Assembly (NCBI RefSeq): GCF_947301925.1
Contig: NZ_CAMYUE010000001.1
Span: forward strand, 434,001-498,000
Source of the DNA: an uncultured Ruminococcus sp.
GTDB taxonomy: Bacteria > Bacillota > Clostridia > Oscillospirales > Ruminococcaceae
DNA length: 64,000 bases
Direction: 5' to 3'
The translations under genes and the position numbers were made by a program. The notes beneath the pieces are model-generated. The model saw nothing but the letters and a program-made list of their open reading frames with translations. It had not been told where the DNA came from and did not search any database. Positions 1 through 64,000 of the stretch are shown here, piece by piece (positions within the stretch are counted from its first letter, which is position 1; each line of letters starts with the position of its first letter).

Positions 1-120
1 GCCTCTAACGGGCGACGCGAGCTTTGTTACCAGCTCGGACCATAAAAGCGCCTGTGCCTTCCACGTTGACGCCTTACGGCTGACGCCCGTTGTTATTACT
101 ATTTTTCTATCGTATTGCAT
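1..120 (-). CDS. VapE-like phage primase/virulence-associated E protein, N-terminus (partial)
   Basis: This is the first 40 codons of a gene that leaves the window at position 1. It starts at an ATG (118-120) behind a GGGAGG site and opens MQYDRKIVITTGVSRKAS. That opening, followed by a TW-K-x-x-x-L-WSEL stretch, is typical of the N-terminus of the phage virulence-associated E / primase-like proteins. In that family it precedes a primase-polymerase domain and a helicase domain, which are not visible here. The gene lies 21 bases after the DNA polymerase stop, so it is the next gene of the same leftward replication operon. The call rests on the short N-terminal signature and on context. Confidence 0.6.
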   Translation of the reverse strand, partial: MQYDRKIVITTGVSRKASTWKAQALLWSELVTKLASPVRG

Positions 121-140
121 TTTTCTGCCTCCCTTAGAGG

Positions 141-2141
141 TTAGTCTTTCATGTAGTAGTTGCTCTCAAAGCCTGCTGCCTTGAGTGGGAGCCCCGGTGC
201 CCACGGTATCGGGGTGCCCATAAGGTCACACGCAGCGTCGACGCTTACCTGGTCTCGGCCGCAGTCTATGACCGCCTCGTCGTGTATGTGCATAACTACT
301 TGCAATCCTGCTGCATCGAGCCTTTCAAGAGTTACAGCAAGACAGTCTCGGGCTACCGCCTGCACTATATTCTCTGTGAGTTTACCGCCGTAGGTAGCAA
401 TGACGCCCCATTTGCCCGTTTTCTGATTGACGCCGTAGTAGTGCAGCGCCTGTTTACCGAGGTCATTCTCAGCAAGGAAAGGGTGAGGATAAAAGAGCTT
501 GCGGCCACTCGGGAGCTGCACTGTAAAAAAGTCAAGCCCTGCACCGCAGTCATATTCTCTTGCAAATATGATGTTCTGATTAATGCCGACTCTCTGACCT
601 GTTGCCATTACCTCAAGCGCAGCATTCTCGCAGGTGTACCAGAGATCTCTTATTCTCGGATTAGCCTTACGCCAACGCTGTACGATATCGGGAAGCTCGT
701 CCTCAGAGAGCCCCATATCAAGTGCGCCCATGTTAATAAGAGCACCCGCGCTGCCCTGGTAGCCGAGAGCGAGCTCGGCGACTTTACCCTTAGCGCGGAG
801 CGAATACTCAGGGTTGCCCTTCTTGATCTTCTCGATAGGGACGCCGAACATACTTGATGCAGAAGCCTCATAGATCTTACCGTGAGTGTTGAATACCTCA
901 AGTCTCCACTGCTCTCCTGCGAGCCATGCTATAACTCTTGCCTCAATGGCTGAGAAGTCCGCCACAACGAATTTGTTGCCCTCAGACGGGATGAATGCTG
1001 TTCTGATCAGCTGTGACAGTGTATCAGGCACATTACCATAAATGAGCTTTATTGCGGCCGTATTCTTATTTTTTACAAGGTCCCTGGCCGTATCTAAGGT
1101 ATCCATATAGTTTCGAGGAAGGTTCTGAACCTGTATGAGCCGCCCTGCCCAGCGCCCGGTGCGATTACCACCGTAGAACTGGAGGAGACCCCGCGCCCTT
1201 CCGTCACTGCAAATGCACGTTTCCATAGCCTCATATTTACTTACTGAAGACTTGCCGAGCTCGCGTCTGATCTCAAGCACTCGGTTCACGTCAGAGCTTG
1301 GTAAGTCACGGTCAAGTAATTCTGCGACTTTAGCTTTACTAAGTGTGTCGATGTCCTCAGACAGCTCCTTAGTAAGCCACTTCTTAAGCTGAGATACTGA
1401 CTTTGGATTTCTGAGACCCGTAAGCTTTGTAGCTTCGGCCATAAGCTCATCAGTAATACAAGCGTTGCAGTGGAGAGCGCCCTCGATGAGATCCCTGTCA
1501 AGATTAACGCCGTAAGCGTTGATCCTCATATCGAGTTCCCATTGTCTCTGTACATCATCACTGACGGGGAAGGCTGACAGTATACGCCATATACTGTTTT
1601 CTGAATAGACGTCCTGCATACAGTAGTCCTTGAAGATCTTCCACTTCTCGGGCTCATGCTGCGGCAGGTTACGCGTGCGGCCGCCGTTGGCCTTAGTAGG
1701 TTTACAAGGCTTGCAGAAGTAGCGGATGAGCGATTGCCCCACGCCCATTTTCTTTTTATCCTGCGGAAGCTTCAATGCCTCACCTATAGCGGCAAGCCCA
1801 CTGGGATAACCGAGGTAGAGGCCATGAAGCATTGTGCAACGCCACTGCTGCAACCATTCATTCTGAGTCTCCTGAGGCAGCTTGAGGTGCTTCGACAGAC
1901 AGTACCACTCAAACGCTGCATTGTATGCCCGTTTCGTAACATTAGGGTCAAGCATGGCGATCTCTATATCAAAAGGGATGCGCTCCCTGGCTGTAAGGTC
2001 AACTATCTGTACGGGCTCGTCATCAACACGATAGGCAAAAAGCAGTATTTGAAACTGAGGGGACTGCACATATTTGTACAGTCCCGATTTCTTCAGGTCA
2101 ACATCAGAATAAGTCTCGATGTCGATAGATAGATTAGTCAT
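141..2141 (-). CDS. Phage family A DNA polymerase
   Basis: Replicative DNA polymerase of 666 residues. The proofreading domain is first: DIET at residues 7-10 (Exo I), YNAAFEW near 73-79 (Exo II) and a YCMQDV Exo III region near 172. The polymerase palm follows, with motif A DFSAIEAR near 395, motif B beginning RAKGKVAELALGYQG, and motif C HDE (in MHIHDEAV) near the C-terminus. All the acidic metal ligands expected of an active enzyme are present. The ATG at 2141 shares one base with the TGA of the upstream ssDNA-binding protein (TGATG), so translation is probably coupled. A longer reading from 2204 would run back into that upstream gene. It copies phage DNA, probably with the VapE-type primase next to it. 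Confidence 0.93.
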   Translation of the reverse strand: MTNLSIDIETYSDVDLKKSGLYKYVQSPQFQILLFAYRVDDEPVQIVDLTARERIPFDIEIAMLDPNVTKRAYNAAFEWYCLSKHLKLPQETQNEWLQQWRCTMLHGLYLGYPSGLAAIGEALKLPQDKKKMGVGQSLIRYFCKPCKPTKANGGRTRNLPQHEPEKWKIFKDYCMQDVYSENSIWRILSAFPVSDDVQRQWELDMRINAYGVNLDRDLIEGALHCNACITDELMAEATKLTGLRNPKSVSQLKKWLTKELSEDIDTLSKAKVAELLDRDLPSSDVNRVLEIRRELGKSSVSKYEAMETCICSDGRARGLLQFYGGNRTGRWAGRLIQVQNLPRNYMDTLDTARDLVKNKNTAAIKLIYGNVPDTLSQLIRTAFIPSEGNKFVVADFSAIEARVIAWLAGEQWRLEVFNTHGKIYEASASSMFGVPIEKIKKGNPEYSLRAKGKVAELALGYQGSAGALINMGALDMGLSEDELPDIVQRWRKANPRIRDLWYTCENAALEVMATGQRVGINQNIIFAREYDCGAGLDFFTVQLPSGRKLFYPHPFLAENDLGKQALHYYGVNQKTGKWGVIATYGGKLTENIVQAVARDCLAVTLERLDAAGLQVVMHIHDEAVIDCGRDQVSVDAACDLMGTPIPWAPGLPLKAAGFESNYYMKD

Positions 2142-2923
2142 CAGAACGGGAGCGGTCCGCCAGGGAAGCCCTGAGCCGGGGCAGGCTGAGACTGAGGCTC
2201 CCATGTAGCAGCTCCGTAAAGCTGCTGTGACTGCTGCGGCTGCTGCTGATAGGGAGCAGGCTGCTGCACAGGTGCTGAGTAAGGCTGCTGCGTATATGCA
2301 GGCTGCTGCGCGGGTGCTCCGTACTGCTGTGCAGGCATACCGTACTGCTGCGGCTGCTGCTGATAAGGAGCAGGCTGTCCAGGAGTAAAGGCAGCGGCTG
2401 CACTGCCGAAGTCCTGAGCTGCGGTCGAGCCGCCGCCGAGGGGCTCACCGTCGCGCAGCTTCTGTACGTTGCCGAGTCCGCAGCCGATGCCCTTCTTGCC
2501 TGCCTGATTGTAGGCGAAGAACCTTATGGATACTCTGCCGTAGCAACCGCTGTAAACAGAGGTAGCAGAAAGAATGGGCTGACAGTTTTCATCAACGACC
2601 TCAGGTTTCTGCTTTGTACTTGCCGTGAATACCCAACAGCCGCGGCACTCCTCACCGAATGGCTCACCGTTAGGACGGCGACCGTCGCCGTCGTGGATCG
2701 GGATCGCAGGCATAGCGGGCATCTGGCCGCCAAACTTTGTTGCTACACCGTTCTGAAGCTCTGCCTGTATCTCTCTGTCGATCGCTGCCTTTGTGGCTGT
2801 ATCGCTCTTAGGGAGCAGGACGGTTACCTGGTACTTAGGATCTCCGCCGTTCTGGTTAGCTCTGGGCTCGAATAAACTTACATAGGAGAGTCGTACTTCT
2901 CCTGTTACGATAGTGTTTGACAT
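2141..2923 (-). CDS. DUF2815 family phage single-stranded DNA-binding protein
   Basis: 260 residues in two parts. The first ~170 residues form the DUF2815 domain (starts MSNTIVTGEVRLSYV and contains YQVTVLLPK), a phage ssDNA-binding, OB-fold-like family. The tail is a long low-complexity stretch rich in Gln, Pro, Ala and Tyr (roughly residues 170-255) ending GGPLPF. A flexible tail with a short conserved tip is also seen in SSB proteins, where the tip docks partner proteins; that role here is inference. An AAGGAGG-type site precedes the ATG. The gene sits between the DUF2800 nuclease and the DNA polymerase, the usual phage replication/recombination order. Confidence 0.85.
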   Translation of the reverse strand: MSNTIVTGEVRLSYVSLFEPRANQNGGDPKYQVTVLLPKSDTATKAAIDREIQAELQNGVATKFGGQMPAMPAIPIHDGDGRRPNGEPFGEECRGCWVFTASTKQKPEVVDENCQPILSATSVYSGCYGRVSIRFFAYNQAGKKGIGCGLGNVQKLRDGEPLGGGSTAAQDFGSAAAAFTPGQPAPYQQQPQQYGMPAQQYGAPAQQPAYTQQPYSAPVQQPAPYQQQPQQSQQLYGAATWEPQSQPAPAQGFPGGPLPF

Positions 2924-2941
2924 ATTGATAGTCCTCCTTGA

Positions 2942-4111
2942 TTACTTAAAGTCTTCCGCTGCGGACGTCCCCTGGACGTATGCAGCTCTTTTGTCTGAGA
3001 TCGGTGCAAGCGCAGGCTTGCCCTTGGACTTCTCGACGAGATCCGAGAAGCTGTCCGTGAATACCTTCTTGCCGAGCAACTTCTCAAGTGCTGCAGGCGA
3101 GAGAACCTTACGCTCATAGGCGAGGTCGCTGCTCTGTCCGATAGACTCAAGACGCTTCGGCACGTCGTCAGGATTGATAAAGGCTCTTGTGCCTCTGCCC
3201 TCGACTGCCTTCCAACCGCTGAGCTCACCGCCGTCGAGGATCTTGGCGAGTGCATACTCCTTGAGGTCCTCGTACCATGCTACGAGCTGCGCTCCCTTTG
3301 TGAGAGCTTCCGCGAGCTCTGCATCGTTAAGCATCGGATCCGTAGCGGTCGGATCGTTGTCGGGCTTTCTGAACTCATACTGTGCAAGCGCAAGGTTGTC
3401 CGCAGCACGCTTCTTGCAAGTCGCTGCAACCTTGCAGAACCTGCAGTGCTCACCGCTCTTGAACTCTCCCTGGCCGCTGAACGCGAGCTGTGCTGTGGGC
3501 TGTATAGAGAAGCCCCATGCGAGGAGATCGGCGGTGCTTATCGACCAGTCGTCAATATTGCTAAGTCTCGGCTGTACGATATGCAGCGTTATCTTATTGA
3601 AGCTGTATATGAGGCCGAACTTGCTGATAGCTCCGAGGGCGTAAAGTTTGAGCTGAGGGTTGTCCTCAGGTGAGACAAGTACGCCCTTGCCGTACTTAAA
3701 GTCGATCACATGAAGCTCATCGCCGAACAGTATCAGACAGTCGGCCGTGCCGGAGCCCTCAGGGGCGAATGTGCTATAGTCGACCTGCTCCTCGGCTCTG
3801 ATCGTAGGCGGCCCGTTGAAACTTGTAGCGATCTTCTTTATGTAGTCGAGATACTCCTCGGTGTATCCGTCCATTTCGGGCTGATACAGCGGATCACTCT
3901 TGAGCTTCTTGAGATTAGCGGTGATAGACCGCTTAGGTATGGCAGATATGTAGCCTCTGAGCTTGATCTCACACATTGCATGGGCGAGTGTACCCTCAGC
4001 TGCATAGCTGCTTTCCTTGTCATCTGCTCCTGCATTGAGCTTAGCGGAAGGTGGACAGTTAAGCCACCTTGCCGAAGAGCTTGCAGAAAGGAGCGCGTGC
4101 GTTCCTGGCAT
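2942..4111 (-). CDS. DUF2800 family PD-(D/E)XK nuclease (Cas4/RecB-like)
   Basis: 389 residues, likely the recombination exonuclease partner of the DUF2815 protein. The nuclease core is visible as GTADC (D124) followed by VIDFKYGKG (D137, K139), the D...DxK pattern of PD-(D/E)XK enzymes. Cys19 near the N-terminus together with the C-x2-C-x5-C group near residues 222-231 matches the four-cysteine iron-sulfur cluster of Cas4 and AddB-type nucleases. The ATG overlaps the stop of the upstream gene by one base (TAATG). Domain identity is secure. DNA end resection for phage recombination is the family's expected role rather than something shown here. Confidence 0.88.
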   Translation of the reverse strand: MPGTHALLSASSSARWLNCPPSAKLNAGADDKESSYAAEGTLAHAMCEIKLRGYISAIPKRSITANLKKLKSDPLYQPEMDGYTEEYLDYIKKIATSFNGPPTIRAEEQVDYSTFAPEGSGTADCLILFGDELHVIDFKYGKGVLVSPEDNPQLKLYALGAISKFGLIYSFNKITLHIVQPRLSNIDDWSISTADLLAWGFSIQPTAQLAFSGQGEFKSGEHCRFCKVAATCKKRAADNLALAQYEFRKPDNDPTATDPMLNDAELAEALTKGAQLVAWYEDLKEYALAKILDGGELSGWKAVEGRGTRAFINPDDVPKRLESIGQSSDLAYERKVLSPAALEKLLGKKVFTDSFSDLVEKSKGKPALAPISDKRAAYVQGTSAAEDFK

Positions 4112-4632
4112 TACAGTACACCTCCGAGAGAGCGCAGGCCGTTAGCAAACTCACCGTATCTTGCCTGGGGGAGCTCTGCAAGTGAGCTGACGCCGAAGGA
4201 AGCAATGAGCTTCTGGAGATCTGCGAGCTTGCCAGAGTCAGCGAGCGGACCGCAAGCTGCCTGCAGCTGTGCTATAGAGTACATCGGTGCCGATGTCGGA
4301 GCTCCTGTTACCTGGGGCGGAGCCTGTGTCTGAGGCTGCGCCTGAGGAGGCTGCTGCGGCATGGGCTGCGCTGTATACGCAGGTGCTCCGGTATACACAG
4401 GAGCCTGAGGGGTGGCAGGAACAGGAGCAGGAACAGGAGCAGGAGCGTTGTTGTAAGGAGATCCACCGAACTGCTGCACAGCGGTCTGCGCGGGGGCTGT
4501 CTGCACGGCGGGCATAGCCGCAGGAGCAGGTGCCTCTACCTTATAAGGGTACTCGTTGGACAAGAGGGCGATTACCTTTTTCGCCGACTCTGTTGTTACC
4601 TGGATAGTCATCTCGAATGTCTTCTCGTTCAT
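4111..4632 (-). CDS. Pro/Ala-rich phage early protein (often labelled 'rrp5-like')
   Basis: 173 residues. A short N-terminal segment (about 1-35) is followed by a low-complexity linker rich in Pro, Ala, Gln and Val. The conserved C-terminal part (about 120-173) contains YSIAQLQAACGPLADSGK and ends GEFANGLRSLGGVL. Proteins with this C-terminus recur in clostridial phages directly upstream of DUF2800 and DUF2815 genes and are frequently annotated 'rRNA biogenesis protein rrp5', a name with no functional support. The tail resembles a small helical docking domain. The start follows a GGAGG site. It probably acts with the nuclease and SSB, judged only by position. Confidence 0.7.
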   Translation of the reverse strand: MNEKTFEMTIQVTTESAKKVIALLSNEYPYKVEAPAPAAMPAVQTAPAQTAVQQFGGSPYNNAPAPVPAPVPATPQAPVYTGAPAYTAQPMPQQPPQAQPQTQAPPQVTGAPTSAPMYSIAQLQAACGPLADSGKLADLQKLIASFGVSSLAELPQARYGEFANGLRSLGGVL

Positions 4633-4735
4633 AATTATTTACCTCCGTATTGATTATATTTGTACACCATTTGCAGGTGTCACCTATGATTTCAATGCTG
4701 CCGCAGTAAGGGCAGTGCTTAGGATGAGCGCCCAT
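4541..4735 (-). CDS. Small zinc-ribbon protein
   Basis: 64-codon frame whose N-terminal part carries CPYC (from residue 8) and CKWC (from residue 21), a four-cysteine zinc ribbon. The last ~30 codons overlap the start of the downstream gene by 92 bases, which is long, and the site in front of the ATG is weak. The gene overlaps the end of the FlbD-like gene by 17 bases. The CxxC pair is the main reason to accept it as real. Confidence 0.5.
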   Translation of the reverse strand: MGAHPKHCPYCGSIEIIGDTCKWCTNIINTEVNNYEREDIRDDYPGNNRVGEKGNRPLVQRVPL

Positions 4736-4907
4736 TTAGCTTCACCCTACGTATCTTGGCCATGATCTCCGGGATCGTATCCTTTACACGGAGTAAGCCG
4801 ACAATGTGGCAGGTTATTTCGCGGTAACTTCCTCTGTCGTGCATCTCCTTTATTATGTCGATGTCGAGCTCGAAGTTTACGCCGTCGATGTCAGTTAATG
4901 TTATCAT
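4719..4907 (-). CDS. FlbD-like small protein
   Basis: 62 residues beginning MITLTDIDG, with a short beta-rich pattern and the C-terminal PEIMAKIRR helix. This resembles the small FlbD family of flagellar operons, copies of which also occur in phages. No flagellar genes are nearby, so any flagellar role is unlikely. The ATG lies inside the stop of the upstream disrupted frame (ATGA), consistent with one operon. Its function is not known. Confidence 0.5.
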   Translation of the reverse strand: MITLTDIDGVNFELDIDIIKEMHDRGSYREITCHIVGLLRVKDTIPEIMAKIRRVKLNGRSS

Positions 4908-5108
4908 TCTGGATCCTCCTTCTTACTGTGTCTTGCATCACATACCCTGATCGTCATATCACGCGCCACCTGATAGGGGACACACAGGCAGCGGCCGACA
5001 ATCTTTATAAGAGAGTCAATGGCAAGCATCGCCTCCGCTGATAGTTCAAGGGGGGGGGCCTGCTGCGCTTATCTCTGCTTCTTTTTCTTTTACTTTTATC
5101 TCTAACAT
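4904..5108 (-). pseudogene. Small phage gene interrupted at a C9/G9 homopolymer
   Basis: Read on the minus strand, an ATG at 5106-5108 opens a frame beginning MLEIKVKEKEAEISAAG. It runs into a run of nine C (G9 at 5050-5058 on the plus strand) and stops at once. Removing one C restores a single frame of 67 codons that continues LELSAEAMLAIDSLIKIVG and ends exactly in an ATGA overlap with the FlbD-like gene. The downstream part alone could also start at the internal ATG 5027-5029 (41 residues). The disruption could be a real slip, a phase-variable tract or a sequencing error. No family is recognised. Confidence 0.5.
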
Positions 5109-5137
5109 TTGACATTTTCCTTCCTATGTGGTAAAAT
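5109..5137 (+). promoter_or_regulatory. Strong rightward promoter inside the leftward early operon
   Basis: A perfect -35 TTGACA (5109-5114), a 17-nt spacer and a TAAAAT -10 (5132-5137) point to the right, against the direction of the surrounding phage genes. Transcription would start near 5144 and meets a terminator at 5163 within 20-40 nt. Confidence 0.6.
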
Positions 5138-5143
5138 GTACCT

Positions 5144-5187
5144 GAAAGCTATTTTTGTGTTTGCTCCCTTCGGGGAGCTTTTTTCTT
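5144..5187 (+). ncRNA. Candidate ~40-nt RNA ending in an intrinsic terminator
   Basis: Directly after the rightward promoter comes a short stretch and then a hairpin, GCTCCC (5163-5168), loop TTCG, GGGAGC (5173-5178), followed by TTTTTTCTTTT. Together they make a self-contained promoter-terminator unit of about 40 nt antisense to the operon spacer, just before the 3' end of the 5188-5520 gene. No coding potential. The RNA itself is inferred. Confidence 0.4.
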
Positions 5188-5520
5188 TTACAGTGAAGCT
5201 GCAGTCTCTATGAGGTCAATAGCTTCCTTTGCGCTTACACTTTCGACGCCGCTCTCTTTCAGCCGTGCGACCATTGACTGCCCATTTCTGTACCTTCTGA
5301 GGCAACGTTCACAACTCTGATTAAGCGATTCAAGAGCCATTCCGCATATCTTCATCAAGTCCTCGTATTTACGAGCAGTCCTGAGCTGGGAAGCTCCGCC
5401 TACAACTTGATAATTATTATAGTACTTTTCGTACTTAGCTTCTGCATCGGCCATTACGCGCATTATAAGCGCACGATTATGCTCTTTGCGTTGATCCTCA
5501 ATTTTCTCTTCGTCGTACAT
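5188..5520 (-). CDS. Hypothetical phage protein, helical
   Basis: 110 residues, strongly charged in the N-terminal third (MYDEEKIEDQRKEHNRAL) with long predicted helices and a cysteine pair CERC near residue 71. No family recognised. It belongs to the leftward early operon, between the DUF3846 gene and the disrupted small gene. Confidence 0.65.
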   Translation of the reverse strand: MYDEEKIEDQRKEHNRALIMRVMADAEAKYEKYYNNYQVVGGASQLRTARKYEDLMKICGMALESLNQSCERCLRRYRNGQSMVARLKESGVESVSAKEAIDLIETAASL

Positions 5521-5539
5521 TTTTATTCTCCCTTCATCT

Positions 5540-5839
5540 TTAGCCTCCGAACCTTAGCTTTATTCGGAGTGCCACTTCTGCCGGTATATCAGTAAATTCT
5601 TCACCGTCGACGCCTACAATGATCGCGGGCCCAACGATTTTAGTGCCTGCAATCGCAGAAGCTATGATGTTAGGAAACATCTGGTGAAGCCGTCCTTCCT
5701 CGTTAACGACCATAGCCGCCTGCCCCGGTACCAATGTAACTACTTCTATGTATCCGAGAACGGCCGCCTGCAGCGCATCAAGTGTATTTGCAATGTCGAT
5801 TTCGCTGGGCCCCGATCTGTCTACCCGTATCGCTTTCAA
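5540..5839 (-). CDS. DUF3846 family phage protein
   Basis: About 99 residues. The pattern of an early LDALQAAVLGYIEVV helix-strand, then VVNEEGRLH and a C-terminal GEEFTDIP is that of DUF3846, a small domain of unknown function common in phages and plasmids. I place the start at the TTG (5837-5839), giving MKAIRVDRSG. It lies 8-9 nt behind a GAGGAGG site, whereas the GTG at 5848 sits inside that site. Confidence 0.7.
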   Translation of the reverse strand: MKAIRVDRSGPSEIDIANTLDALQAAVLGYIEVVTLVPGQAAMVVNEEGRLHQMFPNIIASAIAGTKIVGPAIIVGVDGEEFTDIPAEVALRIKLRFGG

Positions 5840-5852
5840 CTCAATCACCTCC

Positions 5853-6083
5853 TCAAATTCTTTTCAGCACGTCGCGCGCCAGGGCAGACAAGCTGTCACC
5901 TGTGACATTGATCTTGCGGTCAGACGAGTAACCTTCTGATGTCAACCAGTATACTGTTACGATCTCGATCTCGTCATCGAGTATCTCATACTCAGCCTTT
6001 AAGATGTCTCTGTCAATCGCCTTGAGGAGCTGAAGCAGCTCATGGCGGACGAAGTTAAACTTCTGCTCATGTACCTTATCCAC
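5853..6083 (-). CDS. Hypothetical small phage protein
   Basis: 76 residues from a GTG start (6081-6083) behind AAAGGACGG. It has an N-terminal helical part and a central acidic strand segment (ILDDEIEIVTVYWL). The start overlaps the stop of the upstream gene by eight bases. No family recognised. Confidence 0.55.
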   Translation of the reverse strand: MDKVHEQKFNFVRHELLQLLKAIDRDILKAEYEILDDEIEIVTVYWLTSEGYSSDRKINVTGDSLSALARDVLKRI

Positions 6084-6705
6084 TTATATCACCGTCCTTT
6101 CGTAGAGTTTCTATCTGCAGCATCTCTGCGCTGAAGAACTCGACGTATTTTGCGAGCTCCTGGTCTTTAGCATCGAGCTGAGCCTTGAGCTCGCGCCGCT
6201 CTTTTATCAGCCCTGCGACCTTTTTGCGGATACTGTCGAGAACCTCGTCCTCAGAGAAGATCTGTTTAGGCATACTGCCTATTATGATCGGCTCAGGCTC
6301 GTTCTGCTTCTTTTCTCTCTGCGCAGCTAAGGAAGCCTCAAATATCTGCTGCTTCTCCTCCTGTGAGATGTTTGCTGTTTTGCTGTGCTCCTGCTCCTCG
6401 ATTTGTTCTCCTTTGCTGAGAGCGGCATCGAAGTCCTTGACGGCCTCAACGGCTTCGTTGATTATAGCCTGCTCCTTTGGAGCTTCGTCTATCAGCTCAT
6501 CTTCGATGTGCTTCTTCTTGTGGCTGCCGCCGTTGAGGATCCTCAGATTGATACCGTGCTCTTTGAGGATATCTTTGATAATGCCTATTGATGACTCGTG
6601 CAGGTCTGCTTCGATCTGTACCTGCTTGCGCTTGTCCTTTGCACCGAGAATGTTTCTGACGATAATAGACTGCTCATTCTCGGAAATAGCTTTGCATTTG
6701 CTCAT
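6076..6705 (-). CDS. Hypothetical phage protein with coiled-coil segments
   Basis: 209 residues from the ATG at 6703-6705 (MSKCKAISENEQ), which is correctly spaced from AAAGGAG; earlier starts overlap that site. The N-terminal 60 residues look like a helix-turn-helix-type unit (residues of the form EADLHESSIGIIKDILKEHG). An acidic Gln/Glu-rich middle and a long C-terminal coiled coil (about residues 160-205) follow. Possibly a DNA-binding or replication accessory protein; this is inference. Confidence 0.6.
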   Translation of the reverse strand: MSKCKAISENEQSIIVRNILGAKDKRKQVQIEADLHESSIGIIKDILKEHGINLRILNGGSHKKKHIEDELIDEAPKEQAIINEAVEAVKDFDAALSKGEQIEEQEHSKTANISQEEKQQIFEASLAAQREKKQNEPEPIIIGSMPKQIFSEDEVLDSIRKKVAGLIKERRELKAQLDAKDQELAKYVEFFSAEMLQIETLRKDGDISG

Positions 6706-6719
6706 GCCCATGTACTCCT

Positions 6720-6938
6720 TTACTTCTTGATTGATGCCCACAAGCTGCGCCTGTTACGGTAAACAGCCCAACTGTCGCTCACCTTCTTGTATGCCCCTGG
6801 TCTCAGTGCTTCTCTCCTTGCGTCTGACTTCTCCTGTGAGATCCTACGCAGCTCAATGCGAAGTCTGCGCAGGCAGTAAAGCTCGAAGCAAGAGAGCACG
6901 ATAATAAGTGTCTCACCCAGTAACTCGATCCTGTCCAT
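6720..6938 (-). CDS. Small membrane-anchored phage protein
   Basis: 72 residues from the ATG at 6936-6938 with an AAGGAGG site. A hydrophobic stretch at about residues 5-20 (LLGETLIIVLSCFELYCL) is followed by a strongly basic Arg/Lys-rich tail, the arrangement of a single-pass anchor with a cytoplasmic tail. No family recognised. A longer upstream reading has no ribosome binding site. Confidence 0.55.
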   Translation of the reverse strand: MDRIELLGETLIIVLSCFELYCLRRLRIELRRISQEKSDARREALRPGAYKKVSDSWAVYRNRRSLWASIKK

Positions 6939-6949
6939 GATCTGCCTCC

Positions 6950-7213
6950 TTACTGCACACCGAATTGACAGCACCACCAACGAACGAAGTGTCCTGTCGG
7001 TATCACGAAGCCTGCGTTGACCTTGCCCGGCTGCTTCTGTGCGATGCCCAGGTATCCGTGCTGCGTGATCGCATTGCGAACGCTGTCCTCGGAGCAGTGC
7101 CACCACTCAGCCAGTACCTTGACGGGTATCTGGAAGGGGTGAGCCTCGACGATCTCGGCAAGTTTCTCAGTATCCTGTGCGATAAACTCTTTGATCTTAT
7201 CCGTTCCTGTCAT
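6950..7213 (-). CDS. Small HTH-type phage protein
   Basis: 87 residues from the ATG at 7211-7213, behind AAAGGAG. The stretch VKVLAEWWHCSEDSVRNAI at about residues 30-48 has the spacing of a helix-turn-helix. An aromatic C-terminus follows (FVRWWCCQF). Probably DNA binding. Confidence 0.5.
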   Translation of the reverse strand: MTGTDKIKEFIAQDTEKLAEIVEAHPFQIPVKVLAEWWHCSEDSVRNAITQHGYLGIAQKQPGKVNAGFVIPTGHFVRWWCCQFGVQ

Positions 7214-7227
7214 AGTGATCGCTCCTT

Positions 7228-7434
7228 TCACTCGCTGTCCTCGTCGTCATCATCGTTGTAAACGACCTCGACGTGCTCGTAAGCAAACTTTATGAGCTTA
7301 TTTGCGATAGCTGCCTTGCTTCTTCCTGTCTTGGCTACAAGCTCGTCAAGCAGTGCATTAGAGCAGCCGTCTACTCTGATAACTGTATCCTTGGACATCT
7401 TGCTTGGTTTGCCTTTGATGATAAGCTTATCCAT
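7228..7434 (-). CDS. Ribbon-helix-helix (Arc/CopG-like) protein
   Basis: 68 residues. The order is a short strand TVIRVD, helix NALLDELVAKTG and helix SKAAIANKLIKFAYEHV, the layout of the Arc/MetJ/CopG fold. A tail of Asp and Glu residues closes it. The ATG follows AAGGAGG. Likely a small phage transcription regulator binding as a dimer. Confidence 0.65.
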   Translation of the reverse strand: MDKLIIKGKPSKMSKDTVIRVDGCSNALLDELVAKTGRSKAAIANKLIKFAYEHVEVVYNDDDDEDSE

Positions 7435-7458
7435 GTACCCCTGCCTCCTTTCTATATC

Positions 7459-7692
7459 TTATCCTCGTCCTCCGTCTATGTACTCGTCAATCACGCACTT
7501 GCACAGTTCGCCAATGAATGATCTGAAAGATTTAAAGTACATAGCTTTCTTTGCTTCGTCCAACTTATCTCTCGGAGCGACAACAGTTAAACCACCTATG
7601 CTTCCGTCGTCAAGTACTGATATGACGAAGTACGCCTCTGCGTGTTCCATTACATTATCGGGCAAGGCGATTGTTGTATATTTTACATTCAT
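7459..7692 (-). CDS. Hypothetical small phage protein
   Basis: 77 residues, ATG at 7690-7692 behind AAAGGAGG. Mixed alpha/beta character; not recognised. It is the first gene downstream of the repressor-type operator at 7710-7731, so its expression may be controlled separately from the Cro-like gene in front of it. Confidence 0.55.
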   Translation of the reverse strand: MNVKYTTIALPDNVMEHAEAYFVISVLDDGSIGGLTVVAPRDKLDEAKKAMYFKSFRSFIGELCKCVIDEYIDGGRG

Positions 7693-7709
7693 TTAGCCTT
7701 CCTCCTTTG

Positions 7710-7731
7710 TTAGTTTCCTTTAGGAAACTAA
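7710..7731. promoter_or_regulatory. Phage operator palindrome (distal copy)
   Basis: Arms TTAGTTTCC and GGAAACTAA are perfectly inverted around TTTA. The same core (GTTTCC-TTTA-GGAAAC) recurs in the switch region at 7961-7979 and as half-sites near 8011-8024 and 8056-8065. This copy overlaps the last codons of the Cro-like gene and lies in front of the next gene. Confidence 0.7.
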
Positions 7732-7932
7732 ATTTGCAAAAAAAATATTCATAATCTTGTCTTCTGTGAGATTAAGAACCTGAGATATTTTTACGATCTC
7801 CTCCTGCTTGAATGATGTTTCACCACTGATTCGTGAATATAGCGTCTTTTTGTCTATCTCGATAAGCTCAGCAAGCTTCGGGATAGAGAGACCGCATCTC
7901 GCAATCTCAGCTTTTAAGTCTGGAATGTTCAA
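7720..7932 (-). CDS. Cro-like XRE helix-turn-helix regulator
   Basis: 70 residues consisting almost wholly of one XRE helix-turn-helix domain (SIPKLAELIEIDKKTLYSRISG, then a third helix and INLTEDKI-like tail). This is the size and position of a phage Cro protein, divergent from the larger repressor. I prefer the TTG start at 7930-7932, nine bases after GGAGG; the GTG at 7941 abuts that site. It is transcribed from the leftward promoter at 7981-8009 and should bind the GTTTCC/GGAAAC operators to favour lytic growth. Confidence 0.75.
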   Translation of the reverse strand: MNIPDLKAEIARCGLSIPKLAELIEIDKKTLYSRISGETSFKQEEIVKISQVLNLTEDKIMNIFFANLVS

Positions 7933-7960
7933 GCTGCCCACCCTCCTTTCTTAAGAGAAT

Positions 7961-8078
7961 GTTTCCTTTAGGACACTTAAAGTATATCACTGCTTTTGGT
8001 TTTTGTCAACCCCTTTAGGAAACTTTTTTTGAATTTTTTTGAAAAATAGTTGCATTTTAGAAACTTGCATGATATAAT
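7961..8078. promoter_or_regulatory. Divergent lysis-lysogeny switch: two promoters and repeated operators
   Basis: Leftward promoter: TTGACA (complement of 8004-8009), 17 nt, TATACT (complement of 7981-7986). Rightward promoter: TTGCAT (8050-8055), 17 nt, TATAAT (8073-8078). Operator copies lie at 7961-7979 (one mismatch), at about 8011-8024 next to the leftward -35, and as a half-site at 8056-8065 within the rightward spacer. The layout lets one repressor close the early operon and tune its own gene. Confidence 0.75.
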
Positions 8079-8102
8079 ACCATTGAAAGGAGTTGACGGA
8101 GT

Positions 8103-8588
8103 ATGAGCGAAATAGGTACTTTAATATATAATAGGAGAAAAGAATTAGACTTAACTCTTGAGGAAGTAGGTAACGCCGTCGGAGTTAGTAAGAGCACAGT
8201 AAAGAAATGGGAGAACGGACATATTTCAAATATGAGGCGAGATAAAATCGAAAAGCTTGCAAGCGTACTCCAAATAAGTCCCGTAAGGCTCCTCAATGTA
8301 AAAGAACGCAAAACAATTACTTATGACCGTGAGAAGATGGAACTATATAAAGACTTCTTTAAGGAACTCAATGATGAATATAATATAGAAAAAGACGAAG
8401 ATAATATATGGAAGAAAATAATTAATTACTTTAGTGTAGATATAACTGAAGAGTCCAAGTATGCGCCAGTTAAAGATGAAAACTTCACAAGAATTAAAAT
8501 CGCGTATGATAAGCTCAATGACACAGGAAAGAAAAAAGCCGTTGAACGTATAGAGGAGCTCGCAGAGATCGAAAGGTATAAAAAATAA
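8103..8588 (+). CDS. Prophage CI-like repressor (XRE family)
   Basis: 161 residues. An XRE helix-turn-helix occupies residues 5-60 (LTLEEVGNAVGVSKSTVKKWENG is its HTH). The C-terminal half is helical and charged with no LexA/S24 peptidase Ser-Lys dyad visible, so induction by RecA-driven self-cleavage is not expected. It is transcribed rightward with the integrase 40 bases downstream, and is the probable lysogenic repressor. Its own promoter overlaps an operator half-site, suggesting autoregulation. Confidence 0.8.
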   Translation: MSEIGTLIYNRRKELDLTLEEVGNAVGVSKSTVKKWENGHISNMRRDKIEKLASVLQISPVRLLNVKERKTITYDREKMELYKDFFKELNDEYNIEKDEDNIWKKIINYFSVDITEESKYAPVKDENFTRIKIAYDKLNDTGKKKAVERIEELAEIERYKK

Positions 8589-8628
8589 GCCCCTGCCGAT
8601 TAGGCAGAGGCCGTGAAGGGGTGATTAC

Positions 8629-9726
8629 ATGGGCAGACCGAAAAAAGATGCTCCGAACAGAGCTGACGGCCTATACGAAGTTAAGGTCACGATCGGTAAG
8701 GACTTTAGCGGCAAGCTCATTCGTAAGAGCTTCTACAGCACTGTGAGCAAGGCTGACGCCAGAGCTAAGGCGGAGCAGTACAAGATAGATCATGCTGTTT
8801 ACGAAGCCACCGGGGCGATGCCCGCACCGCCTGTGATGACCTTCGAGAAGTGGGCCAACAAATGGCTTGAGACGTACAAGAAGGGTGTGGTCAAGGATCA
8901 CACATACCTTTTCACTTACAAATCTAACATCGACAAGTATCTCGTTCCGTACTTCGGTAAAGCTCGCATAAGTGAGATACAGCAGATAGATGTGCAGCAG
9001 TATTTTAATGCTATCCGGGGCGAGACAGGGGAGCCACTCGCAAAGTCGACACTGGATAAGCACAAGCTCATTCTCAAATCAATGTTCGACGCTGCCATTG
9101 ATAACGACCTCTGTTATAAGAACCCTGTCAAAAACATTAAATTCCAACACGTCTCAGATGCAGCAACCAAAAACGTATGGACGAAGGAGCAGGCAGAGGC
9201 AGCAGAGAAATATGCTCGCCGGGTGTATCGACTCGACATCGTACTATATCTCAACACAGGGCTGCGTCGCTCCGAGCTGCTCGGTCTTAAATGGTCAGAC
9301 ATTGACTTCGACGGGAATACTCTCCATGTTCAGAGAGCTGTGGTGCAGACAAAGGGCAAGATCGTAATTGATCGTCCGAAGTCAGCGACATCGGACAGAG
9401 TCGTTCCGTTCTCAGCTGAGTTCGGCAGCTACTTAAAGAAGTTCCAGAGCGATAACGAATACGTCCTGGGCACAAATGGAGTGATGTCTCCCGGAACGTA
9501 TGCAAAGAACTTCAGTGGGTTTATGAAGAAACTGAGTGCTGCAACAGGCGTGCCGGTACTTACTCCGCACGAGCTCAGGCACACATACGGTACACTGAGA
9601 AGGGAAGAAGGCGTGGACATCTACACCATTCAGAAGGTTATGGGGCACGCTGACATCTCGATAACAGCAGACATTTACGTTCACAACGATATTAATGTAC
9701 TGAAGAAACGTCTCAACCTCGATTAA
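8629..9726 (+). CDS. int: Prophage tyrosine integrase
   Basis: 365 residues. The N-terminal ~50 residues form a small arm-binding domain (GLYEVKVTIGKDFSGK). A SAM-like core-binding domain at about 70-160 (WANKWLETYKKG) comes next, followed by the catalytic domain. Catalytic residues visible are Arg near 212 (GLRRSELLGL), HELRH near 315, GHADIS near 335 and Tyr in ADIYVH near 349. The gene is followed within 130 bases by a tRNA-Ser 3' fragment, its attachment site. Two CTACGACA repeats at 9729 and 9740 may be its arm-type sites. Confidence 0.93.
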   Translation: MGRPKKDAPNRADGLYEVKVTIGKDFSGKLIRKSFYSTVSKADARAKAEQYKIDHAVYEATGAMPAPPVMTFEKWANKWLETYKKGVVKDHTYLFTYKSNIDKYLVPYFGKARISEIQQIDVQQYFNAIRGETGEPLAKSTLDKHKLILKSMFDAAIDNDLCYKNPVKNIKFQHVSDAATKNVWTKEQAEAAEKYARRVYRLDIVLYLNTGLRRSELLGLKWSDIDFDGNTLHVQRAVVQTKGKIVIDRPKSATSDRVVPFSAEFGSYLKKFQSDNEYVLGTNGVMSPGTYAKNFSGFMKKLSAATGVPVLTPHELRHTYGTLRREEGVDIYTIQKVMGHADISITADIYVHNDINVLKKRLNLD

Positions 9727-9728
9727 TA

Positions 9729-9747
9729 CTACGACACTTCTACGACA
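9729..9747 (+). repeat. CTACGACA direct repeats (possible arm sites of the prophage integrase)
   Basis: CTACGACA occurs at 9729-9736 and 9740-9747, an 11-bp period immediately after the integrase stop and about 110 bp before the tRNA fragment. The position and helical phasing suit integrase arm binding. This is inference. Confidence 0.35.
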
Positions 9748-9853
9748 TTTATCTCATTTTTTCTAAGGTTTTGAAAAAGAATGGGTTCTTGCTAAAGCCG
9801 ATATTACGTTGATTTAGCATGAAATAATAAAAGAGGATTTTCCTAAAAATAAT

Positions 9854-9914
9854 GACTGGAACTCGTGTATACGTTAATAGCGTATCGAGGGTTCGAATCC
9901 CTCTCTGTCCGCCA
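9854..9914 (+). other. 3' half of tRNA-Ser(GGA): attachment-site junction between prophage and element 2
   Basis: The sequence reads as a tRNA from the anticodon arm onward: anticodon loop CTGGAAC (9856-9862, anticodon GGA), a long variable-arm hairpin ATACG...CGTAT typical of tRNA-Ser, T-arm GAGGG-TTCGAAT-CCCTC, acceptor strand TCTGTCC, discriminator G and encoded CCA (9912-9914). No matching 5' acceptor or D-arm precedes it, so this is a displaced 3' fragment. The intact gene is expected at the far left end of the prophage, outside the window. The 22 bases 9891-9912 recur exactly at 20622-20643. Confidence 0.85.
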
Positions 9915-9922
9915 TTGAAAAT

Positions 9923-9960
9923 AGCCTGTATTTAGCAGAAAACGCTAAATACAGGCTTTT
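9923..9960 (+). terminator. Intrinsic terminator after the tRNA fragment
   Basis: A 14-bp perfect stem (AGCCTGTATTTAGC and its complement, 9923-9936 and 9944-9957) with a 7-nt loop, followed by TTTCTGTT. It is a typical tRNA terminator, here carried in the left end of element 2. Confidence 0.75.
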
Positions 9961-10002
9961 CTGTTATCTATGCAAATGTAGTCAGAACTGCGCGTGTGAC
10001 AT

Positions 10003-10061
10003 TGAAACTGCATAAAATCACACGAAAATGCAGGGGGTGTCACACGAAAAATCACACGAAA
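10003..10061 (+). repeat. Left-end arm-type repeats of element 2
   Basis: TCACACGAAA occurs three times (10018-10027, 10040-10049, 10052-10061), and an inverted CGTGTGA lies at 9993-9999. The preceding TGAAACTGCAT (10003-10013) is repeated exactly at 20538-20548 in the right end, where TCACACG also occurs twice. Shared motifs at both ends next to the 22-bp core are what a tyrosine integrase arm-binding array looks like. Confidence 0.6.
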
Positions 10062-10161
10062 TCCACTTTAAGGCTGTTCCAATATCATTACTCGGCTCCC
10101 ATATATGGGAGCTGAGTTCCTATATAACACAAACATTCTATTTCCCATTTTTAAAATATTA

Positions 10162-10190
10162 TTGATTTTGGGAAACAGATGTGATATAAT
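10162..10190 (+). promoter_or_regulatory. Promoter of the element 2 ATPase gene
   Basis: TTGATT (10162-10167), 17-nt spacer, TATAAT (10185-10190), 24 bases before the start codon. An imperfect hairpin (10091-10116) lies upstream. Confidence 0.65.
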
Positions 10191-10214
10191 ACTAATAAAG
10201 GAGCGTGAGTGCAT

Positions 10215-11405
10215 ATGAAGCTTATAGAACGAAACGATTATTTGGATAAAGTCATAAATGTAATAGGCACCCCGGATATCAAAGTAATCACCGGCGTTAG
10301 ACGTAGCGGCAAATCGAAGCTACTCGAAGCATTTAAGAGTTATGTGACTTCAAACGTGCCGAACGCCAATATTATTCATATCAATTTTAATCTTCCCGAA
10401 TATGAGGATCTAACCGAGTACCGTCCCCTCTATGACCACATCAATGCTGCTTATAAGGCGGGAGTTGAAAACTTCGTATTGATAGACGAGATTCAGATGT
10501 GCAATAACTTTGAGAAAGCGATAAACGGTCTGCACGCTTCTGAGAAGTTCGATATCTATATCACAGGTTCAAATGCTTTTCTTTTGAGCTCAGACCTTGC
10601 TACTCTATTCACAGGAAGAACTTTTGAGATCAAGGTATATCCATTCTCCTTTGCGGAGTATGTGAAATACTTTGGATACGATGACCTGTACGCTGCTTTT
10701 GATAAGTATATCAGTGAAGGCGGTATGGCAGGCTCTTATGTCTACAAAGACCAAGAAACTAAATATGACTATATCGAAGAAGTGTTTGACACATTGATCG
10801 TCAGGGATATCCGCAGAAAATATAAGATACGCAATACTGCTCTTATGGACAGACTCGTGGACTTTCTCATGGATAACATCTCTAACCTCACTTCCGCAAG
10901 GAACATATCAGATACATTCAATAGCAATAAGGATAAGATCAATCATAAGACTGTCGGCTCATATATGCAGTACCTTTGCAACGCTTTTGCCTTTTATAAG
11001 GTACGGCGCTATGATATTAAAGGTAAAAAGTATTTGTCCACGACAGAGAAATATTACCTCAGCGACCATTCCTTTCGCTACGCAAAGCTCGGAACAAAAA
11101 ATATGGATTATGGCAGGATACTTGAAAACATCGTTGCAATTGAGCTTCTGCGTCGAGGATACGAAGTCTACGTTGGCGTTCTCTATAAAAAGGAAGTCGA
11201 TTTTGTAGCCATAAAGCGCGATGAGAAAGTGTATATTCAGGTCTCTGACAATATCTCTGATGACAAGACTTTCCAGCGAGAGGTATCTCCGCTTCTGTCT
11301 ATACAAGATGCATACCCCAAGATACTGATTGCAAGGACACGGCACGATGCTTATCAATATGAAGGAATCAAAATCTATGACATCGCTAACTGGCTTGCAA
11401 CTTGA
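10215..11405 (+). CDS. AAA ATPase with C-terminal DUF4143
   Basis: 396 residues. A P-loop GVRRSGKS (about 27-34), Walker B FVLIDEIQ (about 91-98) and sensor-like YITGSNAFLL identify the AAA_14 ATPase. The C-terminal DUF4143 domain ends in a nuclease-fold-like strand pair (EVDFVAI then VYIQV), as is common in this family, but a complete PD-(D/E)XK site is not evident. The family is widespread on mobile DNA and its substrate is unknown. ATG 10215 gives the usual family start MKLIERN; a GTG six bases earlier is also possible. First cargo gene of element 2, with its own promoter. Confidence 0.85.
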   Translation: MKLIERNDYLDKVINVIGTPDIKVITGVRRSGKSKLLEAFKSYVTSNVPNANIIHINFNLPEYEDLTEYRPLYDHINAAYKAGVENFVLIDEIQMCNNFEKAINGLHASEKFDIYITGSNAFLLSSDLATLFTGRTFEIKVYPFSFAEYVKYFGYDDLYAAFDKYISEGGMAGSYVYKDQETKYDYIEEVFDTLIVRDIRRKYKIRNTALMDRLVDFLMDNISNLTSARNISDTFNSNKDKINHKTVGSYMQYLCNAFAFYKVRRYDIKGKKYLSTTEKYYLSDHSFRYAKLGTKNMDYGRILENIVAIELLRRGYEVYVGVLYKKEVDFVAIKRDEKVYIQVSDNISDDKTFQREVSPLLSIQDAYPKILIARTRHDAYQYEGIKIYDIANWLAT

Positions 11406-11508
11406 ATTGATTCACATGACTAAAAGGCGAAATTATGTTACAAATGAAACCAGCTCCCTTACGGGAGCTGATTCTGTATAATAATAATATCCATTATCAA
11501 AAGTAGAT

Positions 11509-12375
11509 TCAATGGATTATGCCGTTGCTATACTCTTCCAAGAAATCGGCAGCACTGATACCGCCCTTTATGAGATGACTAAACCTAATCAGTTCTTTAG
11601 GGCATTCGTCCATATCTGACTCTTTGCTTGATTCGATACGGAGTATAGAGAAATCTCTTTGTATAAACACACCGCCGCAGGAATGAAAATCGTTCTTTTC
11701 AAATATCACGCATCTTAGAGTCATATCATTAATATCACGACCTGTGGTTGTTAAAGGGCTTATGTTATCCTCAACGACAACAGCAAATGTATTGTCACAT
11801 GTGAATACGACAATATCACCAATTGCGTATCTATGCGGTATCCAAGCGTACGAACTGTATATGCTCCAGTTGATTCTGTCGTTATATAGATTCCACATAT
11901 CATACGGCTCGCCCTGTTCATTGATAAGCGCTGTTATATCTGTAACATTTTCAAATTCATTTATTCTCGCTTTTACTATACAAAACTCATTTCCAGAATA
12001 ACTATTCTTTATTCCATCTATGGCTGCTTCAAATGTATCGAATGTTCCATGGAACCCGATATCATCTGTGGCGTGAGCGTTGTAAACATGATTGCTGTCA
12101 GGACGGTACATATCGTCAAGAACCTTTTCTGTAGAATCGATGTACTCTTTTAAAGCGGACTTAAAGTCTTTTTCTCGACAGTTGTATATTCCCTTATTGA
12201 AATCTTTTGCTGAATATGTATCATATATCTCTTTCAGCGCTTCTAACTTCTTCTCTATTGAACATCTGCGGCTACGGACTATTAGTATGCATTCTATCGC
12301 AGGTTCGAGCGCCTGATTTCTAAGATGTTCTCTCAGAGTATCTGAGTCAATAAAATCAAGTAAGGATGTTTTCAT
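11509..12375 (-). CDS. Unknown protein, second gene of the LRR operon
   Basis: 288 residues from the ATG at 12373-12375, eight bases behind GGAG. Not recognised. The N-terminal third is helical and charged; the middle has HGTFDTFEAAIDGIKNSY; the C-terminal half is beta-rich with GDIVVFTCDNTFAVVVEDN. There is no signal peptide or membrane segment. It begins 25 bases after the LRR gene, so the two are probably one transcript and may work as a pair. The 11406-11508 spacer holds only a small AGCTCCC hairpin (11453-11470). Confidence 0.7.
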   Translation of the reverse strand: MKTSLLDFIDSDTLREHLRNQALEPAIECILIVRSRRCSIEKKLEALKEIYDTYSAKDFNKGIYNCREKDFKSALKEYIDSTEKVLDDMYRPDSNHVYNAHATDDIGFHGTFDTFEAAIDGIKNSYSGNEFCIVKARINEFENVTDITALINEQGEPYDMWNLYNDRINWSIYSSYAWIPHRYAIGDIVVFTCDNTFAVVVEDNISPLTTTGRDINDMTLRCVIFEKNDFHSCGGVFIQRDFSILRIESSKESDMDECPKELIRFSHLIKGGISAADFLEEYSNGIIH

Positions 12376-12400
12376 GAAAATCACTCCATGGCTTTAAATT

Positions 12401-13675
12401 TTAAATTAGACATTTGCATCCCTTGAAAGCATGGTGTCCAATGCTTGTAACACTATTCGGTATCTTGACCGAGGTCAGTTTAGCACATTCATAGAAAGCC
12501 CCAACTTCGATGCTTGTTACGCTGTCAGGTATATAGACAGAGGTTAGGTTCAAACAACAACAGAAAGCCTCTCTCCCGATTCTTGTTACACCATCCGGTA
12601 TCGATACTGCTTTCAGTTTATCGCACCACCAGAAAGCATAATCGCCAATACTTTTCACACTATCTGGTATCGTGATATCGGTCATGTGCCTGCATGCTCT
12701 GAAAGCTCCGCCAACAATACTTGTCACACCATCAGGTATGATGACCGAACCTGAACAAGCTTTACCGTCGAGCAGTATATCATTGATAATGACAAGAGGC
12801 GTTTCTTCACGTTTTTCTTCCAACCACGGCGTTTCTGAAAATGCTCTACTCCCAATACTTGTTACACTATCCGGCACCGTGATATTCGCCAGATTACTGC
12901 ATTCATAGAAAGCGGAATCCTCTATGCTTATCACGCTATCAGGTATCACGACAGCAGTTAGTTCCTTACATCTGGCAAAGGCCCAGCTTCCTATGCTTGT
13001 AACGCTATCCGGTATCCTGACAGTACCGGAGCAAGTTTGACCGTCGATCAATATGCCATTGACGATGACAAAGGGATTCACCTTGCGTTTTTCTTCCAAC
13101 CACGGAGTTCCGGAAAATGCCATCCCGCCAATATCTTGCACGCTGCTTGGTATCGTAAGAGCGGCAAGGCTCTTGCAGCTACAGAAAGACCATCCCCCTA
13201 AGCTTTTAATGCTATCAGGTAACATAACAGCAGTCAGGCTGCTGCATCCATCAAAAGCCCTTATACCGATGCTTTCCACACTGTCTGGTATCGTCACGGA
13301 GGTCAGGCTGCTGCATTCGCAGAACGCTCTAATTCCGATGCTTCTAATGCCATCAGGTAACATAACAGCAGTCAGGTTGCTGCATCCATCAAAAGCCCTT
13401 ATACCGATGCTTTCAACGCTGCCTGGTATTGTCACAGAAGTCAGGTTACTGCATCCAAAGAACGCTCTATTTCCTATACTTGTAACTGTATCCGGTATTG
13501 TTACTGATTTCAGTCTTGTATTGTCCGAAAATGCAGATTCTTCGATCCTCGTTACGCCATGTGGTATTATACATTTACCTTCTATATCGGGTTCAGCGTA
13601 AACTAAAACGCCGTCATCAATTTCAAGTTTTCCATTTGTAGAGCGATAATCATTATTGTCAACAGTCATTTTCAT
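12401..13675 (-). CDS. BspA-type leucine-rich-repeat protein without signal peptide
   Basis: 424 residues made largely of LRR_5 repeats with the consensus SVTIPDSVTSIG..AF..C..L. Two longer modules interrupt the array, each beginning PWLEEKR and containing NGIL/NDIL, D-G and CSG. They share enough DNA to look like an internal duplication. Most BspA-like proteins are secreted, but this one starts MKMTVDNNDYRSTNG with no hydrophobic leader, so it should stay in the cytoplasm. The ATG follows GGAGG. The gene is divergent from the WYL regulator with only 136 bases between them. Role unknown; a sensing or adhesion surface is possible. Confidence 0.85.
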   Translation of the reverse strand: MKMTVDNNDYRSTNGKLEIDDGVLVYAEPDIEGKCIIPHGVTRIEESAFSDNTRLKSVTIPDTVTSIGNRAFFGCSNLTSVTIPGSVESIGIRAFDGCSNLTAVMLPDGIRSIGIRAFCECSSLTSVTIPDSVESIGIRAFDGCSSLTAVMLPDSIKSLGGWSFCSCKSLAALTIPSSVQDIGGMAFSGTPWLEEKRKVNPFVIVNGILIDGQTCSGTVRIPDSVTSIGSWAFARCKELTAVVIPDSVISIEDSAFYECSNLANITVPDSVTSIGSRAFSETPWLEEKREETPLVIINDILLDGKACSGSVIIPDGVTSIVGGAFRACRHMTDITIPDSVKSIGDYAFWWCDKLKAVSIPDGVTRIGREAFCCCLNLTSVYIPDSVTSIEVGAFYECAKLTSVKIPNSVTSIGHHAFKGCKCLI

Positions 13676-13745
13676 GAACGAACCTCCAAAATTGATTTGA
13701 AACTATTGATTTTTCGTCCTTCTATGATATAATATAACAAAGACT

Positions 13746-13755
13746 ATGTACGAAA
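13746..13755 (+). promoter_or_regulatory. Possible shared operator half-site (ATGTACGAAA)
   Basis: Lies in the LRR/WYL divergent promoter region. The same ten bases occur in the palindrome at 16658-16687 in front of the nuclease-helicase gene. Plausible binding site for the WYL regulator; short, so uncertain. Confidence 0.35.
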
Positions 13756-13811
13756 AAGCGAACACGACTATCCGTATACTATAAATAGAATAAGCAGAGC
13801 GAGGTGTGAAT

Positions 13812-14855
13812 ATGTACACGATACAGCCCAAGAAGCTGATGATAATCAATATTCTCGATATATTGAAGAAATACACCGATGAAAACCACAGACTCTCTCA
13901 GAAGGATATCGTTGATATTCTCAAAAAAGAGTATAGTATGCCTGCGGACAGAAAAGCGGTAAAGAGCAACCTGATGAACCTTGTGGACTTCGGATATCCT
14001 ATCAATTACAGCGAGTCGCTTCGTAAGGACAAAAATGGAGAGGACAAGACTGTTCTGACCGACTGGTACCTCAGCCACGACTTCAGCGACGCAGAACTGC
14101 GCCTGCTTATTGATGGACTCCTGTTCTCACGTCATATTCCATATAGTCAGCGCAAAGAGCTTATCTCTAAGCTGGAGGGGCTGTCGTCGGTATATTTTCA
14201 TAGCAAGGTACGTCATATCTGTACTATGCCCGATGACAGCAGCTCGAACAAGCAGCTCTTCTACACTATCGATGTTCTCGATGAGGCTATCGAAAAGAAG
14301 CGTCAGGTGGAGTTTGAGTATTGCAGTTACGGTACCGATAAGCAGCTCCACCCTCGAAGAAACGATAACGGAGAGATACGCAGATATATCGTAAATCCAT
14401 ATCAGCTTGCGGTTATGAGCGGTAGGTATTATCTTATCTGCAACTATGATAAGTACGACAGGCTCTCCAATTATCGCGTGGACAGGATCAGCGATATCCG
14501 AATGCTCGATACTCCGATAAAGCCTGCGGATAAGGTAGCTGGATACAAGTACGGACTCGACCTCGCCGAACACATGGCAGAGCACATTTATATGTTCACA
14601 AGCGAGAAGATAAATGTGAAGTTTCGCGCCAATAGCTACATTATCAACGACATCATCGACTACTTCGGAACTGACATTGATATTTCCGACGTTACAGACA
14701 AGGATTTCATTGTTCGCGCGCATATCAGCGAAGAGGATATGCTCAAGTGGGCGGTGCAGTATGCAGGTCATGCCGTTGTTCTTGAACCTGCTCCCCTCAG
14801 GGAGCGAGTTATTAATGAACTGAAAAAGGCTGTCAACGACTATGAGGAGGAATGA
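13812..14855 (+). CDS. WYL-domain transcriptional regulator
   Basis: 347 residues from the ATG at 13812, behind AGCGAGG. The N-terminal ~75 residues form a winged helix (NILDILKKYTDENHRLSQKDIVDIL-type opening). The WYL domain spans about 140-225: RQVEFEYCSYG, then YIVNPYQLAVMSGRYYLICNYD, where the usual W-Y-L positions read as S-G-R-YYL. A WCX-like C-terminal extension follows (to about 345). WYL regulators respond to nucleic-acid-like ligands and often control defence islands. It sits in the centre of element 2's cargo, divergent from the LRR operon. Confidence 0.85.
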   Translation: MYTIQPKKLMIINILDILKKYTDENHRLSQKDIVDILKKEYSMPADRKAVKSNLMNLVDFGYPINYSESLRKDKNGEDKTVLTDWYLSHDFSDAELRLLIDGLLFSRHIPYSQRKELISKLEGLSSVYFHSKVRHICTMPDDSSSNKQLFYTIDVLDEAIEKKRQVEFEYCSYGTDKQLHPRRNDNGEIRRYIVNPYQLAVMSGRYYLICNYDKYDRLSNYRVDRISDIRMLDTPIKPADKVAGYKYGLDLAEHMAEHIYMFTSEKINVKFRANSYIINDIIDYFGTDIDISDVTDKDFIVRAHISEEDMLKWAVQYAGHAVVLEPAPLRERVINELKKAVNDYEEE

Positions 14856-14859
14856 GTTA

Positions 14860-14898
14860 TGTTGTTTGATAGGATAATAGTATTCAAGAAATATTAAG
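14860..14898 (+). CDS. 12-codon frame after the WYL gene (possible remnant of a gene start)
   Basis: MLFDRIIVFKKY then stop, with a strong GGAGG site inside the end of the WYL gene. It has the look of the start of a lost downstream gene, cut by the AT-rich insertion that carries the next gene. Confidence 0.25.
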
Positions 14899-14955
14899 GT
14901 GTCGCCAAAGAAAATAGTAATGAAAGCATTTTATTTAAGAAAGGAAGTATCTATT

Positions 14956-15951
14956 ATGAGTAATTGTTGGATTGTATATTTGATTCCATTTGCACCCGAA
15001 GATAGGAATAAACCGATAGTTGCAGAATTTCAGAAAGGTTGCATTAAGGATGGAGTATTCGGCATGGGGTGGTCAATTGGCGATACAAATGATTTTGATG
15101 ATATTGATAAGCTAACATATGATGATTATAACATCAAATGGAAGGAATATCTTAACGATAATAATGCTGAAGTTAGTAAAACTGCTTTTAATAATTATAA
15201 TAAAATTGAAAAAGGGGATATTGTGATTATCAGGAACAAAGATTCACACTATTATATTGGAAAAGTTTCTCAAACAGCTAAATATCATTCGTATATAGAG
15301 ATGAAGAAAACAGATTACTATAATGATTATTTTAATAATGATTATTTTAATATTGAAGAAAATAACGTGGAAAAAAGCCCTCTGTCATTCTATTGTAGAG
15401 TTGAAAAATGGATAGATATTGAAGAAGAATATGGTGCTGTTCCTTCGATAATTGTAGGTCGTTTTTCTCAAAGGATGCATCAAACAATTACTCGTGTTGC
15501 AGATGAAATGCTTAAAAACATAATGGAGAATTTAATCTCTTCGGATAAAGTTAAAATCGCAATAAATATTGATAATTTTACCGATGTTCTTAATGCGGAT
15601 GAATTGGAAGATCTTGTAGGCTTCTATATGGAAGCAAATAATACAAATTATCACTTTCTGCCTTCTTCATGCAAGAATTCAACACAGAAATATGAGTTTA
15701 TTATGATTAATGATGATTGCAATCAAATAACCTGTCAAGCTAAAAACAAGAAAATTATAAATCTTGATGATTACATGGATGACAAGAATATTTATAAGAA
15801 AATCTACATATTTAGTGCAGAAGGTGTATCAGGAAAAGCATCTGAAAATATCGAAGTAATATCAAGAGAGGCTTTATATAAGTTTTTAAAAGACAAGCCT
15901 TCCTGCAGTTTTTTTAGAAAGCACCTCGAAAAATGGTACACCTTTGAGTGA
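14956..15951 (+). CDS. Mrr-like protein with N-terminal PUA/EVE-like domain (candidate type IV restriction protein)
   Basis: 331 residues. The N-terminal ~150 residues (CWIVYLIPF start, then KIEKGDIVIIRNKD and YYIGKV) look like a small beta-barrel of the PUA/EVE kind, a fold used to read modified bases. The C-terminal part has the Mrr layout: LNADELEDLVGFY (E218), KYEFIMI near 245-250 in place of the usual G-x-D, and ITCQAKNKK with Q261-A-K263, the Mrr Q-x-K. The gene is visibly more AT-rich than its neighbours, suggesting a separate origin. The domain assignments are mine from motif spacing and are tentative. Confidence 0.5.
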   Translation: MSNCWIVYLIPFAPEDRNKPIVAEFQKGCIKDGVFGMGWSIGDTNDFDDIDKLTYDDYNIKWKEYLNDNNAEVSKTAFNNYNKIEKGDIVIIRNKDSHYYIGKVSQTAKYHSYIEMKKTDYYNDYFNNDYFNIEENNVEKSPLSFYCRVEKWIDIEEEYGAVPSIIVGRFSQRMHQTITRVADEMLKNIMENLISSDKVKIAINIDNFTDVLNADELEDLVGFYMEANNTNYHFLPSSCKNSTQKYEFIMINDDCNQITCQAKNKKIINLDDYMDDKNIYKKIYIFSAEGVSGKASENIEVISREALYKFLKDKPSCSFFRKHLEKWYTFE

Positions 15952-16090
15952 TGTCAAAAATCTCTCCATATTATGATCACCAAAGCGATGTGAGAAAAAC
16001 ATCAGTTTATATTATTTCTTGTAACGTCTATTGAGATGAGAAATGAAGATGCGGTCTTATCATATGCTCTTATATTGCAATATTTACGTT

Positions 16091-16111
16091 AAAAAACAGG
16101 CTCTGTTTTTT
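16091..16111 (+). terminator. Intrinsic terminator after the Mrr-like gene
   Basis: AAAAAACAG, loop GCT, CTGTTTTTT: a perfect 9-bp inverted repeat ending in a T run, 19 bases before the next start. Confidence 0.65.
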
Positions 16112-16129
16112 TATAAATGAGGTGATAGT

Positions 16130-16624
16130 ATGAAAGATGAATTCGTTGTTATCGACATTACAACAAACGGACTGGACGAAGATTCTGAAATAGTCAGCTT
16201 TGCCGCACTCAGATTTGAAAACGGAGTTTCTACCGACCGCTTCTTTGAGTATGTTAACAGCGGAGCTGTTCTCTCAGATAATGTTTCCGAGATACTGGGA
16301 ATCACCAATGATACGCCGCAAAGATACGGAACGACTATGGAAGATGCTTATTGGCAGTTCATAGAGTTCTGCTACGGCAATGATCTGGTCACTATGCATC
16401 ATGACTATGATAGCAAGTTCATGGATCGTATATGCAGGGAATATGATCTCCCATTTCTTGAAAATCATATCACTGACCTTGATACTCTATTCCATCTGAA
16501 GTATCATCGAGGCTACAGCACACGCTTTGCTGAAAAACAGCTAGGTATCTCTACCGTTGAAACAGACAAATGGAGGCACCTCGATATTGCTGGAAAAGTA
16601 TATTTAGCACTACAAGGAGAATGA
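16130..16624 (+). CDS. DnaQ-fold exonuclease-like protein with degenerate active site
   Basis: 164 residues with the overall DEDDh exonuclease pattern: FVVIDITTNGL at the N-terminus, HHDYDSKFM in the Exo II position, then a KWRHLDIAGKVYL C-terminal helix. The Exo I motif D-x-E reads D9-I-T11, and the position of the Exo III catalytic His is a Lys (five residues before the Asp). Catalysis is therefore doubtful and a binding role more likely. The ATG follows GAGGTGA. The nuclease-helicase gene begins 90 bases downstream in the same direction. Confidence 0.7.
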   Translation: MKDEFVVIDITTNGLDEDSEIVSFAALRFENGVSTDRFFEYVNSGAVLSDNVSEILGITNDTPQRYGTTMEDAYWQFIEFCYGNDLVTMHHDYDSKFMDRICREYDLPFLENHITDLDTLFHLKYHRGYSTRFAEKQLGISTVETDKWRHLDIAGKVYLALQGE

Positions 16625-16657
16625 TTGAAAACCTGCTCCTACAAAGAAATATCATTC

Positions 16658-16687
16658 AAACGATGTACGAAATACCGTACATCGTTT
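16658..16687. promoter_or_regulatory. Long palindrome in front of the nuclease-helicase gene
   Basis: AAACGATGTACG and its exact complement CGTACATCGTTT flank a 6-nt centre. It lies between the DnaQ-like stop and the helicase start, followed by TTTTATACTATAAT, which could be a -10 region. It may be an operator or a weak terminator; it contains the ATGTACGAAA also found at 13746. Confidence 0.5.
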
Positions 16688-16714
16688 CTTTTATACTATA
16701 ATAGGGGCGATAGT

Positions 16715-19399
16715 ATGAATGATAAGGATATACGCAAAATACTGATAAATTACCTTCTTGCAGAGCGTCAGGATATTCGCATATATCAGGAAAAGTCAAT
16801 AGGCAGCTCTATCTGCGATGTGATGGCAGTCAGTTCTCACCTGACTGGTTACGAAATAAAGAGCGACAGCGATGATTACAGCAGGCTTGACAGGCAAGTC
16901 TCTGCCTACGATAGTTTCTTTGACAAGAATTATCTTGTAATTAGTCAGAAGCACAGAAAATCAGCTGAAAGCAAGGTTCCTCGTCACTGGGGAATCATAA
17001 GCATAGAGCAGGACAATGTTGAAATTCTTCGCAGAGCAGCTAATAATCCTAACGTTTCAAGGCGCTCACAGCTGACAGTCCTATGGAAACTTGAGCTAAA
17101 GAATATACTTGTCCAAAACTCGATGCCTATGTATGCTCAGAAGGATAAACAATACATCTCATATCAGATATCAAAACAAGTTGATACTGCTATTCTTGGT
17201 AAACAAATTGCCTATGAGCTATATAATCGGGATTATTCATACTATGCTGCAAAAGACTTTACTATCAGGAACGATAGCGATACAAGTCAAACACCATTGT
17301 TCGAGCTCATTGAAAGGGTAGCCGAAGACGATACGAACAACTTTACTCTTGAGGAATGGATATCTTTATATAGTAAGGCAAAGGAGATTCAACAGGAAAA
17401 GCAGAAACAGTTTGCAACAACTGTTACATCAAGAGCTGAACACAAGATAAAGTATTCCGATATTGAAGTCTCTCTCGGCGCTCCGTGGATATCAGAAGGA
17501 ATAATAAATGATTTTATATACCATCTTCTTGGCATCAGTTCTGATCTGGTAAAATATGAATATAACACCGGAACATGGACAGTACATGATAAAAAAGCAT
17601 ATTATAATAATATCAACACAGCGTGCACCGTAAAATATGGCTTGAAAAGGTATAACGCTTTACATATCATAGAAGCAACTTTGAATCTTCGCGAGATTAA
17701 ACTATACGATTCCAATAACAAATATGATGAAACAGATACAATTGCCGCTCTGGGTAAGCAGCGTCTAATAATCGAAGAATTCCGCAAATGGATCTGGCTT
17801 GACGAAGACAGAATATGGGAAGTTGAAGAAGCATACAACAAGATATTTTCAGATCTTGAAAAGCCATCATATAGCGGAAGAGAGATAGTCTTTCCTGAAA
17901 TGGCTGAAAACTTTGAACTATATGATTATCAGAAGGACGCAGTTGAAAGAATAATCCACGAGAAGAACACTCTTCTTGCATTTGACGTTGGCTCGGGAAA
18001 GACGTATATAATGATAGCGGCAGCAATGAAAATGCGGCAAATGGGGATGTCTCGCAAAAATATGTTTGTCGTTCCAAATAATATTGCGGGTCAGTGGGAG
18101 AAGATATTCACCGACTTATATCCCAAGGCGAAACTCCTCACTATTGATCCTAAAAGCTTCAAGCCTGAACTAAGGGAAAAAGTCCTTGTTCAGATGCGTG
18201 ACGGAGACTATGACGGAATCATTATTGCTTACAGCTGCTTTGAAATGATACCTCTGTCCAGCACTTACGTTGTATGCAATATGGAGCAGCAGCTTGAAAA
18301 GCTGAATGGAGCGGTAAGCTCATTGCGATACGGCGATGCACGAATTACGATTATTAATCGTGAAAAGGAATATATATGCAAGCTTACAGATGAATTACTG
18401 AAATCTATGGAAAAAATGCCGCTTCATATTACTTTTGACCAGCTTGAAATAAATACTATCTTCCTTGATGAAGCTCATAATTTCAAGAATATACCGATTC
18501 GTACAAGGCTTAAAAATCTTCGTGGTATCAATGTCAACGGCTCAAATAAGTGCCACGAAATGCTGAAAAAAATACATTGTGTTCAGGAACAGAACGGCGG
18601 TCGCGGAGCTGTCCTTGCAACCGGCACGCCGCTCTGTAATTCAATATCTGACGTTTATGCTATGCAGATGTTTCTTCAGTACGAGCAGCTTGAAAGCAGA
18701 CAGCTGCATATATTTGATAATTGGGTAAGGACTTTTGCTCAGCCCGAGCAGATATGCGAAATAGATGTTGATACCTCCAAGTTCCGTATGGTAAGAAGGT
18801 TTTCAAGATTTTTCAACCTGCCGGAACTATCGCTTTTATTCTCGCAGGTATCTGTTTTTCATGCAACTGATAAAAGTGGGTTGCCGGAATTTAGAGCTTA
18901 TGATGATATAACCATCAAACGGCATAAGCTTATAACCTCTTATATGAATAAGCTTTGCACCAGAACTGACAGAATTCGCTCTAAGCGCGTAAGCCCCAGA
19001 GAAGATAATATGTTGAAGGTCAGCACTGACGGTCGAAAAGCTGCTCTTGATCTGTCTCTTGTCGGTGAGCAGCAAGAGTATGATAAAACATCAAAACTCA
19101 CACGCTGCATAGATGAAATAATGAAGATATATAAAGAAAATGATGCCTGCTCCCAGCTTGTATTCTGCGATTATTCTACGCCTAAAGGCGAGCAATTCAG
19201 CGTATACGCCAAGCTTAAAGAGTTACGCTACTGGCAGAACCTGCGTGATGTCAGTGATGCGGAGCTCGCTTCCTACCTTCAGGTTGGAGAGAGAACGTTG
19301 CGCGAATACGATAAAAGTGCACAGCACGTTACGCTTGAGAAGGTCGACAATCTTCTCAGTGTTACCGGAATGGAACTTAACGATTTAATGACCCTCTAA
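16715..19399 (+). CDS. sce7726-type nuclease domain fused to truncated SNF2 helicase and a C-terminal XRE helix-turn-helix
   Basis: 894 residues from the ATG at 16715 behind AGGGG. Residues 1-190 match the sce7726 / MmcB-like PD-(D/E)XK fold: CDVMAV (D35) then YEIKS (E47, K49). An SNF2 motor follows, with DVGSGKT near 424, DEAH near 584 and ATGTP near 636, of the kind found in large mobile-element helicase/methylases. At the start of the second lobe (QLVFCDYSTPKG, about residue 825) the usual sequence stops at about 836. The protein then continues as an unrelated ~55-residue XRE helix-turn-helix (DAELASYLQVGERTLREYD). Motifs V and VI are absent, so ATP-driven translocation is unlikely. It looks like a deletion fusion with a small regulator gene that stood before the integrase. 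Confidence 0.8.
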   Translation: MNDKDIRKILINYLLAERQDIRIYQEKSIGSSICDVMAVSSHLTGYEIKSDSDDYSRLDRQVSAYDSFFDKNYLVISQKHRKSAESKVPRHWGIISIEQDNVEILRRAANNPNVSRRSQLTVLWKLELKNILVQNSMPMYAQKDKQYISYQISKQVDTAILGKQIAYELYNRDYSYYAAKDFTIRNDSDTSQTPLFELIERVAEDDTNNFTLEEWISLYSKAKEIQQEKQKQFATTVTSRAEHKIKYSDIEVSLGAPWISEGIINDFIYHLLGISSDLVKYEYNTGTWTVHDKKAYYNNINTACTVKYGLKRYNALHIIEATLNLREIKLYDSNNKYDETDTIAALGKQRLIIEEFRKWIWLDEDRIWEVEEAYNKIFSDLEKPSYSGREIVFPEMAENFELYDYQKDAVERIIHEKNTLLAFDVGSGKTYIMIAAAMKMRQMGMSRKNMFVVPNNIAGQWEKIFTDLYPKAKLLTIDPKSFKPELREKVLVQMRDGDYDGIIIAYSCFEMIPLSSTYVVCNMEQQLEKLNGAVSSLRYGDARITIINREKEYICKLTDELLKSMEKMPLHITFDQLEINTIFLDEAHNFKNIPIRTRLKNLRGINVNGSNKCHEMLKKIHCVQEQNGGRGAVLATGTPLCNSISDVYAMQMFLQYEQLESRQLHIFDNWVRTFAQPEQICEIDVDTSKFRMVRRFSRFFNLPELSLLFSQVSVFHATDKSGLPEFRAYDDITIKRHKLITSYMNKLCTRTDRIRSKRVSPREDNMLKVSTDGRKAALDLSLVGEQQEYDKTSKLTRCIDEIMKIYKENDACSQLVFCDYSTPKGEQFSVYAKLKELRYWQNLRDVSDAELASYLQVGERTLREYDKSAQHVTLEKVDNLLSVTGMELNDLMTL

Positions 19400-19406
19400 A
19401 ACCCTC

Positions 19407-19457
19407 TTTACAAATCTTTGAAAGGCTGTTATAATAGTGATATTGGAACAGCCTTTC
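19407..19457 (+). promoter_or_regulatory. Integrase promoter of element 2 with flanking inverted repeat
   Basis: TTTACA (19407-19412), 17 nt, TATAAT (19430-19435). An 11-bp inverted repeat GAAAGGCTGTT (19420-19430) / AACAGCCTTTC (19447-19457) brackets the start point. It could serve as operator or as a hairpin in the leader. Confidence 0.6.
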
Positions 19458-19482
19458 ATATTTTTATGAAAGGAAGTTGAAA

Positions 19483-20550
19483 ATGAAGGCAACACAATTA
19501 CCTTCAGGATCATATAGGGTTCAGGTAGTAGTCGGCAAGGATGAAACAGGTAAGCGTATTGTTAAGTCTTTTACAGGCGATACAGCTGATGAAGCTATTT
19601 TTGAGGCACTGAAATTCAAGAATAGTATCGGTGCAGCAGCTAATGCTAAAACCATGACAGTAGGGCAGGCATTTACTCAGTACATAACGGCTCGAGATAA
19701 TGTGTTATCTCCGGCTACCATTCGCGGTTATAATATAATCAAGAATACTCGTCTTCAGAGCATTATGATGACTGAGATACATGCGCTTACTATCAATGAT
19801 ATTCAGTTCGCTGTTAATCAGGACGCTGCAAGACTTAGCCATAAGTCAATAAAGGAATCCGTAGCGTTGCTTAAGAGTGTACTCGGAGTACAGGGCGTTG
19901 AGCTTAATACAAAGCGCATTGCTCTACCTCCGAAGAAGAAAAAGAATATCGTTATACCTGAGGCCAGTGATGTCATCAAGCTTATTATAGGTACTGATAT
20001 CGAGCTCCCATGCTTGCTGGCTATGTGGCTCTCTCTGAGAGTAAGCGAGGTCAGAGGTCTACAGTTCAGGGACATCTCTCCCGACGGAAAGACAATTTCC
20101 ATCGAAAGAGCGAGGATCTATTTTGACGGTAGTGATATCCTCAGGGACTGCAACAAGACCTACGAGAGCACTCGCACAAACTTGCTTCCGCCCTACATAT
20201 ATGACCTGATAAAAAAAGTTCCTCACAAGGAACCAACCGACTTTATAGTGACTATGAGCTATCAGACTATTAACGGTCACTTCAGGAAGCTCATGGAGAA
20301 GGCTGGTTATAACATAACCTTCCACAAGCTTCGTCACGAATTTGCTACTACTCTTAATGATCTTGGTATTCCCAGTAACTATATCCAGAAGCTGGGAGGC
20401 TGGTCTACTGACAACATTATGAAGTCGGTATACACACATACGACGTTCTCCAAGGAGAACGAATGCCAGAATAAGATCAATGATTTCTTCATGTCAGCCA
20501 TCGAATCGGCGGCTAATAGCGAGGACGAGAAAGCAGCTGAAACTGCATGA
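19483..20550 (+). CDS. int: Tyrosine integrase of element 2
   Basis: 355 residues from the ATG at 19483, six bases after AAGGAAG (a TTG two codons earlier is less well spaced). It has an N-terminal arm-binding domain (SYRVQVVVGKDETGK), a core-binding domain at about 55-140 and a catalytic domain with Arg near 184 (SLRVSEVRGL), HKLRH near 280, GGWSTDN and Tyr in SVYTHT near 316. It is only moderately similar to the prophage integrase but uses the same tRNA 3' end: its stop lies 70 bases from the 22-bp core at 20622-20643. Confidence 0.93.
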   Translation: MKATQLPSGSYRVQVVVGKDETGKRIVKSFTGDTADEAIFEALKFKNSIGAAANAKTMTVGQAFTQYITARDNVLSPATIRGYNIIKNTRLQSIMMTEIHALTINDIQFAVNQDAARLSHKSIKESVALLKSVLGVQGVELNTKRIALPPKKKKNIVIPEASDVIKLIIGTDIELPCLLAMWLSLRVSEVRGLQFRDISPDGKTISIERARIYFDGSDILRDCNKTYESTRTNLLPPYIYDLIKKVPHKEPTDFIVTMSYQTINGHFRKLMEKAGYNITFHKLRHEFATTLNDLGIPSNYIQKLGGWSTDNIMKSVYTHTTFSKENECQNKINDFFMSAIESAANSEDEKAAETA

Positions 20551-20573
20551 AAAAAGTCACACGCCGTCACACG
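20538..20573 (+). repeat. Right-end arm-type repeats of element 2
   Basis: TGAAACTGCAT (20538-20548, inside the integrase 3' end) is followed by TCACACG at 20557-20563 and 20567-20573. This matches the order of motifs at the left end (10003-10061). Confidence 0.6.
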
Positions 20574-20621
20574 GCATTTCAAATGTGGCTAAATACAGCC
20601 TTTTGCGGGCAAATTATAGAA

Positions 20622-20643
20622 GTTCGAATCCCTCTCTGTCCGC
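20622..20643 (+). other. Right attachment core of element 2 (tRNA-Ser 3' end)
   Basis: 22 bases identical to 9891-9912, starting GTTCGAATCC: half of the T-arm and the acceptor strand of tRNA-Ser. The match ends one base after the discriminator G on one side and at the T-loop on the other. Beyond it is host DNA with its own tRNA-style terminator (stem arms 20661-20670 and 20693-20702, then T-rich). The rest of the spacer up to 20911 shows no gene. Confidence 0.85.
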
Positions 20644-20660
20644 TCAAATAATGAGTTAGA

Positions 20661-20704
20661 AAAATGGCTGTATCGCGTAAAATAGCGGGATTCAGCCATT
20701 TTTC
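20661..20704 (+). terminator. Probable original tRNA-Ser terminator
   Basis: AAAATGGCTG pairs with CAGCCATTTT around a partly paired centre, followed by TTCTTTT. It lies just after the displaced tRNA end. Confidence 0.6.
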
Positions 20705-20911
20705 TTTTATGTATTGAATAGAAGAAGATTTCAATGAACAGAAGAAAAATCCACGTAAAGCAGGCATTTTTCAGACCTATTCCGCACGGAATTCACAAGA
20801 ATAAACCACCGGGTGTATACTAATAAGTGTCTATAATACGTTATTTATCATCAAGAAATCCCTTGACCAGCCTATGATCATAGGATCACCTCCTTCAAAA
20901 TGATATAAGAA

Positions 20912-20931
20912 AACCGCCCGTGAAGGGCGGT
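20912..20931 (-). terminator. Terminator of the LRR-dockerin gene
   Basis: ACCGCCC / GGGCGGT hairpin; on the minus strand it is followed by a T-rich stretch, 20 bases after the stop codon. Confidence 0.7.
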
Positions 20932-20950
20932 CATCATATTAGGAAATTTC

Positions 20951-23008
20951 TTAATTCTTTTTTATGAATTCTTCCATTGACATCGGAGTTTCTTTTGTAG
21001 TCGATACATATGCGTAGTATGAAAGAATATTGGAAGCGTCAACAGCGTTTATATCACCGTCATGGTTTACATCTGCTGCTGTCTTCTGATCTTCGTCATA
21101 TCCGCCGTCCTGATTTGTTGAAGTCATTGCATAATATGAAAGTACTGATGAGGCATCTACTGCATTTATTTCTCCGTCTTTGTTTACATCTCCGAGGGTG
21201 TAGGTCACTGGTTTTACCGGTGCTGTGGTGGTCGAGGTCGAAGTAGTGGTCGTGGTTGATGTAGTAGTTGTTGAAGTCACTGAACCTGATACTGATGTTG
21301 TTGATGTAACAGCAGGAACATCTATTATCAGTTCTCCGTCATTATTTACTGAAATGGTGCCGTTTGATTTTATATAATGCAGATATCGTTTCAATGTTGA
21401 AGCGCTTATGTACTCGCCGAGACCATTCGTAAGCAGACCCGATGCTTCGGCATAAACACTTACATCAGCACCTGTTATGGCGCCGGTAATATTTACCGGC
21501 TTCCCTTTTGGTACGTAAATACCGCCTTTATCGCCCTTAATGCAGATATTGCCGCTTAGATTTACCGTACCATTTTTCAAGCACTTTAAACCATAGTCTT
21601 TTTCACTTATTATCTTACCGCCTGATATATTCACTATGCAGTCCGAAGGAGAACCGCTGACAGCTGCTCCAATGTCTGAGTGCATCTCTCCGTCTGTTAT
21701 ATTGAGAGTACCGGCAAATGTATCAGCAAGCCATACTGAATATACGTTGGTTTTTCCGTTTTCAGCAGAGGAAGCCTTCAATACTCCGCCCATGATGTTT
21801 ATTATGCCGTCTTTGGTCCTTACAGAAAGAGCATGACTGTAGTATCCGATGATCTCGCCGCCGTAATAATCAAAACTACCATCATTGATCCTTACTGTTG
21901 CGCAGACCGTCTTCTTATCATAGCCATAAAAGTTGCCGCCATAGATGGTCAGTTTATTATATGATGTTATAAGGTTGCTGTCTGCTGTGCAAATGATCTT
22001 ACCTTTTTTCTGCTGATCACTGTCCCTGATTATAACATTGCTTGTGCTGTTGCATATTATCTCAGGGATCTTTACTGTATGGCCGTTCAGGTCAAGATCA
22101 AGTTTTCCGCTTATGGTTATATAGCTTTTAACGTCTACATCGCATTCAAGCTTATAAACACCTGCAACAGGCAGACTGTCAGTTCTTTTCCAAGCTCTTT
22201 CTTCACTTTCAATGAAATCCAGCCCATTCTTCTTTGCGAAAGTCTCCGCAGCTGAATCCTTAAAACCGTAAATAGTGTCTATTTTGCTGTCCCTGAGAGC
22301 ATTTCCGTTTATCATGGTAACTCCCGAAGGGATAAACAGCGAAGTAAACGTTGTACCCGAAAATGCATCATTCTGTATCGCAGTTACTGAATCAGGAATA
22401 TCAACTTCCTTAAGTTTTACACAATCTTTGAAAGCATTGCTGTATATCACTGTTAAAGACTGTGGAAGATCCACAGATTCAAGTTTCTTACACCCCATAA
22501 ACAAACTGTTTGTATCCAGTGTTACTACTGATTCCGGAATAACTACTGACTTGACAGCTGTACCGCTGAAAGCATACTGTCCGATACTTGTTACCGAATC
22601 AGGAATGATGATGCTTGTAAGTGAAGTACAGTTTTCAAATACATACTCGCCTATACCGGTAAGTGATTCAGGCAATTCTATTGACTGAATGTCATGGCAC
22701 GATGAAAAAGCATAATTACCTATATGAGTTATTCCTTCCTCAATTATGACTTTTTTAATCGGAGCAATATTGGCAAAAGGGTTCTTTCCATCCGCATAAT
22801 CGGATATAGCACCATTTCCGCTGATAGTCAGATTTCCTGCATCGTCAAGGGAATACGTCGCACTATCGCCGCAAGTTCCTGTGTTCACTGATGTATCTTC
22901 AGCTTCAGCCGCCAAAGTTTCAGTTCTTTCATAAGAATTAAAGTTAGAAACAGAGCAAGTAATAACAAGCGCACTAAGCATGGTTGAGAGTATTCTTTTT
23001 GAAATCAT
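20951..23008 (-). CDS. Secreted BspA-type LRR protein with C-terminal dockerin
   Basis: 685 residues from the ATG at 23006-23008 behind AGGAGG. A signal peptide comes first (MISKRILSTMLSALVITCS). Then LRR_5 repeats at about 70-270 with the IPDSVTSIGQYAF pattern; a region of short beta-helix-like repeats at about 290-570 with many ING, ISG and TVKI strands; a Thr/Ser linker; and a type I dockerin with two Ca-binding repeats (GDVNKDGEINAVDAS and ADVNHDGDINAVDAS). It is exported and should dock to a cohesin on a scaffoldin. The beta-helix part may bind or cut polysaccharide, but no catalytic residues are evident. Confidence 0.9.
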   Translation of the reverse strand: MISKRILSTMLSALVITCSVSNFNSYERTETLAAEAEDTSVNTGTCGDSATYSLDDAGNLTISGNGAISDYADGKNPFANIAPIKKVIIEEGITHIGNYAFSSCHDIQSIELPESLTGIGEYVFENCTSLTSIIIPDSVTSIGQYAFSGTAVKSVVIPESVVTLDTNSLFMGCKKLESVDLPQSLTVIYSNAFKDCVKLKEVDIPDSVTAIQNDAFSGTTFTSLFIPSGVTMINGNALRDSKIDTIYGFKDSAAETFAKKNGLDFIESEERAWKRTDSLPVAGVYKLECDVDVKSYITISGKLDLDLNGHTVKIPEIICNSTSNVIIRDSDQQKKGKIICTADSNLITSYNKLTIYGGNFYGYDKKTVCATVRINDGSFDYYGGEIIGYYSHALSVRTKDGIINIMGGVLKASSAENGKTNVYSVWLADTFAGTLNITDGEMHSDIGAAVSGSPSDCIVNISGGKIISEKDYGLKCLKNGTVNLSGNICIKGDKGGIYVPKGKPVNITGAITGADVSVYAEASGLLTNGLGEYISASTLKRYLHYIKSNGTISVNNDGELIIDVPAVTSTTSVSGSVTSTTTTSTTTTTSTSTTTAPVKPVTYTLGDVNKDGEINAVDASSVLSYYAMTSTNQDGGYDEDQKTAADVNHDGDINAVDASNILSYYAYVSTTKETPMSMEEFIKKN

Positions 23009-23147
23009 AATAAGGTTCCTCCTGTAAGAAAAGCTTTGTTTGTCATTATTTGTGCCAATAGTCACTTATGACTGTTGCTTTCGGTACAGCCAGTGTTGTG
23101 ACTCCTTAATTGTAGCATAATTAACTATATTAGTCAAGACAAAAGCT

Positions 23148-23172
23148 AAGCCGCCCCTGAGGGCGGCTCTTT
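23148..23172 (-). terminator. Terminator after the frameshifted exported-protein gene
   Basis: GCCGCCC...GGGCGGC hairpin just beyond the stop at 23177, with a T-rich stretch after it on the minus strand. Confidence 0.65.
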
Positions 23173-23176
23173 CATG

Positions 23177-24606
23177 TCACTGTGCGTTCTTGTAGGCCAG
23201 TGTTGCCTTGTAGTATTCGTAAAGTGCTCCCATTGCACAGGTCTCCGTTCTGTCTAAGGGATCAACGAGACAATCATAAACATAGGAGAGCACGGATGCG
23301 GTATAGGTGGAGGTGCCGTGATCTGTCGTTACAGTTATGGTATGGGGTTTATCGAGGAGATGTGCGGAGATGCCGCTTGCCGTCACCTGATATCTGTTGT
23401 TGCCGATACTCTTTGGAGTTACCTTCTTGCCGTCCAGCTTCACCTCAAATTTTCCGTTGTAACCATCTTTCTTCGTGAACTTGAAGTTGATAGCGGTGTT
23501 AGAATCGAGGACGAGGGAATAGTTCACCTTTTCGATGTCGGGGTTAGTCTCCCATACCTTCTGAACTTTCATATCTTCGAGTTCGCTGATGTATGCGGTC
23601 TTATTGATCAAATATCTTGCTACCATCTTGAAGCTCTTCTCCATGGCCTTGTGGTCAACGTCGAGAGTCAATTGTTGGCGCTGTGGCTGCTGAGATACTG
23701 CTGCATATAGTAGCCGTAATCGTTGATGCCCATGATGAGGTTCCAGAGCGGTTCTTCATCGCTCTCGTCGAACTTTTTAAGATAGGTCTCGCAGTTGGAT
23801 GTGGTGGTTATGGTCTGCTCGCTGCCGTTATTGTCGTAGTAGTGGAGGGTGGCCTTTACATCATCGGCCATGGATATGGAATTGAGGGCACAGTTGAAGC
23901 CATAATCGCCGGCTTTGTTGGTCTTCTTTGAATTGAACTTTGCCTTCTGCTTCTTGCCGTTGACCTCAAACTCAACGTATGACTTGTTGAGTTTATCTGC
24001 GGGAACGCCGGAAAGATCAGCATAGAAGTTAAGGCTGATAGCGCCGCCGAGCGTCATGGAGTTGGTGGTGAATTCAGGGAGCTTTACCAACTCTTTATAG
24101 TAGATCGTCACCGCACTGGCAGAGAAGTACGTATCACCGGTGCAGCCTGTCAGCGTCACAGAACTGTCATTTATGTCTGTGAATGTAAAAACATTACCAT
24201 TTATTTCAGACAGTGTTCCCTTTGATATAGTAGGTACACTATTATAATTGTAGCGTATAACATCGATATGGTCTATTATTTTATCATCTAAGGCAGAGAT
24301 GGTAGCAGTCATTTTATCATTATAATTATTCAAGAAAAAACAACCGTCCCTCGTATAATCAACTTCTAAGACAAAATACTCTCCAAATTGTTGCCAATCC
24401 GGGTAGTATTCCTCTGATACCATACCATCTTCATCATAGGAAAACGTACTATGCGGCATTGTGATCGTTTCTGAACCTTTGTTATAATAACTTGCAGCCT
24501 GTGCGCTCATGATCAGATCTGATTCACCGGGTTTCACAGGAACCGCACCGCCTACCAGCGCAAAAGCAAGTAACACTGCCGCTGTCTTCTTTAAAATACC
24601 TTTCAT
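23177..24606 (-). pseudogene. Exported protein with a frameshift at ~23669
   Basis: The 5' part (24606 down to 23668) starts MKGILKKTAAVLLAFALVGG, a clear signal peptide. It carries a beta-sandwich-like segment (LGGAISLNFYADLSGVPAD) and ends SSHSANN-stop. The 3' part (from about 23671 to 23177) continues at once in the next frame as TLDVDHKAMEKSFKMV and has a second, similar beta domain (LDSNTAINFKFTKKDGYNG). It has no ribosome binding site and would need a TTG start inside the upstream stop. A single missing base at AATTGACTC explains both. Predicted intact product about 475 residues. No catalytic motifs; function unknown. The 24607-24828 spacer is AT-rich with nothing coding. Confidence 0.75.
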
Positions 24607-24828
24607 TGAAAAACCTCCCTTTTTCTGCATGACAAAATGCGCATCTCACAGGACAGACCTATCCCGCGAAATGCGCTGCTTTAACGTATGAAATTTCAGA
24701 GAGGGCGCAGAAAATCTTTTTCTATATATATATTAACTAAATATACTGCTGCTGCTATTTTTCTGTCCTCCCGCAATATAAGCTAAAAACTTTATACCAC
24801 AGCTGACAGGAATTGTCAAGTTATGCCC

Positions 24829-26454
24829 TTATCCCGCCTTGAATATGAACCTGATGAAGTTATACATCATCGGTATGACGGTGCTGCTGTCGTGGCCGCC
24901 GCCCGGTACTGAGAGATAGATATTATCCGTGCCGTGCTGGGTGAAGAGGTCGCTGTACTGCTTCGGGAAATCGTTTACCATGCCGTCGTTCGTTCCGCCT
25001 GCTATGAGAAGCAGATAGGGTGAATAGGGCGGATCTATACGCATATCGTCCTTGCTCATAACGCCCGGATGATCCATGAACTGATCCTTGGTGGGGAAAA
25101 TGCCCGGTGCAGGTGCGCCGCCGCCGATATAGCCCACCTTGTCACAGCACTTAATGCCGATATAGAGGGATTCCCTGCCGCCCATGGAGAAGCCTGCAAC
25201 GGCGGTGTTCTCGCGGCCGGTCTTTACTGGGAAGTGGGATTCGATATAGGGCATTAGGCTGTCCGGCAGATCCTCAACGAAGTTGTCATAGCCGGGAACG
25301 TCAGCCTGACCGTTGCCTGTCTGCTTGGGGTGGTTCGGATCGGTGTACTGATCCGTGAAGACGATTATCATGGGTACGGCCTCCCCGCTGTTGATAAGGT
25401 TAGTGGCTATCTCAAGCACGCCCATGCCGTTCATCATGGTTCTCTCGTCGCCGCCGTAGCCGTGGTTCACGTAGAATACGGGGTATTTCTTGTTCTCGTC
25501 ATATCCCGGCGGCAGCCATACGTTAGCCCCCTTGTCCCGGCCTGCCTTAGTCGAATAGTAGGTTATATGCACTACATTTCCTCCCTGATCTTTCAGCACC
25601 TCAGCGGGCACATTGGCCGTTATCCGGTCGCGTATGCTGTCCATATAGCCCTCAGCGCTCACAGGTGGAGAGGTGGGCTTCTCAACCTGCTTGAACTCCT
25701 GCACCTGACCGAGGACGAAGCCGCTTATCTGCACAAGGTCGGCGACCGTCATCTCGTCGTCCCCGTTCACGTCTCCCGCCCTGAGGGCGTTTCCGGTAAG
25801 ACCGCCAATAACGCCCTTTCTTGCCAGCACAACATCGAAGGCTGTTACCTCCTCGTCAAAGTCGATATCCCCGGGGATTATCTTCACGGGGCTGAGGCCG
25901 TCGATCTGCGTTCCGGCCTCGGCTATTATGACCTCGTCGATGCTGAAAGCGGAGGTGCCGGATTCCGTCTCCACATAGAGGACATAGTCCGAGCCCTCCG
26001 GCAGCCGGAAGGAGGAGTTGGCAAGCTGTATGTAGTCCTCCGTTGAATCGCCCTCCGCGATGTGGCCGTATTTCGTATTTCCGGAGGTGTCCTTGTATTC
26101 AAGTGAGAGCATCATCTTACCCGTACCGGAGACCGCAGCGCTGAAGCTGTATTCACCGCCTGATGTGAAAACAGCAGAGTCCAGCTTCTTCTGTGCGCCG
26201 TGCCACGAACTTCCTCTGTCCGTGACTCTCAGCGCACTGCTGCCCGCATAGGCCGTGCCGCCCGATGATACTGAGGCGCCGCCTCTCCCCTCCCAATCGT
26301 CAGTGCCGCTCTCAAAGGTGTCGTGGCAGTAGTACCCCGCCGCCGCCGTTTCCTGTCCTGACGTGCCGCCCGGCAGGGTAAGGGATGCGGAAAAGGCCGA
26401 AGCTCCTGCGAGAAGGCCAGCAAGCACAGTCCTGACTGTTCTTATCCTGCTCAT
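24829..26454 (-). CDS. Secreted CBM-dockerin-CE1-type esterase
   Basis: 541 residues from the ATG at 26452-26454 behind AAAGGAGG. A signal peptide (about 1-35) is followed by a carbohydrate-binding-like beta-sandwich (about 40-180, containing TFESGTDDWEGRGG). A dockerin sits unusually in the middle (about 195-255: GDIDFDEEVTAFDVV and GDVNGDDEMTVADLV). Last is an alpha/beta hydrolase of the esterase D / CE1 type: HGYGGDERT, nucleophile GFSMGG, acid in GTNDG and His in GGGHDSS. It probably removes acetyl or feruloyl groups from xylan as part of a cellulosome. Substrate not determinable from sequence. Confidence 0.9.
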   Translation of the reverse strand: MSRIRTVRTVLAGLLAGASAFSASLTLPGGTSGQETAAAGYYCHDTFESGTDDWEGRGGASVSSGGTAYAGSSALRVTDRGSSWHGAQKKLDSAVFTSGGEYSFSAAVSGTGKMMLSLEYKDTSGNTKYGHIAEGDSTEDYIQLANSSFRLPEGSDYVLYVETESGTSAFSIDEVIIAEAGTQIDGLSPVKIIPGDIDFDEEVTAFDVVLARKGVIGGLTGNALRAGDVNGDDEMTVADLVQISGFVLGQVQEFKQVEKPTSPPVSAEGYMDSIRDRITANVPAEVLKDQGGNVVHITYYSTKAGRDKGANVWLPPGYDENKKYPVFYVNHGYGGDERTMMNGMGVLEIATNLINSGEAVPMIIVFTDQYTDPNHPKQTGNGQADVPGYDNFVEDLPDSLMPYIESHFPVKTGRENTAVAGFSMGGRESLYIGIKCCDKVGYIGGGAPAPGIFPTKDQFMDHPGVMSKDDMRIDPPYSPYLLLIAGGTNDGMVNDFPKQYSDLFTQHGTDNIYLSVPGGGHDSSTVIPMMYNFIRFIFKAG

Positions 26455-26584
26455 ATCTGTTCCTCCTTTGATAATTATAATACAGTATCCCATTTTATAT
26501 ATTATATAACATCTGAGCGGCCATGTAAACCCACTTTCTTACGGTTACGGTGTATAATAAAAAGATTTCCCCGAAGATAATGAG

Positions 26585-26625
26585 GGCTCTGCCTCTTTGG
26601 CAGGGGTGTGGGGACAACGCCCCGC
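26585..26625. repeat. GC-rich imperfect palindromic unit in the 26.5-27.3 kb gap
   Basis: A compact stretch with GGCTCTGCC, GGCAGGGGTGTGGGG and ACGCCCCGC that can fold on itself and is far richer in G/C than its surroundings. It has the look of an interspersed palindromic repeat, but only one copy lies in the window. Confidence 0.3.
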
Positions 26626-26928
26626 AATATCTGCCCGACACTATTAAAAACAGACAGAATGGTGTATAATAGTCATGTACAGCCTCAGATGTATGTGAGT
26701 ATACTACGATTATCATTCCGACTGTTTTTTTATTGGGTTGATGTTATGTGAAAACAATAAGAACATGAGAAATATATAATGTAATAAGATAGAGGAGATT
26801 TGCTTAGTGCGTTATTCATAATAATAGGTATGCACCAGAACAGTTGCTTTGTATTTTTGCAGTCGTGTATGAAGCAGAAACAGGTGTTATGCACACGAAA
26901 TGCACACGACGAAAGGCAGTATAACAAA

Positions 26929-26963
26929 AAAGGCCAGCTCCATTACGGAGCTGGTTTTTTAGA
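26929..26963 (+). terminator. Intrinsic terminator without an obvious gene
   Basis: CCAGCTCC, loop ATTAC, GGAGCTGG then TTTTTT. Just upstream (26890-26910) are GCACACGA repeats resembling the integrase arm motifs of element 2. The whole 26455-27323 stretch carries no intact gene. Confidence 0.6.
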
Positions 26964-27052
26964 GCTGTTTGTCTTGATGAAACGGAAGTATTATGGTATG
27001 ATAATATTATTAAGATAGAATACTGATATTTTCTGAAATGGAGATAAATGAT

Positions 27053-27136
27053 ATGGACACACTTGAATTTATAAACGCTCATAAAACAGAAGATACCGTC
27101 ATCACATCAGTGTCAATATTTCAGTTTTCGTCATAG
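27053..27136 (+). pseudogene. 27-codon gene-start remnant
   Basis: MDTLEFINAHKTEDTVITS with a GGAG site, stopping at TAG. It overlaps, on the other strand, the end of another decayed frame. Likely debris of an earlier rearrangement. Confidence 0.25.
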
Positions 27137-27201
27137 ATAGTTACCTTTGAATCAGTGTAGCTGTCCTTTGAATTAACGCCGTTGGAAGAAATCACACTAT
27201 C
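27121..27201 (-). pseudogene. C-terminal remnant of a decayed gene
   Basis: Reads DSVISSNGVNSKDSYTDSK, then VTIYDEN and TGA, with stops immediately upstream. The Ser/Asn/Asp-rich character resembles the tail of an exported protein. Confidence 0.3.
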
Positions 27202-27323
27202 TTTTTACTCCTATGCAAAGTTTTAATTAACAGGAGACAAATGAATGGATTATAAATTCATAAGAATTACAGAATTTGGGATTGACTCAAAAACTCTTTT
27301 GTTATGATGAAAAGAAACTAATG

Positions 27324-28340
27324 TTAATCGTCACAGCGATAATATACAAATGCTTTTTCATCAAAATCGTATGCGGAATAGAATGTCCTGCCATCTTTTG
27401 TATAGCTGTACACATAATGCTCGCCGGCACCGCCTATAGCTATTGTCGCCTGATCATTTAAATTCCCTTTAGCGGGCGGACTACAGCAGTACCTGAAGTT
27501 TTTTCTTATAAAATCAAAAAATTCCTTCGTACCGATCCAGTGATCGTTTTTACCGTACTGTTTTATATCTTCTTCATCCAGTGAAAGTATCTTTGGATGG
27601 CTCGGAACATATATATCGCTGCATACGGATGCAAGAATAATCCTTAATCGCGGCAGCTGAGAAATATAATCCAGTTTTGTACGGTAATTCGGTACGGAAG
27701 TGATTACGTCAGGCTTTATATATTCTGTAACGGTATGTATGTCATTCTCGAAGATATGCCATTCCTTTTCCGTATCGCCGTTGAAAAGCGCCACAAGGTC
27801 TATATTGACATATATGCCGTATTTATGAAATTCATCTACTATATGCTTCAGCTTGTCCGGTGAAACATACAGCCGTCTCTGTCCCTTGCATGCGTCGGCG
27901 TCAAGACTCTGCACGCCGAGACTTGCTATTTTCAGATGAAGATTTTCAGCGTAGAATTCTATGCGCCGGTCATCAAGATCATAAGGATGCATTTCTGATT
28001 TTACCGACTCTATCGAATCATAGCCAGGTATCCTGCTGATAATTTCCGACAATTCCTGTTCCGTCCAGAGACTTGGCGTACCTCCGCCGAAATAGACTGA
28101 TTTTAACGGCTTCATCTGCATTATTTCTTTAAACAAATCCAGTTGCTCGAATACGGCGTTTGCATATTCTTCTCTGTGTTCAAGAAGTTCCTTGTAAGGA
28201 AGAGAGTGATATATGCAGTAAAGGCAGTTTGATCTGCAGAACGGCAAATCAATGTATAAGCACAGATTATCGTTTTCTGCCAGCGATTCTTTGAAGCATC
28301 CGATCATTTCTTCAGGTTCGATAATAGTTACGTTCGGCAT
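27324..28340 (-). CDS. HemN-like radical SAM protein, divergent from the peptide-maturation locus
   Basis: 338 residues from ATG 28338-28340 (another ATG lies at 28358; neither has a strong site). Radical SAM signature FCRSNCLYC (C-x3-C-x2-C), SAM-binding VYFGGGTPSL, and a late IAIGGAGEHY segment as in the HemN/HemW family. The HemN C-terminal domain seems reduced, so haem synthesis is not a safe call. It has its own promoter (-10 complement of 28445-28450, -35 complement of 28468-28473, spacer 17) back to back with that of the precursor-like gene. It may act on the same peptide or be an unrelated neighbour. Confidence 0.75.
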   Translation of the reverse strand: MPNVTIIEPEEMIGCFKESLAENDNLCLYIDLPFCRSNCLYCIYHSLPYKELLEHREEYANAVFEQLDLFKEIMQMKPLKSVYFGGGTPSLWTEQELSEIISRIPGYDSIESVKSEMHPYDLDDRRIEFYAENLHLKIASLGVQSLDADACKGQRRLYVSPDKLKHIVDEFHKYGIYVNIDLVALFNGDTEKEWHIFENDIHTVTEYIKPDVITSVPNYRTKLDYISQLPRLRIILASVCSDIYVPSHPKILSLDEEDIKQYGKNDHWIGTKEFFDFIRKNFRYCCSPPAKGNLNDQATIAIGGAGEHYVYSYTKDGRTFYSAYDFDEKAFVYYRCDD

Positions 28341-28557
28341 GGTATCACATTCTTTCATATAAAATAGCGGAAATATCATTATTGTTTGAGAAGGCTGTAA
28401 CGGATATGCTTTCGGCCTTGCCTATGCTTTATTCATATAACTACATTATACAATAAGCTTGAATAAAATTCAAGGGTAATTTCATTTTTTATGGTTTTAT
28501 ATTTTCATCGGCATCAAAATATTTTTTGATTTTCTGCCGCATTTTTTACACAAATGC

Positions 28558-28586
28558 TTGACAAAGAATATAAATTTTGTTATATT
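28558..28586 (+). promoter_or_regulatory. Promoter of the precursor/maturase operon
   Basis: TTGACA (28558-28563), 17-nt spacer, TATATT (28581-28586), leaving a leader of about 65 nt before the start codon. Confidence 0.7.
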
Positions 28587-28655
28587 TGTTTTATAAGCTT
28601 TGCTTATTCGTATCAATACACATTTTAAATCAATTATCATTCAGGAGGTATCACA

Positions 28656-29129
28656 ATGGACGAAAAAGATAAGAAGATCACCGCAGAAACTGCCCAGAAA
28701 ACTTCGGAAGAACTTAAAAAAGCAATTTCATCCGCAAAGGCATCGGGAAAACGTACGGTAGGCACAGCTAAAAGGAATCCGTCGATAAGGGTGAGTGGCC
28801 CCGGCAGAAAAGGCTCGTTAGGTAGTAGATTATCAGTAGTTGCTGATTCTCATTCGGATCATCCACATCATGATGTTTATACCGACCGGCATCAGGACGC
28901 TCCGCATATGGATGTTCCTCTTCCCGATAAGACAAGCGGAGGATATGAGCTGTCTGATGAGATCGTAAAAAAACTAAAGGGCAAATCTGTTATAGGTATC
29001 AAGAAAAAGCTGACCAAAGCTCAGGTAGTAAAGCTTGCTGCTTTAGAGGTCACTGTTAAGGAGAATTACCTCATAGTTCCGGTGGAGAACGCTTTATATG
29101 TAAAAGACCTTTTAGGTATCAAGGAATAG
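28656..29129 (+). CDS. Candidate RiPP precursor: cysteine-free protein with two H-x-D-x-P-H-x-D-V repeats
   Basis: 157 residues, ATG behind CAGGAGG. The N-terminal 60 residues are Lys/Ser/Ala-rich and basic. Residues 66-74 (HSDHPHHDV) and 79-87 (HQDAPHMDV) are two copies of H-x-D-x-P-H-x-D-V, 13 residues apart, each followed shortly by Asp. A compact C-terminal part (about 95-157) with GIKKKLTKAQVVKLAALEV could be a recognition or follower domain. There is no cysteine, signal peptide or membrane segment. The radical SAM/SPASM enzyme gene starts 79 bases downstream, across a hairpin. I infer that the repeat region is the modified core. A metal-binding protein is the alternative. Confidence 0.6.
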   Translation: MDEKDKKITAETAQKTSEELKKAISSAKASGKRTVGTAKRNPSIRVSGPGRKGSLGSRLSVVADSHSDHPHHDVYTDRHQDAPHMDVPLPDKTSGGYELSDEIVKKLKGKSVIGIKKKLTKAQVVKLAALEVTVKENYLIVPVENALYVKDLLGIKE

Positions 29130-29142
29130 TAGTTATTAACGG

Positions 29143-29180
29143 ATAATCGTACGCTCTTGTATGCAAGTGCGTACGATTAT
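29143..29180 (+). terminator. Attenuator hairpin between precursor and maturase
   Basis: Twelve paired bases (ATAATCGTACGC with its complement, 29143-29154 / 29169-29180) continue inward as CTTG/CAAG after one mismatch, then TTGAATTTT. Such a leaky hairpin would give more precursor than enzyme. Confidence 0.6.
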
Positions 29181-29208
29181 TTGAATTTTCAAGTATCGGA
29201 GTAATGAA

Positions 29209-31329
29209 ATGCTTACAGAATCAATCAAAAGAGAATTCGTTCCCGTAGGAGATGACCTTATAGTTCTTGATCCGGAAACGGGTGCGTGGCTTTGTGTCAA
29301 TAAAGAATGCCGCAGCATAATAGAATATATTTCACAGGCTTCCGACATCAGCGATGTTTACGATAAGTTTCCCGGAATTGCTCCTTATGAGATAGCCGGG
29401 CTGCTGCATATGCTGAAAGCAAGCGAGGAGCGTTCTGCCGAGACAAAGGAGGCAGCCGAATTTGAAAAATGCAGGAAATTTGCGCCTACTCTCTGTATAC
29501 TGAAGCTGACCGAAGCATGCAATCTCAGGTGTTCTTACTGCTATATCGACGCAGGCGGCAGGCATAACAGAATGATGAGCAGGGAAACAGGACTTCTGAC
29601 CGTAAAAAAATTCCTTGATATGCATTCCGAGGACGGGCTTAACTCAAGCATAGCCTTCCACGGCGGGGAGCCGCTGCTGAATTTTGAACTTATGCGCGAG
29701 ATCACCGGATACCTTGAACCTTTCCGCGATAAGGCGTCTTTGACAGTCCAGACCAACGCCACGCTGATAACCGACGAGATAGCAAAATTCCTTAAGGATA
29801 ACAATATATCAACGGGTATAAGCTTCGACGGTCCGAAGAATATGCATGATATCACCCGCAGGTTCCCTAACGGAGAAAGCTCATTTGATCTTGTGATAAA
29901 GGGCATAGAAACACTTAGAAAATATGATATACATTTTGACGTCATCTGTGTGCTGAACAGGTTCAATGCGGCTCATATAGGAGAATTATTTGACTTCTTT
30001 GTCAGCAATCATATCGAGACCTTCTGCTTGTCTCCTGTACAGCCTAACGGAAGGGGTAAGAATGAGGACGGGATATGGCTAACGGGAGACGTTCTCTTTG
30101 ATGCCTACAAGATCCTTCTTGACAGGATAATTGAGCATAATTCCTCACATTCCGGTGATGAGCGCATTTATGACAGAACGCTGACGTATCTCATTCACAT
30201 AATCTATTCAAATGAAAGAGATTATATGTGTATGAGAGGTCCGTGCGGTTCAGCCATCAATATACTAAGCTTCACCGTTGACGGAGATATTTACGGCTGC
30301 GATAATTTCATAGGCCATGAGGAGTTCCGGATAGGCTCAGTATATAACGGAGACATAATGGAACAGGTATTGAACAGTCCTGCAAGAGCCGGCTCGATGA
30401 GCCGTTCAATGAATGAGCTCAAGCGGTGCAGGAACTGTATCTGGCGCGGCCTGTGCGGCGGAGTATGCTATTCGGCAGACTACTGCTCCGGGGCAAATGG
30501 AGAAGAAGAAACCGAAATGTGCGTATTCTATAAAAAAATGATACCATACCTTATAAAAAAGATCAGCGATGATCCCGAGATACCGTATCTTCTTGACAAA
30601 CATCTGAAAAAGATAAGATACCGCAAGTATTATGTGGATATCGATAAAGACCCTGACGATATGATCGACACTGAAACTCTTGAAGCGATAATGAAGATAC
30701 ATGAAGCAGATAAGAATACCATGGTCTGCCTTTGCGTGAGAGATCTTGATAATTGTAAAGAGCTGACGGAGATGTTAGGGAAAATAAAGGAAAACGGTGC
30801 TGTTCCCGCAATTATGACCGTAAGCCCGCCGGAAGAGAACGCGGACCTGTACAGGAAGATTCTTGAACTTGGTACCATGCGCATTTATTTTGCGGTAGAT
30901 GAAGATATAAGCGTCCTTGAAACTGCCGGGCAGTTTGCCGATGTCAGGAAAACCTTCAGCGAATCAAATACAGCATTCGGAATAAGAATATCAGTCTCTT
31001 CCTTATATGATGATGAAAATCTAATTAAAAGGATAAGGGATATAATGGGAGAGAATGACGTTATAGAGCTTCTGAACGACGTGGGTGAAGATTATAGAAT
31101 ATTCAACTGCATTCTTGACAGGATACGTGCAGAGGGTATGGAAAGCCGTGTGATCCTTCCAAAGATCGACAAGGAAAAGCTGAGCATTGATAACTGTGTC
31201 TTCCTTATCTATCAGAACGATGATGAATTCTATCATATTCATGTAGATGCGGATTGTTTTACAGGAAAACTGCTTTCCGGAGCTTCCGATTATTGTTTCG
31301 GCAAGCATCAGCCGATTTCTGCAATATAA
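29209..31329 (+). CDS. Radical SAM/SPASM peptide maturase with PqqD-like domain and long C-terminal extension
   Basis: 706 residues. Residues 5-75 resemble a PqqD/RRE peptide-binding domain (VPVGDDLIVLDPETGAWLCV). The radical SAM core has C104-x3-C108-x2-C111 (EACNLRCSYCYI), AFHGGEPLLN and QTNATLIT. The SPASM domain spans about 345-435 with CGSAINIL, YGCDNF and CRNCIWRGLCGGVC, enough Cys for auxiliary 4Fe-4S clusters. About 270 further residues (435-706) follow, with alternating strands and helices. They have no second CxxxCxxC and match nothing I recognise. Enzymes of this type install C-C, C-S or C-O links or epimerise residues in ribosomal peptides. With a Cys-free substrate a thioether is ruled out. 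Confidence 0.85.
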   Translation: MLTESIKREFVPVGDDLIVLDPETGAWLCVNKECRSIIEYISQASDISDVYDKFPGIAPYEIAGLLHMLKASEERSAETKEAAEFEKCRKFAPTLCILKLTEACNLRCSYCYIDAGGRHNRMMSRETGLLTVKKFLDMHSEDGLNSSIAFHGGEPLLNFELMREITGYLEPFRDKASLTVQTNATLITDEIAKFLKDNNISTGISFDGPKNMHDITRRFPNGESSFDLVIKGIETLRKYDIHFDVICVLNRFNAAHIGELFDFFVSNHIETFCLSPVQPNGRGKNEDGIWLTGDVLFDAYKILLDRIIEHNSSHSGDERIYDRTLTYLIHIIYSNERDYMCMRGPCGSAINILSFTVDGDIYGCDNFIGHEEFRIGSVYNGDIMEQVLNSPARAGSMSRSMNELKRCRNCIWRGLCGGVCYSADYCSGANGEEETEMCVFYKKMIPYLIKKISDDPEIPYLLDKHLKKIRYRKYYVDIDKDPDDMIDTETLEAIMKIHEADKNTMVCLCVRDLDNCKELTEMLGKIKENGAVPAIMTVSPPEENADLYRKILELGTMRIYFAVDEDISVLETAGQFADVRKTFSESNTAFGIRISVSSLYDDENLIKRIRDIMGENDVIELLNDVGEDYRIFNCILDRIRAEGMESRVILPKIDKEKLSIDNCVFLIYQNDDEFYHIHVDADCFTGKLLSGASDYCFGKHQPISAI

Positions 31330-31377
31330 ATCAAAATCACCACTTCAGTGATGTTTTTGATCATGAACCTATATATA

Positions 31378-31411
31378 AAAGACCTGCCCGATACCGTTAG
31401 CAGGTCTTTTT
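31378..31411 (+). terminator. Terminator of the peptide-maturation operon
   Basis: AGACCTGC...GCAGGTCT stem followed by TTTTTGC, about 50 bases after the maturase stop. A smaller hairpin (31338-31355) precedes it. Confidence 0.7.
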
Positions 31412-31526
31412 GCATCACGGTCCGTGCTTTAACGATAACCGTGTACAACGATTCATGATCGAATCTGATAATTTAACATCTTTTTGATATAATAATGTAT
31501 TTAAGAGACATTTTTTACAAAATTTC

Positions 31527-31555
31527 TTGACAAATTCTGTTCAATGTGTTAGACT
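31527..31555 (+). promoter_or_regulatory. Promoter of the N-terminal-dockerin protein
   Basis: TTGACA (31527-31532), 17 nt, TAGACT (31550-31555). Confidence 0.65.
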
Positions 31556-31607
31556 GTAATGTAAGGAGCTTGGGGGCTCCTAATATATGACAGGAGGAAA
31601 AAACACT

Positions 31608-33284
31608 ATGAACACAAAGAACCGGATCAAAGCATTTCTCACAGCAGCAGTAATGGCTGCGGCACCATTGGCTATGAATATCCCATCTGCTTCGGCTGAA
31701 GATTACATAGTCGAGAACGGACAGGTGCTCACACTATTCGGTGACGTAAACTTCGACGGAAGTGTAGGTATTTCCGATGCTGTACAGCTCAAGCGCTATC
31801 TGCTCGGACAGATAGATGAGCTCGGCAACGTTAAGAACGCCGATCTTCTTGCTGACGGAGTTATCGACGCCTTCGACATGGTATACCTCAGAAAACAGCT
31901 GGTAGGGGCTAAAAAACCGGCAGGAACAAAGCTCGGCGTCAAGGTTGTTGATATGATGACAGGCGAGACCCTTGAGAACGCAGAAATCAGCCTCAACGAG
32001 ATGAACGGCAATATCCTGTATCCTATCGGAGACAAGATCTCCACATACGGCGAGGATATCAATTATTACGGACTTCCCGATGATAAGGATTATCAGTATT
32101 TCATCACTGTAGAGGGACTCCCGGAGGGCTACAGCGAAAGCTACAAAAAGTGGGATCATGTAGTTACATTAACTGTTCCCGCTGGCACAGAAGAAAAAGA
32201 TATTGTCATCAGAGTTTGCGCTGACAACGCTGTCAACAATGTAAAGATCACTCAGATGGACTGGTGCCAGGGTAAAGAGTATGTAGGCTACGGCAATTTC
32301 AATGTTACTGACACCGAAGGAAATTATTACTATCAGAGAAATTACTGGGGCGAAATGGCTTTGCCCGACGGCGATTATCACGCTGATTTCAATCTCTTCG
32401 GCGAGTCTGTTGCATTCATCGATCAGAGCGGCGATTTCGCCGAAATGATAAAGGGATACTATCCCGACGCCGATATCAAGGACTGCTCGCAGGGCATTGA
32501 TTTCTCTGTTGTAAACGGCAAGCCCGACAGAGACCTGTTCATCGATCTCGGTCCTGTAGATGGTATGTCCAACTCTATCAATGTGAATTGCTTTGACAGT
32601 TCTACAGGTCTGCCTCTGGAAGGCGTTGAGCTTTCCCTTGTTGAAGCTTCCGACAGCTACGCAAAAACTGTAAGCTGGACTTCCGACGGCACTACAAAGG
32701 TATTTGATGATCTCTACCGCACAGGTCAATATGCATATGACATCCATGTGGACAAGGTCCCTGAAGGCTATACTGCCGTAAGGACCGAAGACTGGGCATA
32801 CTTCCCGTATGTACGCAATTTTTCAACTGATATAAATTTCTATTTCAGCCCTGTTGAGGGAGAGAAGGACCTTTCCTTCAGCGTTATGACATGGCCTGAT
32901 AAGCAGCCCTACACAGGCGACACTACATTCAGCATCTTAAATGCCGACAAAATGGACAATATGGTGCTTTCAGGCATAAAGTCCGGGGAGAAGTTCGCTC
33001 TCAAGGACGGAGATTACTTAATCACAGCCAATAAGTATGACGACGCTGATCCCTACTGCGGAATCTCAGTCTGGTCTGAGCTCGGAGAAGAACTGGCGGC
33101 TGAGGAGCCCGGTTTATTCGATAAGGTATTCAGATCTGATATGGCTATGTTCACTGTAAAGAACGGCAAGATCGAAAAAGACATCGTTCTTTATGTAGGC
33201 GAAAAGGACAAGGCTATGGCTCAGTACGAAAAGGATCTCATTTCCGGTGAAGAAGAGATCCCCGAGGAAAAAGAAGAATCATAA
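31608..33284 (+). CDS. Secreted protein with N-terminal dockerin and Cna-B/SpaA-like domains
   Basis: 558 residues from the ATG at 31608, behind AGGAGG. A signal peptide (about 1-31) leads straight into a dockerin (about 44-100: FGDVNFDGSVGISDAVQLKRYL, second repeat ADLLADGVIDAFDMV). After that come several beta-sandwich modules with the pattern KVVDMMTGETLENAEISL and SINVNCFDSSTGLPLEGVELSL, as in Cna-B/prealbumin-like surface proteins, and an acidic tail. A dockerin at the N-terminus is uncommon. It has its own promoter and is separated from the maturase by a terminator, so a link to the peptide locus is not implied. No enzymatic motif seen. Confidence 0.8.
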   Translation: MNTKNRIKAFLTAAVMAAAPLAMNIPSASAEDYIVENGQVLTLFGDVNFDGSVGISDAVQLKRYLLGQIDELGNVKNADLLADGVIDAFDMVYLRKQLVGAKKPAGTKLGVKVVDMMTGETLENAEISLNEMNGNILYPIGDKISTYGEDINYYGLPDDKDYQYFITVEGLPEGYSESYKKWDHVVTLTVPAGTEEKDIVIRVCADNAVNNVKITQMDWCQGKEYVGYGNFNVTDTEGNYYYQRNYWGEMALPDGDYHADFNLFGESVAFIDQSGDFAEMIKGYYPDADIKDCSQGIDFSVVNGKPDRDLFIDLGPVDGMSNSINVNCFDSSTGLPLEGVELSLVEASDSYAKTVSWTSDGTTKVFDDLYRTGQYAYDIHVDKVPEGYTAVRTEDWAYFPYVRNFSTDINFYFSPVEGEKDLSFSVMTWPDKQPYTGDTTFSILNADKMDNMVLSGIKSGEKFALKDGDYLITANKYDDADPYCGISVWSELGEELAAEEPGLFDKVFRSDMAMFTVKNGKIEKDIVLYVGEKDKAMAQYEKDLISGEEEIPEEKEES

Positions 33285-33288
33285 ATAA

Positions 33289-33323
33289 TTATCCGCACAG
33301 CATAAACTGCTGTGCGGATATTT
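33289..33323. terminator. Bidirectional terminator between convergent genes
   Basis: ATCCGCACAGC and its complement around ATAAACT, with a T run on the plus side and A/T-rich flank on the other. It lies between the stops at 33284 and 33326. Confidence 0.75.
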
Positions 33324-33325
33324 TT

Positions 33326-35677
33326 TTATTTCTGATACTTTGCCCTGTCCATCTCACGGATAGCTGCACGGCGGATCTTTCCGCTTCCTACGGTCTTAGG
33401 CAGCTCGGAAACGAACTCCACCACTCTCGGATACTTGTAAGGCGCGGTACGCTCCTTGACATAGTCCTTTATCTCCTTTACGAGCTCATCAGAGCCGCTC
33501 TTATCCTTTGTAAGAACGATAGTAGCCTTTACTACCTGTCCTCTTATCTCATCGGGAACGCCTGTTACAGCACATTCAAGTACATAGGGAAGCTCCATGA
33601 GAACACTTTCGATCTCAAAAGGTCCGATACGGTAGCCTGATGACTTGATAACGTCATCGACACGGCCGACATACCAGAAATAGCCGTCCTCGTCCACCCA
33701 TGCGGTATCGCCTGTGTGATAGAAGCCGTCCCGCCATGTCTCGGATGTATTCTCTTCATCGCCGAAATAACACAGAGCCAGTCCGGGAACGCCGTAGCCG
33801 TTAGCTTTGCTGTCTCTGAGCTTTATACATATCTCTCCGGTTTCGCCCACGCTTGCGGGAGTACCGTCGGGAAGAAGCACCTGAACGTCATACTGCGGAT
33901 TGGGCTTGCCCATACTGCCCGGCTTGGGCTCCATACCCACAACATTTGCAATAGAGAGTGTGGTCTCGGTCTGACCGAAGCCCTCCATGAGCTTGATACC
34001 TGTAGCGCGGTAGAACTGGTGGAAAACCTCGGGATTGAGAGCTTCACCTGCGATACAAGCGTATTTAAGCGATGAAAGGTCGTACTTTGAAAGATCTTCC
34101 TTGATGAAGAAGCGGTACATGGTGGGAGGAGCACAGAATGAAGTGATATTGTACTTTCTGAACATGGGGAGGATATCATCTGCGTGGAAACGGTCGAAGT
34201 CATATACGAACACAGCCGCCTCGCACATCCACTGGCCGTAGAGCTTGCCCCAGAGCGCCTTGCCCCAGCCTGTATCGGAAATAGTGAAGTGCAGACCGTT
34301 GGGATCGGCGTTCTGCCAGTAACGTGCGGTTACATAATGTCCCAGGGGGTACTGATAGCTGTGGAGAACCAGCTTGGGATTGCCCGATGTGCCCGAGCTG
34401 AAGAAGATCAGCATTGGATCGGTGCCGCAGGGAGTCTCGGCAGTACGCTCAAAATGAGTACTGTATGCAGTGAGCTCCTCATTGAAATCATGCCAGCCCT
34501 CACGCTGACCGTTCACCATTATCTTTGTTCTGAGCGAAGGTGAAACTGCGGCAGCCTTATCCACCTCATCTGCGACGTCGCCGTCAGCAGTACAAACGAT
34601 AGCGGATACATTGGCGGAGTTGAAGCGGTACTCCAGATCATGCTCCTTCAGCATATTGGACGCAGGTATTGCCAGAGCACCGATACGGTGAAGTGCGATT
34701 ATAGAGAACCAGAACTGATAGTGGCGCTTGAGTATCAGCATGACGCGATCGCCCTTCCTGATGCCAAGAGACTTGAAATAGTTGGCCGTCTGGCAGGAAT
34801 ACTTCTTGATATCCCTGAATGTGAAGCGGCGCTCGTTCTTGTTTACGTCAACGTAGATCATTGCCGTCTTATCGGGACATTTCTCTGCCATTGCGTCAAC
34901 GATATCATATGCGAAATTGAACCTGTCCTGATTTACAAAATCCACCTTGCTGAGGATACCCTCCTCATTGGTCTCGCAACGAACGAATTTCTCCGAGACA
35001 GGATGAAGCAGACCTGCCTTGTCGACATTTGTCAGGTAATGCTCTGCGATATGCTCGCGGAATTCGGTCATTCCGGTAGTTCCGCGGGGAGCCATAACAA
35101 AGGCATATATCTCGCAGTCCTCGCCGCCGAGAGCAACCTCGTCATGAGGCATTGAGCTGTCATAGTAGATACAGTCGCCCTCATGGAGTATCTCTGTATG
35201 AGAGCCGACGGTCATACGCACTGTTCCCTTGATAACGATATCCATTTCCTGGCCTGCATGGCTTGCCATATGCAGAGGCTGCGAAAGCGCTTCCTCGGAA
35301 TAAGGGATAACAACATGGAAGGGCTCCACGATCTTATTCTTGAATTTGGAAGCAAGTCGGTTATATGCAAACCCCTTTCTGCGGGCAATAGGAACTCCCT
35401 CGCCCTTGCGGGTGATAGTATATCCGCTGAGCTCCGGGCTGCTGCCCTCCATAAGGTCGGTGATATCAACATTAAAGGTGTTTGCGCACTTGTAGATAAA
35501 TGTAAAGCTGAAATCCTTTTCGCCGGATTCATATTTTTTGTAGTCCTCAACCGAATATCCGGTATTTGCAGCCATTTCCTCAACAGAAATACCGAGATCC
35601 TCGCGAAGATGCGAGATACGCTCTGCGACCTCTCTGATCTTTACTTCTGCATTCTGTAAATTTGTCATTTCGCTCAT
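33326..35677 (-). CDS. XRE-cupin regulator fused to an acyl-CoA synthetase
   Basis: 783 residues. An XRE helix-turn-helix (about 18-75: LGISVEEMAANTGYSVEDYKKYESG) and a cupin (about 110-200: GQEMDIVIKGTVRMTVGS, GDCIYYDSSMPHD) form the layout of a stand-alone XRE-cupin repressor. Fused behind it is a complete AMP-binding acyl-CoA synthetase of the acetyl/medium-chain type: FFSSGTSGNPK P-loop, GFGQTETT, YHTGDTAWVDEDG and the catalytic lysine in GSGKIRR. It should activate a carboxylic acid to its CoA thioester through an acyl-AMP. The cupin may sense the acid or product. A T-box leader controls it, which suggests a role tied to amino acid supply, for example re-use of branched or aryl acids. 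Substrate not shown by sequence. Confidence 0.88.
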   Translation of the reverse strand: MSEMTNLQNAEVKIREVAERISHLREDLGISVEEMAANTGYSVEDYKKYESGEKDFSFTFIYKCANTFNVDITDLMEGSSPELSGYTITRKGEGVPIARRKGFAYNRLASKFKNKIVEPFHVVIPYSEEALSQPLHMASHAGQEMDIVIKGTVRMTVGSHTEILHEGDCIYYDSSMPHDEVALGGEDCEIYAFVMAPRGTTGMTEFREHIAEHYLTNVDKAGLLHPVSEKFVRCETNEEGILSKVDFVNQDRFNFAYDIVDAMAEKCPDKTAMIYVDVNKNERRFTFRDIKKYSCQTANYFKSLGIRKGDRVMLILKRHYQFWFSIIALHRIGALAIPASNMLKEHDLEYRFNSANVSAIVCTADGDVADEVDKAAAVSPSLRTKIMVNGQREGWHDFNEELTAYSTHFERTAETPCGTDPMLIFFSSGTSGNPKLVLHSYQYPLGHYVTARYWQNADPNGLHFTISDTGWGKALWGKLYGQWMCEAAVFVYDFDRFHADDILPMFRKYNITSFCAPPTMYRFFIKEDLSKYDLSSLKYACIAGEALNPEVFHQFYRATGIKLMEGFGQTETTLSIANVVGMEPKPGSMGKPNPQYDVQVLLPDGTPASVGETGEICIKLRDSKANGYGVPGLALCYFGDEENTSETWRDGFYHTGDTAWVDEDGYFWYVGRVDDVIKSSGYRIGPFEIESVLMELPYVLECAVTGVPDEIRGQVVKATIVLTKDKSGSDELVKEIKDYVKERTAPYKYPRVVEFVSELPKTVGSGKIRRAAIREMDRAKYQK

Positions 35678-35760
35678 AGTAATCTCTCCTTAAAAATGTT
35701 TATTACCGGAATATGAAACGGGTGCGGAAAAACTGCCGCTGTCCTTTGCCGCGAAAAACA

Positions 35761-36028
35761 AAAAACTCGTCTCAAAGAATCGTTCTTTGAGACGAGTATC
35801 ATTACATGATCACCCGCGGTACCACTCAAATTGTGCCGCTATTGCGTAACACCACTTCAGACTCCAGCAAGTCCTATTCATTGACGCAGAATCACGGAAG
35901 CGCTTACTGTCAGCTTTCAGCACTTCGGCTCAGAAGGGATACATAGCATTGCTTATCACCGACTCACACCTACCGTCGGCTCTCTGCAGACATTGGCAAT
36001 CCTCTGCTTGTCTTCCTCATAGCTTATG
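35761..36028 (-). promoter_or_regulatory. T-box riboswitch leader
   Basis: Minus-strand RNA from about 36028. Stem I shows AGAGAG followed by a CCGAC/GTCGG stem with a GGTAGGTGTGA apical loop. The T-box core GAGTGGTACCGCGGGT (complement of 35811-35827) forms the antiterminator. A competing terminator has 15-bp arms (35765-35779 / 35783-35797) and then T5-G-T5 on the minus strand. By position relative to the CC-TTCTGAGC segment the specifier could be UAU (Tyr), but GUA or AUC cannot be excluded. It should let transcription through when the matching tRNA is uncharged. The only gene behind it is the acyl-CoA synthetase fusion. Confidence 0.9.
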
Positions 36029-36034
36029 TTTTGG

Positions 36035-36063
36035 ATTATATCACACAAAAAAGCATTTGTCAA
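36035..36063 (-). promoter_or_regulatory. Promoter of the T-box transcript
   Basis: On the minus strand TTGACA (complement of 36058-36063), 17 nt, TATAAT (complement of 36035-36040): a consensus promoter. Confidence 0.8.
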
Positions 36064-36111
36064 GCCCTTTTTAAAAATATTTTTCAGAAATGCCGTTCTG
36101 ATCTTATGCGA

Positions 36112-36738
36112 TCACTGTTTTCTTACGGCTCTGCGGCAGAAGAAGCCTGCTGCAACAAGTACAGCCGCCATCCCGAGAAGCCACCGCTTTTCCTCAAAGC
36201 TGCCCGACATCATCGAGAACAGGTAGAATCTGTCCAGCTTGTCCTTCATGGCGAAATTGCAGAGGTAGTACATTATAGCTGTCATATAGCCGACTATGGT
36301 ATTATCGCTGACAGCCGATGCAAAAAAGCCAATTGAGCCGAGCGCAAGGGAGGTCGCAACGGATCCGCGGAAAAGCCTTGCTGTTACTGCCGAGTCCTGA
36401 AACCTCATATAAACCACGAAGACAGCGGTTATCGCTGTAAGGATCACAGCGGAACATATAAGCCTTATAAAGCATACTCCCAGATATGATGTCTTTTTTG
36501 AGCGTACAACATCTCTGATGTTTTCATTCTGTTCGGGCATGAATACCGGCGTCATCAGTATTATCCCCATCAGGGGAAGCATTATCTCAAGAGGCTGCGC
36601 CGCAAGTTTTTCGTCAAGCTCCGACAATCCGAACATAAAGGCGGTTATAATTGCAAGTCCCACAGCCGCCAGATAATGAAGCAGAAAGTTATGCCTTGCG
36701 TCTGAGCAGACCACCTTGGCCAAACAGCCTGATAGCAT
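36112..36738 (-). CDS. ABC transporter membrane protein (small subunit)
   Basis: 208 residues with about six hydrophobic helices (for example YLAAVGLAIITAFMFGL and ICSAVILTAITAVFVVYM). It overlaps the end of the larger permease gene by 50 bases and has a GGGGAGG site of its own. Together with the next two genes it makes an ABC-2-type transporter. Substrate unknown. Confidence 0.7.
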   Translation of the reverse strand: MLSGCLAKVVCSDARHNFLLHYLAAVGLAIITAFMFGLSELDEKLAAQPLEIMLPLMGIILMTPVFMPEQNENIRDVVRSKKTSYLGVCFIRLICSAVILTAITAVFVVYMRFQDSAVTARLFRGSVATSLALGSIGFFASAVSDNTIVGYMTAIMYYLCNFAMKDKLDRFYLFSMMSGSFEEKRWLLGMAAVLVAAGFFCRRAVRKQ

Positions 36739-37936
36739 TGAATTTTCCTCCCCTCTTCAGCTCATATACAAGGACTGTCAGAACTGCGGCAACTATTGCA
36801 GCTGCCAGATAGAACAGCCTGTTGAATACGAAATTATCTCTCGAAAGCAGGAACGACGTTCTCTGATAAAGCGTATTATGACGGCATACCAGAGTGAATT
36901 TGCCTATACGTCCTTCAAGTACCATCCCGCTGCTTAGCACATCATAGAACCACCAGGCAAACTGCACGATAATAGCCGTTCCCCCCGAAAACATCTCTGT
37001 TATGAGCATGCCTGCCGCTGTTACTATCATAAGCTCGGGAAGCAGCCAGAATACGGGCAGAGTGAACATCCCTGACAGGTTATAGTTCTCTCCGCTGTAA
37101 TTCTTCATGAGCTGCAAAGCTGCCGCCGTCATGGAAAGCAGTACAGGAATGAACATTGTTGTCACAAGTGCGGCATATCTTGTGAAAACCAACCTGAACG
37201 AGGATATCTTCCTTGTGTATACAAGTTCGCTGACCTTTCTGCGCCTGTCTGCCGATACGAGCGCAACGGCAACAAATACAGGCATAATGCCGATGACAAT
37301 TCCTATATAGTCACAAAAAAGTCGCGCATAGCTTCCTGATATCCTGTCCTTTTCAAAAAGCTCCTCATATTCTGCCTGAGCATCCTCATATGTCATAGGC
37401 ACCTGTGAAAAGTTATGCACAAGCCTATCCACTGCGTATTCCGAGCCTCCGCCGAGTATATCATCGATATCTCCCATTATCTCAGTAAATCTATCATATG
37501 TCATTGTCGTTGCAACAGGTATTTCAGGCACATCATACTCAACATTTTCACTCAATCCGCTCGACAGATAATACTTCTGACTGTTATTTTTCACATCCTC
37601 AAGGCCGTCTTTGTCAAGTCCGGTTATCTCCTTAATATAACCCTCGAGCGTCGTTCTGTCACTTTTTTTCAGGTGTACCATTTTGTAGAAACCAAGGGGA
37701 TAACATACATAACTGTTCCCCAGATAGTCGGAAATCAGCGAATTAACAGCCGATCCCATTATAAGGTCGTGATCTTCGGAAATCTTATATCCGTAGTCCC
37801 CATTTTTTACGGGAGGATATTCTCTTTCATTACAATCGGAAAAATACTGAGTTATAAAAAACAGAACAACTATAAAGCAGTATATGATATATGTCAGCGA
37901 GCGGATAATCTTCCTGCATTCCTTTCCGAACAGCAT
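36689..37936 (-). CDS. ABC-2-type transporter permease
   Basis: 415 residues. One membrane helix near the N-terminus (LTYIIYCFIVVLFFITQYF) is followed by a large extracytoplasmic loop of about 160 residues, then five or six more helices in the C-terminal half. The arrangement resembles permeases of bacteriocin- or antibiotic-responsive ABC systems. Its start overlaps the ATPase stop (TAATG), so the genes are co-translated. Confidence 0.75.
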   Translation of the reverse strand: MLFGKECRKIIRSLTYIIYCFIVVLFFITQYFSDCNEREYPPVKNGDYGYKISEDHDLIMGSAVNSLISDYLGNSYVCYPLGFYKMVHLKKSDRTTLEGYIKEITGLDKDGLEDVKNNSQKYYLSSGLSENVEYDVPEIPVATTMTYDRFTEIMGDIDDILGGGSEYAVDRLVHNFSQVPMTYEDAQAEYEELFEKDRISGSYARLFCDYIGIVIGIMPVFVAVALVSADRRRKVSELVYTRKISSFRLVFTRYAALVTTMFIPVLLSMTAAALQLMKNYSGENYNLSGMFTLPVFWLLPELMIVTAAGMLITEMFSGGTAIIVQFAWWFYDVLSSGMVLEGRIGKFTLVCRHNTLYQRTSFLLSRDNFVFNRLFYLAAAIVAAVLTVLVYELKRGGKFNAIRLFGQGGLLRRKA

Positions 37937-38832
37937 TATTCCTCACCTCCCCTTACGTCACAGCCGCTGCTGTGGAGACAGTACATATACGCCGCCTCAA
38001 GATCGGGCTCCGCCAGCACCGCGTTTGGCAGATCGGGCTCGCTGTCGGAAACTATCCTTACAGTGGTATAGTCGTTCTGAGCAAGCATACCCGTAACTAT
38101 ATATTCCTTCTTTATCTGAGGCATGAAGCGCTTCTCTACATTTGCTGTATATATATGTCCCCGTGAGTTTTCAAGGAGCTGCGTCACAGTGCCGCGCCAG
38201 AGAACCCTTCCCTCGTCCATTATGGCTATCTGCTCGCAGGTAGCCTCTATGTCGCCGACAATATGTGTTGAAAGTATAACTATCCTCTCCTCGGCCACTT
38301 CACAGAGGAGATTGCGGAAGCGTATACGCTCCTCTGGATCAAGTCCTGCTGTCGGCTCGTCTACTATAAGCACCTGCGGATCGTGTATCAGAGCCTGTGC
38401 GATGCCAAGGCGGCGCTTCATGCCGCCTGAAAGCTCCTTGACCTTCTTGTGCCTGTGCTCTATAAGATTTACACGGCGCAGAAGCGAGGTGACCTTCTTT
38501 GCTCTTTCCGACTTTGGTATACCCGACAGAGCTCCCAGATAGTCCAGAGCTTCATCTGTCTTCATGGAAGGATACATTGAAAACTCCTGCGGAAGATAGC
38601 CGGTCATTGCTCTTATCTCCCTTGCCTTCTCTATAGGAACACCGCAAACGGTTATCTCGCCGCTTTTCTTGGTATGAAGTGCAGCAAGTGTTTTCATCAG
38701 CGTTGTCTTGCCTGCTCCGTTTCTTCCCAGCAAACCGAACATTCCCTGTCCGATCGTAAGGTTGATATCGAAAAGAGCCTGCTTGCGTCCGTAAAACTTG
38801 TTTACCTTTTTTATCTCGATCTTTTTCTCCAT
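37936..38832 (-). CDS. ABC transporter ATP-binding protein
   Basis: 298 residues from the ATG at 38830-38832 behind GGAGG. Walker A GRNGAGKTT, signature LSGGMKRRLGIAQAL, Walker B VLIVDEPTAGLD and switch His in STHIVGD are all intact. The last ~80 residues form a variable accessory part. It powers the two permeases encoded just downstream. The two-component genes immediately upstream in the same direction probably regulate the set. Confidence 0.88.
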   Translation of the reverse strand: MEKKIEIKKVNKFYGRKQALFDINLTIGQGMFGLLGRNGAGKTTLMKTLAALHTKKSGEITVCGVPIEKAREIRAMTGYLPQEFSMYPSMKTDEALDYLGALSGIPKSERAKKVTSLLRRVNLIEHRHKKVKELSGGMKRRLGIAQALIHDPQVLIVDEPTAGLDPEERIRFRNLLCEVAEERIVILSTHIVGDIEATCEQIAIMDEGRVLWRGTVTQLLENSRGHIYTANVEKRFMPQIKKEYIVTGMLAQNDYTTVRIVSDSEPDLPNAVLAEPDLEAAYMYCLHSSGCDVRGGEE

Positions 38833-38911
38833 TTTATCGCCTCCAAAAATAATGACATGGAAGATGTATTCTCTTACCATGTCATTATAATAATCTATGA
38901 ATTTCAACTTT

Positions 38912-40069
38912 TTATCTACGATCTGAACATTTTACGAAAAAAATTGCTGTGACTTTACCTCCGCCATTTGTATCGTTTTCTATTCTGATATCTCCGCCGC
39001 ATTTTCTGCAAAGAAGACGGCATATATATAGTCCCAGCCCGAAATGCTCCCTTTCATTCTCGTCACTGCCGCGGTAGAACGGCTGCAAGGCCTTTCGCAG
39101 AGCTTCCTCGGAGAAGCCCTTGCCGTCATCGGCAACAGTTATATCCAGTTCATCAGAGCTTACAGACATACAACAGCTGACCTTCTTATCCGCAAAGCGC
39201 ACTGCATTTGAGACAAGATTTTCAAATACCTGCATTACCAGTTCCCTGTCGGTACAGATGAGCTGCTCACTGTCTCCGTGAACCCTCTGCACAAAATCGG
39301 TATCTCCGCATATGAGCCTTCCGCTCTCGGCAGTTTCGGCGCAGAGGCTGCCGAAGGAGAACTCCTTTTCCTCGGGGATAATATCCTCCAGCTTGTGTAC
39401 TCCGCTCATTTTCTCTGTATAGCGTTCCAGTCTTTCCACCTGCCCCGACATTTTATCCAGTATCTCCCTGTGCTTTTCGGGGCTCAACTTTCCGTCAAAT
39501 TTCTCCACCAGCTCCGTATACCCTTTCAGCACAGTAATAGGTGTACGCAGGTCATGAGAGAATGCGGAATTGAGCCTTTTCCGCTCCTCAAGAGCCTTCC
39601 ATAGCTGATAATTGCTGTTGTAGAGGTCACGGCGCATTACCTCAAACGAGGAGCAGAGATCTCCCAGTTCATTGGTACTGCTGCTCTCAACTTTAAAATC
39701 AAGATCATCGTTCAGTATCCTCGCGGAGGCATTCTGCAATACGTCTATAGGAGCCTTCAGCTCCCTGCGGTAGAACACCTTCACCGTTACCCATAGGCAG
39801 AATACCGACCAGACGGGTATAAGCATGATCTTTGCAAGACGCATCATTTTACAGACAAATATGCCTTTCTCAGAAACTATCTGTGAAAACTCCATTTCAT
39901 TCACAGAGACCATATCCGAAACATACACCTGATACCGGCTGTTCAGATACCAGCGCTGAAAGTAATCTGACAGCGCCATTATAAGAAATATGCCCGCTGC
40001 ACAGATCATAAAGCAAGGTATCAGATACTTAACCAGTGAAGCTGTGAGCTTGTGTCCTTTTATTTTATC
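38912..40069 (-). CDS. Sensor histidine kinase
   Basis: 385 residues from the ATG at 40067-40069, overlapping the response regulator by ten bases. Two membrane helices (about 15-37 and 73-95) flank a short ~35-residue outside loop. A HAMP-like region, the phospho-acceptor box FSHDLRTPIT and an HATPase domain with NLVSNAVRFA, DDGKGF and GLGLYI follow. A very short sensor loop suggests sensing within the membrane or through the neighbouring ABC transporter. Confidence 0.88.
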   Translation of the reverse strand, partial: DKIKGHKLTASLVKYLIPCFMICAAGIFLIMALSDYFQRWYLNSRYQVYVSDMVSVNEMEFSQIVSEKGIFVCKMMRLAKIMLIPVWSVFCLWVTVKVFYRRELKAPIDVLQNASARILNDDLDFKVESSSTNELGDLCSSFEVMRRDLYNSNYQLWKALEERKRLNSAFSHDLRTPITVLKGYTELVEKFDGKLSPEKHREILDKMSGQVERLERYTEKMSGVHKLEDIIPEEKEFSFGSLCAETAESGRLICGDTDFVQRVHGDSEQLICTDRELVMQVFENLVSNAVRFADKKVSCCMSVSSDELDITVADDGKGFSEEALRKALQPFYRGSDENEREHFGLGLYICRLLCRKCGGDIRIENDTNGGGKVTAIFFVKCSDRR

Positions 40070-40731
40070 CATTTGTACCCCATTCCCCATACGGTAGCTA
40101 TGTGGCTGTCCTCGCCGTACTTTCCAAGCTTCGCTCTTATCCTGCGTATGTGTTCGGCAATGACGGAGCTGTCGCCCTCTGCGTCGTAGCCCCATATTTT
40201 CTCGTATATCCTTTCCTTGTCAAAGACCTGTCCTGCATTGAGGGACAGCAGTTCAACTATGCGGAACTCCTTGTTTGCAAGCTCCACCTGTTCATCACCG
40301 ACGCAGACCGTTCTCTCGGTGTAGTCGATGACCACATTCCCGAAAAAACGTGCATTCCTGACAGAATTGCTGCGGTGATCCCGTCTTATATGGGCGGCCA
40401 CCCTTGCACCTATCTCGTCAAAGGAAAAGGGCTTGATTATATAGTCGTCGCCGCCTGCGGCAAAGCCCCTTACCTTGTCCTCATCGGTTATCCTGGCTGT
40501 AAGGAACAGTATGGGACAGTTAACGTGCTCTCTTATTCTGCTGCATACCTCAAAGCCGTCAGCTTCAGGCATATTCACATCAAGGAGTATAAGATCGGGA
40601 TTCCTCGAAGCGGCCTCTATGGCCTGCTTCCCGTTATATGCTGTATATACGCAATAGCCGTTGAGCTCAAAATAGTCCTTCAGCAGGCTTACTACGTCCT
40701 TTTCATCATCAGCTACAAGTATACTGTACAT
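40060..40731 (-). CDS. OmpR-family response regulator
   Basis: 223 residues from the ATG at 40729-40731 behind AAAGGAAG. The receiver domain has the acidic pair DDE near residue 8, the phospho-Asp in LILLDVNMPE and Lys in IIKPFSFDE. The C-terminal winged helix ends ATVWGMGYKW. Pairs with the kinase that follows it and probably drives the adjacent ABC transporter. Confidence 0.9.
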   Translation of the reverse strand: MYSILVADDEKDVVSLLKDYFELNGYCVYTAYNGKQAIEAASRNPDLILLDVNMPEADGFEVCSRIREHVNCPILFLTARITDEDKVRGFAAGGDDYIIKPFSFDEIGARVAAHIRRDHRSNSVRNARFFGNVVIDYTERTVCVGDEQVELANKEFRIVELLSLNAGQVFDKERIYEKIWGYDAEGDSSVIAEHIRRIRAKLGKYGEDSHIATVWGMGYKWIK

Positions 40732-40817
40732 TACGTCACTTCCTTTCATACAGACTATACTATATGAAAATCAACTTTTTCTCAACTAATTATACCCCCT
40801 TCGGAAGAATATGTCAA

Positions 40818-40846
40818 TTGACTACCGCTGCCCAATGTGTTATAAT
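40818..40846 (+). promoter_or_regulatory. Promoter of the orphan PglX-like gene
   Basis: TTGACT (40818-40823), 17 nt, TATAAT (40841-40846), 29 bases before the start codon. Confidence 0.75.
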
Positions 40847-40875
40847 TGTAGTATCAATCAATGGGGAGAAGTGAA

Positions 40876-41745
40876 ATGTCAAGACTGATTTCCGAAATAT
40901 ATAAGGAGTGGGAGGAACTGTGTCAGCAGCGCTTCCGCAAACTCAAAGAAAACGAAGAAAAGCTCAACCGCTTTTATATAGACCTGTACGGTATGGAAGA
41001 GGAGATAACTCCCGATGTAGAGGACAGGGACGTCACTGTGCGCCTTGCGGACCTGAGCCGTGAGATACGCAGTCTCATAAGCTATGCTGTCGGCTGTATA
41101 TTCGGGCGGTATTCACCCGACCGCGACGGACTCTGCTACGCAGGCGGCAGCTGGGACCCCTCCGCATATTCCACTATAGTCCCCTGCTCTGACAATATAA
41201 TGACAGTGAACTCGCCTGACAGCGGACTGACCAGAGCTGTCACCGACTTTGTTGAAAAGATTTACGGCAGCGATACACTTGCCGAAAACCTTTCCTTTAT
41301 GGCCTCGGCACTGGGCGGCGGCGACGATCCGGTCAATACTATACACAACTACCTGAGAAAAGGTTTTTTCGCCGACCACTGCAAGGTCTACAAAAACCGT
41401 CCCATATACTGGCAGATAACCTCCGGCAGAAAAAAGGCGTTCAGTGCCTTTATCTATTTTCACAGGTATACACCGCAGCTGCTGTCCGTTCTGGAAAATG
41501 GCTATGCTCTCCCATATCATGCTGAGCTGAAGGAAAAGCTGAATAAGCTTATTCAGGCTCACAAGGAAGCCTCCGGAGCTGAAAAGGCTGCTTTCAGACG
41601 TGATATCAGCCGCTTACAGACGACACTGCTTGAAATGGAGGGCTTTAATGCAAGGCTTCACCAGCTTGCAGATCAGAATATCACTCTTGATCCCGACCAC
41701 GGTATAAAGGCCAATTATTCCATGCTAAAAGATATTCTTGAATAG
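40876..41745 (+). CDS. Stand-alone C-terminal domain of PglX (BREX methyltransferase)
   Basis: 289 residues from the ATG at 40876 behind GGGGAGAAG. The whole sequence reads like the last ~300 residues of PglX, the ~1200-residue adenine methyltransferase of BREX phage-defence systems: KLNRFYIDLYGMEEEITP, ISYAVGCIFGRYS, HCKVYKNRPIYW and FSAFIYFHRY in that order. The methylase domain with its NPPY motif and all other BREX genes are absent. A good promoter and an open frame argue against simple decay. It may be a domesticated domain, a decoy or a remnant. Confidence 0.75.
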   Translation: MSRLISEIYKEWEELCQQRFRKLKENEEKLNRFYIDLYGMEEEITPDVEDRDVTVRLADLSREIRSLISYAVGCIFGRYSPDRDGLCYAGGSWDPSAYSTIVPCSDNIMTVNSPDSGLTRAVTDFVEKIYGSDTLAENLSFMASALGGGDDPVNTIHNYLRKGFFADHCKVYKNRPIYWQITSGRKKAFSAFIYFHRYTPQLLSVLENGYALPYHAELKEKLNKLIQAHKEASGAEKAAFRRDISRLQTTLLEMEGFNARLHQLADQNITLDPDHGIKANYSMLKDILE

Positions 41746-41839
41746 CGGGATCCCCCCGGAGCTTTAGGGGAGGATCTTTCCTGACTTTTATATACTGATA
41801 ATTTATAATATACACTGAAACCAATCATAGGAGGATTTA

Positions 41840-44164
41840 ATGAAAAGGATAATACTGAACCTTGTACCATACCGATATATCGTACTTCTGATCCTGCTGC
41901 TCCTGGGAGTGCAGGCATATTGCGATCTGTCGCTGCCCCAGTATACATCTGATATGATCGACACGGGTATACAGAATCACGGCGTTGAATACGCTCTGCC
42001 CGAGAAAATAACGGCAGAGGATATGGCCTACTCAACACTGTACATGACAGATGAGGAAAAGAATGAATGGAGCAGCTGTTACTCCGATAACGGAAACGGC
42101 ATACTGAAAAGAAATGTCAGCGAGGATAAGCTGGAAACCCTCAGCGATAAGTTCCTTATCCCACTCACCCTCTCATATCAGACAGGAAACATGAGCGAGG
42201 ACAGGTTCCGTGCCACATTGAAGGGCTCAATGGCGGCTTCTCCCGATCAGGCTCCGGAGGGGCTGGACATCGACACACTCTCTATCGAGGAGATAAGCAG
42301 CTTTATGGGCATGGAGCTCAGAACCACAGAAGCTGAGAATGAAAAGGGCGAGATGACCACTTATGTGGATATGCGTCCCGTTATGGAAGGGCTCATAGAG
42401 AGCGGTCAGATGAACAGCGAACAGCTTGCGGCTATACGCTGTCAGATGGAGGAAACAGTCTCCACGGTAGGCAGCAATACCGTAAAGTCAATGGGTATAG
42501 CCTTTGCCATAGCTGCCGACAAGGCCGCAGGCATCGACGTTGACGGGATACAGAAAAGCTACCTGTGGAAGCAGGGCTTCAAGATGTTCTGCATGGCCGT
42601 GCTCATGCTTGCAGCTTCTGTCTGTGCAGGCTTTTTCGCCGCCCGAACAGGCGCAGGCATAGGCAGGGATCTCCGCGAAAAGATATTCCGCAAGGTCATC
42701 GGCTATTCCAACACCGAAATAGATAAATTCTCAACAGCTTCGCTTATAACAAGAAGCACAAATGACGTTCAGCAGATACAGATGGTGACTGCGCTGCTGC
42801 TGAGAGTCCTTATGTATGCTCCTATACTGGGTATAGGCAGCGTTATCAAGGTTCTCCGCACAGGTGCGAATATGGGCTGGATAATAATTGCTGCCGTAGC
42901 CGTGATACTCATGCTCATTCTGGTACTGCTGCTTATTGCAATGCCGAAATTCAAGGCTATGCAGAAGCTCATTGACGGACTCAACCTCATATCAAGGGAA
43001 ATACTTACAGGTCTCAGCGTTATACGCGCTTTCGGCCGTGAAAAGGAAGAGGAGGAGCGCTTTGACAAGGCCAACACCTCACTTATGCGTACCCAGCTCT
43101 TCACAAACAGAGTCATGGCATTCATGCTGCCATGTATGATGCTGGTCATGTACGGCGTTACCCTTACCATCGTATGGGTATCTGCTCACCGCATAGACAC
43201 AGGCGATCTTCAGGTAGGCGCTATGACCGCATTTATCACCTACGCCATACAGATAGTAATGTCATTCCTCATGCTTACTGTCATGTCGGTAATGCTGCCC
43301 CGTGCGGGAGTTGCTGCCGACCGTATAGATGAGGTCCTCAAAACAGATTCAACAGTCAACGATCCCGAAAAAACCGAAAAAATAAGTAATTCGTCGGGCA
43401 CAGTTGTATTTGACAACGTATCATTCAAATATCCCAATGCCGATGACAATGCCCTTGAGAATATCAGCTTCACCGCTGAATCGGGCAAGACCACTGCCAT
43501 AATCGGAAGCACGGGCTGCGGAAAGTCCACACTCATAAACCTTATCCCAAGATTTTATGATGTTACCGAAGGAAGCATAACTGTTGACGGCGTTGACGTG
43601 AGAAAGCTTTCCAAGTCTGACCTCCGCAGCAGGATAGGTCTTGTGCCGCAGAAGGGGGTGCTCTTCTCGGGAACTATCGCTTCAAACCTTAAATTCGGAC
43701 GCTCAGAGGCTACAGATGAGGAGCTTGAAAAGGCTGCGGAGATAGCTCAGGCAATGGAGTTCATAAGCGCCGACGAAAAAGGAATGGAAAGAGCTATATC
43801 ACAGGGTGGAAGCAACGTTTCGGGCGGTCAGAAGCAGAGACTTGCCATTGCAAGAGCCATAGTGAAGAAGCCCGAGATCTACATTTTCGATGACAGCTTC
43901 TCGGCTCTGGATATGAAGACCGACGCTGCCCTGAGAAAGGCTCTTGAAAAATATGTAGGCAGCTCTGCTGTTATTATAGTTGCACAGCGTATCAGCACGA
44001 TAATGAACGCCGATCAGATACTTGTTCTTGACGATGGTAAGATCGTCGGCAAGGGTACTCACAGAGAGCTTCTCAGATCCTGCGAGACCTACAAGCAGAT
44101 AGCAGGTTCACAGCTTTCCGAGGAGGAGCTGAAAAAGAGCATGGGAGGTGAGGATAATGAGTGA
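41840..44164 (+). CDS. Heterodimeric multidrug ABC exporter, subunit with degenerate site
   Basis: 774 residues: an N-terminal ABC-exporter membrane domain, then an ATPase domain. Between the first and second helices lies an extra ~180-residue extracytoplasmic insert (about 50-230), absent from most such exporters. Walker A GSTGCGKST and signature NVSGGQKQRLAIARA are normal, but Walker B reads IYIFDDSFSALD, with Asp where the catalytic Glu belongs. That is the mark of the degenerate half of heterodimeric exporters. Pairs with the next gene, whose start lies within its last codons. Confidence 0.9.
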   Translation: MKRIILNLVPYRYIVLLILLLLGVQAYCDLSLPQYTSDMIDTGIQNHGVEYALPEKITAEDMAYSTLYMTDEEKNEWSSCYSDNGNGILKRNVSEDKLETLSDKFLIPLTLSYQTGNMSEDRFRATLKGSMAASPDQAPEGLDIDTLSIEEISSFMGMELRTTEAENEKGEMTTYVDMRPVMEGLIESGQMNSEQLAAIRCQMEETVSTVGSNTVKSMGIAFAIAADKAAGIDVDGIQKSYLWKQGFKMFCMAVLMLAASVCAGFFAARTGAGIGRDLREKIFRKVIGYSNTEIDKFSTASLITRSTNDVQQIQMVTALLLRVLMYAPILGIGSVIKVLRTGANMGWIIIAAVAVILMLILVLLLIAMPKFKAMQKLIDGLNLISREILTGLSVIRAFGREKEEEERFDKANTSLMRTQLFTNRVMAFMLPCMMLVMYGVTLTIVWVSAHRIDTGDLQVGAMTAFITYAIQIVMSFLMLTVMSVMLPRAGVAADRIDEVLKTDSTVNDPEKTEKISNSSGTVVFDNVSFKYPNADDNALENISFTAESGKTTAIIGSTGCGKSTLINLIPRFYDVTEGSITVDGVDVRKLSKSDLRSRIGLVPQKGVLFSGTIASNLKFGRSEATDEELEKAAEIAQAMEFISADEKGMERAISQGGSNVSGGQKQRLAIARAIVKKPEIYIFDDSFSALDMKTDAALRKALEKYVGSSAVIIVAQRISTIMNADQILVLDDGKIVGKGTHRELLRSCETYKQIAGSQLSEEELKKSMGGEDNE

Positions 44165-46004
44165 TAACAGGAGCAGTATGCCGCCTTCACGCCCAAAAGG
44201 ACATATGGGCGGCGGAAGATTCGCGCCCGGTGAAAAGCCAAAGAACTTCAAAGGCACGCTGAAAAAGCTCATTTCCTACCTTGGAGTATACAAGATAGCA
44301 ATAGTCATTGTCATGATACTTGCGGCTGTAGCGACAGTGTTCTCCGTTGCAGGCCCCAAGATAATGGCCAAGGCCACTAACGCACTGTTTGACGGTCTCA
44401 TGAGCAAGATAGCAGGCACAGGCGGTATCGACTTCGGGTATATCGGAAGGATACTCCTCTTTACACTGGGACTGTATATATTCAGTTCCACAGTAAGCTT
44501 TGCTCAGGGCTGGATAATGACAGGCATATCCCAGAAGATATCCTACCGCATGAGAAAGGATATATCCGAGAAGATAGGCCGTATGCCCATGGGTTATTTT
44601 GAGAGCAGGACCTACGGCGAAGTCCTTTCCCGTATAACCAATGACGTCGATACTCTCGGAATGACGCTTAACCAGAGCATCACACAGATAATCACATCTG
44701 TAGCCACCCTCGTCGGTACGCTGATAATGATGCTCTCCATATCTCCCCTGATGACTCTGATTTCACTGGTGATACTGCCAATATCCGCATTTCTCCTTTC
44801 CTTTGTTATCAAGAAGTCACAGAAGCACTTCAGGACACAGCAGGAATACCTTGGACATATCAACGGTATCGTTGAGGAGACATACAGCGGACAGACCGTA
44901 GTACAGGCCTACAATAAAGAGGCAGAGACCGTTGAAGAATTCTGCTCGGTCAATAATGTGCTTTACAAGTCTGCCTGGAAGTCACAGTTCCTGTCGGGCA
45001 TAATGATGCCTGTAATGCAGTTTGTCGGCAATATGGGCTATGCAGGCGTCGCCATTTCGGGCGCACTTCTGGCTATAAAGGGAGTTATCGGCATAGGTGA
45101 TATACAGGCGTTCATACAGTATGTCAAGCAGTTCACACAGCCTATACAGCAGATCGCTCAGGTAATTAACCAGGTGCAGTCAATGGCGGCGGCGGCCGAA
45201 AGAGTATTTGAGTTCCTTGACGAGGAAGAGGAGGAGCAGATTCCTGCCGACGCCGTTATCCCCGAAAACGTCACCGGAGCTGTAAGATTCGATCACGTTT
45301 CCTTCGGTTATGATCCCGAAAAGATCATAATCGGCGACTTCAGCGCCGATGTCAGATCAGGTCAGAAAATCGCAATCGTAGGTCCCACAGGCGCAGGCAA
45401 GACAACTATCGTAAAGCTGCTGATGAGATTCTATGACGTCAACAGCGGTACAATAACTCTTGACGGTACGGATATAAAAAGGATACCCCGCAAAAAACTC
45501 AGGGAGAGCTTCGGTATGGTATTGCAGGACACATGGCTGTTCAACGGCACTATCATGGAGAATATACGCTACGGCAGACTTGACGCAACAGATGAGGAAG
45601 TCATCGCCGCTGCAAAGGCTGCTCACGCCCATCACTTCATCAAGTCACTGCCAAACGGCTATAACATGGTGCTGAATGAGGACGCAAGCAATGTCTCTCA
45701 GGGACAGAAGCAGCTTCTCACAATTGCAAGAGCTATCCTCTCGGATTCAAAGGTAATGATACTTGACGAGGCTACATCATCTGTCGATACAAGAACAGAG
45801 GTGCTCATTCAGGACGCTATGGATCGTCTCATGAGCGGCAGAACCAGCTTCGTTATCGCTCACCGCCTTTCCACTATCCGCAATGCTGATATGATCCTCG
45901 TCATGAAGGACGGCGATATCATCGAGCAGGGCGATCACAGGGAGCTTCTGGAAAAGGGCGGCTTCTATGCACAGCTCTACAATTCACAGTTTGAAAGTGC
46001 ATAA
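44157..46004 (+). CDS. Heterodimeric multidrug ABC exporter, catalytic subunit
   Basis: 615 residues from the ATG at 44157 behind GGGAGGTGAGG, overlapping the partner gene by eight bases. Six-helix membrane domain, then Walker A GPTGAGKTT, signature NVSQGQKQLLTIARA, Walker B VMILDEATSSVD with the catalytic Glu, and switch IAHRLSTI. Provides the competent ATP site of the pair. Exported compounds unknown; drugs, lipids or peptides are all possible. Confidence 0.9.
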   Translation: MSDNRSSMPPSRPKGHMGGGRFAPGEKPKNFKGTLKKLISYLGVYKIAIVIVMILAAVATVFSVAGPKIMAKATNALFDGLMSKIAGTGGIDFGYIGRILLFTLGLYIFSSTVSFAQGWIMTGISQKISYRMRKDISEKIGRMPMGYFESRTYGEVLSRITNDVDTLGMTLNQSITQIITSVATLVGTLIMMLSISPLMTLISLVILPISAFLLSFVIKKSQKHFRTQQEYLGHINGIVEETYSGQTVVQAYNKEAETVEEFCSVNNVLYKSAWKSQFLSGIMMPVMQFVGNMGYAGVAISGALLAIKGVIGIGDIQAFIQYVKQFTQPIQQIAQVINQVQSMAAAAERVFEFLDEEEEEQIPADAVIPENVTGAVRFDHVSFGYDPEKIIIGDFSADVRSGQKIAIVGPTGAGKTTIVKLLMRFYDVNSGTITLDGTDIKRIPRKKLRESFGMVLQDTWLFNGTIMENIRYGRLDATDEEVIAAAKAAHAHHFIKSLPNGYNMVLNEDASNVSQGQKQLLTIARAILSDSKVMILDEATSSVDTRTEVLIQDAMDRLMSGRTSFVIAHRLSTIRNADMILVMKDGDIIEQGDHRELLEKGGFYAQLYNSQFESA

Positions 46005-46006
46005 GA

Positions 46007-46034
46007 TAAGCGGTCTCCTTTCGGAGGCCGCTTT
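46007..46034 (+). terminator. Terminator of the ABC exporter operon
   Basis: AAGCGGTCTCC, loop TTTC, GGAGGCCGCTT, then TTGCTTG, immediately after the stop. Confidence 0.7.
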
Positions 46035-46084
46035 TGCTTGCAAAATAATGAATAATGTGATATACTTCATGAGGAGGTATAGAT

Positions 46085-46618
46085 ATGGATAACATCAGAC
46101 TTGAAAAGAATATCTGCGATAATATATACGAGGCTCAGCTGAAACTCGGATATGACAAACGGCCTGTGAGCCTGAACTACACAGCTGCTTCGCTGGAGCA
46201 TATCCTTGGAGAAGTACCCACGGAGGATATACTGAAAGAATTCGCTCTCACTGTACAGGAAAGGCTGGGACAGCTGCAATTCCGCCTGATAAAGAACGGC
46301 TGGTGCATTACCGTGCCTGCCGAGGGCTGCGAATATGTCCATAACAACAGCGGAGAACGCAGCTTTATGAAAAAGCTGGTTGACGCTGTGAGAGATCATG
46401 CAGACGCGGCAGAGCTGCTGGGACTTTTCCGCAAAGCCTCTCCCGACGCTGTGATAAAAGACCTCAGCAATGAGGAATTCCGCTATCTGGTGTACTTCCC
46501 CGGGGGAGTGCCTGACGAGTATTACTACTGTATAGCTGAAGAAGAGGAAATGGACGGAAGCCTTCACGCCTCCTATCACCGCTTCATTCGCGAGGACTAT
46601 GAGGACTTCGGCTTCTGA
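46085..46618 (+). CDS. DUF3877-like protein
   Basis: 177 residues, ATG behind GAGGAGG. The opening LEKNICDNIYEAQLKLGYDKRPVSLNY and the acidic, aromatic C-terminus (REDYEDFGF) resemble the DUF3877 family of clostridial proteins of unknown function. Soluble, no motif of catalysis. Flanked by terminators, so probably transcribed alone. Confidence 0.6.
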   Translation: MDNIRLEKNICDNIYEAQLKLGYDKRPVSLNYTAASLEHILGEVPTEDILKEFALTVQERLGQLQFRLIKNGWCITVPAEGCEYVHNNSGERSFMKKLVDAVRDHADAAELLGLFRKASPDAVIKDLSNEEFRYLVYFPGGVPDEYYYCIAEEEEMDGSLHASYHRFIREDYEDFGF

Positions 46619-46626
46619 AAAAAGGA

Positions 46627-46660
46627 CAAAAGCTGTATTCGCCTATGAATACAGCTTTTC
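46627..46660 (+). terminator. Terminator after the DUF3877-like gene
   Basis: AAAAGCTGTATTC, loop GCCTAT, GAATACAGCTTTT then CTG. The remaining spacer to 46854 is AT-rich with no gene. Confidence 0.7.
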
Positions 46661-46854
46661 TGACTTGTCCGCTACAAAGAAATCACCTCGGCAGAGTTAA
46701 TGTGCAGACACTCCGCTTCAGCATTCGCTCAAATAATAACCCAATTATTCTCGCAAATATATTATATCATTTATATCCACTCTTGTCAATAAGCGGCAGA
46801 ATAATTTATATAAGCTGCACAAATATCATCAACTATTTTATATTTGAGTAACTC

Positions 46855-47829
46855 TTATTCCTTTATGATCTTTTCACTCTTGACGATGAGTATATCATTG
46901 GGCTTCATCTTCAGTTCCTCAACAGGGATAACTGTCAGCTCTCCCCTGAGAATAACAAGTATCTTCATATTATACTTTTCGGCGGCTTCACGGACCTTCA
47001 TTCCGTTGAACCCGCTTTTTTTGTCCACAAGGATCTCCCCGACCTCTCTTATATCGCTGAAACGAACGTCGGAATGCTGATTCTTCGTGTACTGCTCAAC
47101 GAAACCAGCGCTGATGATACCTGTAGGGATAGCCACCACGCCAACGCCCAAAAATGCTATACATATGGCCATGAGCTTTCCGATAACTGTTATGGGATAA
47201 ATATCGCCGTAGCCAACGGTCAGCAGCGTTGACACGCTCCACCATATGCCGGAAAAGGCATTCCTGAACGCTCCGGGCTGAGCCTCGTGCTCAACGCTGT
47301 ACATTCCCAGCGACGAGGCAAGCATAAGAACGATAATGATGAATACAGAGGATATGATCTGATTCTTTTTCTCGGTAAGTACCGTAGTGATAACGTGGAA
47401 GGAGTCATAATGAGCATTGACTCTGAACAGGTGGAATATCCTGACCACCCTCAGCATACGGAAAACTATGAAGCCGCTGAGGAAGAAAAACGGAAGTATG
47501 GTCAGAAGATCCACGACGCCGTCAAATGAACGCAGAAACCTTAAACGGGCTGCAAAGGGCTTTTTCTCCGGATACAGCATATCAGCCGTCCAGATACGCA
47601 GTATGTATTCTATGCAGAAAACTGATATAGTAACAGCTTCTGTCACTCTGAATACAGGCTTCAGAAAGGCAAGCTCCTCAAAGGTGTCAAGAAAGACGGT
47701 AAGTATATTGAGTATGATGACCGTAACTATGAACCAGTCAAAGGAACGGCTTATGAGATCGTCCTTGTTGCCTATCTGGATTATATCGAATATCCGCCGC
47801 CTGAGCGGTTTTTTTGTTTTCTCACTCAA
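46855..47829 (-). CDS. Voltage-gated-type potassium channel with RCK/TrkA-C domain
   Basis: 324 residues. Six membrane helices (about 25-235) include an S4-like segment with spaced Arg residues (FRMLRVVRIFHLFRV). The pore carries the selectivity filter TVGYGD. The C-terminal ~75 residues are a TrkA-C-like domain (KVREAAEKYNMKILVILRGE). Gates potassium flow across the cytoplasmic membrane. It overlaps the end of dgt by eight bases. Confidence 0.88.
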   Translation of the reverse strand: MSEKTKKPLRRRIFDIIQIGNKDDLISRSFDWFIVTVIILNILTVFLDTFEELAFLKPVFRVTEAVTISVFCIEYILRIWTADMLYPEKKPFAARLRFLRSFDGVVDLLTILPFFFLSGFIVFRMLRVVRIFHLFRVNAHYDSFHVITTVLTEKKNQIISSVFIIIVLMLASSLGMYSVEHEAQPGAFRNAFSGIWWSVSTLLTVGYGDIYPITVIGKLMAICIAFLGVGVVAIPTGIISAGFVEQYTKNQHSDVRFSDIREVGEILVDKKSGFNGMKVREAAEKYNMKILVILRGELTVIPVEELKMKPNDILIVKSEKIIKE

Positions 47830-49246
47830 TTCCGCTCAGCTCCCTGTACAGTTTTCTGGCGTAACCGTCGGTCATGCCGCATATGTAGTCCGTCACAAGC
47901 ATGAGCCTCAGGTAAAGCTTTTCCGCCTCGTCCTTCCCATCCGAGCTTACTCTGTAGGCGCGGATATAGTTCTCTGATACCAGCCGCATTATCCTCTGCT
48001 CGATGGCAGAGCTCTCGTATTCTGTATCATAGAGTATGGCAGCGCGAGTAAGCTTCGTAAGCAGGAATTCGTATATCTCACCTGCGGCGATCTCAAGCTT
48101 GTATATCTCCTTTGAACGGAACACATAGCGATAGGCTATGTCTCCCAGAGCATAGGCTATAGCGTTGCCGTGGGAAGCCGCAAGTAGCTCATAAGGGAAT
48201 GTGCCCTCCATTATAGCCTGATAGTTGCTGGTAAAGCCGTAGGACGCACACCTGAGCAGCACTCCCTGAACATATATTATCCAGCGCTGTACCGCATTCT
48301 GCTCGGGAGATGATACCTTCTTTTCTACTGCGCTTGCATAATAGCCCTCAAGCTTTTCAACTGCCCTGTTGTACTCCTCACGCTCACCGTCGTCTGCGCA
48401 CCTGCCTATGTAATTGTTTTTCAGTTCGTCAAGCAGCTGTGCGTAAGTAATAAAGCCCTTCTTTACAGCGTCCTCGGTGTCGGCGGTCTTGTATGCGATA
48501 TCATCGGCTGCTTCCAGTATGAACGCCAGCGGATGACGGCAGCCCACAGCTCCCGTATTTGTGACTATATCCTCGAAAATATCCTTATCGGCATAATAAT
48601 AGCCCATCTTCTTATCCTTGATATTGCCGCTTTTCTTGTTGATCTCCGTCGAGGACACAGGATACTTTATTATTGTATTGAGCAGAGTATACGTCAGGTT
48701 CATTCCGTACTCGTCCACAAGGAAATGAAGCTTCGTAAGAAGCCTCAGAGCCTGTGCATTGCCCTCAAAATGACAGAGATCCGCCGTCATCTGAGGAGTG
48801 AGTATGTCTATGAGCTTTCTGCCTCCCAGTTCAAGCTCGGGAAGGTTCCTGCCGAACCAGTCCCGCACATAGTCCTCTCCGAAATGTCCGAAGGGCGGAT
48901 TACCGATGTCGTGAATGAGCCCCGCACACTCCAGAACGCTGCATATCTTGCTGATATCCTCCTCCGTGAGATCGCTGTCCTTTTTGTACTGTATGATATT
49001 GCGGAATATCATCTGCCCCAGAGACTTGGCAAATGAGGACACCTCAAGGGAGTGAGTCAGTCTTGTGCGGACGAAGTCTCCTCTGTCCAGAGGAAAGACC
49101 TGCGTCTTGTCCTGAAGCCTCCTGAATGATGCGCTGCCTATTATGCGGTGATAATCCTTCTGGAACTCGTTCCTCGGGTCTGAGCTGACAGACGATGTGG
49201 TGAAGCTCCTTCTTCTCTTTTCACATAAAAGCTCTTTCCAGTTCAT
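47822..49246 (-). CDS. dgt: Deoxyguanosinetriphosphate triphosphohydrolase
   Basis: 474 residues. HD-domain phosphohydrolase with FRRLQDKTQVFPL, RTRLTHSLEV, HDIGNPPFGHFGE (the metal-binding HD pair) and EAADDIAY, all typical of dGTPases. It splits dGTP (or other dNTPs) into the nucleoside and triphosphate. The start overlaps the sfsA stop (ATGA). dNTP depletion by such enzymes can also act against phages, but here the gene sits among house-keeping genes. Confidence 0.92.
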   Translation of the reverse strand: MNWKELLCEKRRRSFTTSSVSSDPRNEFQKDYHRIIGSASFRRLQDKTQVFPLDRGDFVRTRLTHSLEVSSFAKSLGQMIFRNIIQYKKDSDLTEEDISKICSVLECAGLIHDIGNPPFGHFGEDYVRDWFGRNLPELELGGRKLIDILTPQMTADLCHFEGNAQALRLLTKLHFLVDEYGMNLTYTLLNTIIKYPVSSTEINKKSGNIKDKKMGYYYADKDIFEDIVTNTGAVGCRHPLAFILEAADDIAYKTADTEDAVKKGFITYAQLLDELKNNYIGRCADDGEREEYNRAVEKLEGYYASAVEKKVSSPEQNAVQRWIIYVQGVLLRCASYGFTSNYQAIMEGTFPYELLAASHGNAIAYALGDIAYRYVFRSKEIYKLEIAAGEIYEFLLTKLTRAAILYDTEYESSAIEQRIMRLVSENYIRAYRVSSDGKDEAEKLYLRLMLVTDYICGMTDGYARKLYRELSGIE

Positions 49247-49950
49247 ATTATCTTCTCCGTTCTTATTCTGACAGGTTTGTCGATAGTCATACTGTCGGGA
49301 GTTACGATGCAGTCATAAGCAAGCAGGCTTACTCCTGCTTTTTCAGCTTCCCTGAGAGCGTCGCCGAACTCAGGGTGCATGATATCATTGGGGTGGAATT
49401 CGTATACCTCCTTCATCTGTATCACAAAGAGTATATACGCCCCGAAGCCTTCACGCTTTGCGCGTATAAGCTCGCGTATATGCTTTACTCCCCTTTCTGT
49501 GGGAGCATCGGGGAACAGCACGATACCATCGTTTTCAAGAGTAACTCCCTTTACCTCAAGAAATGATATCTTTCCTTTATCCTCAATACGGAAATCGAAC
49601 CGCGAAGCTCCGTATGCCGATTCACGCTTTATGACAGCCTGCTCCGTGAAAAGCTCTCCCTTTTCCAGCCATTCCGCGGCAGCTGAATTTGGTATCTGAG
49701 AGTCCATATTCACAAGCAGAGGCGGAGCTCCCTCCCGTATCTTCTCCACAGCCACAAGATCATATCTTGTCTTACGCGAAGGGTTGTCCGATCCCTCAAG
49801 ATATACGGTACAGCCCGGGGAAAGCAGTTCCCTGCACCGCCCTGTGTTCTTGACATGGACTGTCTCCGCAATGCCGTCTATAAGGACATTTGCAATGAAT
49901 CTGTTGGGACGGCTTATAAACTCAGCCTGTTTTATACGATGGTATTTCAT
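49243..49950 (-). CDS. sfsA: SfsA family protein (DNA-binding/nuclease)
   Basis: 235 residues from the ATG at 49948-49950 (MKYHRIKQAEF), overlapping the upstream gene by 28 bases. HVKNTGRCRELL, the OB-fold start, and the nuclease-like core SRFDFRI then SFLEVKGVTL identify SfsA. In E. coli it was named for sugar-fermentation stimulation; biochemical activity is little known. Confidence 0.92.
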   Translation of the reverse strand: MKYHRIKQAEFISRPNRFIANVLIDGIAETVHVKNTGRCRELLSPGCTVYLEGSDNPSRKTRYDLVAVEKIREGAPPLLVNMDSQIPNSAAAEWLEKGELFTEQAVIKRESAYGASRFDFRIEDKGKISFLEVKGVTLENDGIVLFPDAPTERGVKHIRELIRAKREGFGAYILFVIQMKEVYEFHPNDIMHPEFGDALREAEKAGVSLLAYDCIVTPDSMTIDKPVRIRTEKII

Positions 49951-51553
49951 ATTCTTTTCCGTAAAGCTCCTTGTACGTCTCTTTGGTGCAGATGATGAAA
50001 AGCTTCTTCTCGTCCACCTTGTCCTTGAATGGGCGGACCGCGTCGCCTGCATAGGCCTCGGCTATATATGAGCCTTCAAAGCCTATCTGCTCCCTCATTG
50101 AAGCAGGAGCCACAGTCGATGAGCATACGATAAAATCAGGGGCTCCGAAGCTCCGTGCATAATCGCAGTCTGCCCTTATTTCCTCATCGTCTGCCATAAT
50201 ATGGGTGACATAGGCAACCCCGCCCTCCATATTATAGTAAAGATTATGGTCAAAGTAGGCGTTGACGGTAACGGGAGCATCGGGATAGATATTCGTATCC
50301 TTTTCTGACCAGTCGATCAGCAGCTTCCTGTCCTGGATACCCTGTTCCTTTATCCATTCAGCTGCGGAAGAAGCGTTATCGTACGGTCTGCGTATGTCTT
50401 TGGCATAGCTGCATACGTCCCAGTATACATTCATGGCGGCTGATATGGCAACTCCGCCTATTACACAGTTCCGTGCGAATTTCCCGGATACACCTGCGCG
50501 GGATATGAGCGATATGAACTCGCTGAGTCTTATCTCCTCGGTATCAGCGGCTGTCCACATTATGAAAAGGGCATACAGCAGAAACATACCGTAATGATGA
50601 GGGTAGGCATATATGCTCATGGGTATCGAAATGAATATGTAGGGTATTATAAGCTCCGCAAGCATACGGCGTTTTTTACATACGATAAACAGTACAGCCC
50701 AGATCAAAACGGAAACCGCTCCCGCGCCTATAAGCTCACCGATGGAATTCATCTCGGTCTGAATGCTTGAGGCGTCTGATGAGAACGAGGTGACAAACAC
50801 CTCCGACGGTATAAAGAATATGCACAGCAGCATTACCACAGGGAAGCTGTAATAATTGTCAATGTGCGTTGCCATGGTGTCATGCCTTGGAGCTATATCC
50901 GCTATTACGGCAATTGCCGCGGCAAGCAGGAATATATAGCCCGCCAGCAGCCTTTTGTTGCTGATAAAGCCGGAAAAAGCCTTTTTTGCGCTTCTCTGCC
51001 TTATGATCTCACCTGTAATGTCGGCAGCGGCGATACCTCCCGCAAAGGCTATGCCGTAGGAATGGCAAAGGCACAGAAAGGCCAGGGATAATATATACGC
51101 AACTGGCTTTCCCCTGCGTTTGACATAGAAAGAAGCACAGAGAAGTCCTGCGAACATAAGCATTGCATATGGCCGTGACAGAACACAATAGTGATATATT
51201 ATGAAAAAGCTCAGAGGAACAAGGGCCTTTGTTACCTTGCCGAAGGGCGAGCGGAGCTCCAGCATAAGTATCATGGCTTCAAAGAATATGAACTGAACCG
51301 CCTTTACTGTCAATTCAAAGGAAAGGTCAGGTATTGAAGCAAGCTTTATAAGCATATGCCACAGCGGCGGATGTCCCTCATAGTGAGGTATGACGAATAT
51401 GACCTCATACCATGAAGCATCCCGTGCAACCAGATAGGGCTGAGCCTCCTCATACCACGGCTCATGGAATACAAGTCCGATGACACCGATAGCTGTCAGG
51501 AGCAGCGTCATCACAAGGCCGAAGGCAAGGCTGCCTTTCTTTTTATTGTTATC
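49922..51553 (-). CDS. Polytopic membrane protein, GT-C glycosyltransferase-like
   Basis: 543 residues from the ATG at 51551-51553 behind GGGAGGGG. About ten or more membrane helices with an early outside loop WYEEAQPYLVARDAS and HYEGHPPLWH, the D/E-containing first loop of GT39/GT-C lipid-linked sugar transferases. A soluble C-terminal domain (about 400-543) follows. Likely moves a sugar from a lipid carrier to a cell-surface acceptor. Acceptor unknown. Confidence 0.7.
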   Translation of the reverse strand, partial: DNNKKKGSLAFGLVMTLLLTAIGVIGLVFHEPWYEEAQPYLVARDASWYEVIFVIPHYEGHPPLWHMLIKLASIPDLSFELTVKAVQFIFFEAMILMLELRSPFGKVTKALVPLSFFIIYHYCVLSRPYAMLMFAGLLCASFYVKRRGKPVAYILSLAFLCLCHSYGIAFAGGIAAADITGEIIRQRSAKKAFSGFISNKRLLAGYIFLLAAAIAVIADIAPRHDTMATHIDNYYSFPVVMLLCIFFIPSEVFVTSFSSDASSIQTEMNSIGELIGAGAVSVLIWAVLFIVCKKRRMLAELIIPYIFISIPMSIYAYPHHYGMFLLYALFIMWTAADTEEIRLSEFISLISRAGVSGKFARNCVIGGVAISAAMNVYWDVCSYAKDIRRPYDNASSAAEWIKEQGIQDRKLLIDWSEKDTNIYPDAPVTVNAYFDHNLYYNMEGGVAYVTHIMADDEEIRADCDYARSFGAPDFIVCSSTVAPASMREQIGFEGSYIAEAYAGDAVRPFKDKVDEKKLFIICTKETYKELYGKEYEIPSYKTG

Positions 51554-52316
51554 CATTTTCTCTATCCCCTCCCTCGATAACATCCATATAATGAAGCTCC
51601 CTGAATTTCTTGGGAGTCATGCCGTTTATCTTCCTGAATACGCTTATAAAGGCGCTCTGAGACGAAAATCCCAGCGCAAGCGATATATCAAGACAGGAAA
51701 AGTCCGAATTCCTCAGCAGATTCTCTGCTGTTGATATCTTTGCCCTTGTAACAAAGGCCTTTATGCTCATACCCTTTTCCTTTGAGAAAAGCTTTGAAAG
51801 GTAAGAGGGATTCAGGCCGACGTGCTCCGCAAGAACATTAAGGGTCAGCTCCTCGTGAAGATGGTCATATATATAGTCTATACACCTGCGGACATGGATC
51901 GATATGACGTTATCCTTTTTGAGAGTACGCATACGCTCGGCAAAATCAAGCTCCATCTCACCGAAAAGATCAATCAAGCTCTCCACATCGTTGAGCTTGT
52001 CAGCACGCTGTATATATATATCGCTGAGAGTATAGGCAGTATCATGTCCCAGACCGCCCTCAACACAGTACCTCGACACAAGGGCTACCGCCGTAACGAA
52101 ATGATAAATAAGATTTCTGACAGGATCCGCAGAAAGAGTGCCCTTTCCCTCAAGGAAAACTGGCTTTATGCTCTCAAAACGCCTTTTTACCTCCTCGGTA
52201 TCTCCCGATCTGACAGCTCTGTAAAAGCTCATCTCCCGCTCAAAGGGATTCCTTGTAAATCCGTCGCTGCGCTGTATGTACAGCCTGTAGTTCAGGTCTC
52301 TGTCGGTTTTCATCAT
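51549..52316 (-). CDS. AraC-family transcriptional regulator
   Basis: 255 residues. The C-terminal ~100 residues are the double helix-turn-helix (LNVLAEHVGLNPSYLSKLF and DISLALGFSSQSAFISVFRK). The N-terminal half is helical, of the YSIRK/PocR-like type without a cupin. It is divergent from the MATE pump gene and overlaps the GT-C gene, so it may control either. Confidence 0.88.
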   Translation of the reverse strand: MMKTDRDLNYRLYIQRSDGFTRNPFEREMSFYRAVRSGDTEEVKRRFESIKPVFLEGKGTLSADPVRNLIYHFVTAVALVSRYCVEGGLGHDTAYTLSDIYIQRADKLNDVESLIDLFGEMELDFAERMRTLKKDNVISIHVRRCIDYIYDHLHEELTLNVLAEHVGLNPSYLSKLFSKEKGMSIKAFVTRAKISTAENLLRNSDFSCLDISLALGFSSQSAFISVFRKINGMTPKKFRELHYMDVIEGGDRENG

Positions 52317-52475
52317 CTCACCTCCGTTGCTTTCTGTTCAGAAATTGTGATATTTCTATTATATCCCATTTTTGATACAAATGCAATATTTCTGATATAA
52401 TTTATCACCTTTCGGGAATATAATAATCACAAAGAAAGAATAAATATGAAAGACGCTTCACAAGGAGGCATTTTT

Positions 52476-53840
52476 ATGGCAAAGGCAAACGACCTTACAA
52501 ACGGAAAGGTATCCTCGCTGATACTCAGATTCTATTTTCCCATGCTGCTGACAAATATGCTCCAGCAGATGTACAACATCGCTGATACTGCTATTGTCGG
52601 CAAGGGCCTCGGCAACAACGCTCTGGCAGCTGTGGGAAATATGTCGTCACTTACGTTTCTTATATTCGGATTCTCAATGGGACTTACCAACGGCTTTTCG
52701 GTCATAGTAGCCCAGAGCTTCGGCGCAAAGGATCACAAAAAGCTGCGCCGTGCCGTTGCATCATCGGTTATGCTCTGCTTTATCATTGCCGCTGTGCTCA
52801 CAGCCGTAAGCATAGCATTCCTGCGCCCCGTGCTTGGACTTCTCCGCACAGACAGCGCTATCATGCACGACGGCCTTGTCTACGGATATTTCATATTCGG
52901 CGGACTTATCGCAACTATATCATATAATCTCTGCTCATGTATACTCCGCGCACTGGGTGACAGCAAAACGCCCTTTGTTGCAATAATCATATCCACCATA
53001 GTGAATATCTGTCTCGATACCTTCTGTATCTTCGTACTGAAAACAGGAGTTGAGGGAGCTGCTATCGCAACAATATTCTCCCAGATAGTATCAGCATTCA
53101 TATGCTTCCGCAGGATCAGGAAGATCGACGTTCTGAACATCACAAAGGAGGACTTCAGGGGCAACGGAAAACTCTATGCCGAGCTTTTCGGCAACGGACT
53201 CCCCATGGCCCTCATGAACTCCATAACTGCCGTGGGCTGTATGGTAATACAGTATTTCGTAAACGGCCTCGGTGTCGCTTATACAACAGCTTATTCCGCC
53301 TGCAGCAAATTCATCAACCTGTTCATGCAGCCCTCATGTACTGCGGGCTTTGCAATGTCAGCCTTTACAAGCCAGAACTACGGCGCAGGAAAGTTCAGCC
53401 GTATACGCGAGGGACTCCATGTGTGTCTTGCCATATCAATGATATCCTACGTTATCCTGGGCTCGGTAATGGTGTTCTTCCCGGGATACCTTGCAGGCGT
53501 CATGGTAAGCGGCAGCGAGATAATAGAGATAGCAAAGTCCTATCTTCCCATATGCGGCATATTCCTCTTTGCGGTAGACCTGCTGTTCGTATTCAGGAAC
53601 GGCTGTCAGGGCTTTGCAAAGCCTCTTGTGCCCATGATATCGGGTATCGTTGAAATGGCGCTCAGAATAGGCATTATCGCACTTTTCATAAACGTTACCG
53701 GCTTCAGAGCCACAGCCTATGCAGAGGTCTCCGCGTGGATAGGAGCTCTCCTGCTCAATATGGCTTCCTTCGAGCACACGCTGAACAAGAATCTCAGGAC
53801 AACTGTGATACATCACCGCAAGCTCAGGACCGCTGCCTGA
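52476..53840 (+). CDS. MATE family efflux transporter
   Basis: 454 residues from the ATG at 52476 behind AAGGAGG. Twelve hydrophobic helices in two similar halves, opening PMLLTNMLQQMYNIADTAIVG, the usual MATE signature. Exports cationic drugs or metabolites using a sodium or proton gradient. Followed by an intrinsic terminator (53894-53925). Confidence 0.93.
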   Translation: MAKANDLTNGKVSSLILRFYFPMLLTNMLQQMYNIADTAIVGKGLGNNALAAVGNMSSLTFLIFGFSMGLTNGFSVIVAQSFGAKDHKKLRRAVASSVMLCFIIAAVLTAVSIAFLRPVLGLLRTDSAIMHDGLVYGYFIFGGLIATISYNLCSCILRALGDSKTPFVAIIISTIVNICLDTFCIFVLKTGVEGAAIATIFSQIVSAFICFRRIRKIDVLNITKEDFRGNGKLYAELFGNGLPMALMNSITAVGCMVIQYFVNGLGVAYTTAYSACSKFINLFMQPSCTAGFAMSAFTSQNYGAGKFSRIREGLHVCLAISMISYVILGSVMVFFPGYLAGVMVSGSEIIEIAKSYLPICGIFLFAVDLLFVFRNGCQGFAKPLVPMISGIVEMALRIGIIALFINVTGFRATAYAEVSAWIGALLLNMASFEHTLNKNLRTTVIHHRKLRTAA

Positions 53841-53893
53841 CAACGGCTGATATCAGCCGTTCATATACACACTCACTCCAATCCCCAAAACTC

Positions 53894-53925
53894 GCTGTCT
53901 GTGTTTTACGCAGGCAGCACTTTTT
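53894..53925 (+). terminator. Terminator of the MATE gene
   Basis: GCTGTCTG...CAGGCAGC stem followed by ACTTTTTTTG. Confidence 0.7.
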
Positions 53926-53934
53926 TTGCAAAAA

Positions 53935-53961
53935 ACAGCCCTCCGTTTTACGAAGGGCTGT
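53935..53961 (-). terminator. Terminator of the sigma/anti-sigma operon
   Basis: ACAGCCCTTCG...CGGAGGGCTGT on the minus strand followed by TTTTTTGC. Confidence 0.7.
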
Positions 53962-54016
53962 ATAAGAACTTTCTTTTGTATTCAAATCATATCGTAAGCG
54001 AGCATCCGTAAGCTGC

Positions 54017-55486
54017 TCAGTTATGGTTTTCTTTGGCTTCTGAAGCCGCCTTCTGCATTTCTTCGATACTATTCTGTATCACATACTGCTCTTGTACATT
54101 CTTTCTCTGTATTTCCAGCTCTTTAGAAATGCTTTCATAGAACTCCTTTTCCTGCTGATTCATCATTTCTTTCTGCTCATCATCTGAGACAGTGTACTCC
54201 TCTTCCTGATAGTATTTCGACTGACCGCTGTTAAGGTTACGTCTGTGTATAGTCAGTTTACCATCTTCGCCGTTGATGTACAGATCTATGGTCGGATCGC
54301 TCTGTGAAGAATACTGGAAGAAATTGGCAGTGCCCATGTATATGCACATAGAATACTTCATCTCACGGTTTACAGGCGTATTAACAGCTATCTCGCCGCC
54401 TTTTTTCTCAAGACGGTCTACATTTTCGCTCAGAAGATCCTCATCAGCTTCAGCATATGGAAAGAAATAGCTGTGTGAAAATTCTGCTCCCTTATTACGG
54501 TCAGAGAAGTAGTCCTTTCTTTCCATGCACAATTCTGATTTATCAGGCATTGCGTTGGTTCCGTCATAATTAATGGAGCATTTCCAGAGCTTTTCAGGTA
54601 TGCTTACCTCCTCAAAAGCGAATGCTTTCTCATTATACACCGTATTAAGTACATCGAAGCAATATTTGCCGCTGTCCTTGTAGCAGCAGTATAATACCTG
54701 AGTTTCAATGGCTCTGATACCTTCGGCGTCCTTGAATAACCTGTTGTACATATAAGACGCAACTGTAACGCTGTTGCCGTCGGGATCGGTCATATATCCG
54801 TATCTGTCACCTTTGAATGACGTATCGGCAGCGGGATAGACTTCTCCGCCGTTCCCGAATAAAGGTTCATCTGACAGATCTTCTATGTCTTTATCGGTGA
54901 ACTCAGCCTTTGACTTTGCAGCCGCAATCACGCTTGATCTGCCGAACTCGCCTTTGTACTCCACAGCGTATATCTGATTTGTCAGTATAGCATCTTTTAT
55001 TCTTCTTACATAGATCCTGACCCTGACTCCTTCCTTTTCATTATTCTTGAAAGGACATCTGTAAAGCGGATCCACAAGCACATCGTTCTCGGCGTACTCC
55101 TTCAGAGTCATATCATATATATCATAGGTGTGTTCCTCTGTTTCTTCAAAGATCTCCGAAAGAAGCGTGCGGTATTTTTCATCACTGTTTCTGCGGAAGT
55201 TTGACAGGAAATTCTGTACAAATGCCGTATGCGGCAGTATACCTACACAGATAACCACCGCGGCTGCGGCAGCGATCCATTTTAGCACAGGTAACGCCCT
55301 GCGTCTGCCCGTTACGTTCTCAAGGTCGCTTACGGTAAACTCGCTGTCGGAAAAATCCGAATCTTTTTCAGGAAAAGCTCTTGCGGAGATCTTGTCGAAG
55401 CAGTCCACGCCTGACGAAAGCTCGTTCATCTTATCGCGGAGCTTTTTCTCGAATTCCTGATCTCCCTTTATATTTTTATCTTTCAC
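54017..55486 (-). CDS. Membrane-bound anti-sigma-like protein
   Basis: 489 residues. A cytoplasmic N-terminus (about 1-65, acidic), one membrane helix (about 68-87, VLKWIAAAAAVVICVGILP) and a ~400-residue outside part with a helical, Gln/Glu-rich tail. The start overlaps the sigma factor stop (ATGA), the usual coupling of ECF sigma and anti-sigma genes. No zinc-binding H-x3-C-x2-C is visible, so it is not a ZAS-type anti-sigma. The large outer domain is probably the sensor. Confidence 0.7.
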   Translation of the reverse strand: MKDKNIKGDQEFEKKLRDKMNELSSGVDCFDKISARAFPEKDSDFSDSEFTVSDLENVTGRRRALPVLKWIAAAAAVVICVGILPHTAFVQNFLSNFRRNSDEKYRTLLSEIFEETEEHTYDIYDMTLKEYAENDVLVDPLYRCPFKNNEKEGVRVRIYVRRIKDAILTNQIYAVEYKGEFGRSSVIAAAKSKAEFTDKDIEDLSDEPLFGNGGEVYPAADTSFKGDRYGYMTDPDGNSVTVASYMYNRLFKDAEGIRAIETQVLYCCYKDSGKYCFDVLNTVYNEKAFAFEEVSIPEKLWKCSINYDGTNAMPDKSELCMERKDYFSDRNKGAEFSHSYFFPYAEADEDLLSENVDRLEKKGGEIAVNTPVNREMKYSMCIYMGTANFFQYSSQSDPTIDLYINGEDGKLTIHRRNLNSGQSKYYQEEEYTVSDDEQKEMMNQQEKEFYESISKELEIQRKNVQEQYVIQNSIEEMQKAASEAKENHN

Positions 55487-56076
55487 TGATCTTCACCTGC
55501 CTTTTCCTGTAATATGGCTATTGCTTTCTTATACCTTGATTTAGCAGTAGTCTCCGGACACTTCATGACCTTTGCTATCTGCCTGAACGTAAGCTCTGCA
55601 CAGCATTTCAGTATGACGGTCTGTCTTTGCACATCATTGAGATTCTTCAGAAGCTGATTTATGTAAATACTGTCCTCTACAGTCTTTTCAGCGTCGCCGT
55701 AGCTCTGTATGATAAAATTTGATATCTCTTTCTTATGTCTGCGGCGAAGCTCCAATGCAACGTTGCGCGCTATTGTAAGGATGAAGCCTTTGCCGTCCCC
55801 TTTCTTCGCGGAAAACCGCTTTACCTGAGTAAGCCTGACAAAGGTCTCTGTCACACAGTCCTGCGACAGATGATAATCGGATGTAATTCCGAAAGCCACA
55901 GCAAACACGCTGTCCTTGAACATAAGATACAGCCTGCTGAGACTCTCCTTGGAGGAAGCACAGTTCAATATGAGATCATTTACGGTATCATCTGCTGCAG
56001 AAGGTTCCTGTTTTGTTTTTAACACTGTAAGAATAGCTGTGTCACCTCCGCTGAATATTTTTGTTCCTGCATCCAT
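55483..56076 (-). CDS. ECF-type RNA polymerase sigma factor
   Basis: 197 residues from the ATG at 56074-56076 behind AAAGGAG. Region 2 includes LYLMFKDSVFAVAFGITSD and DCVTETFVRLTQ; region 4 has LKCCAELTFRQIAKVMKCPETTAKSR. Released by its partner, it would redirect RNA polymerase to stress or surface genes. A perfect palindrome TATGAAAGCTTTCATA (56143-56158) lies just upstream and could be a control site. Confidence 0.85.
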   Translation of the reverse strand: MDAGTKIFSGGDTAILTVLKTKQEPSAADDTVNDLILNCASSKESLSRLYLMFKDSVFAVAFGITSDYHLSQDCVTETFVRLTQVKRFSAKKGDGKGFILTIARNVALELRRRHKKEISNFIIQSYGDAEKTVEDSIYINQLLKNLNDVQRQTVILKCCAELTFRQIAKVMKCPETTAKSRYKKAIAILQEKAGEDQ

Positions 56077-56316
56077 ATCATCACTCCTTTTTCGTCTGAC
56101 AAGGCGTTTGCGGACAAATTTCCGCTTATGCCGCCGGACTATTATGAAAGCTTTCATATATAAGTGATTTCAGGAGCCGAAAAAGACGAAATAATTTTCA
56201 AAAAATGTTAGTGATATATAACAACGTGTATATCTGCCAGTTTCCCTGAAAACAGAAGTCAATACAGCAATTATATCATTTTCACTGATAAAATGCAATA
56301 AATTTCTCTTTACCTA

Positions 56317-56371
56317 TTGACAAACGAATTGTAAAGTGCTAAAATGAATATATGAACAGTTGTTCATATAT
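56317..56371 (+). promoter_or_regulatory. Promoter and ArsR/SmtB-like operator of the P-type ATPase
   Basis: TTGACA (56317-56322), 17 nt, TAAAAT (56340-56345). Immediately downstream is an 11-2-11 perfect palindrome (56348-56371) with arms ATATATGAACA / TGTTCATATAT, the form bound by metal-sensing ArsR/SmtB repressors. No ArsR gene is nearby, so the regulator acts from elsewhere. The rest of 56077-56316 is non-coding. Confidence 0.75.
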
Positions 56372-56388
56372 GAAAGGATAGTGATCCT

Positions 56389-58710
56389 ATGGAGAAATAC
56401 TACTCTATATCCAATTTAGACTGCGCTCACTGCGGCGCAAAGATTGAAGAAGCCATCAGCAAGCTTGAAGGCGTTGAGTCAGCTGTACTGAACTTCCCGC
56501 TGAAGAAATTCAAGATAAAGGGCGAACATTCAGATGAGCTCCTTGCCAGAATGAATGAAGTTGCCAACGCAATTGAAGCAGGTGTTATTATCACCGCGTT
56601 CGAGGAGAAGCACCATCACAGTCATAAGCATCACCAACATCATGAGCACCACCACGATGTAGAATGCTCCTGCGGACACGATCACGGCCATGAGCATTCT
56701 CATGAACACGGCGATGAGTGCTCCTGCGGACACGATCACAGCCACGAACATTCTCATGAACACGGCAAGGAGTGCTCCTGCGGACACGATCACAGCCACG
56801 AACATTCTCATGAACATCATCATGAAGCTGCTCACTCCCATGAAGATGAAGAAAAAGAGTACGAAAGCCTTCTGGGCGATATCATTCCCCTTGCGGCAGG
56901 AATAATATTGTTTGCTGCTGCCGTCATATGCGGAAAAACTCTTGACATAAAGCCTCTGACTATCGGGCTTTATATCGCCGCTTACCTTGTACTTGGCGTC
57001 AATGTTCTCAAGGCGACCTTCAGGAACCTGAGAAACGGCAATATCTTCGACGAGAACTTCCTTATGACTGCCGCTACCATAGGTGCATTTGCCCTCGGTG
57101 AGTATGCCGAGGCAGTGGGCGTTGTTCTGTTCTTCCGTATAGGCGAGATCTTCGAGGACTACGCTGTTTCAAGAAGCAGAAAGGCTATCACCGATGTGGC
57201 CGGACTGAAAGTTGAGGAAGCTGATATGCTTGTGGACGGTGAGTTCATAAGAGTAGATTCCGATGAGATAAGCGAAGGCGATCTGCTCCGCATAAAGCCG
57301 GGCGAAAGAATTGCTGCCGACGGTATAATTGAGTCGGGAAGTTCAAAAATAGACACATCGGCTGTAAACGGAGAACCTGTTCCCCTTATGGTAAAAGAGG
57401 GCGATACGGTCTTTTCGGGCTGCATAAATCTTTCGGATACATTTACACTGAGAACAACGGCAGCTGCCTCCGACTCCATGATTTCCAAGATCGCACAGGC
57501 AGTTGAGGACGCCTCGGCTTCAAAACCGAAGATAGACCGCTTTATTACAAGGTTTGCAAAGGTATATACTCCTATCGTTATGGCAATAGCCCTGCTTACA
57601 GCTGTTATCCCCTCTCTCATCACCGGAGACTGGAGCAAGTGGATATACTCTGCACTTACCTTCCTTGTAATAAGCTGTCCCTGCGCTCTGGTACTAAGCG
57701 TTCCGCTTGCATACTTCTCGGGTATCGGCGCAGCTTCAAAGCTGGGAATACTTTTTAAGGGCGGAAATGCTATTGAAGCCCTTGCCAAGGTAAAAGCCAT
57801 CGCCTTTGACAAGACAGGCACACTTACAAACGGAAGCTTTACCGTTACCGAGATAAGAAGCTACGGCAGCCTTGACAAGAACGAAATAATCAGTATTTGC
57901 GGAAGCTGCGAACAGTGCTCCACACATCCCGTTGCCGAAAGCATCGTTGACTATTGCAGACAGAACGGCATGACTCTCAGCCAGCCAGAAAGCTCCGGTG
58001 AGATAGCAGGCCGAGGCGTATCCGCTGTAGTTGACGGCAAAACCGTTCTCTGCGGCAACGAAAGGCTCATGAAGGAAAACGGCATATCGGTTCCCGATGA
58101 CACTATTCCCCTCGGCAGTATAGTATATGTTGCCATTGACGGAAAGGTATGCGGTATGGCAGTCGTATCCGATACGGTAAAGAAGACCTCTGCCTCAGCA
58201 GTATCTCAGCTCAGGCAAATGGGTATAGCTACTGCAATGCTTACGGGAGATAAGTCAGAAAACGCCGACGCTATGGCGAAGGAACTGGGAGTTGACAGTG
58301 TTAAGGGCGATCTCCTCCCTGACGGCAAGCTTGCAGAAATAGAACGTATCCGAAGGGAAAAAGGCGCTGTCATGTTCGTCGGCGACGGCTTCAACGACGG
58401 TCCCGTCCTTGCAGGCGCAGACGTGGGCGGAGCTATGCACAGCGGCTCTGATCTTGCTCTGGAGGCCGCAGACGCCGTATTTATGAACTCCGAGCCCGAA
58501 TCGGTAGTAAAGGCAAAGAAAATAGCAGACAAGACGCTCCGCATATCCTATGAGAATATCATATTCGCACTTGCAGTAAAGGCTGCTGTGCTTATACTGG
58601 GACTTATAGGTCATCCGAGTATGTGGCTGGCAGTATTTGCGGACTCCGGTACGGCTATGCTGCTGATACTCAATTCCGTAAGAGTTCTGAACACAAGAAA
58701 ATACAGATAA
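56389..58710 (+). CDS. Heavy-metal P-type ATPase with His-rich N-terminus (zinc/cadmium exporter type)
   Basis: 773 residues. HMA domain first (LDCAHCGAKIEE, metal-binding C-x2-C). A ~90-residue His-rich segment with three 18-residue repeats ECSCGHDHxHEHSHEHG comes next, and then the pump: SCPCALVLSVP (CPC), phosphorylation site DKTGTLTNG, HP in CSTHPVAES and GDGFNDGP. CPC with a C-terminal helix carrying Asp (FADSGTAML) fits the Zn/Cd/Pb group rather than copper. It exports metal at the cytoplasmic membrane; the His repeats may sense or buffer zinc. Confidence 0.92.
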   Translation: MEKYYSISNLDCAHCGAKIEEAISKLEGVESAVLNFPLKKFKIKGEHSDELLARMNEVANAIEAGVIITAFEEKHHHSHKHHQHHEHHHDVECSCGHDHGHEHSHEHGDECSCGHDHSHEHSHEHGKECSCGHDHSHEHSHEHHHEAAHSHEDEEKEYESLLGDIIPLAAGIILFAAAVICGKTLDIKPLTIGLYIAAYLVLGVNVLKATFRNLRNGNIFDENFLMTAATIGAFALGEYAEAVGVVLFFRIGEIFEDYAVSRSRKAITDVAGLKVEEADMLVDGEFIRVDSDEISEGDLLRIKPGERIAADGIIESGSSKIDTSAVNGEPVPLMVKEGDTVFSGCINLSDTFTLRTTAAASDSMISKIAQAVEDASASKPKIDRFITRFAKVYTPIVMAIALLTAVIPSLITGDWSKWIYSALTFLVISCPCALVLSVPLAYFSGIGAASKLGILFKGGNAIEALAKVKAIAFDKTGTLTNGSFTVTEIRSYGSLDKNEIISICGSCEQCSTHPVAESIVDYCRQNGMTLSQPESSGEIAGRGVSAVVDGKTVLCGNERLMKENGISVPDDTIPLGSIVYVAIDGKVCGMAVVSDTVKKTSASAVSQLRQMGIATAMLTGDKSENADAMAKELGVDSVKGDLLPDGKLAEIERIRREKGAVMFVGDGFNDGPVLAGADVGGAMHSGSDLALEAADAVFMNSEPESVVKAKKIADKTLRISYENIIFALAVKAAVLILGLIGHPSMWLAVFADSGTAMLLILNSVRVLNTRKYR
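56662..56823 (+). repeat. 54-bp tandem repeat x3 encoding His/Cys-rich units
   Basis: Units 56662-56715, 56716-56769 and 56770-56823 are nearly identical and in frame (18 codons). Copy number can change by slippage without breaking the gene. Confidence 0.85.
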
Positions 58711-58714
58711 GGAA

Positions 58715-58742
58715 AAGAGACTTCCGTCCGGAAGTCTCTTTT
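58715..58742 (+). terminator. Terminator of the P-type ATPase gene
   Basis: AGAGACTTCCG / CGGAAGTCTCT then TTTTTAT. Confidence 0.75.
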
Positions 58743-58805
58743 TATGATTTTACCAGTTTATTTTCAACTCGACATATTATTTTCAACACATTGTTGACGG
58801 ACATG

Positions 58806-58835
58806 TTAAAAGCTCCCCTTTGCAGGGAGCTTTAT
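58806..58835 (-). terminator. Terminator of the COG0523 operon
   Basis: AAAGCTCCC...GGGGAGCTTTT on the minus strand, three bases after the stop. Confidence 0.7.
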
Positions 58836-58837
58836 AA

Positions 58838-59794
58838 TTAATAGAATGTGGCAACAGGCTGCTCAGGAGCCTCTGCCTTTTCGTATTTCTCAACATAGAG
58901 CACAGGGCCTTTGCCTTTGTACAGCTTGTGCTTCTGTACGCTGACCTTGCCTGTTACAGTTATCCAGTCCTTGTTCTGAGGCTCGTTTCCGCTCTCGTCC
59001 TGTGCCACCATCCAGCAGTACTGTATATCCTCAACACAGCAGGTCATGATATGACGTCCTACGGCGTAGGTATTCTCGGGGAACTTCCCGTTTCTGGCGA
59101 TAAGCGCCTTGAAGGTCATTCTCTTGCCGTCATACTTCATGGGCTCCTCAATGATATCACGGTACCAGAGAGCAAAGTCCTTGTCCTCTATAGTGATATC
59201 GTCTGCCTCAACATCAAAGGGCAGCGGATCCTCGATATCGTCATAAGCGATCTGTCCGTCTGTGTACTCATAGACTATCTCGGCACGCCTTGAAACGCCT
59301 CTTACTATCTTGTGGAACTCGTTGGGGTCAAAACTCTTGTCAAAGCGGTTGAAAACTACCATCTCCGTAGTATTGAACTTGTCCACAACGAGATTGCGCA
59401 TATTGGCGTTGTAGTTCATGAAGGTGGTGGAGTCCACAAAGCACATCACCTGAGCTATAGTGGTATCATCGGGCATAGCCTTGAAGAAGTCGTCCATTGT
59501 CCACATACCGTTGTATTCGACAACGATACGCTCTGCGCCGCTCTCCGCAAGAAGCTTTGAGAAGTTCTCCATAGTGAACTCGTCTTTATCATCAATAACG
59601 CGGATATCAACGTTTTTCTTCGGCATACGGGAGATATCGTACTCCTCGACGCCCTCCTCGCATATCAGGAGAAGCGTCTTTTCGCCCTTATTGAAACGCT
59701 TGTCCTCCATGGTCTCCTGTATGAACTTTGTCTTTCCCGACTCAAGAAAGCCGAGAAACAGGTAAATCGGTATTACATCATTCTGATCTGCCAC
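58838..59794 (-). CDS. COG0523 (CobW-like) GTPase with DUF1980-like C-terminus
   Basis: 318 residues. P-loop FLGFLESGKTKF, then a G3E-type GTPase core (VVFNRFDKS as the NKxD-like motif). The zinc-binding C-x-C-C motif of CobW proteins is absent: the segment reads VVEYNGMW. From about 240 on, GRHIMTCCVEDIQYCW, DWITVTGKV and LYVEKYEKAE match the end of DUF1980/YcgQ proteins, which work with YcgR-type permeases. The fusion suggests metal delivery or metal-linked control. It follows the second GTPase in the same operon. Confidence 0.75.
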   Translation of the reverse strand: MADQNDVIPIYLFLGFLESGKTKFIQETMEDKRFNKGEKTLLLICEEGVEEYDISRMPKKNVDIRVIDDKDEFTMENFSKLLAESGAERIVVEYNGMWTMDDFFKAMPDDTTIAQVMCFVDSTTFMNYNANMRNLVVDKFNTTEMVVFNRFDKSFDPNEFHKIVRGVSRRAEIVYEYTDGQIAYDDIEDPLPFDVEADDITIEDKDFALWYRDIIEEPMKYDGKRMTFKALIARNGKFPENTYAVGRHIMTCCVEDIQYCWMVAQDESGNEPQNKDWITVTGKVSVQKHKLYKGKGPVLYVEKYEKAEAPEQPVATFY

Positions 59795-59812
59795 GGTAAA
59801 AGCTCCTTTCTG

Positions 59813-60970
59813 TCAGGCCTTGAAAAGCTCGGCAATAGCTTCCTCGTTTATTTTTGAACCGATAACGCAAAGCCTGCCGATAGTACCTGCACTGCCTGTG
59901 CGGACATCGGGCACACCGGGAACATAGTCATAGTGTATCCACTTGCCGTCTGTGCCTGCAACTATGCCCTTTGCGCGGAGTATCATGCCGTACTTCTCCT
60001 CATCGCCCAGTGCGTTGAGAGCGTTTGTTATCTCCTCGGGAGTATAAGCTCTTGTTGTCTCTCTGCCCCAGCTGGTGAAAACCTCATCAGCGTGGTGGTG
60101 ATGATGCTCGTGGTCATGATCGTGGTCGTGACAGCCGCAGGTACAGTCGGGACCGTGATCGTGATGATGTTCATGTTCGTGTTCATCATGATCGTGATGA
60201 TGATGCTCATGCTCATCATGGTCGTGGTGGTGATGCTCATGCTCATCATGGTCATGGCAGCAGTGTTCATCGTGGTCGTGGTGGTGATGCTCATGTTCCT
60301 CATCATGGTCGTGGTGATGATGGTGGTCATGATGTGCGGCCTCCTCAAGAAGCTCCTTCAGCTCATCATCAAGTGTATTTTTCTGCGTCATAGCGTCAAC
60401 AAGCTGCTTGCCTGTAAGCTCGTCCCACTCCGTTGTAACAATAGGTGCAGCAGGATTCTTTTCACGGAGACTCTTTACACAATCATCAAGCTTTTCCTGT
60501 GAAAGACCGCTGGTGTGGCTGAGGATAAGGCAGCTTGCATAGGTTATCTGATTATCGAAGAACTCGCCGAAGTTCTTCATGTACATCTTGTACTTCTTAG
60601 CGTCAACAACGGTTGTAAAGCCGTCAAGCTCCACATCGTGCGCGTTGATATTCTGAACGGCGCGGATAACGTCGCTGAGCTTTCCCACGCCCGAGGGCTC
60701 GATAAGGATACGGTCGGGAGCGTAGTCCTCCAGCACCTTTTCCAGAGCCTTTCCGAAATCGCCGACTAAGCTGCAGCAGATACAGCCTGAGTTCATCTCC
60801 GTGATCTCAACGCCTGCGTCCTGCAAGAATCCGCCGTCAATGCCTATCTGGCCGAACTCGTTCTCTATGAGGACCAGCTTTTCGCCCTTGTAGCCTTCCT
60901 GAATGAGCTTCTTTATAAGAGTGGTCTTTCCCGCACCGAGAAAGCCCGAGAATATGGTTATCTTTGTCAT
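59813..60970 (-). CDS. COG0523 zinc-type GTPase (CobW/ZigA-like) with His-rich loop
   Basis: 385 residues from the ATG at 60968-60970. P-loop GFLGAGKTT, the metal motif GCICC in NSGCICCSLVGD, and SHTSGLS in the guanine-specificity region. A ~85-residue stretch (about 215-305) contains mostly His, Asp and Glu in HEHHHHDHD-like repeats, then the CobW C-terminal domain. Members of this kind deliver zinc to client proteins, usually under zinc starvation. Its promoter (minus strand TTGATT, 17 nt, TATAAT, about 61008-61036) lies just upstream. Acts with the neighbouring pump as a metal homeostasis group. Confidence 0.88.
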   Translation of the reverse strand: MTKITIFSGFLGAGKTTLIKKLIQEGYKGEKLVLIENEFGQIGIDGGFLQDAGVEITEMNSGCICCSLVGDFGKALEKVLEDYAPDRILIEPSGVGKLSDVIRAVQNINAHDVELDGFTTVVDAKKYKMYMKNFGEFFDNQITYASCLILSHTSGLSQEKLDDCVKSLREKNPAAPIVTTEWDELTGKQLVDAMTQKNTLDDELKELLEEAAHHDHHHHHDHDEEHEHHHHDHDEHCCHDHDEHEHHHHDHDEHEHHHHDHDEHEHEHHHDHGPDCTCGCHDHDHDHEHHHHHADEVFTSWGRETTRAYTPEEITNALNALGDEEKYGMILRAKGIVAGTDGKWIHYDYVPGVPDVRTGSAGTIGRLCVIGSKINEEAIAELFKA

Positions 60971-61049
60971 GTGAACAACACTTCTTTCATTTAAATTCAA
61001 ATTATATTATAGCACACTGACAAAAATAAATCAAGCCCCGAAAACAAAA

Positions 61050-61080
61050 AGCGGCAGCCGCTTCTGCGACTGCCGCCATA
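61050..61080 (-). terminator. Terminator of the EF-G-like gene
   Basis: GCGGCAG...CTGCCGC then TTTTTGTTTT on the minus strand, directly after the stop at 61085. Confidence 0.75.
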
Positions 61081-61084
61081 TCAT

Positions 61085-63166
61085 TTAATCAACATTTCCT
61101 ACTGCCGAGATTACCTCAGTTACCAGATTTGAAGGAAGCTGCTCGTATCTTACGAATTCAAATGTAAAGCTTCCCATGCCTCTTGTGGTCTGACGGAGAT
61201 ACATTGCGAAATCGTGCATCTCACGCATGGGCACCTCTGCCTGGATAAGGGTGTTTCCGCCGCCAACAGGCTCCATGCCAAGCACTCTGCCTCTGCGCTT
61301 GTTGAGCTCGCCCATGATATCGCCTGTATTGTCGTCGGGAGCTGTTACCTTCAGCTCGCCGATAGGCTCAAGCATTACGGGATCAGCCTGTCTGAGGCCT
61401 TCCTTGTATGCTATGGAAGCAGCTGTCTTGAATGCCATTTCCGAAGAGTCAACAGGGTGATATGAACCGTCTACCAGTATAGCCTTCAGACCTACTACGG
61501 GACAGCCTGCAAGAACGCCCTTCTTGACAGATTCTTCAAGTCCCTTCTGAACTGCGGGGAAGAAGTTCTTGGGAACAGCGCCGCCGAATATCTTCTCCTC
61601 GAATACGAGGGTATCGCTTACGCAGGGCTCGAACTCGATCCATACATCACCGAACTGTCCGTGACCGCCCGACTGCTTCTTGTGTCTGCCCTGTACCTTT
61701 ACCTTCTTGCGGATAGTCTCCTTGTAAGCTATCTTGGGAACGGTAAGATTTACCTCAACACCGAACTTTGTCTTGAGCTTGGCAGCTGCGACCTCGATAT
61801 GCTGTTCACCAAGACCGCTGAGGATCTGCTCCTTTGTGGTCTCGTCCTGGATATATGTGAGAGTAGGATCCTCCTCGATAAGTCTCTGGATGCTTGCGGA
61901 GATCTTTGCCTCGTCGCCCTGTGCCTTTGCCTTTACTGCCATAGAGTAGCAGGGTCTCGGGAACTCCATGCCTGCGAACTCAACGACTCTTGAAGAATCG
62001 GAGAGTGTATCGCCAGTATTTGCGGAGATCTTGGAAGCTACAACGATATCGCCTGCATATGCTGCAGACACCTCGCTCTGCTTCTTTCCGCAGAGATTAT
62101 AGAGCTTGCCGATCTTTTCGGCTGCACCTGTGGTCGAATTCACTACGTCACAGTTAGATGTGAGCTTGCCCGACATAACTCTTATGAACGACATCTTGCC
62201 TACGAAGGGGTCAGCGATGGTCTTGAATACGAATGCTGACAGAGGAGCCTCAGCGTCACAGTCAACCTCAACAATATCCTTTGTGGGAGTATATGCCTCA
62301 GCAGCATATACCTCGTTGGGTGAAGGAAGCAGCAGCTCTATCTCCTTGAGAAGCATATCTATACCTGCAAGGTCTGATGCAGATGTGCAGACTACGGGAG
62401 TGATGATACCGCGGTTCATACCGTCGTGGATACCGTCGATGAGCTCCTTCTGGGTGAAGGCCTCGCCCTCGAAGAACTTTTCCATAAGCTCCTCTGAGGT
62501 CTCGGCAACAGCCTCGGAAACGGCAGCTACAAGACCGTCAACACGGTACTCAAACTTCTCCGATATCTCGGCTGTGGGCATCTCTGTCTCGATAGCGTTG
62601 CCCTTTGAGTCGTACTTATAGCACTTCATCTCTATGAGGTTTACATACTCAACTATCTGTCCGTTGCTGACAACGGGAACTACTACGGGGCATACAGTAG
62701 GACCGAAAACCGTCTTGAGCTCTGTGAGAACATTGAAGAAGTTAGCGTCCTTATCGTCGATCTTCGTAACCACGAACATCTTTGACTTGCCCTGCTTTAC
62801 AGCCTCGTCATAGGCCTTTCTTGCGCCTACCTTTACGCCTGATTTTGCAGAGACTGTTATCATTACCGTATCTGAAGCCCTTATACCCTCGATCATCTCG
62901 GCTGCAAAGTCGAACAGACCCGGAGTATCGAGCAGATTTACCTTAAATCCGTTATATTCAAAGGAAGCAAGAGAAGTACCGATAGATATCTGTCTCTTGA
63001 TCTCCTCGGGATCGTAGTCACAAACTGTTGTGCCGTCAGCAGTCTTGCCGAGTCGGTCGGAAGCTCCTGCCTTGTAAAGGATCGCCTCTGCAAGAGAAGT
63101 TTTTCCCGAGCCGTTATGGCCTGCAAATGCTATGTTTTTGACTTTGTTTACATCATATTCTTTCAT
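61085..63166 (-). CDS. Elongation factor G-like GTPase (EF-G paralogue)
   Basis: 693 residues from the ATG at 63164-63166 behind GAGGAG. It has all five EF-G domains in order, but the P-loop is GHNGSGKTSL instead of the GHIDAGKTT of true EF-G, switch II is DTPGLFDF rather than DTPGHVDF, and TKIDDKDANF stands in the NKxD position. The loss of the GHVDF histidine argues for altered GTPase control. Such paralogues occur widely in Firmicutes as 'FusA2-like' proteins; they are thought to act on ribosomes under special conditions. Monocistronic. Confidence 0.85.
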   Translation of the reverse strand: MKEYDVNKVKNIAFAGHNGSGKTSLAEAILYKAGASDRLGKTADGTTVCDYDPEEIKRQISIGTSLASFEYNGFKVNLLDTPGLFDFAAEMIEGIRASDTVMITVSAKSGVKVGARKAYDEAVKQGKSKMFVVTKIDDKDANFFNVLTELKTVFGPTVCPVVVPVVSNGQIVEYVNLIEMKCYKYDSKGNAIETEMPTAEISEKFEYRVDGLVAAVSEAVAETSEELMEKFFEGEAFTQKELIDGIHDGMNRGIITPVVCTSASDLAGIDMLLKEIELLLPSPNEVYAAEAYTPTKDIVEVDCDAEAPLSAFVFKTIADPFVGKMSFIRVMSGKLTSNCDVVNSTTGAAEKIGKLYNLCGKKQSEVSAAYAGDIVVASKISANTGDTLSDSSRVVEFAGMEFPRPCYSMAVKAKAQGDEAKISASIQRLIEEDPTLTYIQDETTKEQILSGLGEQHIEVAAAKLKTKFGVEVNLTVPKIAYKETIRKKVKVQGRHKKQSGGHGQFGDVWIEFEPCVSDTLVFEEKIFGGAVPKNFFPAVQKGLEESVKKGVLAGCPVVGLKAILVDGSYHPVDSSEMAFKTAASIAYKEGLRQADPVMLEPIGELKVTAPDDNTGDIMGELNKRRGRVLGMEPVGGGNTLIQAEVPMREMHDFAMYLRQTTRGMGSFTFEFVRYEQLPSNLVTEVISAVGNVD

Positions 63167-63272
63167 GGTAAAGTTTCTCCTCTTAAATGGTTTATCCGTT
63201 TTATGCACGGCATACAAATATTATAATTCATTAATAAAAAAATTGCAATACTAACATAAAATTTTCTACATT

Positions 63273-64000
63273 TCATAGTACACGGTCAACCGTTTGTTGT
63301 GCACTATCACCAAATAATTCTTCTCCTGATTTACTAATTAGCTTTACTTTTCCCAAAACGGAGTAAGATCCGAAGTAAACAGCTCCCCAGAGCACAGCAA
63401 ATACGATCATTGACGGCACTTTTTCTGCTGTCAGGCCTATGATACGGTATGCTATCTCAATGACCGACATGGTCGATACAGCAAGCAATACAGGCAAAAG
63501 CAAAGTCCCGCCAAGAGCTTTTTCCGCTCCGGACGCCCTTGTTACCCTGATGAAACGTGAGCAGTTCCCGATAATATTGCTGGCATAATATGAAAACACT
63601 ATCCCGTAAAATCCGACCCGCGGCACAAGAATAAGCACCGAGGCTATCCTGATAATGTACTCCGCAAGATAGTTGAAGGACGAAAAGCTCTGGAGTCCCA
63701 GCCCTTTTATGAGGGCTTCAAGTACTATCTCCATGTATATAAACGGTATGACGGGAGCGATAACTGTTATGATCCTGCCTGCAAGCTCCCCGCCGCCAAG
63801 AAGTCTGCCGATATCTCCTCCGAAGCGCATCATCACAGCCGCAGCAAATACAGAGAACATAAGCGTCCACGCTTTCAGTCTTTCAGTCAGGCTCTTAATA
63901 CGCTGCCTGTTCCCTGCTGCGCTTGCTCTGGCAGTCTCGCTGACTATTATTCCCGATACCGAACAAAATACTACCGACGGGAAAAACAGAGCAGGAAGCA
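63273..64000 (-). CDS. MurJ/SpoVB-type polysaccharide flippase, C-terminal part (partial)
   Basis: The frame is open to the right edge, so the N-terminus lies outside. Visible are about 240 residues with at least five membrane helices. The upstream part reads LPALFFPSVVFCSVSGIIVSE then TARASAAGNRQRI, matching the middle of MOP-superfamily lipid-linked oligosaccharide flippases of the SpoVB/stage V type (which have LPA-x-L-F-P and a basic loop there). An internal ATG at 63860 is not the start. Moves a lipid-linked cell-wall or capsule precursor across the membrane. Confidence 0.75.
   Translation of the reverse strand, partial: LPALFFPSVVFCSVSGIIVSETARASAAGNRQRIKSLTERLKAWTLMFSVFAAAVMMRFGGDIGRLLGGGELAGRIITVIAPVIPFIYMEIVLEALIKGLGLQSFSSFNYLAEYIIRIASVLILVPRVGFYGIVFSYYASNIIGNCSRFIRVTRASGAEKALGGTLLLPVLLAVSTMSVIEIAYRIIGLTAEKVPSMIVFAVLWGAVYFGSYSVLGKVKLISKSGEELFGDSAQQTVDRVL

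Follow-up and report, generated by a model that had tools for sequence, protein, structure and literature searches.

In the triceptides, as presented in the available part of a review of these systems (PMC11002830), SPASM enzymes join a ring carbon of an aromatic residue at position i to the beta-carbon of the residue at i+2. The pairings given there are Tyr C3 to Asp C-beta (YxdB), Trp C7 to the C-beta of Asn or Asp (OscB), His C2 to Ala (HaaB), and both Tyr C3 and His C2 to Arg (YhhB, which accepts both aromatics). The same part of the review describes enzymes of the darobactin and dynobactin type, which form C-O and C-N bonds. Precursors with Aro-Xaa-Asn and H(Y)NR repeats appear in the available part of a second source (PMC9062424), which also mentions the His-Xaa-Ser system.

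The locus considered here lies within a stretch of 64,000 nt (G000:C1:434001-498000, the whole of which will be called the window), taken from the 3.49 Mb genome of an uncultured Ruminococcus sp. It is a unit of two genes on the same strand, a precursor gene followed by the gene of a radical SAM/SPASM enzyme (Table 1). Judged from the sequences and by analogy with the described systems, it is probably a RiPP cassette of the triceptide type, in which ring-to-C-beta cyclophanes would be formed at His/Tyr/Trp-x-Asp motifs. The first-pass annotation of this DNA did not recognise the class, a statement that was too strong, since the pattern is that of the triceptides as the available part of PMC11002830 presents them.

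Table 1. Features of the cassette, in window coordinates. Residue numbers refer to the protein concerned.
Feature	Position	Strand	Description and basis
Promoter-like site	28558..28586	+	TTGACA-17-TATATT, TG ahead of second hexamer; site scan
Ribosome-binding site of precursor gene	28643..28648	+	AGGAGG; read in sequence
Precursor gene	28656..29129	+	157 aa: leader, internal aromatic-x-Asp core, conserved C-terminal domain; ORF and relatives
Core	28851..28913	+	residues 66-86, five aromatic-x-Asp motifs (HSD HP HHD V YTD R HQD AP HMD); alignment, counts
Conserved C-terminal domain of precursor	28932..29126	+	residues 93-157 (65 aa), predicted beta-alpha-beta-beta-alpha; alignment
Intergenic hairpin	29140..29183	+	folding versus shuffles; hairpin also in sister genome
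Radical SAM/SPASM maturase gene	29209..31329	+	706 aa; ORF, Pfam, relative
Possible N-terminal RRE/PqqD-like domain	29233..29427	+	residues 9-73; model, pLDDT <55
Radical SAM domain	29491..30198	+	residues about 95-330, C104-x3-C108-x2-C111; Pfam, sequence
SPASM domain	30244..30522	+	C346, C364, C407, C410, C416, C420, C438; Pfam from DNA, alignment
C-terminal extension of maturase	30595..31326	+	residues 463-706 (roughly 245 aa), predicted beta/alpha, TIM-like at low confidence

Distribution and setting of the cassette

The small protein was found in two of 119 genomes near that of the window, the window's own included. A four-row precursor profile returned the identical two genomes from 125 of the genus (again including the own genome) and the own genome only from 394 drawn from the order. 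The second genome is that of Ruminococcus sp. RGIG6026 (G055), a MAG from sheep omasum, 74% complete. It carries three tandem precursor paralogues, p1 to p3 (130, 134 and 134 aa), followed by a hairpin and then by a 707-aa enzyme that is 69% identical to the enzyme of the window. All four homologous precursors of the two species lie directly upstream of the 706- or 707-aa enzyme, a linkage that supports the initial reading of a RiPP-like precursor with a SPASM maturase. Homologues spread widely apart from any radical SAM gene, the finding named at that stage as contrary to this reading, were not encountered: both of the genus genomes with a precursor have the enzyme.

In the window the cassette is surrounded by dockerin proteins, an AMP-binding enzyme and a radical SAM protein of the HemN-like kind; in RGIG6026 its neighbours are GGDEF, EAL and NUDIX proteins. 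Since the surroundings differ between the two genomes, the shared unit consists of the precursor(s) and the enzyme, as an accessory cassette.

Several of the window's neighbours may be described for their own sake. Dockerin-bearing proteins are encoded on both sides of the cassette (20951-26493 on the - strand and 31587-33284 on the + strand), variously with an LRR, an esterase and carbohydrate-binding domain, or a SpaA-like domain. Divergent from the cassette is the gene of the 351-aa HemN-like protein (27324-28379, - strand), which has a CxxxCxxC motif and meets no NCBIfam cut-off; HemN-type models match it, and HxsC is absent among the 24 matches listed. The other 124 genomes of the genus have no counterpart to it at E<=1e-30, nor do the 19 kb around the sister cassette contain a match. 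A 783-aa protein (33326-35677, - strand) fuses helix-turn-helix, cupin and AMP-binding domains. It has matches at E<=1e-150 in 118 of the 125 genus genomes, with many paralogues of about 63% identity, and so appears to be a commonplace gene in this genus whose domain order is unusual.

The promoter-like site ahead of the precursor gene is weak evidence when taken alone, the scan of the window having found nine such sites where 9.2 were expected from shuffles; in the sister genome an identical TTGACA-17-TATATT (L011 7459-7487) stands upstream of the second precursor. The sequence CAGGAGGTAT occurs upstream of all three sister precursors. Between the two genes of the window, where an attenuator had been proposed, there is indeed a strong hairpin: the intergenic stretch folds at -25.9 kcal/mol (z -4.7), and none of 200 shuffles was as stable. 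The hairpin of the sister genome, located between the last precursor and the enzyme gene, has a z of -3.2 (2/200 shuffles equally good). The window's hairpin matches no Rfam family at gathering score and is possibly an attenuator or an RNA-stabilising element.

The aromatic-x-Asp motif

The open reading frame confirms the first-pass description of a 157-residue protein without Cys. The two repeats reported there, HSDHPHHDV at 66-74 and HQDAPHMDV at 79-87, are present, but H-x-D-x-P-H-x-D-V is not the unit of repetition, which would leave out YTD at 75-77. What is kept across the four precursors is aromatic-x-Asp. The cores of the RGIG6026 proteins read WDD C HGD T YKD SP YKD (p1), HAD EPV HSD S HRD T HTD SP HID (p2) and HAD EPV HSD G HTD N HLD SP HTD (p3).

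Four motif positions can be aligned in all four precursors, with support that spans two species only. Asp occupies its place (D73, D77, D81 and D86 in the window) in 16 of 16 cases, and in as many an aromatic residue (His, Tyr or Trp) stands at -2; between the two, no aligned position has a residue common to all four precursors. There are 19 motifs in total within the four cores, p1 being without the first. Nearly all core aromatics have Asp at +2 (19/21; window 5/7, p1 4/4, p2 5/5, p3 5/5), the two off the pattern being His 69 and His 72 of the window, and offsets of 1, 3, 4 and 5 from aromatic to Asp occur zero times or once per core.

The motif and the limits of the core (27 residues for that of the window) were chosen after the sequences had been viewed, and the shuffle figures are descriptive: the observed number of motifs was reached by 218, 470, 4 and 11 of 200,000 shuffles of the core, and by 2, 50, 0 and 3 of 20,000 shuffles of the whole protein (window, p1, p2 and p3, respectively). 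Among the 353 stop-to-stop frames of at least 60 aa in the window, the precursor alone has five motifs per 25 residues; four frames have three, and the rest have at most two. In the RGIG6026 stretch (110 frames), more than two motifs per 25 residues are found in the three precursors only.

The duplicates p2 and p3 differ at five of 28 core residues, three of them at x, two in linkers and none at an aromatic residue or Asp. The proportions of non-synonymous and synonymous differences between the two, each based on few sites, are 0.106 and 0.113 in the core, which is near equality, 0.095 and 0.272 in the leader, and 0.060 and 0.112 in the C-terminal part.

A run of H-x-D brings to mind a metal-binding loop (Ni, Zn or Cu) of a small metal-handling protein, in which case the enzyme would act otherwise or mature a different site. 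The window core does contain six His and six Asp in its 27 residues, and UreE is the top fold row of the weak precursor model, at an E of 0.78, which is no match. Within the same cluster, though, the core of p1 (WDD HGD YKD YKD) has one His left, and the precursor (2/125) and the enzyme extension (2/119) occur in the same two genomes, so that I hold a metal loop to be very improbable. The exchange of His, Tyr and Trp, with Asp fixed at +2, agrees with a chemistry of the ring and the side chain of Asp, and only poorly with a metal site.

The same motif could serve a radical chemistry other than ring-to-beta-carbon bonding, either the modification of a single Asp or His (oxidation of the Asp beta-carbon, decarboxylation or epimerisation) or a C-N or C-O bond between ring and Asp. 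SPASM enzymes catalyse many reactions, among them the C-O and C-N bonds of the darobactin and dynobactin type (PMC11002830, available part), and DynA (166 of 450 bits) is one of the highest-scoring families for the window enzyme. A reaction at Asp alone would need no aromatic residue at a fixed -2, yet all 16 aligned motifs have one, and a bond limited to imidazole is made unlikely by Trp and Tyr in that position (WDD, YKD). I consider these other chemistries unlikely as a group. The first-pass annotation had kept open C-C and C-O cross-links, epimerisation and modification of His or Asp; the C-C cross-link is the option now favoured by the aromatic-x-Asp pattern.

Conserved parts of precursor and maturase

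The core of a RiPP usually lies at the C-terminus. Unlike that arrangement, the core here is internal and a conserved domain trails it, as was recognised in the window alone and as the relatives bear out. This domain is 44-55% identical in amino acid sequence between the two species. Its model has a pLDDT of about 73-83 over residues 111-157 and gave no fold match at E<=0.001. The domain may serve as a recognition or carrier part, or may be retained in the product.

The last of these possibilities leads to a system of protein modification, in which the 157-aa protein would remain uncleaved and function in the cell, its stapled loop lying between the leader and the folded C-terminal domain. Such a system would agree with the triceptide reading, from which it differs only in the fate of the protein after cross-linking. 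It would account for the conservation of the C-terminal domain and for a precursor in which no signal peptide is seen by eye. In agreement with the first description of the locus, moreover, no protease or exporter was recognised beside the cassette, either among the ORFs inspected by eye at both loci or by Pfam on seven flanking proteins (four of the window, three of the relative); about 5 kb further downstream, the opposite strand carries what were read by eye as an ABC-type ATPase and permease (36689-38907). The three tandem paralogues, with cores that vary at x and in the linkers, resemble rather a diversifying peptide product, and I regard an intact, intracellular protein as possible while leaning against it.

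Turning to the enzyme, the 706-aa open reading frame scores well above the cut-off for the Pfam Radical_SAM model (73.9 versus 29.5 bits). The SPASM model passes its cut-off of 21.5 when applied to the DNA (25) and falls just under it on the protein (19.6), and all seven SPASM cysteines listed in Table 1 are in place and conserved in the RGIG6026 enzyme. The assignment to the radical SAM/SPASM enzymes therefore stands. The PqqD-like domain that was claimed along with it fares less well: the order of three strands and three helices agrees with such a domain, in a model of low confidence, but no Pfam PqqD match was found at E<=1. Between the two enzymes, dN is 0.08-0.12 and dS 1.2-1.6 in the radical SAM and SPASM parts, values that indicate purifying selection on the enzyme.

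The C-terminal extension diverges faster, with 51% identity between the window and RGIG6026 as opposed to 79-88% in the catalytic part. As read in the sequence, it has neither CxxxCxxC nor HExxH. It does contain a C-L-C-x6-C motif (30727-30756), whose cysteines C507, C509 and C516 are kept in the relative despite the fast divergence. Because the extension and the C-terminal domain of the precursor are restricted to the same two genomes among those searched, one idea is that they may recognise each other.

Family placement

In the NCBIfam scans, neither enzyme met a cut-off among its best 25 rows (for the window enzyme, the best 25 of 82 matched families). CbpB (TIGR04163) gave the top score, 206 for the window enzyme and 190 for its relative against a cut-off of 375, and HxsB gave 174 and 175 against 370. 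Within the same best 25, the cut-offs of the cyclophane maturases were missed by the window enzyme: GrrM/OscB 130 of 310 bits, YhhB 112 of 445, AmcB 112 of 425 and FxsB 82 of 370. Controls exceeded their cut-offs, P0005 with 718.7 bits and P0004 with 59.4 bits for CbpB/CbpA, and HxsB, HxsC and HxsA3 of locus L050 with 523, 320 and 110 bits. The window precursor has no NCBIfam match at E<=1, nor have the three RGIG6026 precursors any at E<=1e-10.

Three specific memberships were considered and rejected. Against CbpB/CbpA stand the score of the enzyme and a precursor without a match to CbpA (TIGR04164). Against His-Xaa-Ser stand a third residue that is Asp, the HxsB score, and a neighbouring radical SAM protein (27324-28379) that is not HxsC on the 24 matches listed. 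Sactipeptides and ranthipeptides are disfavoured by the scores of PapB-family (169.5 of 340) and RumMC (103 of 720) models and by the scarcity of Cys. The window protein has none; p1, p2 and p3 each have one in the C-terminal domain, and p1 has a further one in its core. The conserved core positions are free of Cys, which upholds the earlier exclusion of Cys-based cross-links.

Among 297 genomes of the family (a draw in which RGIG6026 was not among the matches), the best match to the window enzyme after itself is an HxsB of 31% identity. It belongs to a locus (L050 6255-10770; G755, same family) where HxsC, HxsB and HxsA3 exceed their cut-offs and a MORN-like repeat protein, identified by eye, lies between, and it is near the HxsA3 protein, whose long run of H-x-S is a possible i/i+2 parallel to H-x-D. 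The own genome of the window encodes two 443-aa SPASM enzymes with identical scores (G000:C15:36111-36308 and G000:C24:19102-19299), from either a recent duplication or an assembly repeat.

Several points count against the triceptide reading: CbpB and HxsB score better than the known cyclophane enzymes, the structure models are of low confidence, the core is internal, p1 is short of one motif, two His in the core of the window protein lie off the pattern, the motif is supported by two species only, and neither a protease nor an exporter was recognised beside the cassette. On the evidence, the pair would act like a triceptide system yet belongs to no named maturase family tested.

Proposed chemistry

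From the i/i+2 pattern of triceptide SPASM enzymes, a ring-to-C-beta cyclophane is predicted at each aromatic-x-Asp. The N-terminus of the enzyme, possibly RRE-like, would hold the precursor while the enzyme proceeds along the internal core, abstracting hydrogen from the beta-carbon of Asp at each motif. That carbon would then be bonded to the aromatic ring two residues upstream, be it imidazole, phenol or indole. The product would be a row of three-residue cyclophanes, each lighter by 2.016 Da (-2.016 Da), up to five of them (-10.08 Da) on the window protein. The hairpin may raise the abundance of the precursor over that of the enzyme.

A bolder version of this scheme, which I find rather doubtful, is that one and the same enzyme, in its natural setting, links all three aromatics (His, Tyr and Trp) to Asp at i+2 within a core inside a folded protein. 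The product would be the whole protein, bearing as many as five cyclophanes with abundant imidazole and carboxylate groups, perhaps a metal or redox site, and a cluster-free, TIM-like domain of the enzyme would hold the C-terminal domain of the substrate.

If the triceptide reading is true, it adds to the ring-to-beta-carbon cross-links a His-Asp pairing, one not found in the available part of the triceptide review (PMC11002830). It would also suggest one enzyme that accepts three aromatic residues in natural substrates, in a two-gene system where the modified core is flanked by two conserved stretches of protein. What is predicted is sharply defined, -2.016 Da per motif at named residues.

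Comparison with known systems

A cyclophane enzyme with an extra domain, a fusion of radical SAM and alphaKG-HExxH, is reportedly the subject of work by Morishita in 2024, as its title has it. The extension described here differs from such fusions, known by title, in that it is without HExxH and is predicted to be beta/alpha. On a plasmid of Paracoccus yeei (L072 3608-6369), a radical SAM protein adjoins an annotated 'HEXXH motif-containing putative peptide modification protein'; the radical SAM protein ranks with the better matches that the window enzyme has on plasmids.

The likeness to CbpA/CbpB consists in the top NCBIfam score given above and in the 28% identity of Methylovirgula CbpB to the window enzyme over 458 columns. 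The Methylovirgula CbpB, however, is 479 aa long and without the extension, and its CbpA has 45 aa and no aromatic-x-Asp run. The His-Xaa-Ser system (HxsA/B/C) shares with the cassette repeats of His-x-polar within a sizeable protein. The cassette has Asp in place of Ser, an exchange with Tyr and Trp, and one radical SAM/SPASM enzyme instead of the pair HxsB and HxsC.

The triceptides are like the cassette in having a radical SAM/SPASM enzyme with i to i+2 aromatic motifs, and Tyr-Asp, Trp-Asp and a His partner have each been published (PMC11002830, available part). The cassette offers one i to i+2 aromatic unit per ring and a radical SAM/SPASM maturase that adjoins. It departs from the triceptides in the occurrence of Trp, His and Tyr in one precursor (p1) beside a single enzyme, and in other traits that are unusual here: the repeated His-x-Asp, the conserved 65-aa domain behind an internal core, and the long extension of the enzyme. 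As compared through its sequences, the cassette seems to be a new variation on a peptide-stapling chemistry that is already known.
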